Shown here piece by piece: positions 1 through 47,660 of a DNA stretch of 47,660 nucleotides. The stretch spans positions 1-47,660 of IMG/VR virus record IMGVR_UViG_3300035698_017218; one strand, written 5' to 3'. Source of the DNA: a virus. A model generated the notes under the pieces. It searched no databases. It saw only the letters and a list, made by a program, of their open reading frames with translations, and had not been told where the DNA came from. The position numbers were made by a program, and so were the translations under genes. The stretch's first letter is position 1. Every line of letters starts with the position of its first letter.

Positions 1-882
1 AACGTAGGCATAGGGACTACAGCACCTGCAACCAAATTTGAACAAGCCCAATTTAGTGCCGATGCTTTAGGCTCTGGGCATACATTTTCAAAATCCAGAC
101 ACGCTACTGCAGGCAGCCATACAGTTGTAGTTGATGATGATGTGATAGGATTTACAAATTATGCACCAAGTGATGGTACAGACTTCGGAACTATATCAGC
201 CAGGATACATGCAGAAGTTGACGATGCTGCTCCAACAGGTTCAAGTATTGGTGGAGCTTGGGTGGTTAGTACAGCAAGAGGTTCTGGTGCAGACGATCTT
301 ACTGAAACTGCCCGTTTTACAGCATCTGGAAATCTTGATGTTGCAGGAACAATAACCGGCAATGTGTTTATAAATGAAAGTGCTATTGTTGGACTAAATA
401 CTGGAGATGGGACTGATGCAGACCAAAACTTAATTACGATTAATAGGTCTTCCTTAGACCATACAATAACCTGGGATGAGTCAGATAGTGAAATTGAGAT
501 CAGTGTCGCTTTGGCAGTAGCAGGAATTTTATCCGGTGAAACGGGTGTAACCCTTGATGTTGATCCTACTATCACATTAACTGCTCCTATGTGTAAAAAT
601 GCAGCAAGATTTAACAATGATGCTGATGTTATAGATTATACTTTGCCTGCGGCTGAAGCAGGATTAGTAGTATTATTTTATGACATAGGTGGTGGGGTTA
701 TCACTATCGATCCTTTTGATGGAACGGACACCATTTATTTAAACGGAACTTCGGTCGGCGCTGGTGACGCGATTGATTCTCCTGGGAATATAGGTGATTT
801 TATCGCATTAATGGCGATAGATGACACAAGGTGGATTTCACTTGGCAGAAATGGGACATTTGTAGATGGAGGAGTAGATTGA
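1..882 (+). CDS. Tail fibre-like protein, 5' truncated by window edge
   Basis: The frame is open from base 1, so this is the C-terminal 293 residues of a longer protein. The first residues read NVGIGTTAPATKF, the motif of many phage and Bacteroidota tail-fibre and chaperone-adjacent repeats (NVGIGTTSPxxKL). The rest is low in Lys and Cys and rich in Gly, Thr, Asp and Ala (for example LDVAGTITGN), as expected for a beta-rich trimeric fibre. No peptidase or chaperone motif is visible at the C-terminus. The stop overlaps the next start (TGATG). A role in host recognition is inferred from composition, motif and position beside tail genes. Confidence 0.7.
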   Translation, partial: NVGIGTTAPATKFEQAQFSADALGSGHTFSKSRHATAGSHTVVVDDDVIGFTNYAPSDGTDFGTISARIHAEVDDAAPTGSSIGGAWVVSTARGSGADDLTETARFTASGNLDVAGTITGNVFINESAIVGLNTGDGTDADQNLITINRSSLDHTITWDESDSEIEISVALAVAGILSGETGVTLDVDPTITLTAPMCKNAARFNNDADVIDYTLPAAEAGLVVLFYDIGGGVITIDPFDGTDTIYLNGTSVGAGDAIDSPGNIGDFIALMAIDDTRWISLGRNGTFVDGGVD

Positions 883-2066
883 TGAAAAAACTATTTTTAC
901 TTTTACTTTTATTCCCGTTTGTTGCAAAAAGTCAATTTATGATAGCTGCAACCGGTAGTACAACAGAAACTCCATCCTTTGAATTTGGGATTACAACACT
1001 TGGAGAAGATGATAGTTTTGCACCACCGCTTTACAATGGCGGAACTTATGACTTTGTAATTGATTGGGGGGACGCATCTTCAAGCACAATTACCGCTTTC
1101 GATGATGGTGATTTAATTCATACGTATGCGGATGCAGGAGCATCATCTTATAATATATCGATATCAGGTATATTAATTGGATGGAAATTCGACAATGCGG
1201 GTGATAAAGCCTTAATGAAGGATATAACTCAATGGGGTTGTTTTCGTCCTGGCAATACAGGTGATGCTTTCAAAGGGTGTTCAAATCTTACCGTGTCTGC
1301 AACTGATATTATGAATTTGTCGAGTGTAACTGATTTTAACGAAGTATTCCAATTATGTACTTCTTTAACAACAGTTCCTTCGATGAATAGTTGGAATATG
1401 TCAAATATAACTACTTTTTATGGGATGTTTCATACGTGTACACAGCTTAATCAAGATATTTCAGGATGGAATACAAGCTCATGTACCAATATGGGATATA
1501 TGTTTTACCATTGTGATGCTTTCAACCAAAACATTGGGAGTTGGGATGTATCCCATGTTACTATTATGACTTGGATGTTTTATGAAGCTGGTATATTTAA
1601 TGGCAACATAAGTAGTTGGACAACATCGGCATTATCAAGCTGTAGTGCAATGTTCAGAAATGATGCGGCATTTAATCAAGATATTTCAGGATGGGATATG
1701 GACGGAGTTAGTGATTTTGGAGCTATGTTTTTAGGCTGTACATCCTTCAACCAAAGTATTTCAGGATGGGATATGAGCAGCGCAACAGACATATCTCATA
1801 TGTTTAATGGAGCAACTGCATACGACCAAAATCTTGCGGCATGGGTTATAACAGGAGTTACAGATGCTTCAAGTATGTTCAATGGTGTTACTCTTTCAAC
1901 GGCGAACTACAATGCTTTATTAATTGGATGGGAAGCACAAAATGAACACATAAACGTTACTTTCGATGGTGGGAATAGTTTGTATAGTGCCGGTGCAGCC
2001 ACAACCGCAAAAGCTGCGCTTGTAACGAGTGGTTGGATAATTACTGATGGTGGTCAGGAAGAATAA
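882..2066 (+). CDS. Secreted BspA-like (DUF285) leucine-rich-repeat surface protein
   Basis: 394 residues starting at the ATG that overlaps the upstream stop. A longer in-frame start at 831 would lie inside the fibre gene and precede the signal peptide. The N-terminus MKKLFLLLLLFPFVAKSQ is a signal peptide with an FCB-type KSQ end. Residues about 45-95 (FVIDWGDASSSTI, then HTYADAG) resemble a PKD-like domain. Residues about 167-340 hold six or more repeats of about 25 residues with the core FNQDISGWDxSxVTDxxxMF, the DUF285/BspA pattern of bacterial surface and adhesion proteins. An exported adhesin-like protein is unusual in a phage tail operon. It could be displayed on the infected cell or be a fibre accessory. 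Confidence 0.85.
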   Translation: MKKLFLLLLLFPFVAKSQFMIAATGSTTETPSFEFGITTLGEDDSFAPPLYNGGTYDFVIDWGDASSSTITAFDDGDLIHTYADAGASSYNISISGILIGWKFDNAGDKALMKDITQWGCFRPGNTGDAFKGCSNLTVSATDIMNLSSVTDFNEVFQLCTSLTTVPSMNSWNMSNITTFYGMFHTCTQLNQDISGWNTSSCTNMGYMFYHCDAFNQNIGSWDVSHVTIMTWMFYEAGIFNGNISSWTTSALSSCSAMFRNDAAFNQDISGWDMDGVSDFGAMFLGCTSFNQSISGWDMSSATDISHMFNGATAYDQNLAAWVITGVTDASSMFNGVTLSTANYNALLIGWEAQNEHINVTFDGGNSLYSAGAATTAKAALVTSGWIITDGGQEE

Positions 2067-2075
2067 GGGGGCTAC

Positions 2076-2393
2076 ATGCCAGATGAAAATGGTACAAGTA
2101 AAGGACTCAGAAAAGCTAAACTAATCATTACGTTGATCGTTTCCTGTTTCATACTGACAGGGATGGCTGTTGGTACTGTTTGGCAGGTTGGGAATAAGGT
2201 TGCGGTGATAGACACCACTGAAAAGGATTTGGCTACATTAAAAAAAGAATTCTACCTACATGAGAAGAAACAAATCAAATCAATGACAAAGATTGAATGG
2301 TCATTAGAAGAACTTTTAAAGGAGCGTGGGATCCAAATTCCCGACAGCCTAAAGAAAAAATCTTATGAGTTGAATTTAAGGGGAAATAAATGA
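2076..2393 (+). CDS. Small single-pass membrane protein with coiled coil
   Basis: 105 residues. A basic N-terminus (KGLRKAK) precedes one hydrophobic segment at about residues 16-37, then a charged helical tail (EKDLATLKKEFYLHEKKQIK). The arrangement suggests an N-in, C-out protein with a coiled-coil exterior, the topology of inner-membrane spanins. It sits between genes for exported proteins, not beside the lysozyme, so a spanin role is only a possibility. The Shine-Dalgarno is weak (AAGGGGG, nine bases upstream of ATG). It overlaps the next start by four bases, which implies translational coupling. No family recognised. Confidence 0.6.
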   Translation: MPDENGTSKGLRKAKLIITLIVSCFILTGMAVGTVWQVGNKVAVIDTTEKDLATLKKEFYLHEKKQIKSMTKIEWSLEELLKERGIQIPDSLKKKSYELNLRGNK

Positions 2394-2842
2394 AAAGAAT
2401 ATTACTAATCGTAAGTTTATTGTGCGTAACTACAGCATTTTCCCAAACTTACTATTTTAAAAAAGCGATAACTGTAAAAACAAACCAGGCATTAATTGAT
2501 TACTACACTGAAAACATTGCTTGGATTGCATCGGTAGGTGGGAAGAAAGTTATTGAAATCCCTTGCGAGATAGATGTTAAGAAAAATGTAAAGTCTGAAA
2601 TAATCGATAACTTTTTAGTCCAGTATGAAGTTACCCGGTTTGCTGGTAAAAAAAGCATCACCATATTCCCTTCAAAATGCAGGGTATATGAATTTAATTT
2701 TGAGAAGAATACAATAAAAAAGCGTGTTTCAAAAGCATCTAATGCCAAAAGTGTCTTCAGACCGGTTGATTTGAAAAAACGTCTCGAAAAGACAGAAAAA
2801 CTTAAACCAAAAGAAATTAAACCAAAGGAAATCAGACCATGA
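2390..2842 (+). CDS. Secreted protein of unknown function with Lys/Pro C-terminus
   Basis: 150 residues. MKRILLIVSLLCVTTAFSQ is a signal peptide ending in FSQ. The mature part is basic and ends in a repeated KLKPKEIKPKEIRP tail. The start has a good Shine-Dalgarno (AAGGGG) and overlaps the upstream stop (ATGA). It overlaps the next gene by four bases. No domain recognised. It belongs to the run of exported proteins embedded in the tail module. Confidence 0.6.
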   Translation: MKRILLIVSLLCVTTAFSQTYYFKKAITVKTNQALIDYYTENIAWIASVGGKKVIEIPCEIDVKKNVKSEIIDNFLVQYEVTRFAGKKSITIFPSKCRVYEFNFEKNTIKKRVSKASNAKSVFRPVDLKKRLEKTEKLKPKEIKPKEIRP

Positions 2843-3342
2843 AAAAATTACTTGTTCTATTGTTTGTTTTGTTTTTAACTGTCCCCTCATTTGCCCAATC
2901 TTTCATTGAGTGCCCGGCTGTTATGGAAAAAGACTCTGTTGAGGACGGTAGCAAGGTGACTCGTTACCTGTTTTTCAATAGCGGGAATGACAGTACAAAG
3001 AAAATAATGAACCAGGGAAGTATTGATTTGGATATCTACCCGGAAATGCAGTCTTTAGTTGTGAATACTGATACACTTACTGTTAGCATCCAGGGATTTA
3101 AGTTGAAAGTTAGAGAAGGTGAAGAAAATACCAGAGGTGTTGGGCAGGTCGAAACTTTGTTTGGGGATAGCACTTATGTAGGATTAGTCCCGGTAGATTC
3201 GACATTGACGACATTCTCTATTGAAAACCTTTTTGATTCAACGTTCTTTCCAATGTTTGATGGTGTTGCAGTGGGCTTTGTTCGTGGTGGCAGCGATTTA
3301 GATTCCTGTTACGTTTGGACCAACTTGAAAGTGTATAGATAA
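2839..3342 (+). CDS. Secreted protein of unknown function
   Basis: 167 residues with signal peptide MKKLLVLLFVLFLTVPSFAQ, predicted cleavage after FAQ. The mature chain is acidic with alternating hydrophobic residues (SLVVNTDTLTVSIQGFKLKV), which suggests a beta fold. The stop codon is directly followed by the ATG of the large tail gene, so expression is likely coupled to virion genes. No family recognised. Confidence 0.6.
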   Translation: MKKLLVLLFVLFLTVPSFAQSFIECPAVMEKDSVEDGSKVTRYLFFNSGNDSTKKIMNQGSIDLDIYPEMQSLVVNTDTLTVSIQGFKLKVREGEENTRGVGQVETLFGDSTYVGLVPVDSTLTTFSIENLFDSTFFPMFDGVAVGFVRGGSDLDSCYVWTNLKVYR

Positions 3343-6288
3343 ATGATTCGTATTCCTGAAATAGTTGGTGTATTCACCAATGCTGACAAAGAAGATATTC
3401 CGGAAAAGTATGCAACGGCGTTGAAGAACTTCATAGCACGTTTTGGAAAGCTGGTTAAGACGTTTGGTTTTGGGGTGAAAATTGATACTATTGAAGCAAG
3501 TGTTGTTAATTTAGTTACTTATTTGAATAGCAATTTAGCAGCAGGCAAAGGTTCCGGTACCGGGTATGTCATTATTGGAGTCAAACTTGCAGCGAACGTT
3601 GTCTCTTTACGTTACTGGGATGGAGATTCGTGGGAAGACATTGATGATATGCTTGAAAACACATTAGGTACTTACAAGCAGAATCAAAAGATTCCAATTA
3701 TTCAGCATAATAAGATTCTTCGTATTCTGCCTGGTGCGGTTGGAGAATTTAGTGGAACGGAAGCCAAGGGGCTTTGGATTGGGTATCTTGACCGAGATTT
3801 CTTCGATGGGATTTACGAAGCTGATACTGACTTTAATTCAGGGTTCTGGGTTGAAGATACGGAGATTGTGGCGCCGGATATTGAAACGAGTGGGTTTAAT
3901 TTAACGGTTGATCAGTTATCCACAGCAACTTTTAAATTGTTTGGCAGCACTGGAAACTCAATAAATTTATACTACAAATTCAGTTACGTTTACGATGGGT
4001 TAAATGAGAGTCTTTTATCAGATGAATTAAAAGTGATTCTCGTAAATGACGATGACGCGTATCCACAGATTGCTTTTAGTATTACCCAGACAAGCCATAA
4101 TAAACGTATTACAGCAATAAAAGTATATCGATCTCTTATAGGAAATCAAGGGGCTGGTGGAAGTGGTTCTGGTGCTGAGAGTGGTGGATTGGATGCTTCT
4201 TATGGGCATATCCATACCATTGATTTATTAAGACCTTCTGGAAAATATTTAAGTGGCAGTAACGCTGATTCTGGACGAAGTAGTATTTATGTCAGAAATA
4301 TTTCAGGTAGTTACGCTGCTGGTCATGCTGGGTTATGGGGTATCAAGGTAACAGGCGGTGCAAGAGAATATAATATTGCAGATCCTACAAGTCTTGGTAG
4401 CGGGCAAGATGTTTTTCCGATTCATGCAATAGAATCAGATATTGCTACACATCATTGGGATACAGACTGGGTAATCGGTTATTATGCTGGGGTAGGTTAT
4501 GGTGTAGGTTATGGTGAAGGTCCATGGACACAGGTGGCAAGAGATGCAGATGACGGCTGTTATGCTGGTTATGGTTGTGTAATGTTTGATGATGAGGATT
4601 TTGGGATTGACAGCCTAATAGGCGCTATTTTATTTGTAAATAGTTTACATTATGTAATTGAACGTACTCATACAAAAGCTATCCAGATAGACGGTTTGTA
4701 TACGTCTGATTTCATAAATCAGGCTTGGAAAATTCTTCAGGCAACAACAGGTCAATATTACTTCACCGAAAACGGTGGTGATGTAGATGGTTTATTTTTT
4801 GACACAAATTTAGACGCTGGAGCTTCATATCCTTTATTAAACTCACCATCGATTAAGGTAAATGGCAAATTCGGATTGGTTTTAAAAGGTCGACTATTCC
4901 AATACAACGTTGTACTTGATCCTGGGGATACTAACGAGGAACATGACGACTGGTTGTCTTATTCGGAATATGACCAATTAGACGTCAACCCGGTGAGTAA
5001 TGTGATTCCGATAGTTAATAGGGAAGGTGGCGAAGGTACCGGGATGGCGGTATCGTTTGGTTCTTTGATACTTTTTAAGAAACATGCCATCCTGAAATTA
5101 GATATTGCGGACCCGACAGATCCTACCACATGGAGTTTACTTGAATCTGTATTTGAAAGGGGAAATGTCGCTTATGCAACAAACGGTGGTAAAGATGGGG
5201 TAGTGAATGTCGGTGATAGCGTTTACTTCTGTGCTTACGATGGAATTTACAGGGTAGATGCAAATATGATGGCTGCTGCTGATTCCACGCCATTAATCAA
5301 GAACAGGATTTCCGAACCGATTAATGATGTTTACCTCAGCCTGGATGATGCAACTGAAAAAATATACATAAAGGGTGCTTTCAATCAACGAGAGAATGAG
5401 ATAATTTGGCGATTAAATGTTTCAAATGTATGGGCTTACAACATCACGACACAGGAATGGCGCCAAATAAATTCTGATAACGACCCTGATATAATATGTT
5501 TGGATGAAAACGGCGATTTTATGTTTTATGATTCGGGCCAAGCTAAAGTTTACAGCGCCAATGAAACCGAATCGGTGGGATGTGAAGTAATTACCAAGTT
5601 ATTTCGTTTATCCGAGTTAAATGACCGGGAGCAAAAGGTTATTGTTCGATATGTGAAGGTCCGGTATAAATCCATACCGGAATTAACGATAAATGTTTAT
5701 GTTGACGAAGATGTAGAGACTGAGGATAATGTCGCGGTAACTGGTACGTTGCCAAATGTGTTAGCTGCTGAATCATTATCAGACCCAACGGACTTATCGC
5801 AAGCAACCTGGTCGCCTACAGCAGAGATTTCAATAGTAGGTACTGACGCAGTTTACTTGTACGTTGCTACCGGATCAGGAATACTTGCACAGACATCAGG
5901 TAATTTAGCGATAGCCGGTGTTGGAAGTAAGTGGTATAAATTGGTTTATACAATTAGCAGTTCAAATGTTGTCAATGCCATTGCTATCATTACAGCCACA
6001 TTTGCTTCGGAGTTAATTTATTTAGATATTTCAAATGGTACACATACGGTTTACTTTTATTCAGCTGTTGCGCCAGGCAATTTCGTTCTCTTTGTTACAG
6101 GTGCAACGGCTGGTGAAACATTTACGCTTGAAAGCATGAGTGCGAAAAAGGTTGATGATGCTGTAATAAAAACAACGACTATCCCGATTAGGTATAGATG
6201 TCAAACATTAAAAGTAAAGATAATCGACAGTGTTGATAGTCCTGCCGATACTGAAATTTATAGTATAGAAATAATTTTAGGGAGTTAA
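3343..6288 (+). CDS. Large tail hub/nozzle-type structural protein
   Basis: 981 residues, no signal peptide. The central part has segments such as GDSVYFCAYDGIYRVD (about residue 625) and VWAYNITTQEWRQI (about residue 695). These are typical of beta-propeller tail nozzle and DNA-stabilisation proteins of podoviruses (P22 gp10-like). The C-terminal third resembles a carbohydrate-binding or jelly-roll appendage (GTHTVYFYSAVAPGNFVLFV). It is about twice the length of P22 gp10. A Gly/Tyr-rich stretch (GVGYGVGYGEGP) lies near residue 385. It precedes two adaptor-like genes by only five bases. The nozzle/hub role is inferred from these motifs and from context. Confidence 0.6.
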   Translation: MIRIPEIVGVFTNADKEDIPEKYATALKNFIARFGKLVKTFGFGVKIDTIEASVVNLVTYLNSNLAAGKGSGTGYVIIGVKLAANVVSLRYWDGDSWEDIDDMLENTLGTYKQNQKIPIIQHNKILRILPGAVGEFSGTEAKGLWIGYLDRDFFDGIYEADTDFNSGFWVEDTEIVAPDIETSGFNLTVDQLSTATFKLFGSTGNSINLYYKFSYVYDGLNESLLSDELKVILVNDDDAYPQIAFSITQTSHNKRITAIKVYRSLIGNQGAGGSGSGAESGGLDASYGHIHTIDLLRPSGKYLSGSNADSGRSSIYVRNISGSYAAGHAGLWGIKVTGGAREYNIADPTSLGSGQDVFPIHAIESDIATHHWDTDWVIGYYAGVGYGVGYGEGPWTQVARDADDGCYAGYGCVMFDDEDFGIDSLIGAILFVNSLHYVIERTHTKAIQIDGLYTSDFINQAWKILQATTGQYYFTENGGDVDGLFFDTNLDAGASYPLLNSPSIKVNGKFGLVLKGRLFQYNVVLDPGDTNEEHDDWLSYSEYDQLDVNPVSNVIPIVNREGGEGTGMAVSFGSLILFKKHAILKLDIADPTDPTTWSLLESVFERGNVAYATNGGKDGVVNVGDSVYFCAYDGIYRVDANMMAAADSTPLIKNRISEPINDVYLSLDDATEKIYIKGAFNQRENEIIWRLNVSNVWAYNITTQEWRQINSDNDPDIICLDENGDFMFYDSGQAKVYSANETESVGCEVITKLFRLSELNDREQKVIVRYVKVRYKSIPELTINVYVDEDVETEDNVAVTGTLPNVLAAESLSDPTDLSQATWSPTAEISIVGTDAVYLYVATGSGILAQTSGNLAIAGVGSKWYKLVYTISSSNVVNAIAIITATFASELIYLDISNGTHTVYFYSAVAPGNFVLFVTGATAGETFTLESMSAKKVDDAVIKTTTIPIRYRCQTLKVKIIDSVDSPADTEIYSIEIILGS

Positions 6289-6292
6289 AAAA

Positions 6293-7177
6293 ATGAATGT
6301 TCACACAATGATGGCGCTTTTGTCAATCAGACTTGAAGATGCAGAAGGTTCGATTTTTACGGAATCAGAGCGACTACAATTCATTAATAACGCTCAGTTG
6401 AAGTTATCACAAGCGTTACATAACAATTATTTAACTGAGTTGCAAGTAATTGAAACTAACGAAAGCGTAACCAGTAATAAATTTGCTATGAGTAATTTGG
6501 ATAATACTGTTTTGCGTGGTGGCGAAGGAATTTTAAAGGTAAAACTTGCCAGTGGTAAATACTGTACCAGAATTGATGTAAAAGATATTAAGCGAACTGA
6601 GAATCAATTTTATCAAGGTTCTGCAACCAATCCGCTTTATTACGTCTTTCAAAATAACATTTATGTTTTATTTGGCGGTACCAGTACGTTAATAGACGTG
6701 TATTACCTTAAATTGTCGACAACCTTGCAATATAAACTTGGTATTGGGGGCAACCTGCCTGCCGATGCGGTATCATTCAAAATTGATTCTGATGAGGAAC
6801 CGAGTAGTGTGGATGATTATTACAACGGTGCAGTTATTTACTCTGTTGACAAAAAAACTTATCACGTTGTTACGGATTACGTTGGTTCGACAAGATTAGT
6901 AACTGTTGAGCCGGCTGCTACATCTGATTTTAGTAGTGATACAGACGAAATATATTTCCTGCCACAAGATTTTGATTCGTTAGCATTATCTGGCATTGAC
7001 TGTGATCTAAATGAATCGTTACATGAAATCATTGTTTCATTGGCAGAGGCGGAAGGTTGGGCCATGGATTCAAAACTGGACAGGAGAGAATCGGCATTGC
7101 GAAATGCCAATAGTATAATTAATGTACTCAATGCCCGGTATACAGAAGCAGAAGGTATTGGAACGAAAAATCGGTAA
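6293..7177 (+). CDS. Head-tail adaptor-like protein, copy A
   Basis: 294 residues. The N-terminal third (MALLSIRLEDAEG, ERLQFINNAQLKLSQALHNN) is helical and matches phage adaptor/connector proteins of the kind that follow the portal in podoviruses. A conserved block VLRGGEGILKVKLASGKY and NPLYYVFQNNIYVLFGG follows, then a C-terminal helix with a DLNESLHEIIVSLAEAEGW motif. It is clearly paralogous to the next gene across its whole length, with similar spacing. It starts four bases after the tail hub stop. The adaptor role follows from the family resemblance and is not proven. Confidence 0.65.
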   Translation: MNVHTMMALLSIRLEDAEGSIFTESERLQFINNAQLKLSQALHNNYLTELQVIETNESVTSNKFAMSNLDNTVLRGGEGILKVKLASGKYCTRIDVKDIKRTENQFYQGSATNPLYYVFQNNIYVLFGGTSTLIDVYYLKLSTTLQYKLGIGGNLPADAVSFKIDSDEEPSSVDDYYNGAVIYSVDKKTYHVVTDYVGSTRLVTVEPAATSDFSSDTDEIYFLPQDFDSLALSGIDCDLNESLHEIIVSLAEAEGWAMDSKLDRRESALRNANSIINVLNARYTEAEGIGTKNR

Positions 7178-7193
7178 TTAGGAGGAATATAAC

Positions 7194-8087
7194 ATGAATG
7201 TAAGTGAAATGTCAAATTTACTCGCATTGCGTCTTGAAGATGCTGCTGGTGTTACTTTTACAGAGTCTAAACGATTGAAACTTTTAAATAATGCTCAACT
7301 TACCTTGTCGCAATTATTGCACAATGCGTATTTAACGGAATTAGAAATTTTACAAGAAACTTTAACAGCTACTACGGGTGTTTATTCGATTAGCAGTCTA
7401 TCCAACGATGTCCTCCGTGGCGGAGAAGGTATTGTTAAAGTAAAAATCAATGGAGGTAAATATTGTTCTGAAATTGATATGAAAAGTATTAAAAGGACGG
7501 AGAACACTTACCTTGCAGGCAGTGTTCGCAATCCTTTATACTACGTTTTCCAGAACAATATTTATATTTCAAACGGTGAAACAAATCCTGTTATTGATGT
7601 TTATTATTTAAAGATTCCCACTCCATTGGTTCGTCTTTGGGGAATACAAGGGGATGACCCACTGGCAGTAGACACATTTGAAATTAATGCCGCAGAAAGT
7701 CCATCTGCTACCAATGATTTTTATAATGGAGCAGTAATTTTTGCAACAAAAACCGGTAGGCGAAGTTATCACGTTGTTACAGATTACGTAGGTGCAACAC
7801 GTATTGTTACTGTTGAGCCCGCTCTTGGTGGTGGTGATAAATTCGATGATTCGGAAAGCTTTTATTTCCTAACAGGTGACCATGAATTGACAGGTTTGGA
7901 TGATTTAACGAGCGACCTTAATGAATCACTTCACGAACTTATGGTAACGTTGGCAGAGGCGGAAGGTTGGGGGATGGATAGGAAGTTTGATAGAAGAAAA
8001 GCTGCGTTAGATGGGGCGCTTAGTGAAATACAAACGCTTAATGAACGGTTTACTAAAGCCGAAGGTATCGGCATACAAAATAGGTGA
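7194..8087 (+). CDS. Head-tail adaptor-like protein, copy B
   Basis: 297 residues, co-linear with copy A. Shared blocks include NNAQL-LSQ-LHN-YLTEL, VLRGGEGI-KVK, IKRTEN, NPLYYVFQNNIY, YHVVTDYVG-TR-VTVEPA and LAEAEGW-MD-K-DRR. A strong Shine-Dalgarno (TAGGAGGAATATAAC) precedes the ATG. The copies have diverged at the DNA level, so the duplication is not recent. Two full-length adaptor copies suggest two successive rings in the neck or subfunctionalisation. Confidence 0.65.
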   Translation: MNVSEMSNLLALRLEDAAGVTFTESKRLKLLNNAQLTLSQLLHNAYLTELEILQETLTATTGVYSISSLSNDVLRGGEGIVKVKINGGKYCSEIDMKSIKRTENTYLAGSVRNPLYYVFQNNIYISNGETNPVIDVYYLKIPTPLVRLWGIQGDDPLAVDTFEINAAESPSATNDFYNGAVIFATKTGRRSYHVVTDYVGATRIVTVEPALGGGDKFDDSESFYFLTGDHELTGLDDLTSDLNESLHELMVTLAEAEGWGMDRKFDRRKAALDGALSEIQTLNERFTKAEGIGIQNR

Positions 8088-8091
8088 TCAA

Positions 8092-8757
8092 ATGAAAAAA
8101 TTAATTATTGTTATTTTAGTGTTGTTTTGTTTTGTCTCTTTAATACAGGCTTGTGATCTAACAATAAGTTTTGTATTGGACGAAACAGGATCAATGGAAG
8201 ATATTCGAGATCAAACAATTGATAGTTTCAATGAATATCTTTCCACTTTGCAAGGTAGAAATGAAAAACTTCGTATGACACTTACTAAATTTAATTCATC
8301 AAATGTAGAAATAGCATACGAAAATGCTGATATTGAGCATATTAAAAAACTTAACAGAAATAATTACATTCCACAGCATGGGACGCCACTGTATGATGCT
8401 ATTGGCAACACCATTGAATCTTTAAAAGGTGTGAATAATGTTTTGTTTATAATACTCACTGATGGACTGGAAAATTCGTCTCGGAAATATACCCAAAAAG
8501 ATATTTTCAAAATGATTGGTAATAAGCAAGATATAGGGTGGACGTTTGTGTTTTTAGGGGCAGACCAGGATAAATATGTAGCTGAGAATATTGGAATACA
8601 ATCTGGGAATATTTTTAATTGGGACGGCAGCAATGTTGGCATTGGTACATCTTCACCAATGCAGCAATTAATTAGTAACACGTGTTCTTTTTTAGATTCA
8701 GGAACAGTTAAAACGTCAGACTTTTTTAAAAATGATTCTTTGAAATCGGAGAAATAA
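8092..8757 (+). CDS. Exported von Willebrand factor A (VWA) domain protein
   Basis: 221 residues. I chose the ATG at 8092, because the upstream in-frame start lies inside the adaptor gene. MKKLIIVILVLFCFVSLIQAC is a signal peptide and could be a lipoprotein signal, with Cys21 as the lipidated residue. The VWA domain fills about residues 22-180. Its MIDAS metal site is visible as D30-E-T-G-S34, T98 (HGTPLYDAIG) and D124 (LTDGLENSS). The segment WTFVFLGADQDKYVAENIGI is characteristic of this bacterial/phage VWA subfamily, which is normally cytoplasmic. Residues 181-186 read NVGIGT, a tail-fibre-type motif. It overlaps the next gene by one base. The ligand is unknown. Confidence 0.75.
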   Translation: MKKLIIVILVLFCFVSLIQACDLTISFVLDETGSMEDIRDQTIDSFNEYLSTLQGRNEKLRMTLTKFNSSNVEIAYENADIEHIKKLNRNNYIPQHGTPLYDAIGNTIESLKGVNNVLFIILTDGLENSSRKYTQKDIFKMIGNKQDIGWTFVFLGADQDKYVAENIGIQSGNIFNWDGSNVGIGTSSPMQQLISNTCSFLDSGTVKTSDFFKNDSLKSEK

Positions 8758-9512
8758 TGAAAAAGATATTGATAATGATATGTTGCCTTTTTGTTGGTTT
8801 AGTCCATGGGCAGAAATTTGAAGGCAACGATTTTATTCGTATTAGTTCGTTTTTAATGCCCGATGGCGCTATTGGTTGTTATGATAAACATTCAGGGGTA
8901 AAAGTATATTCTGACAAGACTGATAGCGTGGAAGTTATTTTCAACGCTCGTTGTTCTTATGGGATTGGAGAGATAAAAGTTGTAGATCCAACTGGTACCC
9001 AAAACCTTTTACAGATACCAAATAATTCTTTTAGCCCGGTAAGTTTAAAACTTACTAATATAGTGGCGGGTGATTGGTTGTTCCAGTTTATAAATGATAA
9101 TCCGGAAAACAGTAATCCTGATCAAGACAGGAATATTTTCATTAAATACATCGAAATCGATGGGGTTACTGCTGAACCTGAAATACCTAATCAAATAATT
9201 CATTATTATCAACGGAAGATTTTATGGGACCCGAACACAGAGGAAGACCTAAAAGGATATAAAGTTTATTTTGGCAATCAATCGAGAAATTATGGAAGCT
9301 CTGTTTATGTAGGCAATGTAATAATGGTTGTTGTTGATTCTTTGAAATGTGGATTAACTTATTTTTACGCTGTTACAGCCATCGATACTGCAGGGAACGA
9401 GAGTGATTTTAGTAGCAATGAACCTACATCATTTGAAGAATGTAAAGAATCTGGCGACAGAATACCGCCTAATAGTCCCCAGGGAGTTCGAGCAACGGAA
9501 ATAGATGAGTGA
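8757..9512 (+). CDS. Secreted fibronectin type III domain protein
   Basis: 251 residues with signal peptide MKKILIMICCLFVGLVHGQ. Residues about 40-130 look like a beta sandwich (SVEVIFNARCSYGIGEIKVV). Residues about 155-230 form an FN3 domain with the signature ILWDPNTEEDLKGYKVYFG, LTYFYAVTAIDTAGNES and FSSNEPT. FN3 domains in phage structural proteins commonly bind carbohydrate or cell surface. A cleavable signal peptide points instead to export. The start codon overlaps the VWA stop (TAATG), so the two exported proteins are probably made together. Confidence 0.75.
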   Translation: MKKILIMICCLFVGLVHGQKFEGNDFIRISSFLMPDGAIGCYDKHSGVKVYSDKTDSVEVIFNARCSYGIGEIKVVDPTGTQNLLQIPNNSFSPVSLKLTNIVAGDWLFQFINDNPENSNPDQDRNIFIKYIEIDGVTAEPEIPNQIIHYYQRKILWDPNTEEDLKGYKVYFGNQSRNYGSSVYVGNVIMVVVDSLKCGLTYFYAVTAIDTAGNESDFSSNEPTSFEECKESGDRIPPNSPQGVRATEIDE

Positions 9513-9547
9513 TAAAAACTTTATTGAAAAACATATAGGAGTATAAC

Positions 9548-10399
9548 ATGGCGATCGGTATATCAGGTGGTCTGGCATTAGCAAAAGGTGCATCATTAAT
9601 TGCAAACTGGTTAACTAACCGTAAGCGTGGTAATTTCTCTGATACTGCATACGGCAAAAGACTTCGTGAGCGCATGGAGCATGGTAAATATTCTCCTGAA
9701 GCTGAAACAAGGATCGTTGGTGGGGTAGCGAAAAGTGCTGGAAATATAGCACAGAAAGCAGGTGCAAGCTATCGTGGCAGGTTAGCGAGTAGGGGCATGG
9801 AAGGTTCTATTGCCGGGCAACGTGGTTTGTCAGAGATTGAGACACGTCCCATAGAAGCAGTAACCAGGACCAGAGAGCGTATAGCTACTGAAGATGAAAT
9901 GGCAAAAGAATCAGCCAAGGATGAGTTCGCCGCAGCCAAAATGTCTTATCGTGAACGGTTGGACGAGTTAAACCGAAGGAATAATACTAACTTGGTTGGT
10001 GGATTGGTTGATGCCGGGGCTGGTTATCTTGTGAGCAAATCGAAACAGGCAGCGTTTGAAGGGTTTGACCAAGATGATCCAGCCAGCGTTCGTGCATGGG
10101 CAAAAACACAACCTGATCCGATGGCAGCTATGGGGCAAGCTGCTCAAATGAATTACCGGAATGCGTTGGCGAATAGGAGTAGCAGAACTGGCAGAGTGGA
10201 CAAAACAGATTATACACCGAGCATGTCTGAAATTACGAGTGCCAGCGATGCTGATTTGTGGGACTGGGTAAATAGTTCAAAAAATCAAGATGAACGGTTA
10301 CACCGTCTTAATATAATTCATACTACAACTGGAAGAATTTTACAGCCAGGGACACTTTTAGGCGCAGGAACTATTAGTAATGAAGGGGTTGCCCGATGA
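9548..10399 (+). CDS. Putative internal virion/ejection protein
   Basis: 283 residues. The N-terminus (MAIGISGGLALAKGASLIANWL) is a weakly hydrophobic Gly/Ala segment. Most of the rest is Ala/Arg/Glu-rich helix (RIATEDEMAKESAKDEFAAAKMSYRERLDELNRR), with a second Gly-rich hydrophobic patch at about 155-170 (GGLVDAGAGYLVSKSK). This composition and the position after the tail genes and before a giant polyvalent protein match podovirus ejection proteins such as T7 gp14 or P22 gp7. Assignment is by composition and context only. Confidence 0.5.
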   Translation: MAIGISGGLALAKGASLIANWLTNRKRGNFSDTAYGKRLRERMEHGKYSPEAETRIVGGVAKSAGNIAQKAGASYRGRLASRGMEGSIAGQRGLSEIETRPIEAVTRTRERIATEDEMAKESAKDEFAAAKMSYRERLDELNRRNNTNLVGGLVDAGAGYLVSKSKQAAFEGFDQDDPASVRAWAKTQPDPMAAMGQAAQMNYRNALANRSSRTGRVDKTDYTPSMSEITSASDADLWDWVNSSKNQDERLHRLNIIHTTTGRILQPGTLLGAGTISNEGVAR

Positions 10400-11223
10400 G
10401 TCAGCAAGACAAACAACGAAAACAAGCAGAAGAATTTAAAAATGCTTATGGGTCATATCCACCGGGGTATAAACCTGCCAAAGTGAATTATGCAGACAGT
10501 TTAAAGCAAGGTGTTGCACAAGCGGACTTCAACATCCTTTCTGGCAAGGGAACCGCGCAGGATTCAGCAAGATCAAGGTATGGCGGTATTTTGGGTAAAC
10601 GAGAAAAAGCGAGATTACTGAAACAGCCAAAACCTGAAAAGCCAAAAACCGCTTCACAAATGCTGTCAGATAAGAAAGCACGATTAGCTTTAGAATACTC
10701 TCGACTTGGTAACAAAATGTCGAAGAAGAGGATGGCAGAAGCCAGGCGGTTAAAAGTAGTACCAAAAGTAGAGCCAGAAAATTATAGTAAGAAAATCGGT
10801 AATATTTTAAATAAACAAATAAAAATAAGAGACAATCTGGATGCTAAATATGAAGCGCAGACCGATGAATCTGGAAAAGTAACAAGGCCAGAAGAATACG
10901 TTATAAAAGATGAGGCTTTAAGGAAGCCATTATCTACCCAATATACAGCTTACGGTGATTCAATAAAATCTATACAAACAAGACAATTTGTTGGAAATTT
11001 ATCTAAAACAACAGGCGTATCAGTAAGCGAGCTTAACGAAGTAAAAAGTTTAACAGACCAGGTAATCCAAAAGATTGACCAAGAAGGGATGCCGCCACAT
11101 ATTAAAGACAGGGATTGGTATATAAGCAGTATTTTGTTGCCAATATTAGATAAAAAATATGGTGCAAGGAAGTACGAACAGGATGATTGGAAGTTATTAT
11201 TAGAAGGGAAAGAGTCTGAATAA
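10396..11223 (+). CDS. Lys/Gln-rich internal virion protein candidate
   Basis: 275 residues, very basic (about one residue in six is Lys), mostly helical and without hydrophobic segments. It overlaps the previous gene by four bases (ATGA), so the pair is coupled. Its C-terminus (QKIDQEGMPPHIKDRDWYISSILLPILDKKYG) looks like a small folded domain. A basic, soluble protein next to an ejection-type protein could contact packaged DNA. No family recognised. Confidence 0.45.
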   Translation: MSQQDKQRKQAEEFKNAYGSYPPGYKPAKVNYADSLKQGVAQADFNILSGKGTAQDSARSRYGGILGKREKARLLKQPKPEKPKTASQMLSDKKARLALEYSRLGNKMSKKRMAEARRLKVVPKVEPENYSKKIGNILNKQIKIRDNLDAKYEAQTDESGKVTRPEEYVIKDEALRKPLSTQYTAYGDSIKSIQTRQFVGNLSKTTGVSVSELNEVKSLTDQVIQKIDQEGMPPHIKDRDWYISSILLPILDKKYGARKYEQDDWKLLLEGKESE

Positions 11224-11232
11224 TTAAATTTT

Positions 11233-11427
11233 TTATGGACTTTCAAAGTGATTTATATTGTTTTTTGGGAATAATATTCTTACAAATGCTTCATCTTGTT
11301 GTTTTTTAACTTTTTGCATTGCTTTTATCCCAAACAACTTTAGATAGATTTTTCTTTTCTTGCCCATGAAAAGAGCCTGTAAATATACAAAAAACAATCC
11401 TATAATATGTGATGTTTTAATTTTCAT
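11233..11427 (-). CDS. Leftward micro-ORF 3: small membrane-associated basic protein
   Basis: 64 residues from the ATG at 11427. The hydrophobic N-terminus (HIIGLFFVYLQALFMG) is followed by a strongly basic region (KKRKIYLKLFGIKAMQKVKKQ). A longer reading to 11499 exists, but the internal ATG overlaps the stop of the preceding micro-ORF by 11 bases, which fits a coupled start. It ends ten bases from the stop of the rightward gene, so the two units converge with no obvious terminator between. Support is positional: same strand and order behind a good promoter. Confidence 0.4.
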   Translation of the reverse strand: MKIKTSHIIGLFFVYLQALFMGKKRKIYLKLFGIKAMQKVKKQQDEAFVRILFPKNNINHFESP

Positions 11428-11581
11428 AGACAATACAATAATCCTTGCTGGGCAAAAGGAAATAAATAAATGGGGTACCTCGTGATTGCAACGATTCAAT
11501 CATAAAAGATAACGTACCTTTTTTTCTGCAATCTCGGCAGTTAGGGCTTTTATAATTTATCCTTTTATAGGGACACCCCAT
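11417..11581 (-). CDS. Leftward micro-ORF 2: small cysteine protein
   Basis: 54 residues, below usual calling limits. Cys3, Cys15 and Cys18 (GCPYKR, then NCRDCRKK) suggest a small zinc or disulfide motif, followed by a hydrophobic stretch FIYFLLP. There is no clear Shine-Dalgarno, and the upstream bases are A/T-only. It lies 23 bases after the stop of micro-ORF 1 and overlaps micro-ORF 3. It could be chance, but the ordered arrangement on the minus strand makes it plausible. Confidence 0.4.
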   Translation of the reverse strand: MGCPYKRINYKSPNCRDCRKKGTLSFMIESLQSRGTPFIYFLLPSKDYCIVYEN

Positions 11582-11604
11582 TATGTTTTAAAATAATTTT
11601 TTTA

Positions 11605-11697
11605 TTAAAAAGGAGCTACAATTGCTGTAAATACAAGATTTAAAACCAATAAAGTAAGAGCGACAAACATTAGAAAAGCAATTATACGTTCTAACAT
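11605..11697 (-). CDS. Leftward micro-ORF 1: 30-residue single-pass membrane peptide
   Basis: 30 residues: MLERIIAFLMFVALTLLVLN followed by LVFTAIVAPF. Almost the whole peptide is one transmembrane helix with charged Glu3 and Arg4 at the N-terminus. A good Shine-Dalgarno (AAGGA) lies seven bases upstream of the ATG. A consensus-like promoter ends about 46 bases before the start. Tiny hydrophobic peptides from phages often act as holin, anti-holin, superinfection-exclusion or toxin factors. I cannot choose among these from the sequence. Confidence 0.5.
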   Translation of the reverse strand: MLERIIAFLMFVALTLLVLNLVFTAIVAPF

Positions 11698-11742
11698 TTT
11701 AGATTCCTTTTTTGTTGTTTTAGTAACAGCGTTCATACTTGG

Positions 11743-11771
11743 AATATAGATATTTTATTTAATAAAAGCAA
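11743..11771 (-). promoter_or_regulatory. Leftward sigma70-type promoter
   Basis: On the minus strand TTGCTT (11771-11766) is separated by exactly 17 bases from TATATT (11748-11743). The first 13 bases, TTGCTTTTATTAA, are identical to the rightward promoter at 25315. The predicted transcript starts near 11736, about 40 bases before micro-ORF 1. The -35 box overlaps the Shine-Dalgarno region of the giant rightward gene (AAGG at 11771-11774), so the two units may interfere. Confidence 0.6.
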
Positions 11772-11778
11772 GGTAAAA

Positions 11779-14700
11779 ATGGGAATACTGACCGGAAAAA
11801 AGCGAACAACCAAAGAAATTTATGATAATTTAATACAACCAACCGAATACCAACCAGTAGCGGATCGTGTCGGGCATCCGGCACTACAGCCAGATTTACC
11901 ATATTCTGACCCTTTGAAACCAAAAAAGAGTTACGTTGATACTTTGCTTGAAGAAGCCGGGCAATCGGTACGTCCTGATCCTCCGGGGCCACAAGAACAA
12001 CCTACCCGGGAAGATCAAGCATTTGATCCCGAAGGTATCGAGTATGATTATGAAAGTGCAATAAAAGCTGGATTGGAAGCAGACGAGACACAACATTGGG
12101 AAAGTAGAGTACCAGAAACAGGTCTTTTATTAAAGGGGCGTAATCACGATACTTGGAACAAAACAGTTGAAGCCGAAAAAATACGTGGGAATAAGATCAT
12201 TAAACGTGATGGTCGATATTATTCATTAGAACCAGACCAATTTCAATCAGAAGAAGTTGCTCTCCAAAAACCTGAACTTTATCCGGAATACAGTAAGCGC
12301 CGGAAAGAAGGGCTCTCGCACGAAGCTGCTATAAATGTGGCGCAAACAGGATTCAAAGGTTTTGGTGGTGGAAAGCCATCAGAGAAGGGTGTTAGTGGGG
12401 AATTCGATTACGATGTCACTGGTAGGTATGATCGCAGAGAAAATGTTTTAAAAGAAATTGGTAACTTGAAAAAACAGGTAGAAACGGTTAATCAAAATTA
12501 TGCAAAGAATCAACCTGTATTTGATCTTAACCAGGTCTATCAACAAAAGTTCGAAGACTTTAATGATGTAATCGTTGATGATAAATTCACAGGTACGGAA
12601 TCCGACTATAATCGTTATAAAAAATTATCTGATGAATATTCCAGATTTGTTGAAAAAAACAAATCAATTTTCGACCAGTTCGGAGATGAAGTTACTAATC
12701 AACAACAGCAAGACATTGAACGGTACAACGAATTGTTGTCAGAATATGGAACATTGGAATATGATAAACAACAAGAAGAGCGAGGTGCATTAGGAAATTT
12801 AAAAGAAAGTTTTAAAGGAGGTCTTGAAAGTGCCAGTATTGATATGATGTTTTACGATTCAATGATGGGAGGAATTAACCCAGACGTTGCATTGAAAATA
12901 AAAGCTGAATATGAACGGAGATTACAGGCAAACCCGATTGATGCTAATAATTGGCTTGAATCTCTTGCAAATGCTACAGCCGAGATGGTAGGTCCTATGT
13001 CCGAAGGTATTCGTGAGGGTATGGGAATAGGATTGGGAGCTGCTGGCGCAGCAATAATTGCAGGACAAGCAGGGCCTCAGGCGTTATTGCCAGAAGAATT
13101 AATAACAGCACCCATTGCTTATGCAGCAGGTACAGCAGCCGGGGCTGGTTTGTATTGGTATAAACAGGGTTCTGGCAATATGTATGCTGCCTTATTAGAA
13201 GAAGGTGTTGATGAAGATGTTGCAAAACCTGTGGCAATGGCAGCCGGTATACCTTATGCTGTGTTAGAATTTTTGCAAGTAGGGAAAATTGCTAAAAAAG
13301 TTTTCAAGATAAACAAAGTTCCGGAGAAGGTAATAGCCAACACTGTAGCCAAAGTTATATTTAAAGTTGGAAAAAAATTAGGGAAAAATGTATTCAGAGA
13401 AACCAGCGAAGAACTCTTACAAGAAATTACCCAAATTGCATCTGATGAAATCGGAAAAGAATTAAATAATCAGTTAAAAGGAACTGAATTAGCGCATGTA
13501 AAAACAGACGATGCAATTCAGCGTGTATTTAAAACAGGGCAAGGAGCAATAGGACCTCTTTCTGTACTCTTGATTCCTGGTCATGCTGCTAACATGATAA
13601 CGTCCGTTAGAGGTGTGAATAAATTTAATAATGAAATTGGAAAAATAGCTACTGGATTAGGAATCGAAAAAAAGAATGCGTTAAATATTTCTCAAAAAAT
13701 TATCACTGATATTAATAATGGCGAAGATACTCAAAGATCGATTGCGAAAAGGTTTTCAGAGTTTGTAGTCTCAGAACAATCAAAAGATATTAAAGAACCG
13801 GTTGAGCCAACAGAAAAACCACCGGTTGAACAGCCGGACGTTGAACCAGAAATTTCTCCGTCAGAGATGGAAACAATAGAATCCGAAGTAGAGAAACTAA
13901 AAGAAACAGATCCCGAACTTTATAAACAGCGTAAGGAAGAATTAGAGCAAGTTAAGAAACTTGAAAAGGAAGCATCTGAGACAGAAAAACCAATAGAAGC
14001 CACAGAGAAGCCACAGGAAGCACCAGAATCAACGATCTCCGTAAAGCCGACCGTTATTACTAAAGATGAAAAAAAGGTTGGTGTGAAAGCTCCTGTTGAG
14101 AGAAAAAAACTCGGTAAAAACAAAGTTACAATTCCGGACAAAGAGAAGCTAACTTTCGAATCAGAAATGGGAAATTTGGAATCTGGACAAATTATTCCGG
14201 GTGGATTGAGACAAGTAACGCATCTTGGCGAAAAAGGTGTTCCTGAAAAAGTAGTTGTGGGAAGATTTAACACAGCATCCACTAATCCTGAATGGTATAG
14301 AGAATCCGGGTTATTACAAGAGTACGGTAAAAAACGAATATTGAATGTAATGAACAAAGCTCTTGCCGGTGAATCTTTGACAGATAAACAAGTTGAGATT
14401 TACGATGATGTTCGTAACGCTTTATCAGAATACGAATTCAAATTATCTCAAACAGTTGCTGTAATGCCGGAAGCAGAGAAAATTGAAACGAAAGAAGATT
14501 TGGCAAAAACTATCGAACCATCTGTTTCGGAAACCAAGCCATTTAAAACATCGGAAGTAAAGGGAGAGAAAGAAACTGTATTTTATGACGATTTGAAAGA
14601 GGGCGATACTTTTACAATTAATGGTGAAGATTTTAAGGTAACAGATAAAACCAAAAGACAGATGACGGTTAAGGATGGGGTTACTTACCAATTAGAGCCG

Positions 14701-17700
14701 GACTTCTCTCCTCTGGATATTGACAAGGGTTCGTTGGGGAAGGAAGAGGTGAAGCCCGACAGTAAAGAACGTTTTGTTGAACCTACCAAAACGATAGAGA
14801 CAAAAACAGTTGATGAACATAACAAATATTTTGGTTTAGCAAGAAACAAAGTTGATGGTTTGACTGTAAGAGATAAAATTCCAAATCAATCATCTATCAG
14901 TGCATCATTAACGGAATACGAGATACTTGATGGTGTAAGAGAGGTACCTTTATCTTTGTTTGATGAATCTCCTCCTGATGTAAATACGAAAACAAGTTCT
15001 TTGGCAGATGAAATAAGCGAAAGTGGTGAAATCAATCCTTTAATCGTTGTTGTGGATAATGAAGGGCTATATGTTCTTGAAGGTGCAAATCGTTTTGATG
15101 CTATGAAAATACGCGGTGCTAAATCAATTCCAGCAATGGTAGTATTAGATAGTGATGCAATCAAAACAAAAAAACCAGAAATAAAAACAGAGAAAACCGA
15201 AGCTGGCGACCAGGTAACTTTCAAACCGGCAGCCGAATTGCCAAAGGGCAAAAAGAAATTGAAACCCGGACAGAAGAAACTTACCCGGCAGGAAGGTGGA
15301 TTGTTTGAAGTTGAGAAACCGAAGGGTAAGCAGGAAGGGTTGTTTGCGCCAAAGCAAAAGAAACTCACCCGCAAAGAATTAGAGCGCGCTGATAAGGGTG
15401 GAAAGGTTGTTGAGCGACCGGTTGAGAAAGAAAAGTTAGAAAGACCATTTGTAAATGATGGTAATAAATTAGTTGTCAAAGAAATTGGAGATTACAAAAT
15501 ATCAGTTGATGATGTAAACGATGCTACTCATATTGTTTTATGGAAAGATGTTGAAGTAAAAGGCAAAAGATTCGATAAAAAAGTAGGAACTTTTGGTATT
15601 ACCAAAACAGAAGATAAGTTTTTAAAAGTTACAGGAATTGATATTGACAAAACAGAAAGGGGACAAGATTTTGCCAAAAAGATGTATGAAGTTGCATTAC
15701 AATATTCTCATAAAGACATAAAAGGGATTAAGTCTTATCTTCCAAACAGGGTAAATAAATTACAAATTCCAAAAATATATAAACGTCTTGGTGCAGTAGA
15801 AATAGATGATTACCAATATATCTATAAAGAAGGCACACCAAAGAAAACTCTTAAGAAAAAACAGGAAGTACCTAATCTAAATGAAGACTTTGATGTAAAT
15901 GAACAAAAAATACATCTGGGGACTGATTTAGGAAGAAAAGGTACCGAACTTTATCATATTCAATCACTGGGTAATGGAAAAGACATTAATTTCTACATCA
16001 AAGCGAAAGATAAAGCAGCGTTACAAGCAGAAATTTATAAACTTCCAGTTAAGTTAAATGATTACACTACATTGATAACAAGGGATAGATTCCCGACCGA
16101 AATGATGAAAGACCCTGATAATTATGGTGGTTATGGTTATCGTAATTATCAAGGCAATAAAAATATTTATTATAAAGAAAATAAAAAATCTGATATTCCT
16201 GGTGATGTTGAAAAAGCAACGCCTACCACGGACATTGATGCCGGGATCAAAAAGGGTGAAAAAATAGATGATTTTGGTGAAAAAATTGGTGGAGCAAGGA
16301 AAGACCTTGATGTCAAAAAAGGCAAGAAACTTGGAAAACAAATTGCTGGATGGAAGAAAAAATACTCTATCCTGAAAAACAAAGAGGGTACATTTAATCT
16401 TGTGAAAATAAGTAAGTCAAGATTTGGTGGTTTCACAACCATTAAAACAGGGCTTGCTACGGAAAAAGAAGCCGAAGATTTGATGCCTTTAGCTGAAGTT
16501 AGTTCTAAACATCGTGTTAGTTTGGGTAGAAAAAAAGATGATAATAAGTATTATATCTACCGAGTTATTGATGGGAGATATGTTAAGCTGATTGATGTGC
16601 CATTCGATACTGAAAAAGATGGCATGACGTACATGGCTAAGAATGCCGAAGAAGTTATTAATAAAAAATTTCAGTTTCCGGTAAGACCACATCTTGATAA
16701 AATCGAACGCACCGGCAAGCAGCAAAGAACCGGTGACGTGTCGCCACAACAATTCCAGGAAACATTTGGTTTCCGTGGTGTTGAGTTCGGAAATTGGTTG
16801 CCAAATGATGAGCGCCAGGGCGTGTTGAATTTCGCTTACGATGGATTGCTTGATCTCGCTAACTTACTGAACGTTCCTCCTAAAGCATTAACCTTGAATG
16901 GTGATCTTGCGGCTGCATTTGGATCAAGGGGAAGTGGTTTAATTAGCGCTGCTGCACATTATGAACCAACAAAAGCTGTCTTTAATCTTACCAGGATAAA
17001 CGGTGCGGGATCTCTGGCGCATGAATGGTTTCACGCACTGGATAATTACATTGGGAAACTTAGTGCCGGTTCATTAGATAAGCGTACAGAGATATATGCG
17101 ACTGAACATTACCTTGGAACTAAATCAAGAAAAGAATTACGTGACGCTTTTGAAAATGTTATAAATACCACTCGTAGAAAAAAGGTGATGCAGGAAGCTG
17201 ATCTTGATAGAGAAAGGAAAATATTTGAGTATTCCGGAAAATCTTTAGAAGAAAAATTATCAGTTATAAAAAGAGACTTGGAGCAAGATTACTCTGATTA
17301 CTCATATAAAAAACGACACATAAAACCAGCATCTAAAGAACAGATTGAAAAATTCGATAAACTGGCTGAAAAAATACGTAAAGGTGATATTGGTGAAAAG
17401 GTATGGGTGAAGACACCACTAAAACGGTACTCTCAGGGATTTTATACTTATAAACCGATCCAGGACATATCTGAAATTTATAAAGCAGTACGTGGCAGGA
17501 CAGGGTTCGCAGAACATGGAGTTCTTGGCAGCTTAAATCTTCAACTTAATGGTTTTATCAATGCCAAACAGCGTTGGGAGAATATTCAAAAAGCGCCGGT
17601 TGAAGAAAAGACCGTCCGAACCAACTTCCAAACTGAAGCACTTGAAGTGGATAAAATGCGCGCATCTCCATATTGGAGCAGATTAAGGGAAATGGGAGCC

Positions 17701-20700
17701 AGGGCATTCGAAGCGTATGTTCAGGACAAGGTAGAAGAATCGGGAGATAAGAGTCAATACCTTGTTTATGGTGCGGAGAATAAATATTATGCTTTATTGG
17801 GATTGAAGCCCTACCCGGAAACATCTGAACGAAAAGAGATTAATAAAGCGTTTGATGAGCTATTTAAAACAATCAAGACTAAAGAAACAGATAAGGGTGT
17901 TGAGTTTTATCAATACAAACGCAAGATCCCCAAAAACGAACGTTTCCATAGAGACGCTGCAGAACTTCTTTCACAGGCAGTAAAGGGAATTGAAGTAGTA
18001 ACTGATCAGAAAGCGTTTGATGAGATCAGGGAGAAGCGTGGACATCGGCAAGATACGGTTGGTATTTATGTTTCCAGTGAGAAAAAGATTTACGTGAATC
18101 CGAAACTGGCAACCAAAGATACGGTATTCCATGAGTTCGCTCATCCGGTAATTAATCATGTCAAAGAATCCGATCCAAAATTATATCAACAGGGTATTGA
18201 TTTAATCAAGGGCACGAAGTACGATAAAGAAGCCAGTGAGTTAGGGTACACCGATCCGTTAGACGAAGGGTTGGTACAGGCTATTGGTGAAAAAGGTGCT
18301 CAGATCCACGATACAGCGCAACGGAACAAGTTTATTCAGTGGTTAAAGAAATTCTGGATTCGGATTAACCGCGCATTCAAGAAGCTGTTTGGATTCAATA
18401 CTTCTCTTGATGATTTTACTACGATGTTTGCCAATGAGATGTTGAGTGGTAGGGAGATATTGGATGTTGGGACCGGGAAAGGTAGAAAACTAAGGCGCCA
18501 AGAGTCCAGATTAGCCCCGGTTTTCTACTCTCATGCCGAACGGGTTGTTTTGGATAAATTCCCGAACAAAATGGGTGCGCCATCTGTAAATAACTGGTTA
18601 GCGAAACAACAGGTGAAGCCGGAAGAATTGGAATGGCTGGATATTGAGTCACTGACTGCCAGGAAGTTAAGTATTACCAAACAAGAGTTGCTGGATTGGA
18701 TTGCGGGGAATAGGGTGCAGGTTGAGGAAGTTACGAAAAAAGAGAGACAGGAATATGGTATTCCTGATTATACATCTGAAGATCATGCACGATTACGAAA
18801 ATTGTTAAAAGAAGATGACTATTTAGGCTTTGATTCTTCTAATGCCGCCAAACAAGCGATATTAGAACATCCTGATTGGACAGACAGATGGGATGTATCC
18901 AATTCTGAACTTATAGAATTGGGGAATAAATATAGAAATTCTGTTGCGGATCATCAAACAAAAAAAGCCAAATACTCCGAACAACAACTCTCCGGTGGTG
19001 AGAATTATAGAGAAGTGTTGTTGACGTTGCCGATTAAAGAAACGCTGCCAACTGGAATTACAAGAGATGCACAGGGAAAATTAAGAGATTCAACAGGTGC
19101 AATTACTATCCAAGAAGAAGTACAAAAATTCATGCCAGAGCAAGGTTACAAATCCACCCACTGGGAAGAACCCAACGTATTAGCTCACGTCCGGTTTAAT
19201 GAACGTGTTGATGAAGATGGCAATAAAGTTCTATTCATCGAAGAGATCCAATCAGATTGGCACCAGGCGGGGAAGGAGAAGGGGTATAAAAGTCAAGAAA
19301 TCATCGTGTCTGCCGAAAAAAAATCAGAAATTGCAAGAAGTGACTTGAAAAACTTTAGAAAAGAAAACAATCTTACAGTGTATGAAATGGCTTATGGCCC
19401 AGAAAGCCCAGGATTAAAAACTGAATGGGAAAGATTGAGAAACAAGGTAGCTGATACGGATAGTGAATTGAATAAAATTAAGACGGAGATGATCCCCAAC
19501 GCTCCCTTCAAGTCCGAAAAAGCCTGGTCGCTATTGGTAATGAAACGCATGATTCGCTGGGGTGCGGAGAATGGATTTGATAAGGTTGCGTGGACGACTG
19601 GTTCGCAGCAGGTGGATCGGTATGAAAGCAGCTTCAGAAGGTCAGTTGACAATATTAAATGGGATGTATATAAAGATAACTACAAGTCATACCCTGATAT
19701 GAGAGAAGCAAAGGCTTATAAAAATGGTAAACTTATATTTCATGGCACTATTGATAAAGATGGAAAAGTTATTGATGCAGACATGGGAGAAGCAATCGGC
19801 AGATCATTGTCAGAAGTATTTGGTAAGAAGATAGCAACCGAGGTAATGAAAGAGCCGGTTGGTGATGTAAAAGGCGATGATCTTACTATCGGCGGTGAAG
19901 GGATGATAGAATTTTATGATCGCAAGCTGCCGGGTTATGTGGATAAGTTTATTAAGAAGTTTGGGAGTAGGGTTGAGAAAACTTCTCTCCAGGCAAAAGA
20001 CGAAGTGGATATTGATGTCCACTCCTTCCCCATCACCGACCAAATGCGTGAAGTAGCATTGGGGCAAGGGTTTGCTCAATTCCAATTCCTCGGTAAAAAA
20101 GCCCGCACTGCCGATAAATCTTTACGTACAAAAGCGCAGCAGATGGAAAAACATGCGGCCAAGTTGGAAGGTAAGAAAAAAGAAGATGCCCTGGATAATA
20201 TCAGAAAAGAAACCGGCTGGTTCCGGGGATTAGATGATCAGTGGCGGTTTGAGATTGATGATAGCCAGATGGACATAAAGTTTGACGAAATGTTTGTTAA
20301 TAAAGACGAGCAGGTCAAAGGTGATATCGCTCATATTTCCGGGTTTAATTTAGGTGATTTCATTAAGCATGATGAATTGTTTCAGGCTTACCCGGAACTC
20401 AAAACGCATACAGTTAATTTTTTAATTCATCCGCATAATAATAATACAGGTTCGTATATGCCTGCTATGCCGATGACGGAAAATACTACAATATCGCCAG
20501 ATTTACAGATACAAGCAACCAGTAAAGAAACGTTACGTGATATTCTTCTGCATGAGTTGCAACATGCGGTCCAGGAGATTGAAGGATTTGCTCGGGGTGG
20601 AAATCTTCAATCGGTTGCCAATATGAGCGAGAGACAGACAGATGACAAATTAACTGCCGAAATAACTGATTTGTCTAATACTATAAAAGAATATACTGAA

Positions 20701-23352
20701 TTAAGAGATCGTACCACCAATTTGGATGATTTGGAACGACTTCAAAATGAGATAGTCTCTGCGAGAACAAAATTATCTAAAGCAAAAAAAGAGTACATTG
20801 ATTTTGAAAAAGGTATTTTAGACAAATACCACCGTCTCGCCGGAGAGATAGAAGCCAGGGACACTGGCTTATTCAGATCTGACTTAACTGCAGAACAAAG
20901 GTTGTTGCAAAAGCCTTACCTTGAAGTTGATGTTATTGGAAAAAAGAATGTGATTGTGAGTTATGGTGGTGATGGAACGGCGAAGTTCCAAATTGCACCC
21001 AGTACGCCAACTGAGGAACGTCCGAAAGTGCCATCTCTATATGAAAAGAAAAAAGATGATTGGTTCGGGAATAAGGAGTGGGCTGCTGCAAAAGCAACTG
21101 TTGAAGCAAATAAATTTGAAAAAAGAATACAAGACTCAATCAGTGATAAGCCTAAATTTTTCAACGGCAATAGAAAACGTTGGACACAGCCATTAAAACT
21201 GGAATGGGAACAGGAATGGCAGGATATGGCGAGAACTATTAATGTTTATATTGACATGAAGCGTAACCCGGATCACGCTGAAAAGTATTATGATGATTTG
21301 GCAGAGGATAAACAAAAAATCATTGATTCTGCACAGAATCTAAATACCGAACAAATTTCAATCGCTAATGATATACAGAGTTCTTATAAAAAAATTGGAG
21401 TGGAAGCTCTGGAAGCTGGTGTAATTCATAATTTTGTAGAAAACTATGTCAAACGTAAATGGAATTTTAAGGATCAGGAACAAAGAGATGAGTTTCATCG
21501 AAAATTCGGAACGTCCACAAGCCATGCGAAACATCGGACACTGGATACTATTATCGAAGGTTGGGCAAGAGGGTTTGAGTTAGCGATTGAAAGCGCTACA
21601 AATAACCTGCAAACCTATAAAGTAGAGATCGAAAATACAATTGAGGATAAGAAACTCATCCAGGAAGCGATGAAAATAAAAGACAAAGATGGAGATAAAT
21701 TATTTTCATTCAAGAATCAATCAGGCTATGCTCAAATAAATCATCCAAATTTTACGTGGTGGAGCTATTCTGGAACGTTAGAGACCGATCCGGAAGCGGA
21801 AATATTAACCAAGAAGGATAGAGACCTTATTATCACACCAGAGGGTACAATCCTTAAACGGAAACGAATTTATGCACCGAAAAAGATAGCAGATAACCTG
21901 AATAATGTTTTAGGTACATCTACTTTGATGGGAGAAAGCGGATTTAAAAAGACAGTTGCAGAAGTAACTCATTACAATGCAGCAATCAAGGCAATGATCC
22001 TGCAAACAAGTTTTTTCCATCATCTTGCATTTACTAACTCCTTTGTACTTGGCGGTGCTTTAGAAAGCCTTAAAGATGTTAATGTTGTTAAATCTTATAA
22101 AAAAGGTCTGAAAGCATTTGAAGAATTAGGACCAGAAGTTGAATTGTTGATTAGGAATGGGCTAACTATCGGACGGATGCAAGATTTTATTGAAAATTTT
22201 GCACGTCAACAAACAGGGCTCACAAAAATATTAGACAAAACAATGGCAACTAAAGCCATAAAAGAAAAAATTATACTATTTCAGGAAAAACAAGCACGAT
22301 CATTGTTTCAACGATATGGCGCCGGGTTAAAAGTTTATACTGCTTTATTAGAATATAGGAGAATGTTAAAGCATAACCCAACAATGGAGCCAAACGAAAG
22401 AGCTAAAATAGTTGCGAATCTTACCAATGATGATTTTGGTGGCCTTCATCTTGGCAGACTTGGTAGAGACCCAACAGCACAGCATGTTTTTAGATTATTT
22501 GCTTTAGCGCCTGATTGGACTGAATCAAATGTGAGATCAATGGTAAAAGCCATCAAAGCTGGTTCTAAAGAAGAAACAAAATTATACCGAAGGCTTTGGC
22601 GTAGAGTTGTAGTAAGAGGAATGGGATTAACTATTGCAGCTAATTTATTGTTGGCTTTATGGGATGAAGACGATGATGATAAAAATTATAAGGATGCTGT
22701 GTTGAGACGGTATAGAACGGCATGGGATAAAGGCTATCTAAAATGGATGGATGTTGACATAACTCCTGTTTATCGTGCTTTAGGTGGTGACAAAGACAAC
22801 AAATCTTACTTTTCATTAATTGGACATTTTAGAGATCCTATTAAATTTGTTCTTCATCCAATAACATCTGCACAACACAAAGGCAGTGTGTTTTTTAGAA
22901 TAATGTTTGAGACACTAAAGGGAACTGACTGGCGTGGCAGACCATTTACTACGTGGGATGAATTATTTGGGCTGGACGCTGAAAAATGGAGTCCTAATTA
23001 TAAAGGTGTCTATAAAATAAGTAACCGGAAAATAGGATACCGAACAGGTGATCCAAAAGGTGGTAAACTAAAGGGAAGTTTAACTAAATCGAAATATCAG
23101 GGCAGGGGAGGCCCTATAAGCTACGAAAAGATACCGTCATGGATGCTACATGAGATTCGCCAAATGACACCCATCCAGGTACAAAATTTCATTGGCTACT
23201 TAACTGGCGAACTGGATGGTATTGAAGCCATTGGCAAGTCCATGGGGCTACGCATGACAGTTAGCGAACCATATCCTAAAAAAGAAGAAAAGAAAAAGCC
23301 AATAGCACAACCACAAAAAAGACGTAAACTAAAACGAAAGCGGATTAAATGA
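11779..23352 (+). CDS. Giant phage polyvalent protein (3857 aa) with ParB-like, GNAT-like, three zincin-type and LPD38-type regions
   Basis: One uninterrupted frame, about a quarter of the window. In order: charged N-terminal region; Gly/Ala-rich hydrophobic segments at about 404-461; Pro/Glu linker near 675-780; ParB/sulfiredoxin-like domain at about 1075-1124 (NPLIVV, LEGANRFDAMKIRGAKSIPAM); GNAT-like region at about 1243-1351; LPD1-type domain with HEWFH at 1748-1752; second zincin HEFAH at 2118-2122; block with EEIQSDWHQ at 2488 and AWTTGSQQVDRY near 2605, then GGEGMIEFYDRKLP; third zincin HELQH at 2925-2929; C-terminal LPD38-type helical region with RLFALAPDWTESN near 3571. Such polyvalent proteins are thought to be injected with phage DNA and to disarm host defences (Iyer and colleagues' concept). 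The Shine-Dalgarno AAGG precedes the ATG by five bases. Individual activities are inferred from motifs. Confidence 0.85.
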   Translation: MGILTGKKRTTKEIYDNLIQPTEYQPVADRVGHPALQPDLPYSDPLKPKKSYVDTLLEEAGQSVRPDPPGPQEQPTREDQAFDPEGIEYDYESAIKAGLEADETQHWESRVPETGLLLKGRNHDTWNKTVEAEKIRGNKIIKRDGRYYSLEPDQFQSEEVALQKPELYPEYSKRRKEGLSHEAAINVAQTGFKGFGGGKPSEKGVSGEFDYDVTGRYDRRENVLKEIGNLKKQVETVNQNYAKNQPVFDLNQVYQQKFEDFNDVIVDDKFTGTESDYNRYKKLSDEYSRFVEKNKSIFDQFGDEVTNQQQQDIERYNELLSEYGTLEYDKQQEERGALGNLKESFKGGLESASIDMMFYDSMMGGINPDVALKIKAEYERRLQANPIDANNWLESLANATAEMVGPMSEGIREGMGIGLGAAGAAIIAGQAGPQALLPEELITAPIAYAAGTAAGAGLYWYKQGSGNMYAALLEEGVDEDVAKPVAMAAGIPYAVLEFLQVGKIAKKVFKINKVPEKVIANTVAKVIFKVGKKLGKNVFRETSEELLQEITQIASDEIGKELNNQLKGTELAHVKTDDAIQRVFKTGQGAIGPLSVLLIPGHAANMITSVRGVNKFNNEIGKIATGLGIEKKNALNISQKIITDINNGEDTQRSIAKRFSEFVVSEQSKDIKEPVEPTEKPPVEQPDVEPEISPSEMETIESEVEKLKETDPELYKQRKEELEQVKKLEKEASETEKPIEATEKPQEAPESTISVKPTVITKDEKKVGVKAPVERKKLGKNKVTIPDKEKLTFESEMGNLESGQIIPGGLRQVTHLGEKGVPEKVVVGRFNTASTNPEWYRESGLLQEYGKKRILNVMNKALAGESLTDKQVEIYDDVRNALSEYEFKLSQTVAVMPEAEKIETKEDLAKTIEPSVSETKPFKTSEVKGEKETVFYDDLKEGDTFTINGEDFKVTDKTKRQMTVKDGVTYQLEPDFSPLDIDKGSLGKEEVKPDSKERFVEPTKTIETKTVDEHNKYFGLARNKVDGLTVRDKIPNQSSISASLTEYEILDGVREVPLSLFDESPPDVNTKTSSLADEISESGEINPLIVVVDNEGLYVLEGANRFDAMKIRGAKSIPAMVVLDSDAIKTKKPEIKTEKTEAGDQVTFKPAAELPKGKKKLKPGQKKLTRQEGGLFEVEKPKGKQEGLFAPKQKKLTRKELERADKGGKVVERPVEKEKLERPFVNDGNKLVVKEIGDYKISVDDVNDATHIVLWKDVEVKGKRFDKKVGTFGITKTEDKFLKVTGIDIDKTERGQDFAKKMYEVALQYSHKDIKGIKSYLPNRVNKLQIPKIYKRLGAVEIDDYQYIYKEGTPKKTLKKKQEVPNLNEDFDVNEQKIHLGTDLGRKGTELYHIQSLGNGKDINFYIKAKDKAALQAEIYKLPVKLNDYTTLITRDRFPTEMMKDPDNYGGYGYRNYQGNKNIYYKENKKSDIPGDVEKATPTTDIDAGIKKGEKIDDFGEKIGGARKDLDVKKGKKLGKQIAGWKKKYSILKNKEGTFNLVKISKSRFGGFTTIKTGLATEKEAEDLMPLAEVSSKHRVSLGRKKDDNKYYIYRVIDGRYVKLIDVPFDTEKDGMTYMAKNAEEVINKKFQFPVRPHLDKIERTGKQQRTGDVSPQQFQETFGFRGVEFGNWLPNDERQGVLNFAYDGLLDLANLLNVPPKALTLNGDLAAAFGSRGSGLISAAAHYEPTKAVFNLTRINGAGSLAHEWFHALDNYIGKLSAGSLDKRTEIYATEHYLGTKSRKELRDAFENVINTTRRKKVMQEADLDRERKIFEYSGKSLEEKLSVIKRDLEQDYSDYSYKKRHIKPASKEQIEKFDKLAEKIRKGDIGEKVWVKTPLKRYSQGFYTYKPIQDISEIYKAVRGRTGFAEHGVLGSLNLQLNGFINAKQRWENIQKAPVEEKTVRTNFQTEALEVDKMRASPYWSRLREMGARAFEAYVQDKVEESGDKSQYLVYGAENKYYALLGLKPYPETSERKEINKAFDELFKTIKTKETDKGVEFYQYKRKIPKNERFHRDAAELLSQAVKGIEVVTDQKAFDEIREKRGHRQDTVGIYVSSEKKIYVNPKLATKDTVFHEFAHPVINHVKESDPKLYQQGIDLIKGTKYDKEASELGYTDPLDEGLVQAIGEKGAQIHDTAQRNKFIQWLKKFWIRINRAFKKLFGFNTSLDDFTTMFANEMLSGREILDVGTGKGRKLRRQESRLAPVFYSHAERVVLDKFPNKMGAPSVNNWLAKQQVKPEELEWLDIESLTARKLSITKQELLDWIAGNRVQVEEVTKKERQEYGIPDYTSEDHARLRKLLKEDDYLGFDSSNAAKQAILEHPDWTDRWDVSNSELIELGNKYRNSVADHQTKKAKYSEQQLSGGENYREVLLTLPIKETLPTGITRDAQGKLRDSTGAITIQEEVQKFMPEQGYKSTHWEEPNVLAHVRFNERVDEDGNKVLFIEEIQSDWHQAGKEKGYKSQEIIVSAEKKSEIARSDLKNFRKENNLTVYEMAYGPESPGLKTEWERLRNKVADTDSELNKIKTEMIPNAPFKSEKAWSLLVMKRMIRWGAENGFDKVAWTTGSQQVDRYESSFRRSVDNIKWDVYKDNYKSYPDMREAKAYKNGKLIFHGTIDKDGKVIDADMGEAIGRSLSEVFGKKIATEVMKEPVGDVKGDDLTIGGEGMIEFYDRKLPGYVDKFIKKFGSRVEKTSLQAKDEVDIDVHSFPITDQMREVALGQGFAQFQFLGKKARTADKSLRTKAQQMEKHAAKLEGKKKEDALDNIRKETGWFRGLDDQWRFEIDDSQMDIKFDEMFVNKDEQVKGDIAHISGFNLGDFIKHDELFQAYPELKTHTVNFLIHPHNNNTGSYMPAMPMTENTTISPDLQIQATSKETLRDILLHELQHAVQEIEGFARGGNLQSVANMSERQTDDKLTAEITDLSNTIKEYTELRDRTTNLDDLERLQNEIVSARTKLSKAKKEYIDFEKGILDKYHRLAGEIEARDTGLFRSDLTAEQRLLQKPYLEVDVIGKKNVIVSYGGDGTAKFQIAPSTPTEERPKVPSLYEKKKDDWFGNKEWAAAKATVEANKFEKRIQDSISDKPKFFNGNRKRWTQPLKLEWEQEWQDMARTINVYIDMKRNPDHAEKYYDDLAEDKQKIIDSAQNLNTEQISIANDIQSSYKKIGVEALEAGVIHNFVENYVKRKWNFKDQEQRDEFHRKFGTSTSHAKHRTLDTIIEGWARGFELAIESATNNLQTYKVEIENTIEDKKLIQEAMKIKDKDGDKLFSFKNQSGYAQINHPNFTWWSYSGTLETDPEAEILTKKDRDLIITPEGTILKRKRIYAPKKIADNLNNVLGTSTLMGESGFKKTVAEVTHYNAAIKAMILQTSFFHHLAFTNSFVLGGALESLKDVNVVKSYKKGLKAFEELGPEVELLIRNGLTIGRMQDFIENFARQQTGLTKILDKTMATKAIKEKIILFQEKQARSLFQRYGAGLKVYTALLEYRRMLKHNPTMEPNERAKIVANLTNDDFGGLHLGRLGRDPTAQHVFRLFALAPDWTESNVRSMVKAIKAGSKEETKLYRRLWRRVVVRGMGLTIAANLLLALWDEDDDDKNYKDAVLRRYRTAWDKGYLKWMDVDITPVYRALGGDKDNKSYFSLIGHFRDPIKFVLHPITSAQHKGSVFFRIMFETLKGTDWRGRPFTTWDELFGLDAEKWSPNYKGVYKISNRKIGYRTGDPKGGKLKGSLTKSKYQGRGGPISYEKIPSWMLHEIRQMTPIQVQNFIGYLTGELDGIEAIGKSMGLRMTVSEPYPKKEEKKKPIAQPQKRRKLKRKRIK

Positions 23353-24320
23353 ATAGAAAAGAAATTACGTTAAATGCAGTTCGGAGATTCCAACATTTAC
23401 CCATAAAAACCATTGCCAGATATTTGATTGCTGAATATGGTGAATATTACGACAATGATCTCGAAAAAGCGCGGTCTGCTGTTAGAAACGTAGTGGGGAA
23501 AAATGGTGAAACTAATAGAAAAACTTCAGCGACTAAAGAATTTTTCAGAGATAAGCCAATTCCCCTGCCTAAAACCTGGGCTATGAAAAGGACACCTTAT
23601 CACTTACCTCCTGGATTATGGTTGGTGATGTCTGATCTCCATGTTCCGTATCACGAACCGCTGCCAATCGAAACGGTTATCAAATGGGGACAATCACAGA
23701 AAGTTGATGGAATCTTATTAAACGGTGATGTGTTGGACCTGGCTGCCGTTGCTTTCTGGATAAATGAAAAAAGGGATTTTAATAAGGAGTTGGAAGCTGG
23801 AATCGATTTTTTAGATTTTTTACGCAATGAATTTCCAAAACAAAAGATTGTGTATAAACCAGGCAACCACGAATACAGACTACCAAGGAAAATCACATCA
23901 CAAATTCCGGAACTATCCGAATCTCCGATAGCTTGTGTTGAAACTGTCATGGGCTTTGAAGAACGAGATATTGAATTTCTTGATTATTACCAAAAGGTGT
24001 ATGCCGGGAAGCTACCCATCTTCCATGGACATGAATTTCGCTTTATTCATCGATCTGTTTCACCTGCCAGGGGTTTGTTTTTGCGAACTGCAAATTTTGC
24101 AGCGTGTAGCCATTGCCACAATACGAGTGAATTCACGAAAAGAGATTGTAATGACAATATCATTACAACGTGGAGCTTTGGTTGTCTCTGTAATCTCTCT
24201 CCTGACTACAACCCTTATGGGAATGATTGGAACTGGGGAGCAGCCATGATCGATGTTGAGAAAAACGGTAGTTTTGAAGTTGAAAATCGGAAAGTGATGT
24301 CAAGTGGGAAGTTAAAGTAA
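23349..24320 (+). CDS. Calcineurin-like metallophosphoesterase
   Basis: 323 residues. All metal-binding motifs of the family are visible: D96-L-H98, G126-D-V (GDVLDL), G172-N-H-E175 and H226-G-H228. Residues 1-60 form a small helical domain (NAVRRFQHLPIKTIARYLIAEYG) that could bind nucleic acid. The product may be a nuclease or a phosphatase acting on nucleotides; the substrate is not visible. It overlaps the giant polyvalent gene by four bases (ATGA), so it is probably translated with it. Confidence 0.85.
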   Translation: MNRKEITLNAVRRFQHLPIKTIARYLIAEYGEYYDNDLEKARSAVRNVVGKNGETNRKTSATKEFFRDKPIPLPKTWAMKRTPYHLPPGLWLVMSDLHVPYHEPLPIETVIKWGQSQKVDGILLNGDVLDLAAVAFWINEKRDFNKELEAGIDFLDFLRNEFPKQKIVYKPGNHEYRLPRKITSQIPELSESPIACVETVMGFEERDIEFLDYYQKVYAGKLPIFHGHEFRFIHRSVSPARGLFLRTANFAACSHCHNTSEFTKRDCNDNIITTWSFGCLCNLSPDYNPYGNDWNWGAAMIDVEKNGSFEVENRKVMSSGKLK

Positions 24321-24321
24321 T

Positions 24322-24417
24322 ATGAAAGAAAAAATTATCGAACTGTTGCCTTATATAATGTATGCGCTTGGAAGTTTGTTTTTCCTTGCTGGGAGCATTA
24401 TGGTAATTATACGTTAA
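24322..24417 (+). CDS. 31-residue membrane peptide in the lysis cassette
   Basis: Starts one base after the phosphoesterase stop and reads MKEKIIELLPYIMYALGSLF then FLAGSIMVIIR. It is a single transmembrane helix flanked by charged residues, directly upstream of the lysozyme. Size and position fit a pinholin-like or holin-regulator peptide. The Shine-Dalgarno is poor, so translation probably depends on coupling to the upstream stop. Confidence 0.5.
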   Translation: MKEKIIELLPYIMYALGSLFFLAGSIMVIIR

Positions 24418-24443
24418 TTTATTAAGGAGCTAAAGGAGAATAA

Positions 24444-24863
24444 ATGGATTTAAGAATTGTAACTGAACAAATAATTAGACATGAAGGATTTCGCAACAAG
24501 CCGTATAAATGTACGGCAAATAAATTAACAATTGGTTACGGTCGCAATATTGAAGATAATGGAATAACTAAAACAGAAGCATCTGTATTGTTACAGAATG
24601 ATATTTTACAGTGTCAAAAACAATTAAGAAAAATATTTGATAATTACGATAGTTATCCAGAAGTAATTCAGCATGTTTTAACAGATATGATATATAATCT
24701 TGGATTAACACGTTTTAAAAACTTTAAGAAAATGATTAAAGCTGTAAAACTTAAAGATTATAATCGAATGATTAAAGAAATGAAAGATTCATCGTGGTAT
24801 AATCAAGTACAAAATCGTGCTAACAATTTAATTAAAATAATTGAACTATTTAATAATCATTAA
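24444..24863 (+). CDS. Endolysin, T4-type lysozyme (GH24)
   Basis: 139 residues, one catalytic domain, no signal peptide or SAR anchor. The catalytic triad appears as E14 (RHEGF), C23 (YKCTANK) and T29 (LTIGYG), with the GH24 spacing E-8aa-D/C-5aa-T. Cys in place of the usual Asp is a known variant. The fold continues with AFDMI-like helices (VLTDMIYNLGLTRF). It cleaves the MurNAc-GlcNAc bond of peptidoglycan. Because it has no export signal it needs a holin, and two membrane proteins flank it. The Shine-Dalgarno is GGAG, eight bases upstream. Confidence 0.9.
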   Translation: MDLRIVTEQIIRHEGFRNKPYKCTANKLTIGYGRNIEDNGITKTEASVLLQNDILQCQKQLRKIFDNYDSYPEVIQHVLTDMIYNLGLTRFKNFKKMIKAVKLKDYNRMIKEMKDSSWYNQVQNRANNLIKIIELFNNH

Positions 24864-24876
24864 GGAGAAAGTAAAA

Positions 24877-25155
24877 ATGAAAGTATCTGATTTTTTTAGA
24901 GAAACAGTAGGCGGAAAATTAAGCACCAGTCGTCTTGCCGGATTTCTTATTGTTATTGGATTTATGGTAGACTGGATGTCTCATATATTTATGAGATTAA
25001 CTTTAGCAATTCCAGACGCTCTTACTACAATGGGTGAAATAAAAATATTCATAGAAAACCTTGAATTTCATCCGGATTGGGCAATTGTTACTTTGATTGC
25101 ATCAGTTCTTGGAATTAAAGAAATTGGAAAAGTATTTGGTAAAGACCAACAATAA
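24877..25155 (+). CDS. Putative holin
   Basis: 92 residues from the ATG with the clear AAGGAG Shine-Dalgarno. An earlier start at 24841 lies inside the lysozyme. Two hydrophobic segments are visible at about 20-40 (LAGFLIVIGFMVDWM) and 66-84 (WAIVTLIASVLGI), with a charged, short C-terminus (KVFGKDQQ). It follows the endolysin by 13 bases and is the last gene before a terminator. Size, two-helix topology and position support a holin; no named family recognised. Confidence 0.65.
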   Translation: MKVSDFFRETVGGKLSTSRLAGFLIVIGFMVDWMSHIFMRLTLAIPDALTTMGEIKIFIENLEFHPDWAIVTLIASVLGIKEIGKVFGKDQQ

Positions 25156-25202
25156 ACGCAAAAAAGTAATTAAATAAACAAATAGTTATCAAAGGTACAG
25201 CG

Positions 25203-25238
25203 AAAGTGCTAACTTAATTTTAAGTTGGCACTTTTTTT
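25203..25238 (+). terminator. Rho-independent terminator after the lysis cassette
   Basis: Left arm AGTGCTAACTTA (25205-25216), loop ATTT, right arm TAAGTTGGCACT (25221-25232): 12 pairs with one G-U wobble, extended by A-U pairs. It is followed by seven T (25232-25238). It ends the long rightward tail/polyvalent/lysis transcription unit. Confidence 0.9.
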
Positions 25239-25314
25239 GTTATACATAAATTCAATATTATCAAGAGTGGATTAAAAAAAACTAATAAAAAATAGTAAAA
25301 ACTAAAAAAAACAC

Positions 25315-25343
25315 TTGCTTTTATTAATTTATTATTTTATATT
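25315..25343 (+). promoter_or_regulatory. Rightward sigma70-type promoter for the early region
   Basis: TTGCTT (25315-25320), spacer of exactly 17, TATATT (25338-25343), with A/T-rich DNA upstream (runs of A from 25274). The first 13 bases match the leftward promoter at 11771. It lies just after the terminator and 44 bases before the first early gene. The match to the host consensus suggests expression immediately on infection. Confidence 0.65.
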
Positions 25344-25386
25344 GTTTCAGGCAAAAGAAATTATAATGAACTATACTGGAGAAAAT

Positions 25387-25587
25387 ATGTCAAAAAATCC
25401 TAACGATTTCAAAACGATCCCGGTCCCTGTAAAAAGAGACCTACACGAAAAAGTAAAGGGAATCGCTCTCAAAAATGGGATTGCAATATCTCAACAAGCC
25501 CGGATATTCATTATCCAGGGTGTTGAACAAAGTGAACAAAGTGAACAAAGTGAACAAAGTCAGGATGCAGAACAGGTAACTGGTTAA
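25387..25587 (+). CDS. Small ribbon-helix-helix-like regulator with SEQ repeats
   Basis: 66 residues from ATG 25387, which has GGAG five bases upstream. A second possible start at 25366 would add seven residues. The pattern FKTIPVPVKRDLHEKVKGIALKNGI followed by SQQARIFIIQG resembles a beta strand plus two helices of an RHH (Arc/CopG-like) DNA-binding protein. The tail has four Glu-Gln-Ser repeats. As first gene after an early promoter it could autoregulate that promoter. RHH assignment is by pattern only. Confidence 0.5.
   Translation: MSKNPNDFKTIPVPVKRDLHEKVKGIALKNGIAISQQARIFIIQGVEQSEQSEQSEQSQDAEQVTG
25525..25560 (+). repeat. Four perfect tandem copies of a 9-base unit (GAACAAAGT)
   Basis: GAACAAAGT repeated four times in frame, encoding the Glu-Gln-Ser tail of the small regulator. 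Perfect copies imply recent slippage, so copy number may vary between phage variants. Confidence 0.9.
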
Positions 25588-25618
25588 TACCAATTAAATA
25601 ATACAAAAGAGATGTGTT

Positions 25619-27217
25619 ATGAAAGCTACCATCAAAGAAGTTAGGAACCGAAAATTCCTTGTCTCTGTATCTTATGAAGATAAAGACGTATTGAAAAATA
25701 CGGTTGACCATATAAAATGGAATGCAAAAGATAAGTTATGGGAAATACCGGGGACAATGGAAAATCTTATGCTGTTAAATTCTACATTTGAAGTAGATAG
25801 TAATCAAATAACAGCATACGTGGATTCTTTGATTCACGAATACGATAAAATTAAATACATTAATAAAATTCGCAATGACCCGAACTGGAAATGTTTAGAT
25901 TCTCAACTTTCTTACCTCTACCAACATCAAGGCGTTGCATTTGAAGCAGCTCGCATTTTCAATCAATACGCCATCTTTCTTGATACCGGAACCGGAAAAA
26001 CTGTTACTGCTATCGAGATTATTAAATATTATAACACGCGCACTTTGGTTGTTTGTCCTCTGACAATCATTGAAGATGCCTGGATGGAAGATATTGAAAA
26101 GTTTTCCCCAGAACTGAAGGCTGTGAGTCTATGGGCGCCAACAAAACAAAAACGCTTGAAAAAATTTGCTTTAGATAAACAAATTTATATTGCAAATTTT
26201 GAAGGTGTTAAGATGTTGGAAAAAGAAATTATCAATAAACAATTCGGACTCATTATCGTTGACGAGTCCAGTAAAATGAAAGACCCAAAATCGCAAATAA
26301 CTAAATGCCTGTTACGTCTCTCAAAAGAAATAAAACATAGATATATTTTGTCCGGATCACCGGCATCCAATACACCGCTCGAATATTGGGCACAAATGAA
26401 TTTTATCGATCCCAATATACTCGGAGATAATTTCTACCGTTTCCGAAATCTGTATTTCAACTCTGATTATATGGGTTACACCTGGACAATATCAGACAAA
26501 AACAGAAAAAAGATTATGGAAAAGATAAAACAAAAAGCAATTTTTTATTCGAAGGACGAATGTCTTGATTTGCCTGACAGAACATACCAGGTTCGGAAAA
26601 TCACAATGTCAGATCCACAGAAAGCGGCATACAAAGAAATGAAGAATAATCTGGTCATTGAATTGAAAGATGCTACCATTACAGCAGCTAATCAAATTTC
26701 AAAGATTATGAAGTTGCGCCAGGTAACTTCCGGGTATGTCTACCATGATGCGGGAATAGTTAAAATTGCCGATACCAAATTAAAGGAACTGCAAACGGTT
26801 TTAGACGAAATTGGAGATAAGCAGGTAATCATCTGGCTTAACTTCCATTTTGAAGGCAATACAATCATGGAAAAATTAGAAGGTAAGGCATGTGCTTTAT
26901 GGGGAAAATTAAAACATGATGATCGCCATGCCGCAATAAACGATTTTAAAAATGGAAATTACCAATACTTAGTCGCTAATCCGGCAACCGCCGCTCATGG
27001 TTTGACTTTTACTAACTGTTCCTACAATATTTATTTTTCACTTTCTTATAGTGCGGAATTATGGAAACAATCAAAAGAACGTACTCACAGGATAGGTACT
27101 ACAAAGAATGTTACTTACATTTATCTCTTATGTAAAGATTCAATTGATGAAAAAATATACGAATCATTGCAACAAAAAAAGAAAATATCAACTGAATGTT
27201 TGGAGTGGTTAAAATGA
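25619..27217 (+). CDS. SNF2-family DEAD-like helicase/ATPase
   Basis: 532 residues. Motif I is D122-T-G-T-G-K-T128; motif II is D215-E-S-S; motif III is LSGSPASNTPLEYW. The C-terminal RecA fold has ANPATAAHGLTF (motif V) and R488-T-H-R-I-G (motif VI), followed by DSIDEKIYESLQQK. This order is that of phage SNF2/SWI2-like translocases. Residues 1-65 are an N-terminal extension with beta-strand pattern (KFLVSVSYEDKDVLK). The role is likely DNA remodelling in replication or recombination. It is first large gene of the early unit; the next gene starts within its stop (ATGA). Confidence 0.9.
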   Translation: MKATIKEVRNRKFLVSVSYEDKDVLKNTVDHIKWNAKDKLWEIPGTMENLMLLNSTFEVDSNQITAYVDSLIHEYDKIKYINKIRNDPNWKCLDSQLSYLYQHQGVAFEAARIFNQYAIFLDTGTGKTVTAIEIIKYYNTRTLVVCPLTIIEDAWMEDIEKFSPELKAVSLWAPTKQKRLKKFALDKQIYIANFEGVKMLEKEIINKQFGLIIVDESSKMKDPKSQITKCLLRLSKEIKHRYILSGSPASNTPLEYWAQMNFIDPNILGDNFYRFRNLYFNSDYMGYTWTISDKNRKKIMEKIKQKAIFYSKDECLDLPDRTYQVRKITMSDPQKAAYKEMKNNLVIELKDATITAANQISKIMKLRQVTSGYVYHDAGIVKIADTKLKELQTVLDEIGDKQVIIWLNFHFEGNTIMEKLEGKACALWGKLKHDDRHAAINDFKNGNYQYLVANPATAAHGLTFTNCSYNIYFSLSYSAELWKQSKERTHRIGTTKNVTYIYLLCKDSIDEKIYESLQQKKKISTECLEWLK

Positions 27218-27408
27218 CAAAAGAACAAGAAATTCAATACTTTAAAGATCGGTTAGTCAATAGTATAAGCCCACTGCCAAATTGGTGGCAAAGAATTATT
27301 TTAGTTTTAGTGCTTGGCATAGTAATATCAATATACTGTTATGTCGTTGGAAGTGTTATTTTAGAATGTATTCAAGAATTAGTTGGTATGTTTCAATATA
27401 ATAATTGA
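27214..27408 (+). CDS. Small single-pass membrane protein
   Basis: 64 residues from ATG 27214, which overlaps the helicase stop. A charged N-terminus (MTKEQEIQYFKDRLVN) with a Trp pair precedes one long hydrophobic segment at about residues 27-53 (IILVLVLGIVISIYCYVVGSVIL). Function unknown. An early-expressed membrane protein could act in superinfection exclusion, but nothing in the sequence shows this. Confidence 0.6.
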   Translation: MTKEQEIQYFKDRLVNSISPLPNWWQRIILVLVLGIVISIYCYVVGSVILECIQELVGMFQYNN

Positions 27409-27438
27409 AAAAAAAACTCTAATTAGGGAATGTGTCTG

Positions 27439-27471
27439 TTGACATTAATGATTTGAATAAGTCATTGTCAA
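27439..27471. promoter_or_regulatory. Imperfect inverted repeat, operator-like
   Basis: TTGACATTAATGA (27439-27451) faces TCATTGTCAA (27462-27471). The arms pair as TTGACA/TGTCAA and ATGA/TCAT, with three extra bases in the left arm. It lies in the 112-base gap before the Ala/Tyr-repeat gene. TTGACA could be a -35 box, but no good -10 follows at 16-18 bases. A regulator binding site is the simplest reading. Confidence 0.35.
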
Positions 27472-27520
27472 TATGACGCGTTTAAAAGAATGCTTAACAA
27501 ATTAGACAACGAGGTAGATT

Positions 27521-28072
27521 ATGAAATTTAAAAACGAATTAAATAAAAAATACGCTTGTAGTAGTGCTGTTGAGTGGGTAGGTAATAAAACACGAAAAGA
27601 TGCTTGGAAATTATGCCAACGTGGTGATTGGATGCTTTGGTATTATGCTATTAAATACCCAGAAAATATTCGGGAATTAACATTGGCGAAAGGTTATTGT
27701 GCAAATACTGTCCGCCATTTAATGAAAGACAAAAGAAGTAAACAAGCCGTTGATGTTGCAATCCAATACGGAAAAGGGGAAGCAACAAAAAAACAATTAA
27801 TCGTTGCTGCTGCTGCTGCTGCTGCTTATGCTTATGCTGATGCTTATGCTTATGCTTATGCTGCTGATGCTGCTTATGCTGCTTCTTATGCTGCTTCTGC
27901 TTCTGCTGCTTCTTATGCTGCTTCTGCTGCTGCTTATGCTGCTTATGCTGCTTCTGCTGCTGCTTATGCTGCTGATGCTGCTTCTTATGCTGCTGCTTAT
28001 GCTGCTGCTATAAAAAAAGAAAATCAATTGATAACCGCCAATATATGTCGTCAATATTTAAAAATAATATAA
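27521..28072 (+). CDS. Ala/Tyr/Ser/Asp low-complexity repeat protein
   Basis: 183 residues. Residues 1-92 are an ordinary globular or helical domain (SAVEWVGNKTRKDAWKLCQRGDWMLWYYAI). Residues about 93-165 consist almost only of Ala with interspersed Tyr, Ser and Asp. A short normal tail follows (KKENQLITANICRQYLKII). I recall similar phage proteins annotated as putative immunity proteins, with an Ala/Tyr repeat before a C-terminal ICRxYL motif; this is memory, not a search. The Shine-Dalgarno GAGG is seven bases upstream. The repeat is likely length-variable. Confidence 0.7.
   Translation: MKFKNELNKKYACSSAVEWVGNKTRKDAWKLCQRGDWMLWYYAIKYPENIRELTLAKGYCANTVRHLMKDKRSKQAVDVAIQYGKGEATKKQLIVAAAAAAAYAYADAYAYAYAADAAYAASYAASASAASYAASAAAYAAYAASAAAYAADAASYAAAYAAAIKKENQLITANICRQYLKII
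27804..28012 (+). repeat. Trinucleotide repeat tract (GCT with TAT, TCT, GAT)
   Basis: About 210 bases in which every codon ends in T and almost all are GCT, TAT, TCT or GAT. Because no stop can form in most phases, long false frames appear (poly-Leu forward, Ser/Ile reverse). The tract is the coding repeat of the surrounding gene. Confidence 0.9.
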
Positions 28073-28158
28073 TTGGGATATGCAGTAGCAACCGGGGATT
28101 GATCATGTTTTTCGTAGTATACTTAATCACAAAAATTTAACTAACAGGAGGTACAGAA

Positions 28159-28524
28159 ATGCAATTAGAAACTGTAACAATTGACAAATTAAAAAATGGG
28201 GCGTTAGGAGAAATGTTGGACGATGCTTTTCAAAAAGTATTGGTCAATATAAATGATCCCAATATGAGTGAAACAGCGGCACGTAAGGTAACTGCCGTTG
28301 TGAACTTTAAACCCAAAAAGAGACCAGGAAGCAGCAAAATTTACATCGAGTATTCTCTTGATGTAAAGACAACAATGGCGCAACAAAAGCCAGTATTAGG
28401 CGAGTTGCTCCCCGGTTCAGAAGACGGAAAACTCGTCTGTTATGAGGATTTGATAGATCAGATCGAGATGACCTTCAAAGGTGAAGCGCCACTAAAAATC
28501 GCGGAAGGAGGTGATATAAAATGA
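28159..28524 (+). CDS. Replication terminator protein-like early protein
   Basis: 121 residues with a strong Shine-Dalgarno (AGGAGG). The layout matches small phage proteins annotated as 'replication terminator protein' in Firmicutes phages: LKNGALGEMLDDAFQKVLVNINDPN, then TAARKVTAVVNFKPKK, then a strand YIEYSLDVKTTMAQQKP. In those phages it is also paired with the type of gene found next. No biochemical role is evident from the sequence and the name is historical. It overlaps the next gene by four bases. Confidence 0.6.
   Translation: MQLETVTIDKLKNGALGEMLDDAFQKVLVNINDPNMSETAARKVTAVVNFKPKKRPGSSKIYIEYSLDVKTTMAQQKPVLGELLPGSEDGKLVCYEDLIDQIEMTFKGEAPLKIAEGGDIK
28505..28515 (+). promoter_or_regulatory. 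Perfect extended Shine-Dalgarno
   Basis: AAGGAGGTGAT is the exact complement of the last 11 bases of a canonical 16S rRNA (anti-SD core CCTCC). It sits five bases before ATG 28521 and inside the end of the preceding gene. It indicates a host that uses Shine-Dalgarno initiation, and it decides the start of the next gene. Confidence 0.85.
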
Positions 28525-29231
28525 TGCCAGTAGAAACTTTAAATCGAATTATCGAACTCACACCACCAAATCTTACAAAGATTGATGGTGTTGATTACTC
28601 TGACAAACAACTGCTCAAAGTAGTGAATAAGTCTAAAATTGAACTTATTGAAGTGTGTACTTTGACAGGACTTGCTAATTATATTACGAGTGAGATTGAT
28701 GAACATATTTTTATTGAAAACAATATGTTTATTTTTGTTAAAAACCATTCCGAAGTATATTTGGTCAGCAACCTGGACGAAAAATTTCGTTCAAGAGATT
28801 GGATTCTTAAAGCTAAATCCGAACCGTCAACATTTAGGTTTGATAGCTTTTACAGACAGGAAGATTTCATTATCCAACTTCACACAAACTTCGTGATGGA
28901 TGAAAATGTCGAAAATTTGCTTCAATTAGTTTCAAACGTGGAAGAACGCGATTCTCGTATCAGCGAAGATGATGGAATTTCCCAGGTTGTTACAAGCCGA
29001 ATGGGCAAGATAAGGTTAGGTGACGTTGTTATACAAAATCCTATTACTTTAAAACCTTATCGTACTTTCCGGGAAATTGAGCAACCGGAAGGAAAATATG
29101 TGTTACGAGCGAATGAAGATTTTAAGTTTGCTTTATTTACAGCAGAAGGAGAAATCTGGAAGTTAGAAGCAATCAAGAAAATCAAAGCTTGGCTTGAAAC
29201 CGCTGTTGGTGACATGGAAGTAATCGGATAA
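28521..29231 (+). CDS. Conserved early phage protein partnered with the replication-terminator-like protein
   Basis: 236 residues. The C-terminal half carries the block VQNPxxLxPYRTFREIEQPEGKYVLR (here from about residue 171) and a final ALFTAEGEIWKLEAIKKIKAWL. I recall this block in phage proteins that sit next to the replication-terminator-like gene. There are two adjacent ATG codons at the start. No catalytic motif visible. Likely function in early DNA metabolism by association only. Confidence 0.55.
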   Translation: MMPVETLNRIIELTPPNLTKIDGVDYSDKQLLKVVNKSKIELIEVCTLTGLANYITSEIDEHIFIENNMFIFVKNHSEVYLVSNLDEKFRSRDWILKAKSEPSTFRFDSFYRQEDFIIQLHTNFVMDENVENLLQLVSNVEERDSRISEDDGISQVVTSRMGKIRLGDVVIQNPITLKPYRTFREIEQPEGKYVLRANEDFKFALFTAEGEIWKLEAIKKIKAWLETAVGDMEVIG

Positions 29232-29243
29232 TGTTAATTTAAT

Positions 29244-29277
29244 AATTAGGCAGGCATAATATAGTGTCTGCCTAATT
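29244..29277 (+). promoter_or_regulatory. Intergenic stem-loop
   Basis: AATTAGGCAG (29244-29253) pairs perfectly with CTGCCTAATT (29268-29277), ten pairs with a 14-base A/T-rich loop. No T-run follows, so it is a poor terminator. It ends just before the GGAG Shine-Dalgarno of the next gene, so it may block mRNA decay or separate expression levels. Confidence 0.5.
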
Positions 29278-29287
29278 TGGAGAAATT

Positions 29288-29398
29288 ATGAAGATAAAAG
29301 AAACAGCAAATTCAAAAAGAAGGCGTGAAGAACAGCGCCGACAATCAGAGGAATACTTGAAAAAACACAGGCAGGGGAAAAAGAATAATGAAAAGTAG
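29288..29398 (+). CDS. Tiny highly charged protein
   Basis: 36 residues, Lys/Arg/Glu-rich and without hydrophobics (KRRREEQRRQSEEYLKKHRQ), predicted as one basic helix. GGAG lies six bases upstream of ATG. It overlaps the zinc-ribbon gene. A small nucleic-acid-binding or host-takeover peptide is possible; no family recognised. Confidence 0.5.
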   Translation: MKIKETANSKRRREEQRRQSEEYLKKHRQGKKNNEK

Positions 29399-29606
29399 TG
29401 AAGTTACTCTTTTTACAATATTCTCTGTAACTAAACCTCAGGAAACCTGGTTATCTCACCGGGAATGCCCGAAGTGTTTAAAAGAAATGCACTACCAGGA
29501 CCATAATCAAAAGTTTGTGTGTAATAATGAAGAAGGTTGTCTCAACTATGACAACCCTGAACCTGCGAACATCACCGAAGAATGTGGCGATGTTTACATT
29601 CGATAA
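29388..29606 (+). CDS. Small zinc-ribbon protein
   Basis: 72 residues with Cys27-x2-Cys30 (CPKC) and Cys45-x5-Cys51, a four-Cys zinc site. The N-terminal 25 residues are a strand-rich extension. It starts inside the preceding tiny gene and ends inside the next one, so all three are coupled. Likely a small nucleic-acid- or protein-binding adaptor. Confidence 0.55.
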   Translation: MKSSEVTLFTIFSVTKPQETWLSHRECPKCLKEMHYQDHNQKFVCNNEEGCLNYDNPEPANITEECGDVYIR

Positions 29607-29709
29607 AGTAAACAATGGGTTTATTGTAACAGTTGGTAGTAGAATATTTGTATCAAATAAATGGAGTGAAGTAAGTAAGGGTCTTGGGAAATATTGGGAA
29701 GACCCATAA
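29590..29709 (+). CDS. Short conserved-type phage protein
   Basis: 39 residues starting at ATG 29590: MFTFDKVNNGFIVTVGSRI, then FVSNKWSEVSKGLGKYWEDP. This strand-strand-helix pattern (FxxxKVxNGFIVTVG, W-EV---L--Y) is common in very small phage proteins. An in-frame upstream start at 29515 would overlap the zinc-ribbon gene fully. I prefer the start where the pattern begins, coupled to the upstream stop. Confidence 0.5.
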   Translation: MFTFDKVNNGFIVTVGSRIFVSNKWSEVSKGLGKYWEDP

Positions 29710-29725
29710 AAAGAATAAAAACAAC

Positions 29726-29757
29726 AATTCACTAATCAAGGAGATAATGAACATGGA
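29726..29757 (+). repeat. Leader repeat, copy 1 (see copy at 32310-32342)
   Basis: The stretch ATTCACTAATCAAGGAGA followed by AA, then GAACATGGA, is nearly identical to the leader of the SSB-like gene. The conserved part includes the Shine-Dalgarno and the start codon. It supports 29753, not 29747, as the start of the antirepressor gene. Confidence 0.75.
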
Positions 29758-30457
29758 TTCTACACTTCAAAAATTTGTATATGACGGATTAATTATAAGA
29801 ACTACACAGAAAGACGGAAAACTCTGGTTTGCTGCTTCCGATGTCTGCAATGTTCTTCAAATTAAAAATAATCGTGATGCTGTTATGAGATTAGACCACG
29901 ATGAAAAGGCAGTAGTTTCAACCGACACCCCTGGTGGAAAACAAAATCTTGTCTCTATTAATGAATCAGGGCTTTATTCTCTTATCTTATCATCAAGAAA
30001 GCCAGAAGCAAGGGATTTTAAGCGTTGGGTAACGAATGAAGTCTTACCTTATATCAGGAAAAAGGGACAGTATTCAATTACTCCACCCAAAGATAACGAC
30101 CCATTATTATTAGATGTTGAAACAGAAGCACGGAAGATGAAAGCGATACAAATGAAAGTTAATTATGTAGCTGACATTTTTAAATTGGAAAACCTCCCCA
30201 AAATGCTTTACGCTCTTGAAGAATTTCAAAGAAATAAACTGGATGTGCCACATATCCCGGCATTAGAAGCTACGAAAGATAATGTTTATTTATCATGGAT
30301 AGACATTTATAAACTCTACCCAAATTTGCAAAAAAGCTACATTAAAAAAACAGTTTATGATAAATGTAAACGCAAAGAGTTTTGGTATAGTCGTGGCGGG
30401 TCCTCTGGTACATTTTACAAATATTTGAAAAAAGATGTTTTGAATTTTTTAAATTAA
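29753..30457 (+). CDS. BRO-N domain antirepressor-like protein
   Basis: 234 residues. Residues about 5-105 are a BRO-N domain: TTQKDGKLWFAASDVCNVL, then LDHDEKAVVSTDTPGG, NLVSINESGLYSLILSSRKPEA and FKRWVTNEVLPYIRKKGQY. The C-terminal half is a different, helical domain (about 125-234) ending in a possible DNA-binding segment (SYIKKTVYDKCKRKEFWYSRGG). BRO-N proteins of phages act as antirepressors or transcription regulators. The start is fixed by AAGGAG nine bases upstream and by the repeated leader. An early regulatory role is inferred. Confidence 0.85.
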   Translation: MDSTLQKFVYDGLIIRTTQKDGKLWFAASDVCNVLQIKNNRDAVMRLDHDEKAVVSTDTPGGKQNLVSINESGLYSLILSSRKPEARDFKRWVTNEVLPYIRKKGQYSITPPKDNDPLLLDVETEARKMKAIQMKVNYVADIFKLENLPKMLYALEEFQRNKLDVPHIPALEATKDNVYLSWIDIYKLYPNLQKSYIKKTVYDKCKRKEFWYSRGGSSGTFYKYLKKDVLNFLN

Positions 30458-30467
30458 GGATAAGTAA

Positions 30468-30659
30468 ATGAAAATAGTAGAAACCGATAATTATGGACGT
30501 GATTATCCAAACGAAAAATTTGTAAATTTACCATCAATGGATAACGAAACGACAAATAAAATAGCAACTTTAGTAAACGATTATACCGGGGAGCATTCAA
30601 GTAGATATTGGAAAGTAGTAGAAAATGATTACACGTTAGCACCAATATTTAAACCATAA
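30468..30659 (+). CDS. Conserved-type small phage protein
   Basis: 63 residues with the layout MKIVETDNYGRDYPNEKFVN, LPSM, a helix, then SSRYWKVVENDYTLAPIFKP. I recall this layout (VETDNFGGDYPNEKFL, YWKVVxxDYxLxPGFEP) in many phage early regions. Function unknown. AAGGAT Shine-Dalgarno six bases upstream; ten bases after the antirepressor. Confidence 0.6.
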   Translation: MKIVETDNYGRDYPNEKFVNLPSMDNETTNKIATLVNDYTGEHSSRYWKVVENDYTLAPIFKP

Positions 30660-30676
30660 AACAAAGAAAAAAAACA

Positions 30677-31030
30677 ATGGACCACAATCAATTAATAGCA
30701 AATTTTAAAAAACATTTACCACAAGGCTCCTTCTTTCATTACTGGGGAAAGTCGAAGTATAAATCAGCGCCTTGGGACTGTACTTATATCTACAATAACT
30801 GTGTAAACATTATTGAATTTAAGTACAAATACGACAAACTGAAACCACATCAGAAATCAGGGTTACTGCTCGCATCAGATAATTGTCATAATGTTTGTGC
30901 ATGGGTTATACGAGGTGGTTTAAAACGATCTACTATCAGACTGGAACTACTGGATGGTACTATTGTCGTAGAAGGTTCTAATCATCTTATCATTGGTCAT
31001 CTTAATAATAGCATTATTTTTCATAAATAA
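30677..31030 (+). CDS. PD-(D/E)XK-type nuclease, RecU/Holliday-resolvase-like
   Basis: 117 residues. The active-site pattern is visible: Asp34 (SAPWD), then Glu47-Phe-Lys49 at the end of a strand (VNIIEFK), then the KLKPHQ motif at 54-59 that is typical of phage resolvase-like nucleases. The rest is strand-rich (CAWVIRGG). It would cut branched or double-stranded DNA during replication or recombination. It lies among replication genes. The Shine-Dalgarno is weak (AAAGAAAA). Confidence 0.65.
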   Translation: MDHNQLIANFKKHLPQGSFFHYWGKSKYKSAPWDCTYIYNNCVNIIEFKYKYDKLKPHQKSGLLLASDNCHNVCAWVIRGGLKRSTIRLELLDGTIVVEGSNHLIIGHLNNSIIFHK

Positions 31031-31095
31031 TCAAATATGGAAGGTTTTGTAATCACAGAAGATATGAAATTACCATTAAACTGAAAGGGAGAATG

Positions 31096-31275
31096 ATGAA
31101 GACTACACTAACGCAAATTAAATTAAATGAATTAGAAGAAGGTGATATTGTACAAAGCAAACATAGTGGTTTAGGCTACATCGTTATTGGAACTAGTAGT
31201 GGATATGTAATTGCTGTTAGACCAATAAGAATTTCAAATGAAGACGAATGGTTTAAAATAAATAAGGAGAAGTGA
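31096..31275 (+). CDS. Small hypothetical protein, SH3-like pattern
   Basis: 59 residues from the second of two adjacent ATG codons; GGGAG is four bases upstream of it. ELEEGDIVQSKHSGLGYIVIG and GYVIAVRPIRI suggest a small beta barrel. Its stop overlaps the next start (TGATG). Function unknown. Confidence 0.5.
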   Translation: MKTTLTQIKLNELEEGDIVQSKHSGLGYIVIGTSSGYVIAVRPIRISNEDEWFKINKEK

Positions 31276-31745
31276 TGAAAGAAACTACACAATTCAAACT
31301 ACCAGATAATGCCTTTGCCAACAACCCGGATATAAACCGTATTTACGAAGAAGCCTGCCAGGCAAAGCAAGAGGTACGTAAATACGAAAAAGAATTGAAG
31401 GAAGCCAAACAAGTTTACACAACGGTTGAAGAACAATTGATCGATAAAATAAAAGCGACTGGCGGATCACGATGGGAACGTGCCAAAGGTTTCTCTGCCG
31501 GTTTCGTAGAAAAGATTTATTACTCTTTTACCAAAAATAATAGGTTAGAGGTTATCGAATTGGTAACCAACCATGGTCGTGATGACCTGGTAACTGTAAA
31601 TACTCAATCGCTCGGTGGATTTTTACGCTCTGATTTCCAGAAAGATGATGAATCTGAGGTCGAAATGTCGAAACGATTGCCTGAATTTGTAAATCATTTT
31701 AGTAAATTAAAAATAACATTACGGCAGGAAGGAAAGGTTGTTTAA
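31275..31745 (+). CDS. Hypothetical protein with N-terminal coiled coil
   Basis: 156 residues. Residues about 22-60 form a coiled coil (IYEEACQAKQEVRKYEKELKEAKQVYTTVEEQL). The remainder looks globular (GRDDLVTVNTQSLGGFLRSDF). The start has GGAG seven bases upstream. The overall plan recalls small nuclease-inhibitor or recombination mediators, but no signature is visible and I do not assign one. Confidence 0.5.
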   Translation: MKETTQFKLPDNAFANNPDINRIYEEACQAKQEVRKYEKELKEAKQVYTTVEEQLIDKIKATGGSRWERAKGFSAGFVEKIYYSFTKNNRLEVIELVTNHGRDDLVTVNTQSLGGFLRSDFQKDDESEVEMSKRLPEFVNHFSKLKITLRQEGKVV

Positions 31746-31768
31746 AAAAAAATGAAAGGATATAAAGT

Positions 31769-32041
31769 ATGCAGTTAAAAATTACTTTAGAGTTTGACGA
31801 AACATTGGAACTAACTGAAAAATTTAAAAATCAACGTGTTGCACGGATGCGATTTAAAGACCTCCCAAAAGGCACAAGGTTTAAATATCCAGATAGCGAA
31901 GATATTTGGATCGTGCTTAAAACGCATGGCAATGGACTAATTGTGAAGTGGGAAGGATTAGAGCCAGGCGTAAACCGATCACATTGCTGCTTTGTTGATA
32001 AAGATTGGACGCTTGAATCTGAAGTAGATGTAATATGTTGA
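31769..32041 (+). CDS. Small hypothetical protein with SH3-like half
   Basis: 90 residues. The N-terminus MQLKITLEFDETLEL is a strand. Residues 27-65 (RMRFKDLPKGTRFKYPDSEDIWIVLKTHGNG) look like a small beta barrel. The Shine-Dalgarno AAAGGAT is moderate. It is the last gene before the structured RNA candidate; its stop overlaps a promoter-like TTGACG. Confidence 0.5.
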   Translation: MQLKITLEFDETLELTEKFKNQRVARMRFKDLPKGTRFKYPDSEDIWIVLKTHGNGLIVKWEGLEPGVNRSHCCFVDKDWTLESEVDVIC

Positions 32042-32065
32042 CGAATAAAGGATAATGGCTAAATT
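32038..32065 (+). promoter_or_regulatory. Promoter-like element before the structured RNA
   Basis: TTGACG (32038-32043), 16 bases, TAAATT (32060-32065). The first 16 bases match the late promoter at 40687 in 15 positions (TTGAC-AATAAAGGAT). A transcript would begin near 32072, at the 5' end of the structured element. The -10 box is weak. Confidence 0.35.
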
Positions 32066-32070
32066 ATGAC

Positions 32071-32279
32071 ACTGTTATAATTTTTTGCCGAAAGGAGTTG
32101 CCATCCGAGTGTTACCTTGCTGGGCCCTTAAAGAAGCAATATGGCACGTGAGAAAGAATGTGGCAAGTAGGCCGACGGTGATATATATTTATCTGCAATA
32201 GCAGGACATGCGACATGTATGGTTATATAGTGAACAGAGGAACCGCGAAGAAAACACGGTAGGCAAAAAATTATACGGT
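32071..32279 (+). ncRNA. Candidate structured noncoding RNA, about 209 nt
   Basis: TATAATTTTTTGCC (32076-32089) pairs perfectly over 14 bases with GGCAAAAAATTATA (32262-32275). One bulged T extends it by ACTG/CGGT (32071-32074 with 32276-32279), giving 18 pairs. Inside are GCCAT/ATGGC, TTGCT/AGCAA, CTGC-AATA-GCAG, ACATG-CGA-CATGT and ACCG/CGGT helices. The 296-base gap has no convincing ORF. It sits upstream of the SSB-like gene. It could be a free small RNA or a long structured 5' leader. It matches no RNA family I can name. Confidence 0.5.
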
Positions 32280-32309
32280 TGAAACTTAATACCACTAACT
32301 TAACTAACA

Positions 32310-32342
32310 ACATTCACTAATCAAGGAGACAACGAACATGGA
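32310..32342 (+). repeat. Leader repeat, copy 2 (see copy at 29726-29757)
   Basis: AACATTCACTAATCAAGGAG, then ACAACGAACATGGA. It differs from copy 1 by two T/C changes and one base of spacing. Both copies place the ATG nine bases after the Shine-Dalgarno. A shared leader before two unrelated genes suggests a common translational control or a mobile 5' module. Confidence 0.75.
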
Positions 32343-33186
32343 ACAAAAAAAAGATGCGATCACGACTTTTAACCAGGATCAGTTGGCAAAATTACCACCA
32401 GAGGTCAGGGAACGCATAAACGCACAAATCACTAAATCAATGAAAGATGTTACCGCCAGGCTGCCGGTAATCAAAATTAGCCGGGAAACAGGGCAATACA
32501 TTTTTCCAGACAATGAACTTAAACAAGATTTTACCGGCATTATCTTAAGTAGTAACATTACCAAGTCGTACTGGGATTCCAAATTCAAGGGCGATGGTAC
32601 TCCGCCCACATGCGCTTCACTTGATAGCATAAATCCAACACAGTTTGATGGAAGTTCTCCCATTAACGCTACATGCGGTGGTTGTGAAATGAACAAATTT
32701 GGTAGTGCCGTAGATGAAAATGGTAACAACACTAAAGGAAAGGCTTGCCGGGATATAAGACGTGTTCATATCATTATTGACAACAGCATTTTCCCATACA
32801 GGTTAGTGTTACCTCCTACATCGCTTTACAATTATGACGACTTCGTGACCAGGGAAACAGGGAAAACCGGATTACCAATTTCACTGTTAATGGTAAAATT
32901 CTCTACTGAAAAAGCCGAGTCAGATGGTTATAAAGTAAGTAAATTCACAGGTGAAGTTGTTAGCAACACCTTTGGTAATGATCACAGCAAACTGTCCGAT
33001 GCACTTGACAACATCGAAAAACTACAAAAAGAATTCGATCTGGCTATGCACGGACAGTTGATTGAAGATGAGGAAAAAGAAACAGAATCAAAATCAGATG
33101 TGGCTGAACCACCGAACAAAGACACAGAGAAACCACAGGTTATCAATGCAAATGCAAAAGATAGCCAAGATGATTTACCGTTCTAA
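32338..33186 (+). CDS. SSB-like early DNA-binding protein
   Basis: 282 residues. The C-terminus is an acidic, disordered tail (about 235-282) that ends in DDLPF, the tip by which bacterial single-strand-binding proteins recruit partners. A four-Cys region lies at about 91-138 (PPTCASLDS, TCGGCEMNKFGS, KACRD), followed by RRVHIIIDNSIFPYRLVLPP. Similar proteins of Firmicutes phages are annotated as DNA-binding; I recall this from general knowledge. No OB-fold is obvious from the sequence. Likely function: coating ssDNA in replication. The start is fixed by AAGGAG and the repeated leader. Confidence 0.65.
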   Translation: MEQKKDAITTFNQDQLAKLPPEVRERINAQITKSMKDVTARLPVIKISRETGQYIFPDNELKQDFTGIILSSNITKSYWDSKFKGDGTPPTCASLDSINPTQFDGSSPINATCGGCEMNKFGSAVDENGNNTKGKACRDIRRVHIIIDNSIFPYRLVLPPTSLYNYDDFVTRETGKTGLPISLLMVKFSTEKAESDGYKVSKFTGEVVSNTFGNDHSKLSDALDNIEKLQKEFDLAMHGQLIEDEEKETESKSDVAEPPNKDTEKPQVINANAKDSQDDLPF

Positions 33187-33255
33187 TTATGATCTGTATT
33201 GTTCTTTGTATATAATATAATTCACAGTTGCTATTAATCAATTGTGGTCAGTTAT

Positions 33256-33298
33256 TCCTCCGGAAATGACGCAGATATAATTTCCGGAGGATTTTATT
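33256..33298 (+). terminator. Terminator-like hairpin after the SSB-like gene
   Basis: TCCTCCGGAAA (33256-33266) and TTTCCGGAGGA (33281-33291) form 11 perfect pairs around a 14-base loop, followed by TTTTATT. The T-run is short, so termination may be partial. The 139-base gap up to the next gene holds nothing else that I can support. Confidence 0.65.
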
Positions 33299-33325
33299 AA
33301 AAGGGGAAAAACAAAGGAGATAAGG

Positions 33326-33424
33326 ATGTATAACTACTTAGCAGAAAAGCCAAAAATATTTACGGAAACTGGACAAGTTGAATTTCTAAAAGTGAGAGAC
33401 AATGTAAACAGCCTAGTTGGATGA
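33326..33424 (+). CDS. Small conserved-type phage protein
   Basis: 32 residues: MYNYLAEKPKIFTETGQVEF, then LKVRDNVNSLVG. The layout (MYNYLxExPxxFTExGxxxxLKIRDN) is one I recall in phage replication regions. A strong Shine-Dalgarno (AAGGAGATAAGG) precedes it. It overlaps the next gene by four bases. Function unknown. Confidence 0.6.
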   Translation: MYNYLAEKPKIFTETGQVEFLKVRDNVNSLVG

Positions 33425-33972
33425 TGAATCAGATGAATAACGATATCCAAACCCTAAAATCTAAAATATCAATGATTGATCTTATGCGGAAACTCGGATT
33501 CCGGGATTTCAACAAAACTCATGCACGCTGCATCCTACATGCTGATGGTAAAACGATGTCATTCTCCTTTAATGAAGACTTCTTTCATTGTTTTGGATGT
33601 AACGCAAAGGGTGACAAGATAGGGTTGGTCAAAAATGCTCTGTGCGTTGATTTTAAGGGCGCTGTTGAGTTCTTGTCGAAAGAGACGGGGTTTTACCCTA
33701 ATGTAAAACTAAATAGCTCTAAAATAGATCATAAGAAAAATATGAGAGATCTTATTGCCGTACAAAAAGACTCTGATAAGAATTTTGAGTTACAATACAT
33801 TATCGACAAGATGGAAGAAATTGATAGGCTCCGGAGAATTTGGACAAATGCAATTATAAAGATAAAAAAAAGTGGCGGGTACTTTGACTTGGCAGAAGCA
33901 CACTTAAATAACCTGGATGAGCAGTACGGATTTTTAAAATACCAGAGGAGTCAGTTTTGGGCGAAGATGTAG
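33421..33972 (+). CDS. CHC2 zinc-finger primase-like protein without a catalytic domain
   Basis: 183 residues. Cys37-x2-His40 (CILH) and Cys57-x2-Cys60 (CFGC) form the CHC2 zinc site of DnaG-type primases, with the usual context FNEDFFHCFGCNAKGDKIGLV. There is no TOPRIM domain. The rest is helical (about 100-183). It could load or recruit a separate primase, or work with the ATPase at 35276. The first ATG overlaps the previous stop. It overlaps the methyltransferase gene by 16 bases. Confidence 0.8.
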   Translation: MMNQMNNDIQTLKSKISMIDLMRKLGFRDFNKTHARCILHADGKTMSFSFNEDFFHCFGCNAKGDKIGLVKNALCVDFKGAVEFLSKETGFYPNVKLNSSKIDHKKNMRDLIAVQKDSDKNFELQYIIDKMEEIDRLRRIWTNAIIKIKKSGGYFDLAEAHLNNLDEQYGFLKYQRSQFWAKM

Positions 33973-34838
33973 TTCGAATGCTTGATCTGTTCTCCGGGAT
34001 CGGTGGATTCTCGCTTGCGGCTACACAGATATGGAAAAAACAACTTGAAATAATGGGTTTCTGTGAAAATGATAAATACTGCCAGAAAGTATTGCAAAAA
34101 AATTTTCCAGGCATACCTGTTTTTAATGATATAAAGGAGTTAGATGGAACACAATTCAAAACAATTGACCTTGTTACCGGCGGCTTCCCTTGCCAGCCTT
34201 TCAGTATCGCCGGGAAGCGAAGAGGCAAGGAAGATGACCGTGCAATCTGGCCGGAAATGTTTCGCATTATTAAAGAAACAAAACCACGTTGGGTTGTTGG
34301 CGAAAATGTTACTGGCATCATCAACATGGAACTCGACCAGGTGCTTTCTGACCTGGAAAGTGAAAGCTACGAAACACAAACGTTTATTATTCCAGCTTGC
34401 GGAGTTGGTGCGCCACACAGGAGAAAACGAGTATGGATTGTTGCCCAATCACAGCATCCCGACACCAACAGCATCGGATTACATAGACAGAAAATCAAAC
34501 AGCAAAGAGAAACAAAATTTCCAGACAAACAAATCAGTGGGACTAAAAGATTTTGTGAAAATGTGGCCGACACCACGATTGGCGGTACGAATGTTTCCAA
34601 CGCCAACAAGTTCAATGGTGACAAATCAAGATTTCGAGCAAGCGAAATATCACAGCTCAAAGCGTCCGGAATATCAAAATTGCAAAACTGGCTCCCTGAA
34701 CCCAACGTGGGTCGAGTGGCTAATGGGATTCCCAATAGGGTGGACAGACTTAAAGCACTCGGAAACGCAATAGTGCCGCAAGTAGCTATGGAAATATTTG
34801 CGGCTATGAAAGAAGTAGATAATTTAATGAAGGAGTAA
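33957..34838 (+). CDS. C5-cytosine DNA methyltransferase (Dcm-type)
   Basis: 293 residues from a TTG start with AGAGGAG seven bases upstream; an ATG at 33978 is the alternative. Motif I is LDLFSGIGGFSLA; motif IV GFPCQPFS with catalytic Cys79; motif VI E116-N-V; motif VIII PHRRKRVWIVA; motif X G269-N-A-I-V-P. The target-recognition region (about 170-250) is short. It methylates cytosine at C5 in an unknown site and no restriction partner is present, so protection against host restriction is likely. Most of the gene (34144-34773) is overlapped by a second ORF in the +1 frame. Confidence 0.92.
   Translation: MGEDVVRMLDLFSGIGGFSLAATQIWKKQLEIMGFCENDKYCQKVLQKNFPGIPVFNDIKELDGTQFKTIDLVTGGFPCQPFSIAGKRRGKEDDRAIWPEMFRIIKETKPRWVVGENVTGIINMELDQVLSDLESESYETQTFIIPACGVGAPHRRKRVWIVAQSQHPDTNSIGLHRQKIKQQRETKFPDKQISGTKRFCENVADTTIGGTNVSNANKFNGDKSRFRASEISQLKASGISKLQNWLPEPNVGRVANGIPNRVDRLKALGNAIVPQVAMEIFAAMKEVDNLMKE
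34144..34773 (+). CDS. Overlapping +1-frame ORF inside the methyltransferase gene
   Basis: 209 residues, wholly nested in the C5 methyltransferase in another frame. It has its own Shine-Dalgarno AAAGGAG (34133-34139) four bases before ATG. The product is not random in appearance: ASSTWNSTRCFLTWKVKATK and RLLFQLAELVRHTGE, then PTPTASD and WPTPR motifs, then LNPTWVEWLMGFPIGWTDL at 185-203. I recall this Trp-rich ending and the PTPTA motif from phage and metagenome proteins encoded near or over Dcm genes; this is not verified by search. Possible role: accessory to methylation. Alternatively a conserved shadow of the methyltransferase codons. Confidence 0.55.
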   Translation: MEHNSKQLTLLPAASLASLSVSPGSEEARKMTVQSGRKCFALLKKQNHVGLLAKMLLASSTWNSTRCFLTWKVKATKHKRLLFQLAELVRHTGENEYGLLPNHSIPTPTASDYIDRKSNSKEKQNFQTNKSVGLKDFVKMWPTPRLAVRMFPTPTSSMVTNQDFEQAKYHSSKRPEYQNCKTGSLNPTWVEWLMGFPIGWTDLKHSETQ

Positions 34839-34842
34839 AAAA

Positions 34843-35232
34843 ATGATAACCACATTAAAAGATTTAAAAAAGGCTTATGATGATGGCAGTTTAGACAAAG
34901 ACACTGAACGGCTAACATTTGATAATGACATTGTATCTGTATATAAATTAATCGATGACGGTGAAGATAAGGTAGATTTCCATTATAATAATTGGAAAGA
35001 AGATGCTATTGATATTGGAAAAGAATATATAAGCAAGGCGGGATCGAGTCAGCTTGATACGATGGTTCGGATGCGTATAATGGCAAACAACGAAGCGCTT
35101 GAAAGGGCTGCATGGGAAATTGATGGCAGCACAATTAACATGTTAGAACCAAGTATTGTCGAATCCACAAGCACTTCCAAGACTTGCTTAATAGAAGTTC
35201 GAGAGAATAATGAGTTTTTGGAAAAGCTTTAA
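34843..35232 (+). CDS. Hypothetical early protein
   Basis: 129 residues, acidic and helical, no recognised motif. A strong Shine-Dalgarno (AAGGAG, seven bases upstream) and tight placement four bases after the methyltransferase support it as a real gene. Possible helix-strand pattern at MVRMRIMANNEALERAAWEI. Function unknown. Confidence 0.55.
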   Translation: MITTLKDLKKAYDDGSLDKDTERLTFDNDIVSVYKLIDDGEDKVDFHYNNWKEDAIDIGKEYISKAGSSQLDTMVRMRIMANNEALERAAWEIDGSTINMLEPSIVESTSTSKTCLIEVRENNEFLEKL

Positions 35233-35275
35233 GCAACCGATTGAGGACGATATTATAATATAAAGGACAAAAACT

Positions 35276-37192
35276 TTGGATAAAGCTGATAAATTCGCTA
35301 ATGAAATGATTGATGATAGAGAAGCAATTTCTCCTATCCTAAAACGTATCTCCAGAGATCACGAAAACGATATTACCATCTTCCAAAAAGGAAGTTATTT
35401 CTTTAAATTTACCAGTATCGAATATAAAAAAAATACTGTTAGTGCTAAACTTACATTGTTTGACAGCAATGACAAAATAATACATCGCGATTTCATTAAC
35501 CTGGGAAAAGCGGTACAAAGAAAAAAAGTTAAAAAACCAAAAGATTATGAAGGCGATATCGATCATGATTTAATGACGATAGAAGATGAATTGATCGATA
35601 TTATTCATTCAGAAGCTATACAAGGTAAAAATGATGGCGGTGTTTTGGAAAATTACAAGAATATCGTTGTCCTCGGAGAATTGGATGCGGAAGTGGCTCT
35701 CTATTCTAAAGATACTCGTAAGACCAGGTATATAAGATTGAAAGATATGACCATGGAAGATGTGATCTCTTTGACAAATGTAGATCCTGCATTCCCGGAA
35801 GAACTTACAAAAATAAAAAAAGAAATCGCTTTCAAGGCGAGAGAAAATCAGATAAGCGATATGGAAGCTCATGGCCAAGGTATTTGGTATAAGAAAGGTA
35901 AGCTCTTAATTATTAATGGTGATGATGCGTTTATCTGGAAAGATGGGAAAATCAAAGATACGATAGAGCTACCTATACACAACAACACGCGCATCATGTT
36001 TCAGCGTAATAAGAAATGGTTGGATGTAGGTAATCTAAATATTGTTGACTACTATAGAACGTTCATGCAGCTATATGAAATCGTAACACAGTGGAATTGG
36101 GCTAATACAAGCATGGCTGGTATATTTACGGCCCTATTATTTGCTCTGCCATTCCAACATATATGGGATTGGAGACCACATATCTACATCACTGGGCGCA
36201 GGGGAGTTGGAAAATCTACTCTTGTGGACTTTATATTTGATAATCTGTTCTCAAACCTGGGTATGAAAAAAGAAGGTAATGTATCTGAAGCAGGATTACG
36301 GCAGGATATTAAAAGCAATTTGTATTGTACTTGCCTGGACGAATTTGAAAAGATGAATGCTAATTCCAGAGAAGCAATACTGAAATTACTCCGAATCTCC
36401 AACAAAGGTGGTACGGTAACAAAGGGTACACCGTCTGGGAAATCATTACACTTTGATATGAACCACATGATTACGTTAGCTTCCATTGACGTACCCCTCC
36501 GGGATGCTGCTGATATTTCAAGGTTTATCCTCTTTGATCTTAAACTCTATACCAAGAAAATGCTTAATCTTCCTAATTCAATCGATACAAAGAACCTTTT
36601 TCATGGAATCATCGCCTCAGGGCTTCACAATTATAAAAGGTATAGAGAGGTAAGGCAACAGGTAATATATGAGTACAAGGGCGACCTGGATGCGAGACTC
36701 GTGGAATGTTATGCGGTACCACTGTCAATAATTAAGGTCCTGCTGGATAAAGACCCAATTGAGTTTTTACAAAAGATCGAAACTAATATGTCGTTGTCTG
36801 TACAGGACGATGAAGAAAGGTTGATTGAAACTATCATCAACACTCGAGTAACTATCCATGATGGGCAAACGAAGGACACAACTGTCGGTAATCTGATAAT
36901 GGATGCCAATTTAGAGCCAAACAAAAATGAATTTCTACAAAATTTTGGGTTAAGTGTTACCAATCTTGGCGATGAAAAAAAAGTTGTTGCATTCCATGCA
37001 CCATCAGTGGAAAGGGAACTTTTGAAGGATACGGAATGGCGGGGATTAAGTATCAAAAATGTTTTATCAAGGATTCCAGGGGCCAAAGAAGCAAATATAC
37101 GCTTTTCATATAAACGCCAGAGAGTTGTTTGTCTGCCAATAGATGTTATTGTCAGGAATGAAACCGGGGAACAGGAAGATGTTGGGTTTTAG
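35276..37192 (+). CDS. Phage replicative ATPase/helicase, SF3/D5-like
   Basis: 638 residues from a TTG start with AAAGGA seven bases upstream. The P-loop is G307-R-R-G-V-G-K313-S-T and Walker B is D355-E-F-E. Downstream blocks GTVTKGTPSGKSLHFD and TLASIDVPLRDAADISRF match the phage replicative ATPase group, where the arginine lies after the ASI strand. Residues 1-260 form a poorly conserved N-terminal region and the C-terminus (about 480-638) a possible winged-helix/DNA-binding part. It would unwind the origin; the iteron cluster begins 283 bases after its stop. Confidence 0.75.
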   Translation: MDKADKFANEMIDDREAISPILKRISRDHENDITIFQKGSYFFKFTSIEYKKNTVSAKLTLFDSNDKIIHRDFINLGKAVQRKKVKKPKDYEGDIDHDLMTIEDELIDIIHSEAIQGKNDGGVLENYKNIVVLGELDAEVALYSKDTRKTRYIRLKDMTMEDVISLTNVDPAFPEELTKIKKEIAFKARENQISDMEAHGQGIWYKKGKLLIINGDDAFIWKDGKIKDTIELPIHNNTRIMFQRNKKWLDVGNLNIVDYYRTFMQLYEIVTQWNWANTSMAGIFTALLFALPFQHIWDWRPHIYITGRRGVGKSTLVDFIFDNLFSNLGMKKEGNVSEAGLRQDIKSNLYCTCLDEFEKMNANSREAILKLLRISNKGGTVTKGTPSGKSLHFDMNHMITLASIDVPLRDAADISRFILFDLKLYTKKMLNLPNSIDTKNLFHGIIASGLHNYKRYREVRQQVIYEYKGDLDARLVECYAVPLSIIKVLLDKDPIEFLQKIETNMSLSVQDDEERLIETIINTRVTIHDGQTKDTTVGNLIMDANLEPNKNEFLQNFGLSVTNLGDEKKVVAFHAPSVERELLKDTEWRGLSIKNVLSRIPGAKEANIRFSYKRQRVVCLPIDVIVRNETGEQEDVGF

Positions 37193-37210
37193 GTAATCTA
37201 ATTAAGGAGA

Positions 37211-37250
37211 AAACATGTACTTTAAGGATAAAACATGTACTTTAAGGATA
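37211..37250 (+). repeat. Perfect 20-base tandem duplication of a start region
   Basis: AAACATGTACTTTAAGGATA occurs twice in direct succession. Each unit carries an ATG and an AAGGAT that could serve as Shine-Dalgarno for the next copy. The duplication is recent, as both copies are identical. Confidence 0.9.
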
Positions 37251-37297
37251 AAAAAAACATATTAAAATATAACGGAGAAGAAAGCAAATGGCATTAA
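37235..37297 (+). CDS. Possible 20-residue micro-ORF
   Basis: From the ATG of the second repeat copy: MYFKDKKNILKYNGEESKWH. AAGGAT is seven bases upstream and the stop overlaps the zinc-ribbon start, which would allow coupling. The first-copy ATG at 37215 gives a different 16-residue frame, so the duplication changed what the AAGGAG-preceded ATG encodes. Very short; coding status uncertain. Confidence 0.3.
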   Translation: MYFKDKKNILKYNGEESKWH

Positions 37298-37479
37298 GCA
37301 TGAAACAGCAAATGGCAATACGTGATGCCAATGAAAGAATTCGGTGCCCTATCTGTGGAAAATATAGCAAGGAAACTGATTTCCCCAGTCAACAAATTCA
37401 TGAACCAATTGGTGATGGAAAAGCAATAATTGGGCATATCCATCTATTACCTTCATGTAAAAAATGTTTGGGGTGGTAA
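37288..37479 (+). CDS. Small zinc-ribbon protein next to the candidate origin
   Basis: 63 residues with Cys20-x2-Cys23 (CPIC) and Cys57-x2-Cys60 (CKKC), an HNH-like or zinc-ribbon spacing. His-containing HEPIGDGKAIIGHIHLLPSC lies between. The Shine-Dalgarno GGAG is somewhat distant. The final codons and stop form part of a duplicated 36-base unit and of the first GGTAACA iteron, so gene end and origin are fused. Confidence 0.6.
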   Translation: MALSMKQQMAIRDANERIRCPICGKYSKETDFPSQQIHEPIGDGKAIIGHIHLLPSCKKCLGW

Positions 37480-37533
37480 CAAATTGGCTGGAATTTCTGT
37501 AAAAATTGTTTGGGGTGGTAACAAATTGGCTGG
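37456..37533 (+). repeat. 36-base direct repeat (two copies, 42-base period)
   Basis: Copies at 37456-37491 and 37498-37533 differ at one base. Each contains GGGGTGGTAACAAATTGGCT, thus one iteron. The first copy includes the end of the zinc-ribbon gene (codons for Cys-Lys-Lys-Cys-Leu-Gly-Trp-stop). The second is noncoding. Confidence 0.9.
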
Positions 37534-38016
37534 CATTCTCCAAATTAGCCCCTACTTGGTTACGGCCTCGTGGAATTGTTCATCCCTAATTTGACAGAAT
37601 TGTCAGCCAAATTAATTAAATGTTACCAGAAAACATGAAATGTGTAACCAGGAGCCTTAAAATGTGCAACCACTTAACATTAATAATAACAAAGGTATAT
37701 ACAAAACATGAATGTGCGTTGTTACCACCTGTTACCACCATTGTTACCACTTAAACTTAATATTATCTTATATATATATATATATGGTAACAAATATAAT
37801 ATAACATATATACGATAGAATGTATTTTTATAAATGAATTAATAAAAAAAAATAAAAATATATACGTATCTATATATAATCCTGTTACCATGTTACCACC
37901 TGACGTAAGTTTAAAAAATACAATGGAATAAGTGGTAAAAAGGGTGGTAACAAGGTTTTTAATGCCAAATTTTACAAGAGATAAGTCCATAAATAACAAT
38001 ATTATTAACGGTAACA
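37475..38016. other. Candidate replication origin: iteron-rich, AT-rich gap
   Basis: No gene occupies 37480-38082. The heptamer GGTAACA occurs on the plus strand at 37475, 37517, 37786, 37946 and 38010. Its complement TGTTACC occurs at 37621, 37720, 37730, 37742, 37883 and 37891. Six of the 11 extend to GGTGGTAACA/TGTTACCACC. A tight cluster of three lies at 37720-37748, just before an A/T tract with (TA) repeats (37770-37785). A small palindrome TGACA-GAAT-TGTCA lies at 37592-37605. Iterons plus an AT-rich unwinding tract beside a replicative ATPase are the hallmarks of an origin. Replication initiation is inferred. Confidence 0.6.
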
Positions 38017-38082
38017 AGTAGAATTGGAGATGAAACACACACATATCTGGAAATATAAATTACCAAAAGGGAAGGAGAAAGC

Positions 38083-38355
38083 ATGAAATGTCAGAAGTGT
38101 GATCAAGAAACAGATGGTGTTTGTGATTTTTGTGATGTTGGATATGATTTATCCGCTTTTCAAGTATTATCTAAAAGGTTTCACCAAAATAATGCATGGG
38201 CGAAGGATCAAGGATCAAGGATTGAACTATCCGGGATTTTCGAACAGTTCGCAAATGAAATCGCTGATCCTCTGCAGGCTGAACAACAAAGGTTGCTGGT
38301 CCTGGGAGCTAATTCACAGGAAATTGTTAATTTATTTGAAGGAGAAAGGGTATGA
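38083..38355 (+). CDS. Small protein with N-terminal zinc knuckle
   Basis: 90 residues. Cys3-x2-Cys6 and Cys14-x2-Cys17 form a compact four-Cys site; the remainder is helical (IELSGIFEQFANEIADPLQAEQQRLLVLG). AAGGAG lies seven bases upstream. It is the first gene after the candidate origin and overlaps the next gene by four bases. Function unknown. Confidence 0.55.
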   Translation: MKCQKCDQETDGVCDFCDVGYDLSAFQVLSKRFHQNNAWAKDQGSRIELSGIFEQFANEIADPLQAEQQRLLVLGANSQEIVNLFEGERV

Positions 38356-38678
38356 AAAAAGTTTATATTGCATCACCGTACACAAAAGGAGATATGGCTG
38401 TTAATGTGAAAGCACAGATGGATGCAGCAAATGAATTGATGGATTTAGGCTATGCGCCATTTGTACCGCTTTATTCTCATTTTCAGCAGATGATGCATCC
38501 ACGACCGTATGAAGATTGGATTAAGTTGGATTTGGAGTGGATAAAGGCATGTGATTATTTATTACGTTTGTCTGGTGAAAGTAAAGGGGCTGATCAAGAA
38601 GTTGAGTTCGCTTTAGACAATGGGCTATCGGTGTTTTATGGTATGTATCAATTTAAAATATTAGAGGGGATATTATGA
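38352..38678 (+). CDS. DUF4406-like nucleoside 2-deoxyribosyltransferase-fold protein
   Basis: 108 residues with the family blocks KVYIASPYTKGD at the N-terminus, ANELMDLGYAPFVPLYSHF, the pair PRPYEDWIKLDLEWIKACDYLLRL and the signature SGESKGADQEVEFAL. DUF4406 proteins share the fold of nucleoside deoxyribosyltransferases, which exchange bases on deoxynucleosides. A role in nucleotide metabolism or base modification is possible. It overlaps its neighbours by four bases on both sides. Confidence 0.8.
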   Translation: MKKVYIASPYTKGDMAVNVKAQMDAANELMDLGYAPFVPLYSHFQQMMHPRPYEDWIKLDLEWIKACDYLLRLSGESKGADQEVEFALDNGLSVFYGMYQFKILEGIL

Positions 38679-38896
38679 TACTAAAGTTATTACACAGAAT
38701 TGGATTAATAAAAGCGGTATGGCTTCAAGACCATCAAGGTGAGGTTTATTTAAGCCGACAAAGAATAGATGGTTTTGGGAATTATTGGTGCTATGTTTAC
38801 AACTTCACACATGTAGGGCATGTAATTTTAAACAAAGATGGCTCTTGCGGTGGATCAGCAAGTGATATTGAAAAGTGGAAATATTATAAGGAGTAA
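38675..38896 (+). CDS. Small hypothetical phage protein
   Basis: 73 residues. The core GEVYLSRQRIDGFGNYWCYVYNFTHVGHV is strand-rich. No catalytic motif visible. GGGG Shine-Dalgarno; coupled to the preceding gene by an ATGA overlap. Confidence 0.55.
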   Translation: MILKLLHRIGLIKAVWLQDHQGEVYLSRQRIDGFGNYWCYVYNFTHVGHVILNKDGSCGGSASDIEKWKYYKE

Positions 38897-38899
38897 ATT

Positions 38900-39121
38900 A
38901 TGTACTGGAGAGTAAGAAAACCCGGAGCAAAACACAGGGCAAAACACCGGTGGCATTTTTGGTATGCCTGGTACCCGGTGAGAGTTCCTACACACGGTAA
39001 GATGTCAGGCATGACTATGGTGTGGTTGCAAAAGATTTTGCGTAAGGGGACGTACTCCTGCTATCCGGGTGATGAGTATTGGGTGTGGGAGTATAGGTTT
39101 TTGAATGATGGAGAGCGTTAA
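38900..39121 (+). CDS. Small Trp/Tyr-rich conserved-type phage protein
   Basis: 73 residues rich in Trp, Tyr and Arg: RWHFWYAWYPVRVP, MVWLQKILRKG and WVWEYRFL. This WHFWFAWYPVRL...WLExVxRR...WEYR layout is frequent in phage early regions, as I recall. Function unknown. AAGGAG lies eight bases upstream. Confidence 0.6.
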   Translation: MYWRVRKPGAKHRAKHRWHFWYAWYPVRVPTHGKMSGMTMVWLQKILRKGTYSCYPGDEYWVWEYRFLNDGER

Positions 39122-39122
39122 A

Positions 39123-39437
39123 ATGGCAGTAGACCAATTGTTTGTGAGAATTAATCATGTGTCGGATAGGGATATCGTTATACATAGAGTTGGTTGTTAT
39201 TATATACCTACGTTAACTGCTGGATATAAGATGGTTTTGAAAGTTAGTAAACAATTCAAATGGATTGGCGATTTATGGTATGACCATTTACCGCGGTTAC
39301 TAAACGTTTATCCGGACAAGAAGATGCACTTTTGTCAAAGATGTTATCCTGGAGATAGGACAAGGGATGGGAAGATAAAAGCAGCGTTTGAGTATAGGAA
39401 GGAACCTGATTGGTATGTGAGGAGAAATTGTGATTAA
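39123..39437 (+). CDS. Hypothetical protein
   Basis: 104 residues from ATG 39123 with GGAG at eight bases; earlier in-frame ATG codons at 39105/39108 lie inside the previous gene. It has a strand-rich N-terminus (QLFVRINHVSDRDIVIHRVG) and a C-terminal CQRCYPGD motif. The Cys-x2-Cys pair is a possible half zinc site. Function unknown. Confidence 0.5.
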   Translation: MAVDQLFVRINHVSDRDIVIHRVGCYYIPTLTAGYKMVLKVSKQFKWIGDLWYDHLPRLLNVYPDKKMHFCQRCYPGDRTRDGKIKAAFEYRKEPDWYVRRNCD

Positions 39438-39588
39438 AGTGATTTGTACGACCTACTGGACCAAAGAAACAAGCTGTGGGAAGCCATGTACGCTTACTTT
39501 CCCGGACAATTGCAAGGAAGAAGCCAGGCAATTGTTGAAAAAAATCAAGAAAACATGTCAATATGTTCCAAAATTCGAAAGGAAATGA
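39430..39588 (+). CDS. Small basic Cys protein from a GTG start
   Basis: 52 residues starting at GTG 39430 with GAGGAG six bases upstream. It reads VICTTYWTKETSCGKPCTL, then TFPDNCKEEARQLLKKIKKT. There are five Cys and a strong helix. A longer frame at 39444 that covers this DNA has no Shine-Dalgarno and looks like a shadow. The start overlaps the upstream stop, and the stop overlaps the next start region. Confidence 0.5.
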   Translation: MIKVICTTYWTKETSCGKPCTLTFPDNCKEEARQLLKKIKKTCQYVPKFERK

Positions 39589-39590
39589 TA

Positions 39591-39677
39591 ATGGATGACT
39601 TATTTAAAGACTTAATTAATAGCCTGGATGCTCTACAGACTATGATAATGACCATTTTCAGCGATTGTACTTTATGA
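39591..39677 (+). CDS. 28-residue small protein
   Basis: MDDLFKDLINSLDALQTMIM then TIFSDCTL, an acidic amphipathic helix. AAAGGA is about seven bases upstream; an ATG at 39585 is an alternative start. It overlaps the next gene by four bases. Function unknown. Confidence 0.4.
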   Translation: MDDLFKDLINSLDALQTMIMTIFSDCTL

Positions 39678-39820
39678 AAGTGGAAACGGTAACACCTAAA
39701 TCTGCCCTTATAGACGCTCGTTGGATCCCCAAATCACAAATGAGAGTTGATTCTGACGATAATATCCATATAACTCTCTGGATGTACGATAAGTTAGGAG
39801 AGTCTCTGCCAGATGGTTAA
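39674..39820 (+). CDS. Small hypothetical protein, not seen by length-limited calling
   Basis: 48 residues. Core: SALIDARWIPKSQMRVDSDD and NIHITLWMYDKLGE, a layout (WIPKSQxxVDxDxNxxxxxWxYxKL) that recurs in small phage proteins. It overlaps both neighbours. No Shine-Dalgarno, so expression must be coupled to the upstream stop. Confidence 0.5.
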   Translation: MKVETVTPKSALIDARWIPKSQMRVDSDDNIHITLWMYDKLGESLPDG

Positions 39821-39998
39821 AGTATACTCTAAAATATTAAAGGAAAATTTCCTCATCCAGAATGACGGTACGATATTATTTGAAAGTGGAGTAATCTACA
39901 ACCGCCAGGAAATTAACAAATTAAAGCAAGAGAGCCTCGAGACTAAAAAAAAGATACATTTAATCAAACAATTATTTGAGGTAGATGATGATAATTAG
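39813..39998 (+). CDS. Small hypothetical protein with helical tail
   Basis: 61 residues. A strand-rich start (KVYSKILKENFLIQNDGTILFE) resembles a short hairpin used in regulators. It ends in a charged helix (INKLKQESLETKKKIHLIKQLF). GGAG is distant (39798). Overlaps the preceding gene by eight bases. Confidence 0.5.
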   Translation: MVKVYSKILKENFLIQNDGTILFESGVIYNRQEINKLKQESLETKKKIHLIKQLFEVDDDN

Positions 39999-40044
39999 AA
40001 AAATTAAACTTCGTACAAAATACTATAATAAGGAGTTGTCTTAA

Positions 40045-40125
40045 ATGAAAAAGGAATTGATTGGTACTATACTAATAATCAGTCTTATGTTTTTTATCTT
40101 ACATTTAATTATAAGGATATTTTAA
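40045..40125 (+). CDS. 26-residue membrane micropeptide
   Basis: MKKELIGTILIISLMFFILH then LIIRIF. One transmembrane helix with basic N-terminus. AAGGAG lies nine bases upstream of ATG, and the next gene starts one base after its stop. Probable accessory membrane peptide; function unknown. Confidence 0.5.
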   Translation: MKKELIGTILIISLMFFILHLIIRIF

Positions 40126-40126
40126 A

Positions 40127-40609
40127 ATGATTGAAATACCAACTAAAACAAAATGGTTTGATGTTTTGTTTGTAATTTTAATTACAATTTGTATAATTTT
40201 ACTTTTCACCGGTGATTTGTTCCCGCAAGTAAATGATCGTCTGGAAATAAAGTTTCGTGTTAAAGATTGGAACAAATCAGAATGGACATCTTATGATAAA
40301 TATGTTCATTGCGCAGGTGGTTGGATTCTAACAGGCCAATTAGATAAAGGGATGGTATGGTGGAAGGCTTTCTTATTGGGCCAAGCGTGTTCGATAGCTT
40401 GGGAAGTTAAAGATGGATTCATAAAATGGGAAAATATTGGTTTTTGGGGTGGTGATGGATTTGATGCAAAAGATCATATCACATTTACGGTTGGACAGTT
40501 AGGGCAGGGATTAATGGATCATGTTTTATTTAAGAAATCAATTTATTCGGCAAGGCAGAAAATGAATAATGATGTAAAAAGTTCTTTAAATACAGAGCTG
40601 TATCAATAA
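40127..40609 (+). CDS. Membrane protein with conserved His/Asp/Glu residues (DUF2279/YfiM-like)
   Basis: 160 residues. One N-terminal membrane segment (about 10-28), then the pattern DKYVHCAGGWILTGQL, WWKAFLLGQACSIAWEVKDG, GGDGFDAKDHITFTVGQLG. The spaced H, E, D and D residues recall membrane proteins of the YfiM/VanZ-like type that bind metal or act on lipids. The residue pattern is visible; the function is not. It is last gene of the early region. Confidence 0.55.
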   Translation: MIEIPTKTKWFDVLFVILITICIILLFTGDLFPQVNDRLEIKFRVKDWNKSEWTSYDKYVHCAGGWILTGQLDKGMVWWKAFLLGQACSIAWEVKDGFIKWENIGFWGGDGFDAKDHITFTVGQLGQGLMDHVLFKKSIYSARQKMNNDVKSSLNTELYQ

Positions 40610-40686
40610 TGGCTGTTGTATTCTAATAAAAACAGTAATATTTGTTAGAATTTGTTAGAAAATCTTTCAAATATTACCTAAATAGC

Positions 40687-40715
40687 TTGACAAATAAAGG
40701 ATTTATGTTTATATT
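40687..40715 (+). promoter_or_regulatory. Strong late promoter
   Basis: TTGACA (40687-40692), 17 bases, TATATT (40710-40715): a near-consensus sigma70-type promoter. It lies in the 235-base gap before the terminase operon. The predicted transcript starts near 40722 and has a leader of about 120 bases with the hairpin at 40769. Upstream an inverted repeat GTAATATTTG/CAAATATTAC (40635-40644, 40668-40677) could be an operator. Confidence 0.7.
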
Positions 40716-40768
40716 ATTACTGTATGTAGTTTTCATAAATTTTCTTCATAAACATCTCCTTCAAGTTA

Positions 40769-40824
40769 AGCGGCAGAGCTTAACCATGTTAAGCTCTGCC
40801 GCTAATGTTAAGCTCTGCCGCTAA
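40769..40824 (+). promoter_or_regulatory. Leader hairpin with one left arm and two tandem right arms
   Basis: AGCGGCAGAGCTTAA (40769-40783) pairs perfectly over 15 bases with TTAAGCTCTGCCGCT at 40789-40803 (loop CCATG). An identical right arm follows at 40808-40822, as part of a 19-base tandem repeat. The second arm, not the first, is followed by a T-run (AATTTTTAAAT). The left arm can pair with only one right arm at a time, so the leader can adopt two exclusive hairpins. It could act as terminator or attenuator of the packaging genes. Confidence 0.7.
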
Positions 40825-40844
40825 TTTTTAAATATGGTTAAAAA

Positions 40845-41084
40845 ATGACAGATTACTTTGTTTTAATAAATTTAGCTTCACATATCATATTTCTCATTGC
40901 TTTTATTTTTTGTATCTCCCGGCTATCGATTTGGATTTACAGACGTGGATTAACTGACAAAACACTGCTACCATCAGTAAAAGACATCGTTGGCGCTGTT
41001 TTAAAGTTGTTAAATGATTCGTCAGAAAAGGTGGTTGTTGATAAAAAGAAGAAGTCTAAAGGAGAAGGCAGGTATAAGAATTGA
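40845..41084 (+). CDS. Small membrane protein ahead of the terminase
   Basis: 79 residues. One membrane segment at about residues 6-32 (LINLASHIIFLIAFIFCI) and a Lys-rich C-terminus (KKKKSKGEGRYKN). It ends within the terminase small subunit start. Poor Shine-Dalgarno. A holin or superinfection factor is possible, but nothing in the sequence shows it. Confidence 0.5.
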   Translation: MTDYFVLINLASHIIFLIAFIFCISRLSIWIYRRGLTDKTLLPSVKDIVGAVLKLLNDSSEKVVVDKKKKSKGEGRYKN

Positions 41085-41635
41085 TGCCTAAAAAAAAACT
41101 AACTCCTAAACAGGATTTGTTTTGCAATGAGTATCTAACAGATTTTAATGTTACTCAGGCAGCTATCCGAGCAGGATATTCAAAAAAAACAGCGTACTCA
41201 ATTGGTTGGGAACTGTTGAGGAATCCTGAAATCAGCGAAGAGATAGCAAAGATCAAAGAAAAAAGGATTGCAAGAGTTGCATTTGATGCTGATGATTTTT
41301 TCAATACATTAATAAAGTATGTCAAATCGGATATCAATGATTTTTTTGATCTTAGCAAAGATGGGATTCTTACATTAAAGGACTTAGACAAGATAGATGG
41401 GACGCTTGTTTCTGAAATTCGAGAGAATAAACACGGCATTACAATAAAGTTGCAGGACAAGGCTAAGGCGTTAGAAATGATAGCACGTCACCTTAATCTT
41501 TTCAAAGAGGACCAGGAAGCCGGTGCAGATAAAATACAAAATCTTATTGCTAAATTAGATGAAGAGGCAGAAGAACTTGTTACAAAATCTCAAAATAGTA
41601 ATAATACTGACGCTGACAATGTTCCAGCTAACTGA
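41084..41635 (+). CDS. terS: Terminase small subunit
   Basis: 183 residues. The N-terminal helix-turn-helix pattern LTPKQDLFCNEYLTDFNVTQAAIRAGYSKKTAYSIG is diagnostic of the Terminase_2 family; a helical, Lys/Glu-rich middle and acidic tail follow. It binds the packaging initiation site and recruits the large subunit. An upstream TTG (41081) is in frame, but the ATG at 41084 overlaps the preceding stop. It overlaps the large subunit by 17 bases. Confidence 0.9.
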   Translation: MPKKKLTPKQDLFCNEYLTDFNVTQAAIRAGYSKKTAYSIGWELLRNPEISEEIAKIKEKRIARVAFDADDFFNTLIKYVKSDINDFFDLSKDGILTLKDLDKIDGTLVSEIRENKHGITIKLQDKAKALEMIARHLNLFKEDQEAGADKIQNLIAKLDEEAEELVTKSQNSNNTDADNVPAN

Positions 41636-43196
41636 GCAACCAGAGTTAATCGCCAGTAGGCTGTCACAGGACGAAGCTACGCGGTTCGCCAGAGCCGTAG
41701 TTGCATCGCCATTGAAGTATGCGTGTCCGAATGGCGCACAGGAACGTTATATTCAGACAGTTTCTCGGTCTATCGAAGATACGAAGATTCCGGTGGTGCT
41801 TTGTACGTTTGCAAATGGCGTAGGCAAAACGACAGAGACGCTTAGAATTTTATTAAATTTTATATTAGGTCCTCAATGTGGTTGGTACGATTATCCCATC
41901 TTTTACAAATTCCCTTTTCCCAAAACAATTTGGTACTGTTCAACCGCTGATGCACTTGTAGAAACAGTACAGCCAATGCTTTTAGAGTTAATTAATTCTG
42001 AAATGCACCCTGAATTTGAATACGACACGACCAAGGATGGGAAACGATATATAGCCAAGCTAATTATGAACGGCTGGTCGTGGTTTTTTAAGACTTACGA
42101 TCAAGAAGCGTCAAAGTTCGAATCGGCTAACGTGGGTATAATGGTTGATGATGAACCGGCTCCGTATGCAATCTGGGAAGCGCAGAAGTCAAGGCGCCGG
42201 ATGGGTTGTATTTCATTGTTGCCGATGACACCGCTTTATTGCGCGCCATACGTCCTTGATGAAGTCAAGGATGCTTTCGATAAGAATCGCAAAGGTTATT
42301 TTTTCCTAAAAGCAGATATTTACGAAGCGTGTAAGCGCAGGGGAATCCGGGGACATCTTGATTCAGACATAGTTGATGATATGGTTGAAAGTTATGCTCC
42401 TGATGTTAGAGAAGCCCGCGCATTCGGTGAGTTTATGTACTTCGCTTCTCAAATTTACGACTTCAAAAGAGAACTTCATTTTGTTAATCCTGAATACTTC
42501 CCGGTTCCACCACATTCCAAGATCGTACATGCAGTTGATCCACATGATTCAAGACCGAGTGCTGCCGGATGGGCTGCTGTGTGCCCAAACAAGCGTATTA
42601 TCATGTACGATGAATACCCATTAGACCAATCCTTGCCATATTGGGACATGAAACGAGGTGAAACAATTGACCAGGAAGTCGAAAATTGGTCTAAAATGGA
42701 AGAAAAGAGGGGCCAGGTAACAGATTTAAGGATATTAGATAGGCATTTTGGATGGCAGACCAGGGGACAGCGGACGTTTGCACAGCTTTATCAGGAGTCA
42801 GGAAGGAAAATTAATAAGAATTACACGTTTTTTTCTTCTTATTCGGCTACCGGGGAAGATGGAGAGATCGTCTATGGGCATCGTAGAGTCCGGAAACAAA
42901 TGGAATTACTGGATGATGGGAAGCCTGGGTTAGTTATTCACAATACATTGTATCACACATGGAATGGTTTAACTCATTACATTCGCAAACGTTTGACTGG
43001 CAAGACAGCCGAGGATCGCATTCCTGCTGATGCAAAGATTGTAGAGAAGTACAAAGATTTACCGGACGTAGTTCGATATATTGTATGCAGTGATCTCGTT
43101 GCACGGATACCGGACAAACCGAAAACACAAATTCAGAAATTACGTGAGATCGCCATGCGCGGGACCAAAGAGACGAGAGGGAGATATGCAACGTAA
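41619..43196 (+). CDS. terL: Terminase large subunit
   Basis: 525 residues from ATG 41619; an earlier in-frame ATG at 41559 lies in the small subunit. The Walker A-like loop is A65-N-G-V-G-K-T71 (TFANGVGKTTETLRI), with Ala instead of the first Gly. Walker B is V176-D-D-E179. The nuclease half begins near KIVHAVDPHDSRPSAAGW (about 309) with RNase H-like Asp residues. It powers DNA entry into the capsid and cuts the concatemer. The last codons RYAT-stop are repeated at the end of the next gene. Confidence 0.85.
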   Translation: MFQLTEQPELIASRLSQDEATRFARAVVASPLKYACPNGAQERYIQTVSRSIEDTKIPVVLCTFANGVGKTTETLRILLNFILGPQCGWYDYPIFYKFPFPKTIWYCSTADALVETVQPMLLELINSEMHPEFEYDTTKDGKRYIAKLIMNGWSWFFKTYDQEASKFESANVGIMVDDEPAPYAIWEAQKSRRRMGCISLLPMTPLYCAPYVLDEVKDAFDKNRKGYFFLKADIYEACKRRGIRGHLDSDIVDDMVESYAPDVREARAFGEFMYFASQIYDFKRELHFVNPEYFPVPPHSKIVHAVDPHDSRPSAAGWAAVCPNKRIIMYDEYPLDQSLPYWDMKRGETIDQEVENWSKMEEKRGQVTDLRILDRHFGWQTRGQRTFAQLYQESGRKINKNYTFFSSYSATGEDGEIVYGHRRVRKQMELLDDGKPGLVIHNTLYHTWNGLTHYIRKRLTGKTAEDRIPADAKIVEKYKDLPDVVRYIVCSDLVARIPDKPKTQIQKLREIAMRGTKETRGRYAT

Positions 43197-43392
43197 TATA
43201 ATTGAAGAAACCGAAATGCCAATTGAAATTCCAGGGTATATCTGTAGGGGATGTGGATTCCATAATGTTTCAGGTGTGCAGCAATGTGATTGTGTGGCTA
43301 AAATAAGGGAGAAATATGATATTAGGAAAATATTACTCGGATATTCACTTAATGAATGTCGAAAAGAAAAGGTAGTAAGATATGCAACGTAA
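43182..43392 (+). repeat. 15-base direct repeats flanking the zinc gene
   Basis: AGATATGCAACGTAA occurs at 43182-43196 and 43378-43392. In the first copy it holds the end of the terminase gene and the start of the zinc gene. In the second it holds the end of the zinc gene and the start of the next gene. The 196-base spacing equals one gene, as expected for a cassette inserted by short homology. Confidence 0.8.
43186..43392 (+). CDS. Small zinc-binding protein
   Basis: 68 residues. Cys20-x2-Cys23 (CRGCG) and Cys34-x-Cys36 (QQCDC) give a four-Cys cluster, resembling a transferred zinc ribbon. GAGGGAG is five bases upstream. Its final residues RYAT repeat the terminase ending. Function unknown; probably an insertion. 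Confidence 0.55.
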   Translation: MQRNIIEETEMPIEIPGYICRGCGFHNVSGVQQCDCVAKIREKYDIRKILLGYSLNECRKEKVVRYAT

Positions 43393-43552
43393 GGATGACC
43401 CTCGTTATATAGATGCTTGGCACCTTGTTAGGCAGGCTGGCGATGAGGCATCTCCGACAGTACGTAGGCATGTCACCGATTGTTGTATTAGTGCAGGTAG
43501 AATGGTGAAGCGAGAGCCTGCTTATCATGTTAAAAGAGTGGAGAAAGTATGA
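43382..43552 (+). CDS. Small hypothetical protein
   Basis: 56 residues starting MQRKDDPRYIDAWHLVRQAG, with two Cys (TDCCISAG). The start overlaps the end of the zinc gene by 11 bases inside the direct repeat. The stop overlaps the next start. Not a recognised family. Confidence 0.5.
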   Translation: MQRKDDPRYIDAWHLVRQAGDEASPTVRRHVTDCCISAGRMVKREPAYHVKRVEKV

Positions 43553-43743
43553 TTAGTAAATTAAAAGCAAGATATTATGCAATCAAAAAAGGACAGGTTT
43601 TAATTAATTCAGAGCGCCGGGCACAAAAAGTATTGTGTGAACAGCTTGGCATCACAAATAAGCAGATGCGTAAAAGAAGAATATTGAGAAATTACGCTTT
43701 TAAGAATGGTATTTATGAATTAGCGTTGGAGAGTTCATGTTAA
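43549..43743 (+). CDS. Small basic protein, HTH-like
   Basis: 64 residues, Lys/Arg-rich. The segment QKVLCEQLGITNKQMRKRRILRN resembles a helix-turn-helix. GGAG lies six bases upstream; overlaps both neighbours. A DNA-binding role is only suggested. Confidence 0.5.
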   Translation: MISKLKARYYAIKKGQVLINSERRAQKVLCEQLGITNKQMRKRRILRNYAFKNGIYELALESSC

Positions 43744-43928
43744 ACATTACAAAAGAATTGCTTGAAAAGTGTTCAGAGGCAGTCCATAGAGCATATTGTG
43801 ATTATTTTTTCAAAACTAAAGGTGTGGAGTATTGGACTAAAGGAAATTATTCACTGTTAGATGAGCCAACAAAACAAATTGACAGAGAAACAGTAAATGC
43901 AGTTTTAAAAGTATTGAAGGATCAATAA
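43737..43928 (+). CDS. Small hypothetical protein
   Basis: 63 residues: helical, with FFKTKGVEYWTKGNYSLLDEP in the middle. GGAG lies six bases before ATG. The stop and the next start share one base (TAATG). Function unknown. Confidence 0.5.
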   Translation: MLNITKELLEKCSEAVHRAYCDYFFKTKGVEYWTKGNYSLLDEPTKQIDRETVNAVLKVLKDQ

Positions 43929-44176
43929 TGCCAAAATACAAACGAAAAGAAGTTGTAGACGCTGTTCAGTGGATTGGGTATAACCTTGAAGAAATGTTGA
44001 AATTCTTAAAGGATAATTATGCCAGTGCCGATGTTGTCGGTGGTGATTTACATTTATCAATATTAGAAGATGTTTTTATTGTTCAGAAAGATGAATGGAT
44101 GGTTAAACAAACGGCAACAGGTGAATTTCACAAATTAACGGATGCAGCATTCAAACATTTATATGAATCGGCATAA
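43928..44176 (+). CDS. Conserved-type small phage protein
   Basis: 82 residues with a KYKRKEVVDAVQWIGYNLEEML start, a central SADVVGGDLHLSILEDVFIVQKDEWMVK and a GEFHKLTDAAFKHLYE end. This KxVxAVQW...GDWIIKG..GEFYP layout is a very common phage/prophage small protein, as I recall, of unknown role. It precedes the portal by 28 bases. Confidence 0.65.
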   Translation: MPKYKRKEVVDAVQWIGYNLEEMLKFLKDNYASADVVGGDLHLSILEDVFIVQKDEWMVKQTATGEFHKLTDAAFKHLYESA

Positions 44177-44204
44177 TCATCAAGTATAATCTTCCGGAGT
44201 AAAA

Positions 44205-46232
44205 TTGAACGAACAAAAAGAAAATTATGGGTTAAGAAAAGACCCAAAACTTTATAAGTACGTTATCGATGCTTTTAAGAGATCCAAAAAGTTCAAAGAA
44301 GAACTTAAAGTCATGGAGAAAGCAGAGAAGTATGATAAGTACTACAACAACGACCCATGGGAAGCATCTGGCAATAAGCGTGCTGATCATTTGTCCGAAG
44401 TAAAGATCGCTATTGCATTTGACGTAATTGAAACAGGATTGCCAATCGTCACTGCTCGTTCTCCAATGCCTGACGTAAATCCTATGATCGATAATGAAAG
44501 TGAAGAATATCAACAGATCATGTCTCTCGAAGGAGAAGAACAGGAAAGTAAATTAGAAAAATTAAAAGAAAACCTTGATGATTACGCCGAAAAGATTCAA
44601 CAAGAGTTGATCGATATATGGAAGCGTACCAAGATGCAGAAGAAACAGCGTATTGGTTACCGTGAGAACTGCAAAGTTGGCAATATGTTTTTGAAGTCAG
44701 AGTACGATCAGGAAAAGAAAAAGTGGATAAATACAGTTTGTGATATATCAACTATTTTCCCATCTCCCAATGTTGATTCAATCGAAGGCCATACCGATGA
44801 ACCTTTTTGTTACGCTCCTGTCATGTCTGTTGAGAAGGTTAAAAGGTTATATAACATTACACACCTTGAAGAAGGGTCGTTAGGTAGTTTTGATGATTTA
44901 AAAACATTTACGTTTGAAACCAACTTTTTCCAGAAAGTTAAAGCTGCTATGCAAGCTGGATTAGAGATGGTAGGGAGTAATGATACCCAAAAGGGGACTC
45001 ATGTTATTCCCATTGAATGCTATATGCCAGATAACGATGAATCGGAAATTGAAGTTACTGACTTTGATGAAAAAACTGGTCAGGAGAAATTTGATGATGA
45101 AGAAAATGTAATTAAAAAAACAGTTACCCGGAAGAATTTTCCATCTGGATATAAAAGAGTAACAGTTGTATTGGATAATAAAGACTGGATTTTAGAAGAA
45201 ATAGATCAACCATTTAAGAGTCCGCCGTTTTTTGGGACAATAAACTATCAGCAAATAGGTAACATTTTTGGCATATCAGAAATTCAGAACATTGAAGATT
45301 TGATAACCATCATGAATGTTTCAGCAAGTAATTTCAATGACAACTTGCGTATTACTGGTAATCCCAAACTTGCAGTTGTTCAAGGATCAACTGAAGATGA
45401 TGGCAGCCCAATTACAAACGAAATAGGTGGTATTGTCAATACAACAGTACCAGGTGGAGTGTATTACGTTCAACCGCCAATGTTAGGAAATGATGTGAAA
45501 TGGTGGATGAATGATTTTTTGCGCGGTTGGATTGATAGAATTACTCGCTTGTCTGGTGCTTTACGTGGATTTAATGAATTTTCAGAAGACTCTGGGAAAA
45601 AGATTCGAGAGTTGAGAAATGCTGCCCATGGATCGTTTCAACCGAAACTTGATGAACAAGTTTCTTTCATCATTGATTTATTTCAGTATTGGACGTTTGG
45701 AATTCAGAATTATTATCAACATACCATTATGCAAAAAGTTGAAGACGATGTTGGAAAAGCTAACTATACAGAGTTCGATCCTCGACAAGGCAAAGATTAT
45801 AAATTATCTGTTGATGTAAACGCCGATTCCATTTTACCGGATGATCCGTTTGCAGAGTTTGATGAAGCACTTGCTCTTTACGATAGGGGGGTAAAGCGCA
45901 CAGATGAACCTTTAATTTCGGCAGAACATATCATTGATTTGGCAGTACACTTGCAGGATAAACAGAGAGCTAAAAATTACCTGGCAAAGAAAGAGAACGA
46001 AGTTGATCAGCAAGAATTTGAGAACTTCATTGCATTGGCAGAACAGGCAAGTGATATTTCGGATGGCGAAGGTCCGGGAGACAATGAGGATCAAGTAGTT
46101 ATTCAGTTAATTGAAATATTGACACAGTTTCCACAGTTTCTCAGTACCAATGAATTTTTAGCAATGCCGGATCGGTTGAGGAATGCGTTGTTAGCTGGTG
46201 TGGCGAAAGAACGGACGAGGGGAGCGGTATGA
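44205..46232 (+). CDS. Portal protein
   Basis: 675 residues from a TTG start with CCGGAG six bases upstream. Features: long acidic helices at 15-60, the segment INYQQIGNIFGISEIQNIEDLITIMNVSASNF (about 347-378), then RITGNPKLAVVQGS, and a helical C-terminus, as in P22/podoviral and siphoviral dodecameric portals. It forms the ring through which DNA enters and leaves. Its 3' end is partly duplicated at 46590-46658. The stop overlaps a vestigial ATG (ATGAAATGA). Confidence 0.8.
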   Translation: MNEQKENYGLRKDPKLYKYVIDAFKRSKKFKEELKVMEKAEKYDKYYNNDPWEASGNKRADHLSEVKIAIAFDVIETGLPIVTARSPMPDVNPMIDNESEEYQQIMSLEGEEQESKLEKLKENLDDYAEKIQQELIDIWKRTKMQKKQRIGYRENCKVGNMFLKSEYDQEKKKWINTVCDISTIFPSPNVDSIEGHTDEPFCYAPVMSVEKVKRLYNITHLEEGSLGSFDDLKTFTFETNFFQKVKAAMQAGLEMVGSNDTQKGTHVIPIECYMPDNDESEIEVTDFDEKTGQEKFDDEENVIKKTVTRKNFPSGYKRVTVVLDNKDWILEEIDQPFKSPPFFGTINYQQIGNIFGISEIQNIEDLITIMNVSASNFNDNLRITGNPKLAVVQGSTEDDGSPITNEIGGIVNTTVPGGVYYVQPPMLGNDVKWWMNDFLRGWIDRITRLSGALRGFNEFSEDSGKKIRELRNAAHGSFQPKLDEQVSFIIDLFQYWTFGIQNYYQHTIMQKVEDDVGKANYTEFDPRQGKDYKLSVDVNADSILPDDPFAEFDEALALYDRGVKRTDEPLISAEHIIDLAVHLQDKQRAKNYLAKKENEVDQQEFENFIALAEQASDISDGEGPGDNEDQVVIQLIEILTQFPQFLSTNEFLAMPDRLRNALLAGVAKERTRGAV

Positions 46233-46233
46233 A

Positions 46234-46620
46234 ATGAATCTTCAGGAAGAATGGTTTGGCACTTTTGTTAGTAGTAGAAAAGATCGCCAGGGTGCTGTAA
46301 TATGGACAACAGACGAAGATTTTGAAGCTATTAGTCTACAGACTTCTTCGTCAACTCCATGTACAAGGATGGATAAATATTATGATGAACTTGGAAACGA
46401 AAAAACGGCTCATAAAATATTGAGACAGGGAAAGGGTATTTTGTGTTCATTGGTGACTTTAGTGGTAGCCTTTTTAATAGCACATGCGCCAGTTGCTTTT
46501 AATTTAAACAGAGCAAATCATGTTCTTTCCGGAGTTGGGGCAGCAATGGTGTTAATTTGTGGCGGTCTGTGTGCCTACATTTTATTTCGGAAGGTCCGGG
46601 ATACAATGAGGATCAAGTAG
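46234..46620 (+). CDS. Inserted two-helix membrane protein with a portal-derived tail
   Basis: 128 residues from ATG 46234, GGGGAG nine bases upstream. The N-terminal half is soluble (EEWFGTFVSSRKDRQGAVIW). Membrane segments lie at about 72-90 (ILCSLVTLVVAFLIAHAP) and 99-118 (VLSGVGAAMVLICGGLCAYIL). The final ten residues (KVRDTMRIK region) are encoded by DNA copied from the portal gene in another frame. So the gene was inserted next to the portal and borrowed its stop from the duplicated DNA. Function unknown. Confidence 0.6.
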   Translation: MNLQEEWFGTFVSSRKDRQGAVIWTTDEDFEAISLQTSSSTPCTRMDKYYDELGNEKTAHKILRQGKGILCSLVTLVVAFLIAHAPVAFNLNRANHVLSGVGAAMVLICGGLCAYILFRKVRDTMRIK

Positions 46621-46658
46621 TTATTCAGTTGAATTTTTAGCGGGGAGCGGTATGAAAT
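46590..46658 (+). repeat. Deleted copy of the portal gene 3' end
   Basis: Three blocks of the portal 3' end are joined. 46590-46630 equals 46068-46108 with one mismatch in 41. 46631-46641 equals 46152-46162 (GAATTTTTAGC). 46642-46658 equals 46219-46235 (GGGGAGCGGTATGAAAT). The last block contains the Shine-Dalgarno and start codon used by the next gene. Confidence 0.9.
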
Positions 46659-47107
46659 ACTTAAAATACCTTTTTTATATAATCCAGCACAAAAAGAATG
46701 TATTTATCGAATGCTGGAAAGTTGGGTTACATTGGCATGGAATCGTCCATGATTTATCAAAGTTCTTGCCATCAGAATTTATTCATTATGCCAAATTCTT
46801 TCATAAAAAAAACAGAACAAAAGAATATAAGCAGTCAGATGAAAATGATATAGATTTTCAAACTGGATGGAACTTTCACCAAAAAAGAAATAAACACCAT
46901 TGGAATTACTGGGTTAGTGTAACACGTAAAGATGAAATTATTCCTTTGCCGATGCCTAAAAAATACGTGCGCCAAATGATTTGTGATTGGCGTGGAATGT
47001 CAAGAAAATTCAGTGGTACTCCAAAGGAATATTATTTAAAGAATAGAGAAAACTTTATTTTACATCCTTGTACTGCATCAAGTATTGATATAGAGTTGGG
47101 ATTATAA
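46652..47107 (+). CDS. DUF5662-like phage protein
   Basis: 151 residues. The N-terminus KYLKYLFYIIQHKKNVFIECWK, then GIVHDLSKFLPSEFIHYAKFF, then FHQKRNKHHWNYWV and MICDWRGMSRKF match the DUF5662 family common in phages. Clustered His and Asp (HDLSKF, HQKRNKHHW) suggest a metal-dependent HD-like hydrolase, which is not established. The Shine-Dalgarno comes from the duplicated portal segment. Confidence 0.8.
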   Translation: MKYLKYLFYIIQHKKNVFIECWKVGLHWHGIVHDLSKFLPSEFIHYAKFFHKKNRTKEYKQSDENDIDFQTGWNFHQKRNKHHWNYWVSVTRKDEIIPLPMPKKYVRQMICDWRGMSRKFSGTPKEYYLKNRENFILHPCTASSIDIELGL

Positions 47108-47262
47108 TGGCAGACGACAAAACATTAGACAAAGTTGATAAGATTAAAGAAATATTCAATAAGTATGTTGTGAAAAATTTTACCGGTTCTATTGTTATGA
47201 AAGTACATTTTAGCCAGGGTGGAATTACGGATGTTCATAAGATTGAGAAGGTGAAAGTATGA
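47107..47262 (+). CDS. Small hypothetical phage protein
   Basis: 51 residues: charged helical start (LDKVDKIKEIFNKYVVK) and strand-rich end (GSIVMKVHFSQGGITDVHKI). The GSIxLHFSQGGITxV layout recurs in small phage proteins. It overlaps the DUF5662-like stop by one base and the next start by four. Function unknown. Confidence 0.55.
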   Translation: MADDKTLDKVDKIKEIFNKYVVKNFTGSIVMKVHFSQGGITDVHKIEKVKV

Positions 47263-47660
47263 TTTGTTTTTATCATTCAGCAGATTTAGATGGACATTGT
47301 TCCGGGGCTATTGTAAAAATGGCGTATCCTGAGTGTGAGATGATCGGGATTAATTATAATGACGAGTTCCCCTGGGACAAGGTTAAGGGTGAGAAAGTGG
47401 CTATGGTTGATTTTTCATTACAGCCTTTTGGTGAGATGGTTAAGTTGAATGAAATTTGTGATTTGGTTTTGATTGATCATCATAAGACGACTATTGAAGA
47501 TTATGAAAAATATTATACTAACAAACTGCCATCAAAGCCGATGATTGCTTTATTGGATGTTAAGAAGGCTGGGTGTGAGCTTACCTGGGATTATTTTAAT
47601 TCCAAAACCCAACACTGCCCAAGTTTTGTTACCTTGCTTGGTAGGTATGACGTATGGGAT
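47259..47660 (+). CDS. DHH-family phosphoesterase, 3' truncated by window edge
   Basis: The first 134 residues are visible and the frame is still open. FYHSADLDGHCSGAI carries Asp9 and Asp11, VDFS has Asp51, and LIDHHKTT has Asp73-His74-His75. This is the DHH metal-binding pattern of RecJ/nanoRNase-type phosphoesterases. It could degrade short oligonucleotides or pAp. It starts within the preceding stop (ATGA). Confidence 0.8.
   Translation, partial: MICFYHSADLDGHCSGAIVKMAYPECEMIGINYNDEFPWDKVKGEKVAMVDFSLQPFGEMVKLNEICDLVLIDHHKTTIEDYEKYYTNKLPSKPMIALLDVKKAGCELTWDYFNSKTQHCPSFVTLLGRYDVWD

Follow-up and report, generated by a model that had tools for sequence, protein, structure and literature searches.

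A stem-closed element upstream of an SSB-like gene in a virus genome, a candidate mRNA leader

Results

Genomic setting of the element

The DNA analysed here (the window) is an IMG/VR virus record of 47,660 bases. A Bacteroidetes host is suggested by signal peptides whose last residues are SQ or AQ. The element under study is situated between a 90-aa gene (31769-32041) and the gene of an SSB-like protein (32338-33186), with a DUF7307-matching gene upstream and, downstream, a primase-like gene whose product has a CHC2 zinc finger. The annotated relatives THSA-485A, FP_Epona and Xp15 have a comparable arrangement, in which a helicase gene comes first, then small genes and then the SSB-like gene, and in THSA-485A and FP_Epona a primase-type gene follows the SSB-like gene. 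The features of the locus are the following.

32038-32065, + strand: promoter-like site TTGACG-16-TAAATT, found by consensus scan; expected transcription start, from the spacing, at ~32071-32074
32071-32089, + strand: 5' arm of the closing stem, perfect over 32076-32089, with 32071-32075 past a bulged T
32090-32261, + strand: domain interior, with predicted inner helices (pair probability about 0.56-0.95) and an energy no better than that of shuffles
32193-32204, + strand: hairpin CTGC-AATA-GCAG, the best-supported inner hairpin (pair probability 0.77-0.95)
32262-32279, + strand: 3' arm of the closing stem
32280-32337, + strand: linker, predicted to be unpaired, with an AAGGAG Shine-Dalgarno site, ACTAA three times and CTTAA twice
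32338-33186, + strand: SSB-like gene (282 aa; four family-wide cysteines, acidic DDLPF tail, gp32-like predicted fold)

The element lies among replication genes, ahead of those for the SSB-like and primase-like proteins, a place that would suit a role as DNA, for example as a replication origin or a protein-binding site. Such a role is very improbable, however, as iterons (direct repeats) were not present there among the 20 largest repeat families listed, and the GC skew has one sign throughout the window and so does not switch at the element. Elsewhere in the window, positions 27790-28010 hold an Ala/Tyr/Ser/Asp repeat within the ORF 27521-28072, and the ORF at 831-2066 contains 'F(D/N)QxISGWxxS'-like repeat units (family D2) that resemble surface-protein repeats.

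The closing stem is real and the region is non-coding

An initial annotation of this DNA had described a candidate structured RNA, neither retron nor intron, that is closed by a long-range stem and lacks a convincing ORF. The sequences TATAATTTTTTGCC (32076-32089) and GGCAAAAAATTATA (32262-32275) are exact reverse complements of 14 bp with 172 nt between them, and a bulged T allows the stem to gain four pairs, ACTGT with ACGGT (32071-32075 with 32275-32279), which brings the total to 18. In the shuffled window about 0.1 inverted repeats of at least 14 bp within 300 nt are expected, and a repeat of this length was reached in none of 1000 shuffles of the gap. In the predicted fold, computed in contexts of 400-530 nt, the pair probability of the closing stem was 0.91-0.95. 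This confirms that the inverted-repeat stem is real and beyond chance. None of the frames of the region scored as coding, in agreement with the annotation, and a coding gene was consequently rejected. For a frame of 30 codons within the domain, translation with TAG recoded was weighed too but dropped, because the other genes use all three stops and the frame has no coding score. The significant stem and the missing coding signal together support a structured RNA of the kind described.

A search of the region for a tRNA or tmRNA gave none, and this identity was rejected. The Rfam scan that had been proposed yielded no family: there were no matches at the gathering score over the window, and none at E up to 10 over 31700-32500. 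The element has its RNA ends joined by one stem, as compact phage and bacterial ncRNAs in Rfam do, but it matches none of their families.

The domain interior is no more stable than shuffles

Compared with shuffles the whole domain folds at a z of -2.5 to -2.7, whereas its interior is no more stable than they are (z -0.48). Therefore, it is the closing stem that supports a structure. Among 412 windows of the record that of the domain ranks 30 by energy and 56 by z. Three inner hairpins had been proposed, and one of these, CTGC-AATA-GCAG, is present in the predicted fold; ACATG-CGA-CATGT is displaced by a CATGC/GTATG register and ACCG/CGGT is not formed. In addition, TTGCCA (32098) could pair with TGGCAA (32161), the folding programs used being of the type that excludes pseudoknots.

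The ordinary energy of the interior and the modest z rank would also fit a stem that has no RNA function and is a chance or leftover inverted repeat, for example the termini of a small insertion, within an otherwise unremarkable untranslated region. The arms are AT-rich and include six T/A in a row, and the ends are readable as terminal inverted repeats with a TA duplication. This explanation is nevertheless somewhat unlikely, given the outcome of the gap shuffles and the coincidence of the expected transcription start with the stem base.

A promoter-like site precedes the stem and a linker predicted to be unpaired follows it

The promoter-like site matches the consensus at 9 of 12 positions; sites of this kind from the consensus scan were not enriched over shuffles. 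Sixteen bases of it, TTGACGAATAAAGGAT, recur at 40687, where the hexamer reads TTGACA. With up to three mismatches allowed the motif is no commoner than chance, and only the two exact copies stand out. Judged by this site and its spacing, the RNA would begin at the base of the stem (~32071-32074). At the second location (40687-40830) a promoter-like TTGACA-17-TATATT precedes a hairpin in which a single 5' arm (40768-40784) is accompanied by two tandem 3' arms; AATTTTT comes next. The region around this hairpin has the lowest z in the record (-6.8), and its Rfam matches are to mir-27, all sub-threshold.

Scanning the + strand from the stem to the SSB-like gene revealed no terminator-like site. 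The 57-nt linker had a predicted mean unpaired probability of 0.78, compared with 0.44 +/- 0.085 in random windows, of which 0 out of 500 scored as high, and it was predicted to be the least structured among 25 gene starts. Its positions 32282-32324 are free of G and form, by one base, the longest G-free run in the window. A 31-base translation-start block is shared at 94% identity between 32312-32342, at the start of the SSB-like gene, and 29727-29757, at the start of an anti-repressor gene (ATG at 29753).

The element is absent from the relatives searched

An RNA homolog was not found in IMG/VR, in phages, in plasmids or in the related records, and hence there is no covariation in support of a leader. 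An exact 16-mer search of IMG/VR gave four matches, in none of which the continuation was alike, and a gapped stem pattern recovered 51 stretches, none of them extending the stem by more than 3 pairs, versus 8 in the element. With blastn against phages and plasmids only short weak matches were obtained. DNA searches of the related records likewise returned weak short matches, and those inspected (in records L015 and L041) were within open frames. A single-sequence covariance model, run on 44 records, had the window as its sole match, and a second copy was not detected elsewhere in the window. Upstream of the SSB-like gene the gap measures 296 nt here versus a median of 13 nt at 133 loci with SSB-gene relatives; therefore, within the sampling, the element is confined to this lineage. 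Among 32 relatives, the region ahead of the SSB gene was only mildly unstructured (mean percentile 0.73).

That relatives lack the element is also compatible with a chance or leftover repeat, but the absence of a second copy from the window and from the plasmids and phages searched weighs against this. It is likewise what would be expected of an inserted RNA gene, since the SSB gene of the relatives does without it. Such a gene could specify an independent small RNA of ~200 nt that shares the promoter, is cut free at or beyond the stem and acts in trans on targets in the host or the phage. The two ends of the domain come together in a single stem, as they do in many discrete RNAs, and in two relatives the same gap contains RNA-like sequence. 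In Xanthomonas phage Xp15 (L219:2572-2763) the SSB-like gene is preceded by a 192-nt gap that folds at a z of -4.64; no shuffle did as well, and the sequence of this gap was found in no other phage record. In a second record (L220:2611-2898) three tRNA-like sequences were recognized in the gap by eye. A small RNA is, however, rather unlikely: the stem is not followed by a terminator-like site, no homolog was found, and the linker with its Shine-Dalgarno site downstream reads as a leader. For the host-directed variant of the initial annotation nothing speaks beyond the closed shape, and for its defence decoy supporting evidence was lacking altogether.

The SSB-like protein has a gp32-like predicted fold

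The SSB-like protein belongs to PHROG 23155, annotated as 'unknown function', and has no sequence match to any solved structure. In the family alignment P90, C92, C113, C116 and C137 are invariant. Its AlphaFold2 model has a mean pLDDT of 73.6, the cysteine-bearing residues 88-115 being mostly below 50. The model matched the RB69 SSB core (Z 6.4, 162 residues, rmsd 7.4) and the T4 gp32 core (Z 6.4, 144 residues, rmsd 6.4); these matches are 2a1k and 1gpc, and a Z of this size can mean a common arrangement only. Many other OB-fold proteins match it too. The highest score is that of a phiC31 integrase synapse (Z 7.1), and Foldseek, used by itself, returned no hit at E <= 0.001. The model supports, without proving, an OB-fold of the gp32 type.

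Discussion

Of the roles offered by the initial annotation, a leader for the SSB-like gene fits best. This reading is favoured because of the promoter-like start at the stem base, the lack of a terminator-like site, the predicted unpaired linker with AAGGAG and the gp32-like gene. Judged by this layout, the element may, tentatively, be regarded as the 5' leader of the mRNA of the SSB-like protein. Several observations weigh against a leader. The nearest SSB-gene relatives (133 loci, median gap 13 nt) do not have the element, the interior is as stable as shuffles, and the promoter match of 9/12 is to a type of site that is not enriched. Moreover, the gp32 match is of the model, at a non-decisive Z and a high rmsd, with nothing from Foldseek at the above threshold, and the T4 operator is a pseudoknot of ~28 nt compared with ~209 nt here.

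If transcription begins at or near the stem base, as the promoter-like site would imply, the mRNA 5' end would sit in the 18-pair stem that is predicted to close a domain of ~209 nt, and the unpaired linker with the Shine-Dalgarno site would come next. Leaders of the ompA type are 5'-stabilising stem leaders. The element resembles these in its predicted 5' end in a stem and unpaired linker up to the Shine-Dalgarno site, but its closed domain is much longer.

In T4 the gene 32 protein is a repressor of the mRNA that encodes it: it nucleates on a folded element at the 5' end and from there spreads across an unstructured region in which the ribosome-binding site lies (PMC535899). Behind the folded element, this operator has over 40 nt of RNA with less structure, which carries UUAAA/UAAA repeats as well as the ribosome-binding site (PMC535899). 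Like the operators of T4 and RB69, which precede a zinc-SSB gene (PMC535899), the locus is predicted to combine a folded 5' element with a downstream unstructured region, longer than 40 nt, that carries a ribosome-binding site, here the 57-nt linker with AAGGAG; the modelled protein resembles gp32. The position directly upstream of the SSB-like gene is exact, the gp32-like fold being drawn from a Z of 6.4 that is not decisive. On the other hand, the 18-pair stem and large domain differ from the T4 pseudoknot, and the linker contains ACTAA and CTTAA instead of the UUAAA repeats of T4, having neither TTAAA nor TAAA. The analogy would be one of layout and not of sequence.

By this analogy, the likely role of a leader would be post-transcriptional control of the SSB level. 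The closed domain may protect the 5' end and may act as a loading site for SSB, from which the protein could spread over the linker and block ribosomes once single-stranded DNA is saturated, as for T4 gp32. Autogenous control of this kind would account for about half of the likelihood given to the leader, and is as such unlikely. Equally unlikely is that an independently evolved structured leader lets a gp32-like SSB from another phage lineage control the mRNA that encodes it.

If the stem is only chance, the main gain would be the gp32-like annotation of PHROG 23155. If the element is a leader of this kind, it would represent a second case, from outside the T4-like phages, of an SSB gene under the control of a structured leader, and the same regulatory layout would have been reached more than once; it would also offer a starting point for a phage SSB family without a functional name.

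Follow-up and report, generated by a model that had tools for sequence, protein, structure and literature searches.

The C5-cytosine methyltransferase gene analyzed here contains, entirely within its borders, a second gene in another reading frame. This gene specifies a real, conserved protein, and the dual coding is itself conserved among related loci; that the second frame is translated is inferred. We refer to the products of the main frame and the +1 frame as alpha and beta, respectively. The locus is likely to encode a two-polypeptide C5-methyltransferase resembling M.EcoHK31I, an interpretation that does not rest on any data on expression or methylation, on binding experiments or on proteomics.

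A methyltransferase gene with a nested gene in the +1 frame

The window, i.e., the whole stretch of DNA that was analyzed, comprises positions 1 to 47,660 of IMG/VR virus record IMGVR_UViG_3300035698_017218 (47,660 nucleotides), and is AT-rich (37% GC). Alpha and beta share one stretch of this DNA, beta being wholly nested in alpha. Alpha starts at a TTG codon (33957) behind the sequence GAGGAG, with the ATG at 33978 as an alternative. Due to the +1 geometry of the overlap, position 1 of each alpha codon is the wobble position of a beta codon, and alpha position 3 is the second position in beta. The features, with their supporting evidence in brackets, are as follows.

33957..34838, + strand: alpha, C5-cytosine methyltransferase ORF, 293 aa (PF00145, TIGR00675, PHROG 363)
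33984..34007, + strand: alpha motif I, DLFSGIGG, SAM-binding (sequence)
34133..34139, + strand: beta Shine-Dalgarno sequence AAAGGAG, with a 4-nt spacer to the ATG (sequence; enrichment of Shine-Dalgarno-preceded starts in homologues)
34144..34773, + strand: beta, nested +1-frame gene with ATG start, 209 aa plus stop (PHROG 1008; conservation across loci)
34179..34205, + strand: alpha motif IV, GGFPCQPFS, with the catalytic Cys (sequence; invariant columns in alignment A1)
34302..34310, + strand: alpha motif VI, ENV (alignment A1; sequence)
34342..34398, + strand: beta conserved hairpin CFLTWKVKATKHKRLLFQL (structure model: two predicted strands at about residues 68-88, block pLDDT 84-93)
34377..34442, + strand: alpha region closing with motif VIII, QTFIIPACGVGAPHRRKRVWIV (alignment; sequence)
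34443..34757, + strand: alpha segment between motifs VIII and X, without motif IX (pLDDT, hhalign, substitution phase)
34456..34563, + strand: beta xPTP module 1, IPTPTASDYIDRKS...KSVGLKDFVKM (near-identical type in other loci)
34564..34593, + strand: beta xPTP module 2, short, WPTPRLAVRM (sequence; module inventory)
34594..34695, + strand: beta xPTP module 3, FPTPTSSMVTNQDFEQ...KTGS (sequence; module inventory)
34696..34752, + strand: beta motif IX-like end, LNPTWVEWLMGFPIGWTDL (longest invariant block, alignment A2)
34758..34784, + strand: alpha motif X, LGNAIVPQV (alignment; sequence)

An initial annotation, made from the sequence alone, had reported an open +1 frame at 34144-34773 whose ATG follows AAAGGAG at a distance of four bases, and catalytic motifs together with GNAIVP in the main frame. 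The former held exactly, and the latter was also confirmed.

Alpha matches the profiles PF00145 (3e-50), TIGR00675 (1.2e-40) and PHROG 363 (5.5e-79), and its AlphaFold2 model resembles the catalytic fold of M.HhaI (Foldseek E 3.8e-14, 164 columns). Beta has no match in Pfam, NCBIfam or the PDB sequences; a search with beta matches 102 phage records. Residues 4-204 of its 209 residues match PHROG 1008, named 'DNA methyltransferase', directly (E=1e-27), yet beta lacks the catalytic motifs I-VIII, and the name of this family was probably inherited from the overlapping gene.

The alpha/beta pair is conserved in phages and prophages

We assembled 166 related loci from viral and bacterial contigs, most of which were found through beta. 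Alpha and beta are present in the identical frame relation in all 166. To control for ascertainment, loci were also retrieved by alpha patterns only (PCQPxSxAG, LGNAVVP), and the second frame showed similarity to beta in 80 out of 80 of these. The pairing also occurs in E. coli prophages and in Rhodobacter and Salmonella phages, and the BASEL E. coli phages Bas70 and Bas79 carry the locus. Of 300 Bacillota genomes, only 4 contained beta, which overlapped alpha in each, and a standalone beta without an overlapping alpha was not found in any locus examined.

Two observations concern individual loci. A Roseovarius MAG contains five near-identical alpha/beta copies on one chromosome (L108-L112), which suggests repeated prophages or an assembly effect. 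In locus L259 (KT997847), a frameshift in an A-rich stretch at about 1255-1500, either a sequencing error or real, breaks alpha, and the N-terminus of the broken alpha is in the same frame as the intact beta.

The second frame is depleted of stop codons and has its own start signal

Synonymous codons were permuted such that the alpha protein and its codon pool were kept, and stop codons were then counted in the +1 and +2 frames. For the gene of the window itself, the shuffled sequences contained on average 4.3 stops in the +1 frame, and only 0.5% of the shuffles contained none. For 88 dereplicated loci, a single +1 stop was seen versus 311.6 expected, while the +2 control frame contained 1100 stops versus 1117 expected. 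The 80 loci retrieved by alpha alone gave a similar picture: 11 stops in the +1 frame, all near the ends of the beta frames, versus 298 expected, and 1113 versus 1105 in the +2 frame. Further clades, fetched with the methyltransferases of the E. coli phage K1H and the mycobacteriophage Rhynn, contained 0 stops versus 166 and 0 versus 30 expected, respectively. Methyltransferases sampled from Bacillota, analyzed on both strands as a control, showed no overall depletion (299 stops versus 310 expected); two members of the alpha/beta family among them had 0 stops each. Chance or codon bias is thus ruled out by the protein-preserving shuffles, the +2 frame and the ordinary methyltransferases. Likewise, the loci retrieved by alpha only and the two further clades rule out an ascertainment bias caused by the beta-based search.

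The beta start is also marked by a conserved signal. An in-frame start preceded by a Shine-Dalgarno sequence with at least 5 matching bases is present at this position in 58% of the 88 loci, versus 10% for control windows of equal size inside beta; for at least 6 bases, these values are 31% and 1%.

Selection acts on both frames, and mainly on beta between motifs VIII and X

At fourfold sites of conserved alpha residues, the mean entropy is 0.87 bits inside the overlap versus 1.90 (of a maximum of 2) outside it, and it falls to 0.10-0.53 bits across most of the motif IX segment. Before the overlap, substitution rates at alpha positions 1/2/3 amount to 0.15/0.11/0.47, and after it to 0.08/0.02/0.53, in both cases the pattern of a single gene. 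The rates for motifs IV-VIII are 0.25/0.16/0.34, showing that both frames are constrained there. Between motifs VIII and IX they become 0.34/0.13/0.11, and over motif IX 0.28/0.09/0.12; in these regions, therefore, constraint falls on beta, and changes in alpha are tolerated. Indeed, the alpha segment 34443..34757 changes fastest at alpha codon position 1, where beta has its wobble position.

The rates derive from ungapped HSPs of 60-93% identity, with borders set by motif patterns, and the pairs share ancestry. The sign of the flip was kept each time when independent pairs were resampled (100 of 100), and the pattern persists in the alpha-ascertained loci alone. The K1H clade shows this flip in the motif IX region as well, and its variable region is roughly balanced.

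Motif IX is absent from alpha, and beta ends with a motif IX-like segment

Alpha keeps motifs I-VIII and X, and does not contain motif IX. A regular-expression search for motif IX in the alpha frame of 80 loci found none, and the motif IX-like pattern was found in the +1 frame of 66 of those 80; ordinary Bacillota methyltransferases, serving as a control, do show motif IX. When alpha was compared with ordinary C5-methyltransferases by hhalign, the similarity spanned motifs I-VIII and then stopped (E 3e-41). The segment at 34443..34757 is modeled with low confidence by AlphaFold2 (pLDDT mostly 34-60). From this comparison and the model prediction, the stretch between motifs VIII and X resembles a flexible linker.

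The C-terminal pattern that is invariant among beta homologues is LNPxWVEWLMGFPxGWT. Motif IX of ordinary methyltransferases reads LTxRECARxxGFPD, and the end of beta resembles it. In the window, this end, LNPTWVEWLMGFPIGWTDL, stops just short of alpha motif X (34758). The assignment is by likeness and position; the best hhalign match of beta to ordinary methyltransferases did fall on motif IX (11 columns), and at E 0.11 it is not significant and no more than suggestive.

These results bear on the remaining claims of the initial annotation. It had placed the end of the second frame over DNA encoding motifs IX-X of the methyltransferase, which held in part: motif IX is missing from the main frame, and LNPTWVEWLMGFPIGWTDL is itself the motif IX-like element. 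Its suggestion that the dual coding recurs in phages is strongly supported by the stop tests, the fourfold sites and the rates. Homologues with frequent second-frame stops or without purifying selection, which it had named as refuting evidence, were absent from every homologue set. The role it offered for beta, a methylation accessory, is the best-supported function, as the second frame holds the motif IX-like piece missing from the methyltransferase (compare M.EcoHK31I). The idea of an overlooked gene held partly: a few records annotate an internal gene (phage Diva gp50, 'g49 internal gene'; K1H ORF28, 'Mte8-like protein'), and most do not.

Beta contains a variable number of xPTP modules

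Modeled alone, beta gives a poor structure (mean pLDDT 62, pTM 0.25), the exception being the hairpin LTWKxKxTxxxRLLFQL. This prediction is compatible with the possibility that beta folds only alongside a partner, and does not prove it. Between the hairpin and the motif IX-like end, each beta contains 1-5 xPTP segments, and segments of the same type turn up at differing ordinal positions across loci. For instance, 13 loci contain the PTPTAxDxKNSxLPPSQ module, located at positions 1/3, 2/2, 3/3, 3/4 and 5/5. The recurrence of these modules suggests swappable recognition units; that they determine DNA specificity is an inference. An additional placement for such units was observed in L041 (363-700), where xPTP modules are located upstream of the conserved beta core.

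Comparison with known methyltransferases

M.EcoHK31I is a bacterial C5-methyltransferase made up of two polypeptides that recognizes YGGCCR (Lee et al. 1995, cited in PMC3404938). Its large subunit carries motifs I-VIII and X, and its small one motif IX (PMC3404938). The gene of its beta polypeptide is reported to be nested in that of alpha in another frame, with both polypeptides being required (Lee et al. 1995). M.EaeI is similar to M.EcoHK31I. The locus studied here shares with M.EcoHK31I an alpha with motifs I-VIII and X and without IX, and a beta that is fully nested in another frame. This likeness is one of architecture and is drawn by analogy. A search for an EcoHK31I-like E. coli locus by means of K1H alpha gave only prophage-type matches in the regions opened. 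Unlike M.EcoHK31I, the present gene is a phage gene that, as far as seen, is not part of a restriction-modification pair, and its beta has a variable number of swappable modules. In addition, the target-recognition domain of M.EcoHK31I was predicted, not measured, to lie in the large subunit (PMC3404938), whereas here selection between motifs VIII and X falls on beta, an observation that argues against alpha containing a recognition domain; structural or specificity data are lacking.

M.AquI (CYCGRG) is another C5-methyltransferase that naturally consists of two polypeptides (PMC3404938). It is split within the variable region, such that motifs IX and X are both on the small subunit. In our case, the genes are nested and motif X stays in the alpha frame, which rules out an M.AquI-type split.

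In multispecific phage C5-methyltransferases, such as those of SPbeta and phi3T, the region between motifs VIII and IX holds recognition segments of modular construction. In these enzymes, modules and catalytic motifs form one chain in one frame, whereas in our locus it is mainly the nested frame that encodes the modules. The ShiLan element, an HNH endonuclease inserted out of frame in an actinophage methylase (PMC11855218), resembles our case in that a phage methylase gene contains the code for another protein in a different frame. That element is a homing insertion in some alleles, whereas beta is a constitutive overlap with methyltransferase motifs. As a separate observation, the methyltransferase of L024 is interrupted upstream of motif IV by an insert of about 590 bases (133-723) that keeps the reading frame. 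The insert contains an HNH-like zinc-binding sequence (CEKCNYTGTF...SHHSDYNKPLEVDWFCQKCHH), has no Rfam intron match, and recalls the ShiLan insertion.

The split architecture is thus already known; the phage-wide spread and the shuffled dual-coded modules appear to be undescribed in the literature searched. An alpha/beta overlap in phages was not described in the papers that we found.

A two-polypeptide model and its alternatives

According to the model that we favor, alpha is the catalytic domain, with motif I, the PCQ motif IV, ENV, and motifs VIII and X, as shown by sequence and fold. Beta would be translated from its own Shine-Dalgarno sequence and ATG in the +1 frame; the signal is conserved and the translation inferred. 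Beta would supply the motif IX segment, and its xPTP modules probably form the target-recognition surface. Alpha and beta may then join on DNA to yield an active enzyme, as reported for M.EcoHK31I. With both subunits translated from one stretch of mRNA, their genetic linkage would be maintained, and perhaps their ratio as well. For the phage, the putative methylation may mark its DNA against host restriction.

A bolder reading holds that beta is the target-recognition subunit and that its xPTP modules are interchangeable recognition units, shuffled among phages with both frames remaining open. This could as well prove wrong as right, and we consider it because of the 1-5 modules per beta, their varied ordinal positions, the placement in L041 and the selection acting mainly on beta. 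Taken together with its extension, a dual-coded, modular and possibly multispecific methylation system spread across phages and prophages, we would not lean either way.

Of the alternatives, the one that survives best is that beta is translated and is an independent phage protein, e.g., with an anti-restriction or regulatory function, overprinted on the methyltransferase gene. In its favor, beta has no match in Pfam, NCBIfam or the sequences of the PDB, and the analysis holds no evidence of an interaction between alpha and beta. We consider it unlikely, since beta was never seen without an overlapping alpha in the loci examined, always accompanies an alpha of the same clade, and carries a segment resembling precisely the motif missing from alpha; M.EcoHK31I, moreover, provides a precedent for split methyltransferase subunits.

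Less probable still is that ribosomes shift to the +1 frame within alpha, producing a fusion of alpha (motifs I-VIII) with beta (recognition region and motif IX) and no separate beta. A shift near motif VIII would give the usual motif order through IX, but the fusion product would lack motif X, and both the openness of the second frame and the constraint on it reach far upstream, as far as its own ATG, for which a Shine-Dalgarno sequence is enriched.

Finally, the view that the second frame is untranslated and its conservation a by-product of alpha residues, base composition or codon usage, to which the dictation of part of LNPTWVEWLMGFPIGW by overlapping alpha residues (e.g., Gly codons forcing Gly) lends some support, is all but excluded and is refuted as an account of the whole pattern, because alpha-preserving shuffles give about 300 stops versus the 1-11 seen, the +2 frame is undepleted, fourfold sites are frozen only within the overlap, and the fastest codon position flips.

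Implications for phage methyltransferases

A large clade of phage C5-methyltransferases is annotated as one protein though the DNA encodes two. Alpha cloned and expressed as annotated may be a dead enzyme, and specificity predictions based on alpha would search the wrong frame. The same-strand dual coding is unusually long and deep, extending over about 200 codons in hundreds of divergent loci, with the dominant frame changing internally. Modular recognition by the nested gene is testable in the E. coli phages Bas70 and Bas79.

Other genes in the window

Two further genes of the window were observed. The ORF at 11779-23352 encodes 3857 aa, occupies a quarter of the record, and contains the polyvalent-protein domains LPD1 and LPD23. 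The gene at 831-2066 encodes a protein with DUF285 repeats of the Mycoplasma type (E 2.3e-57).
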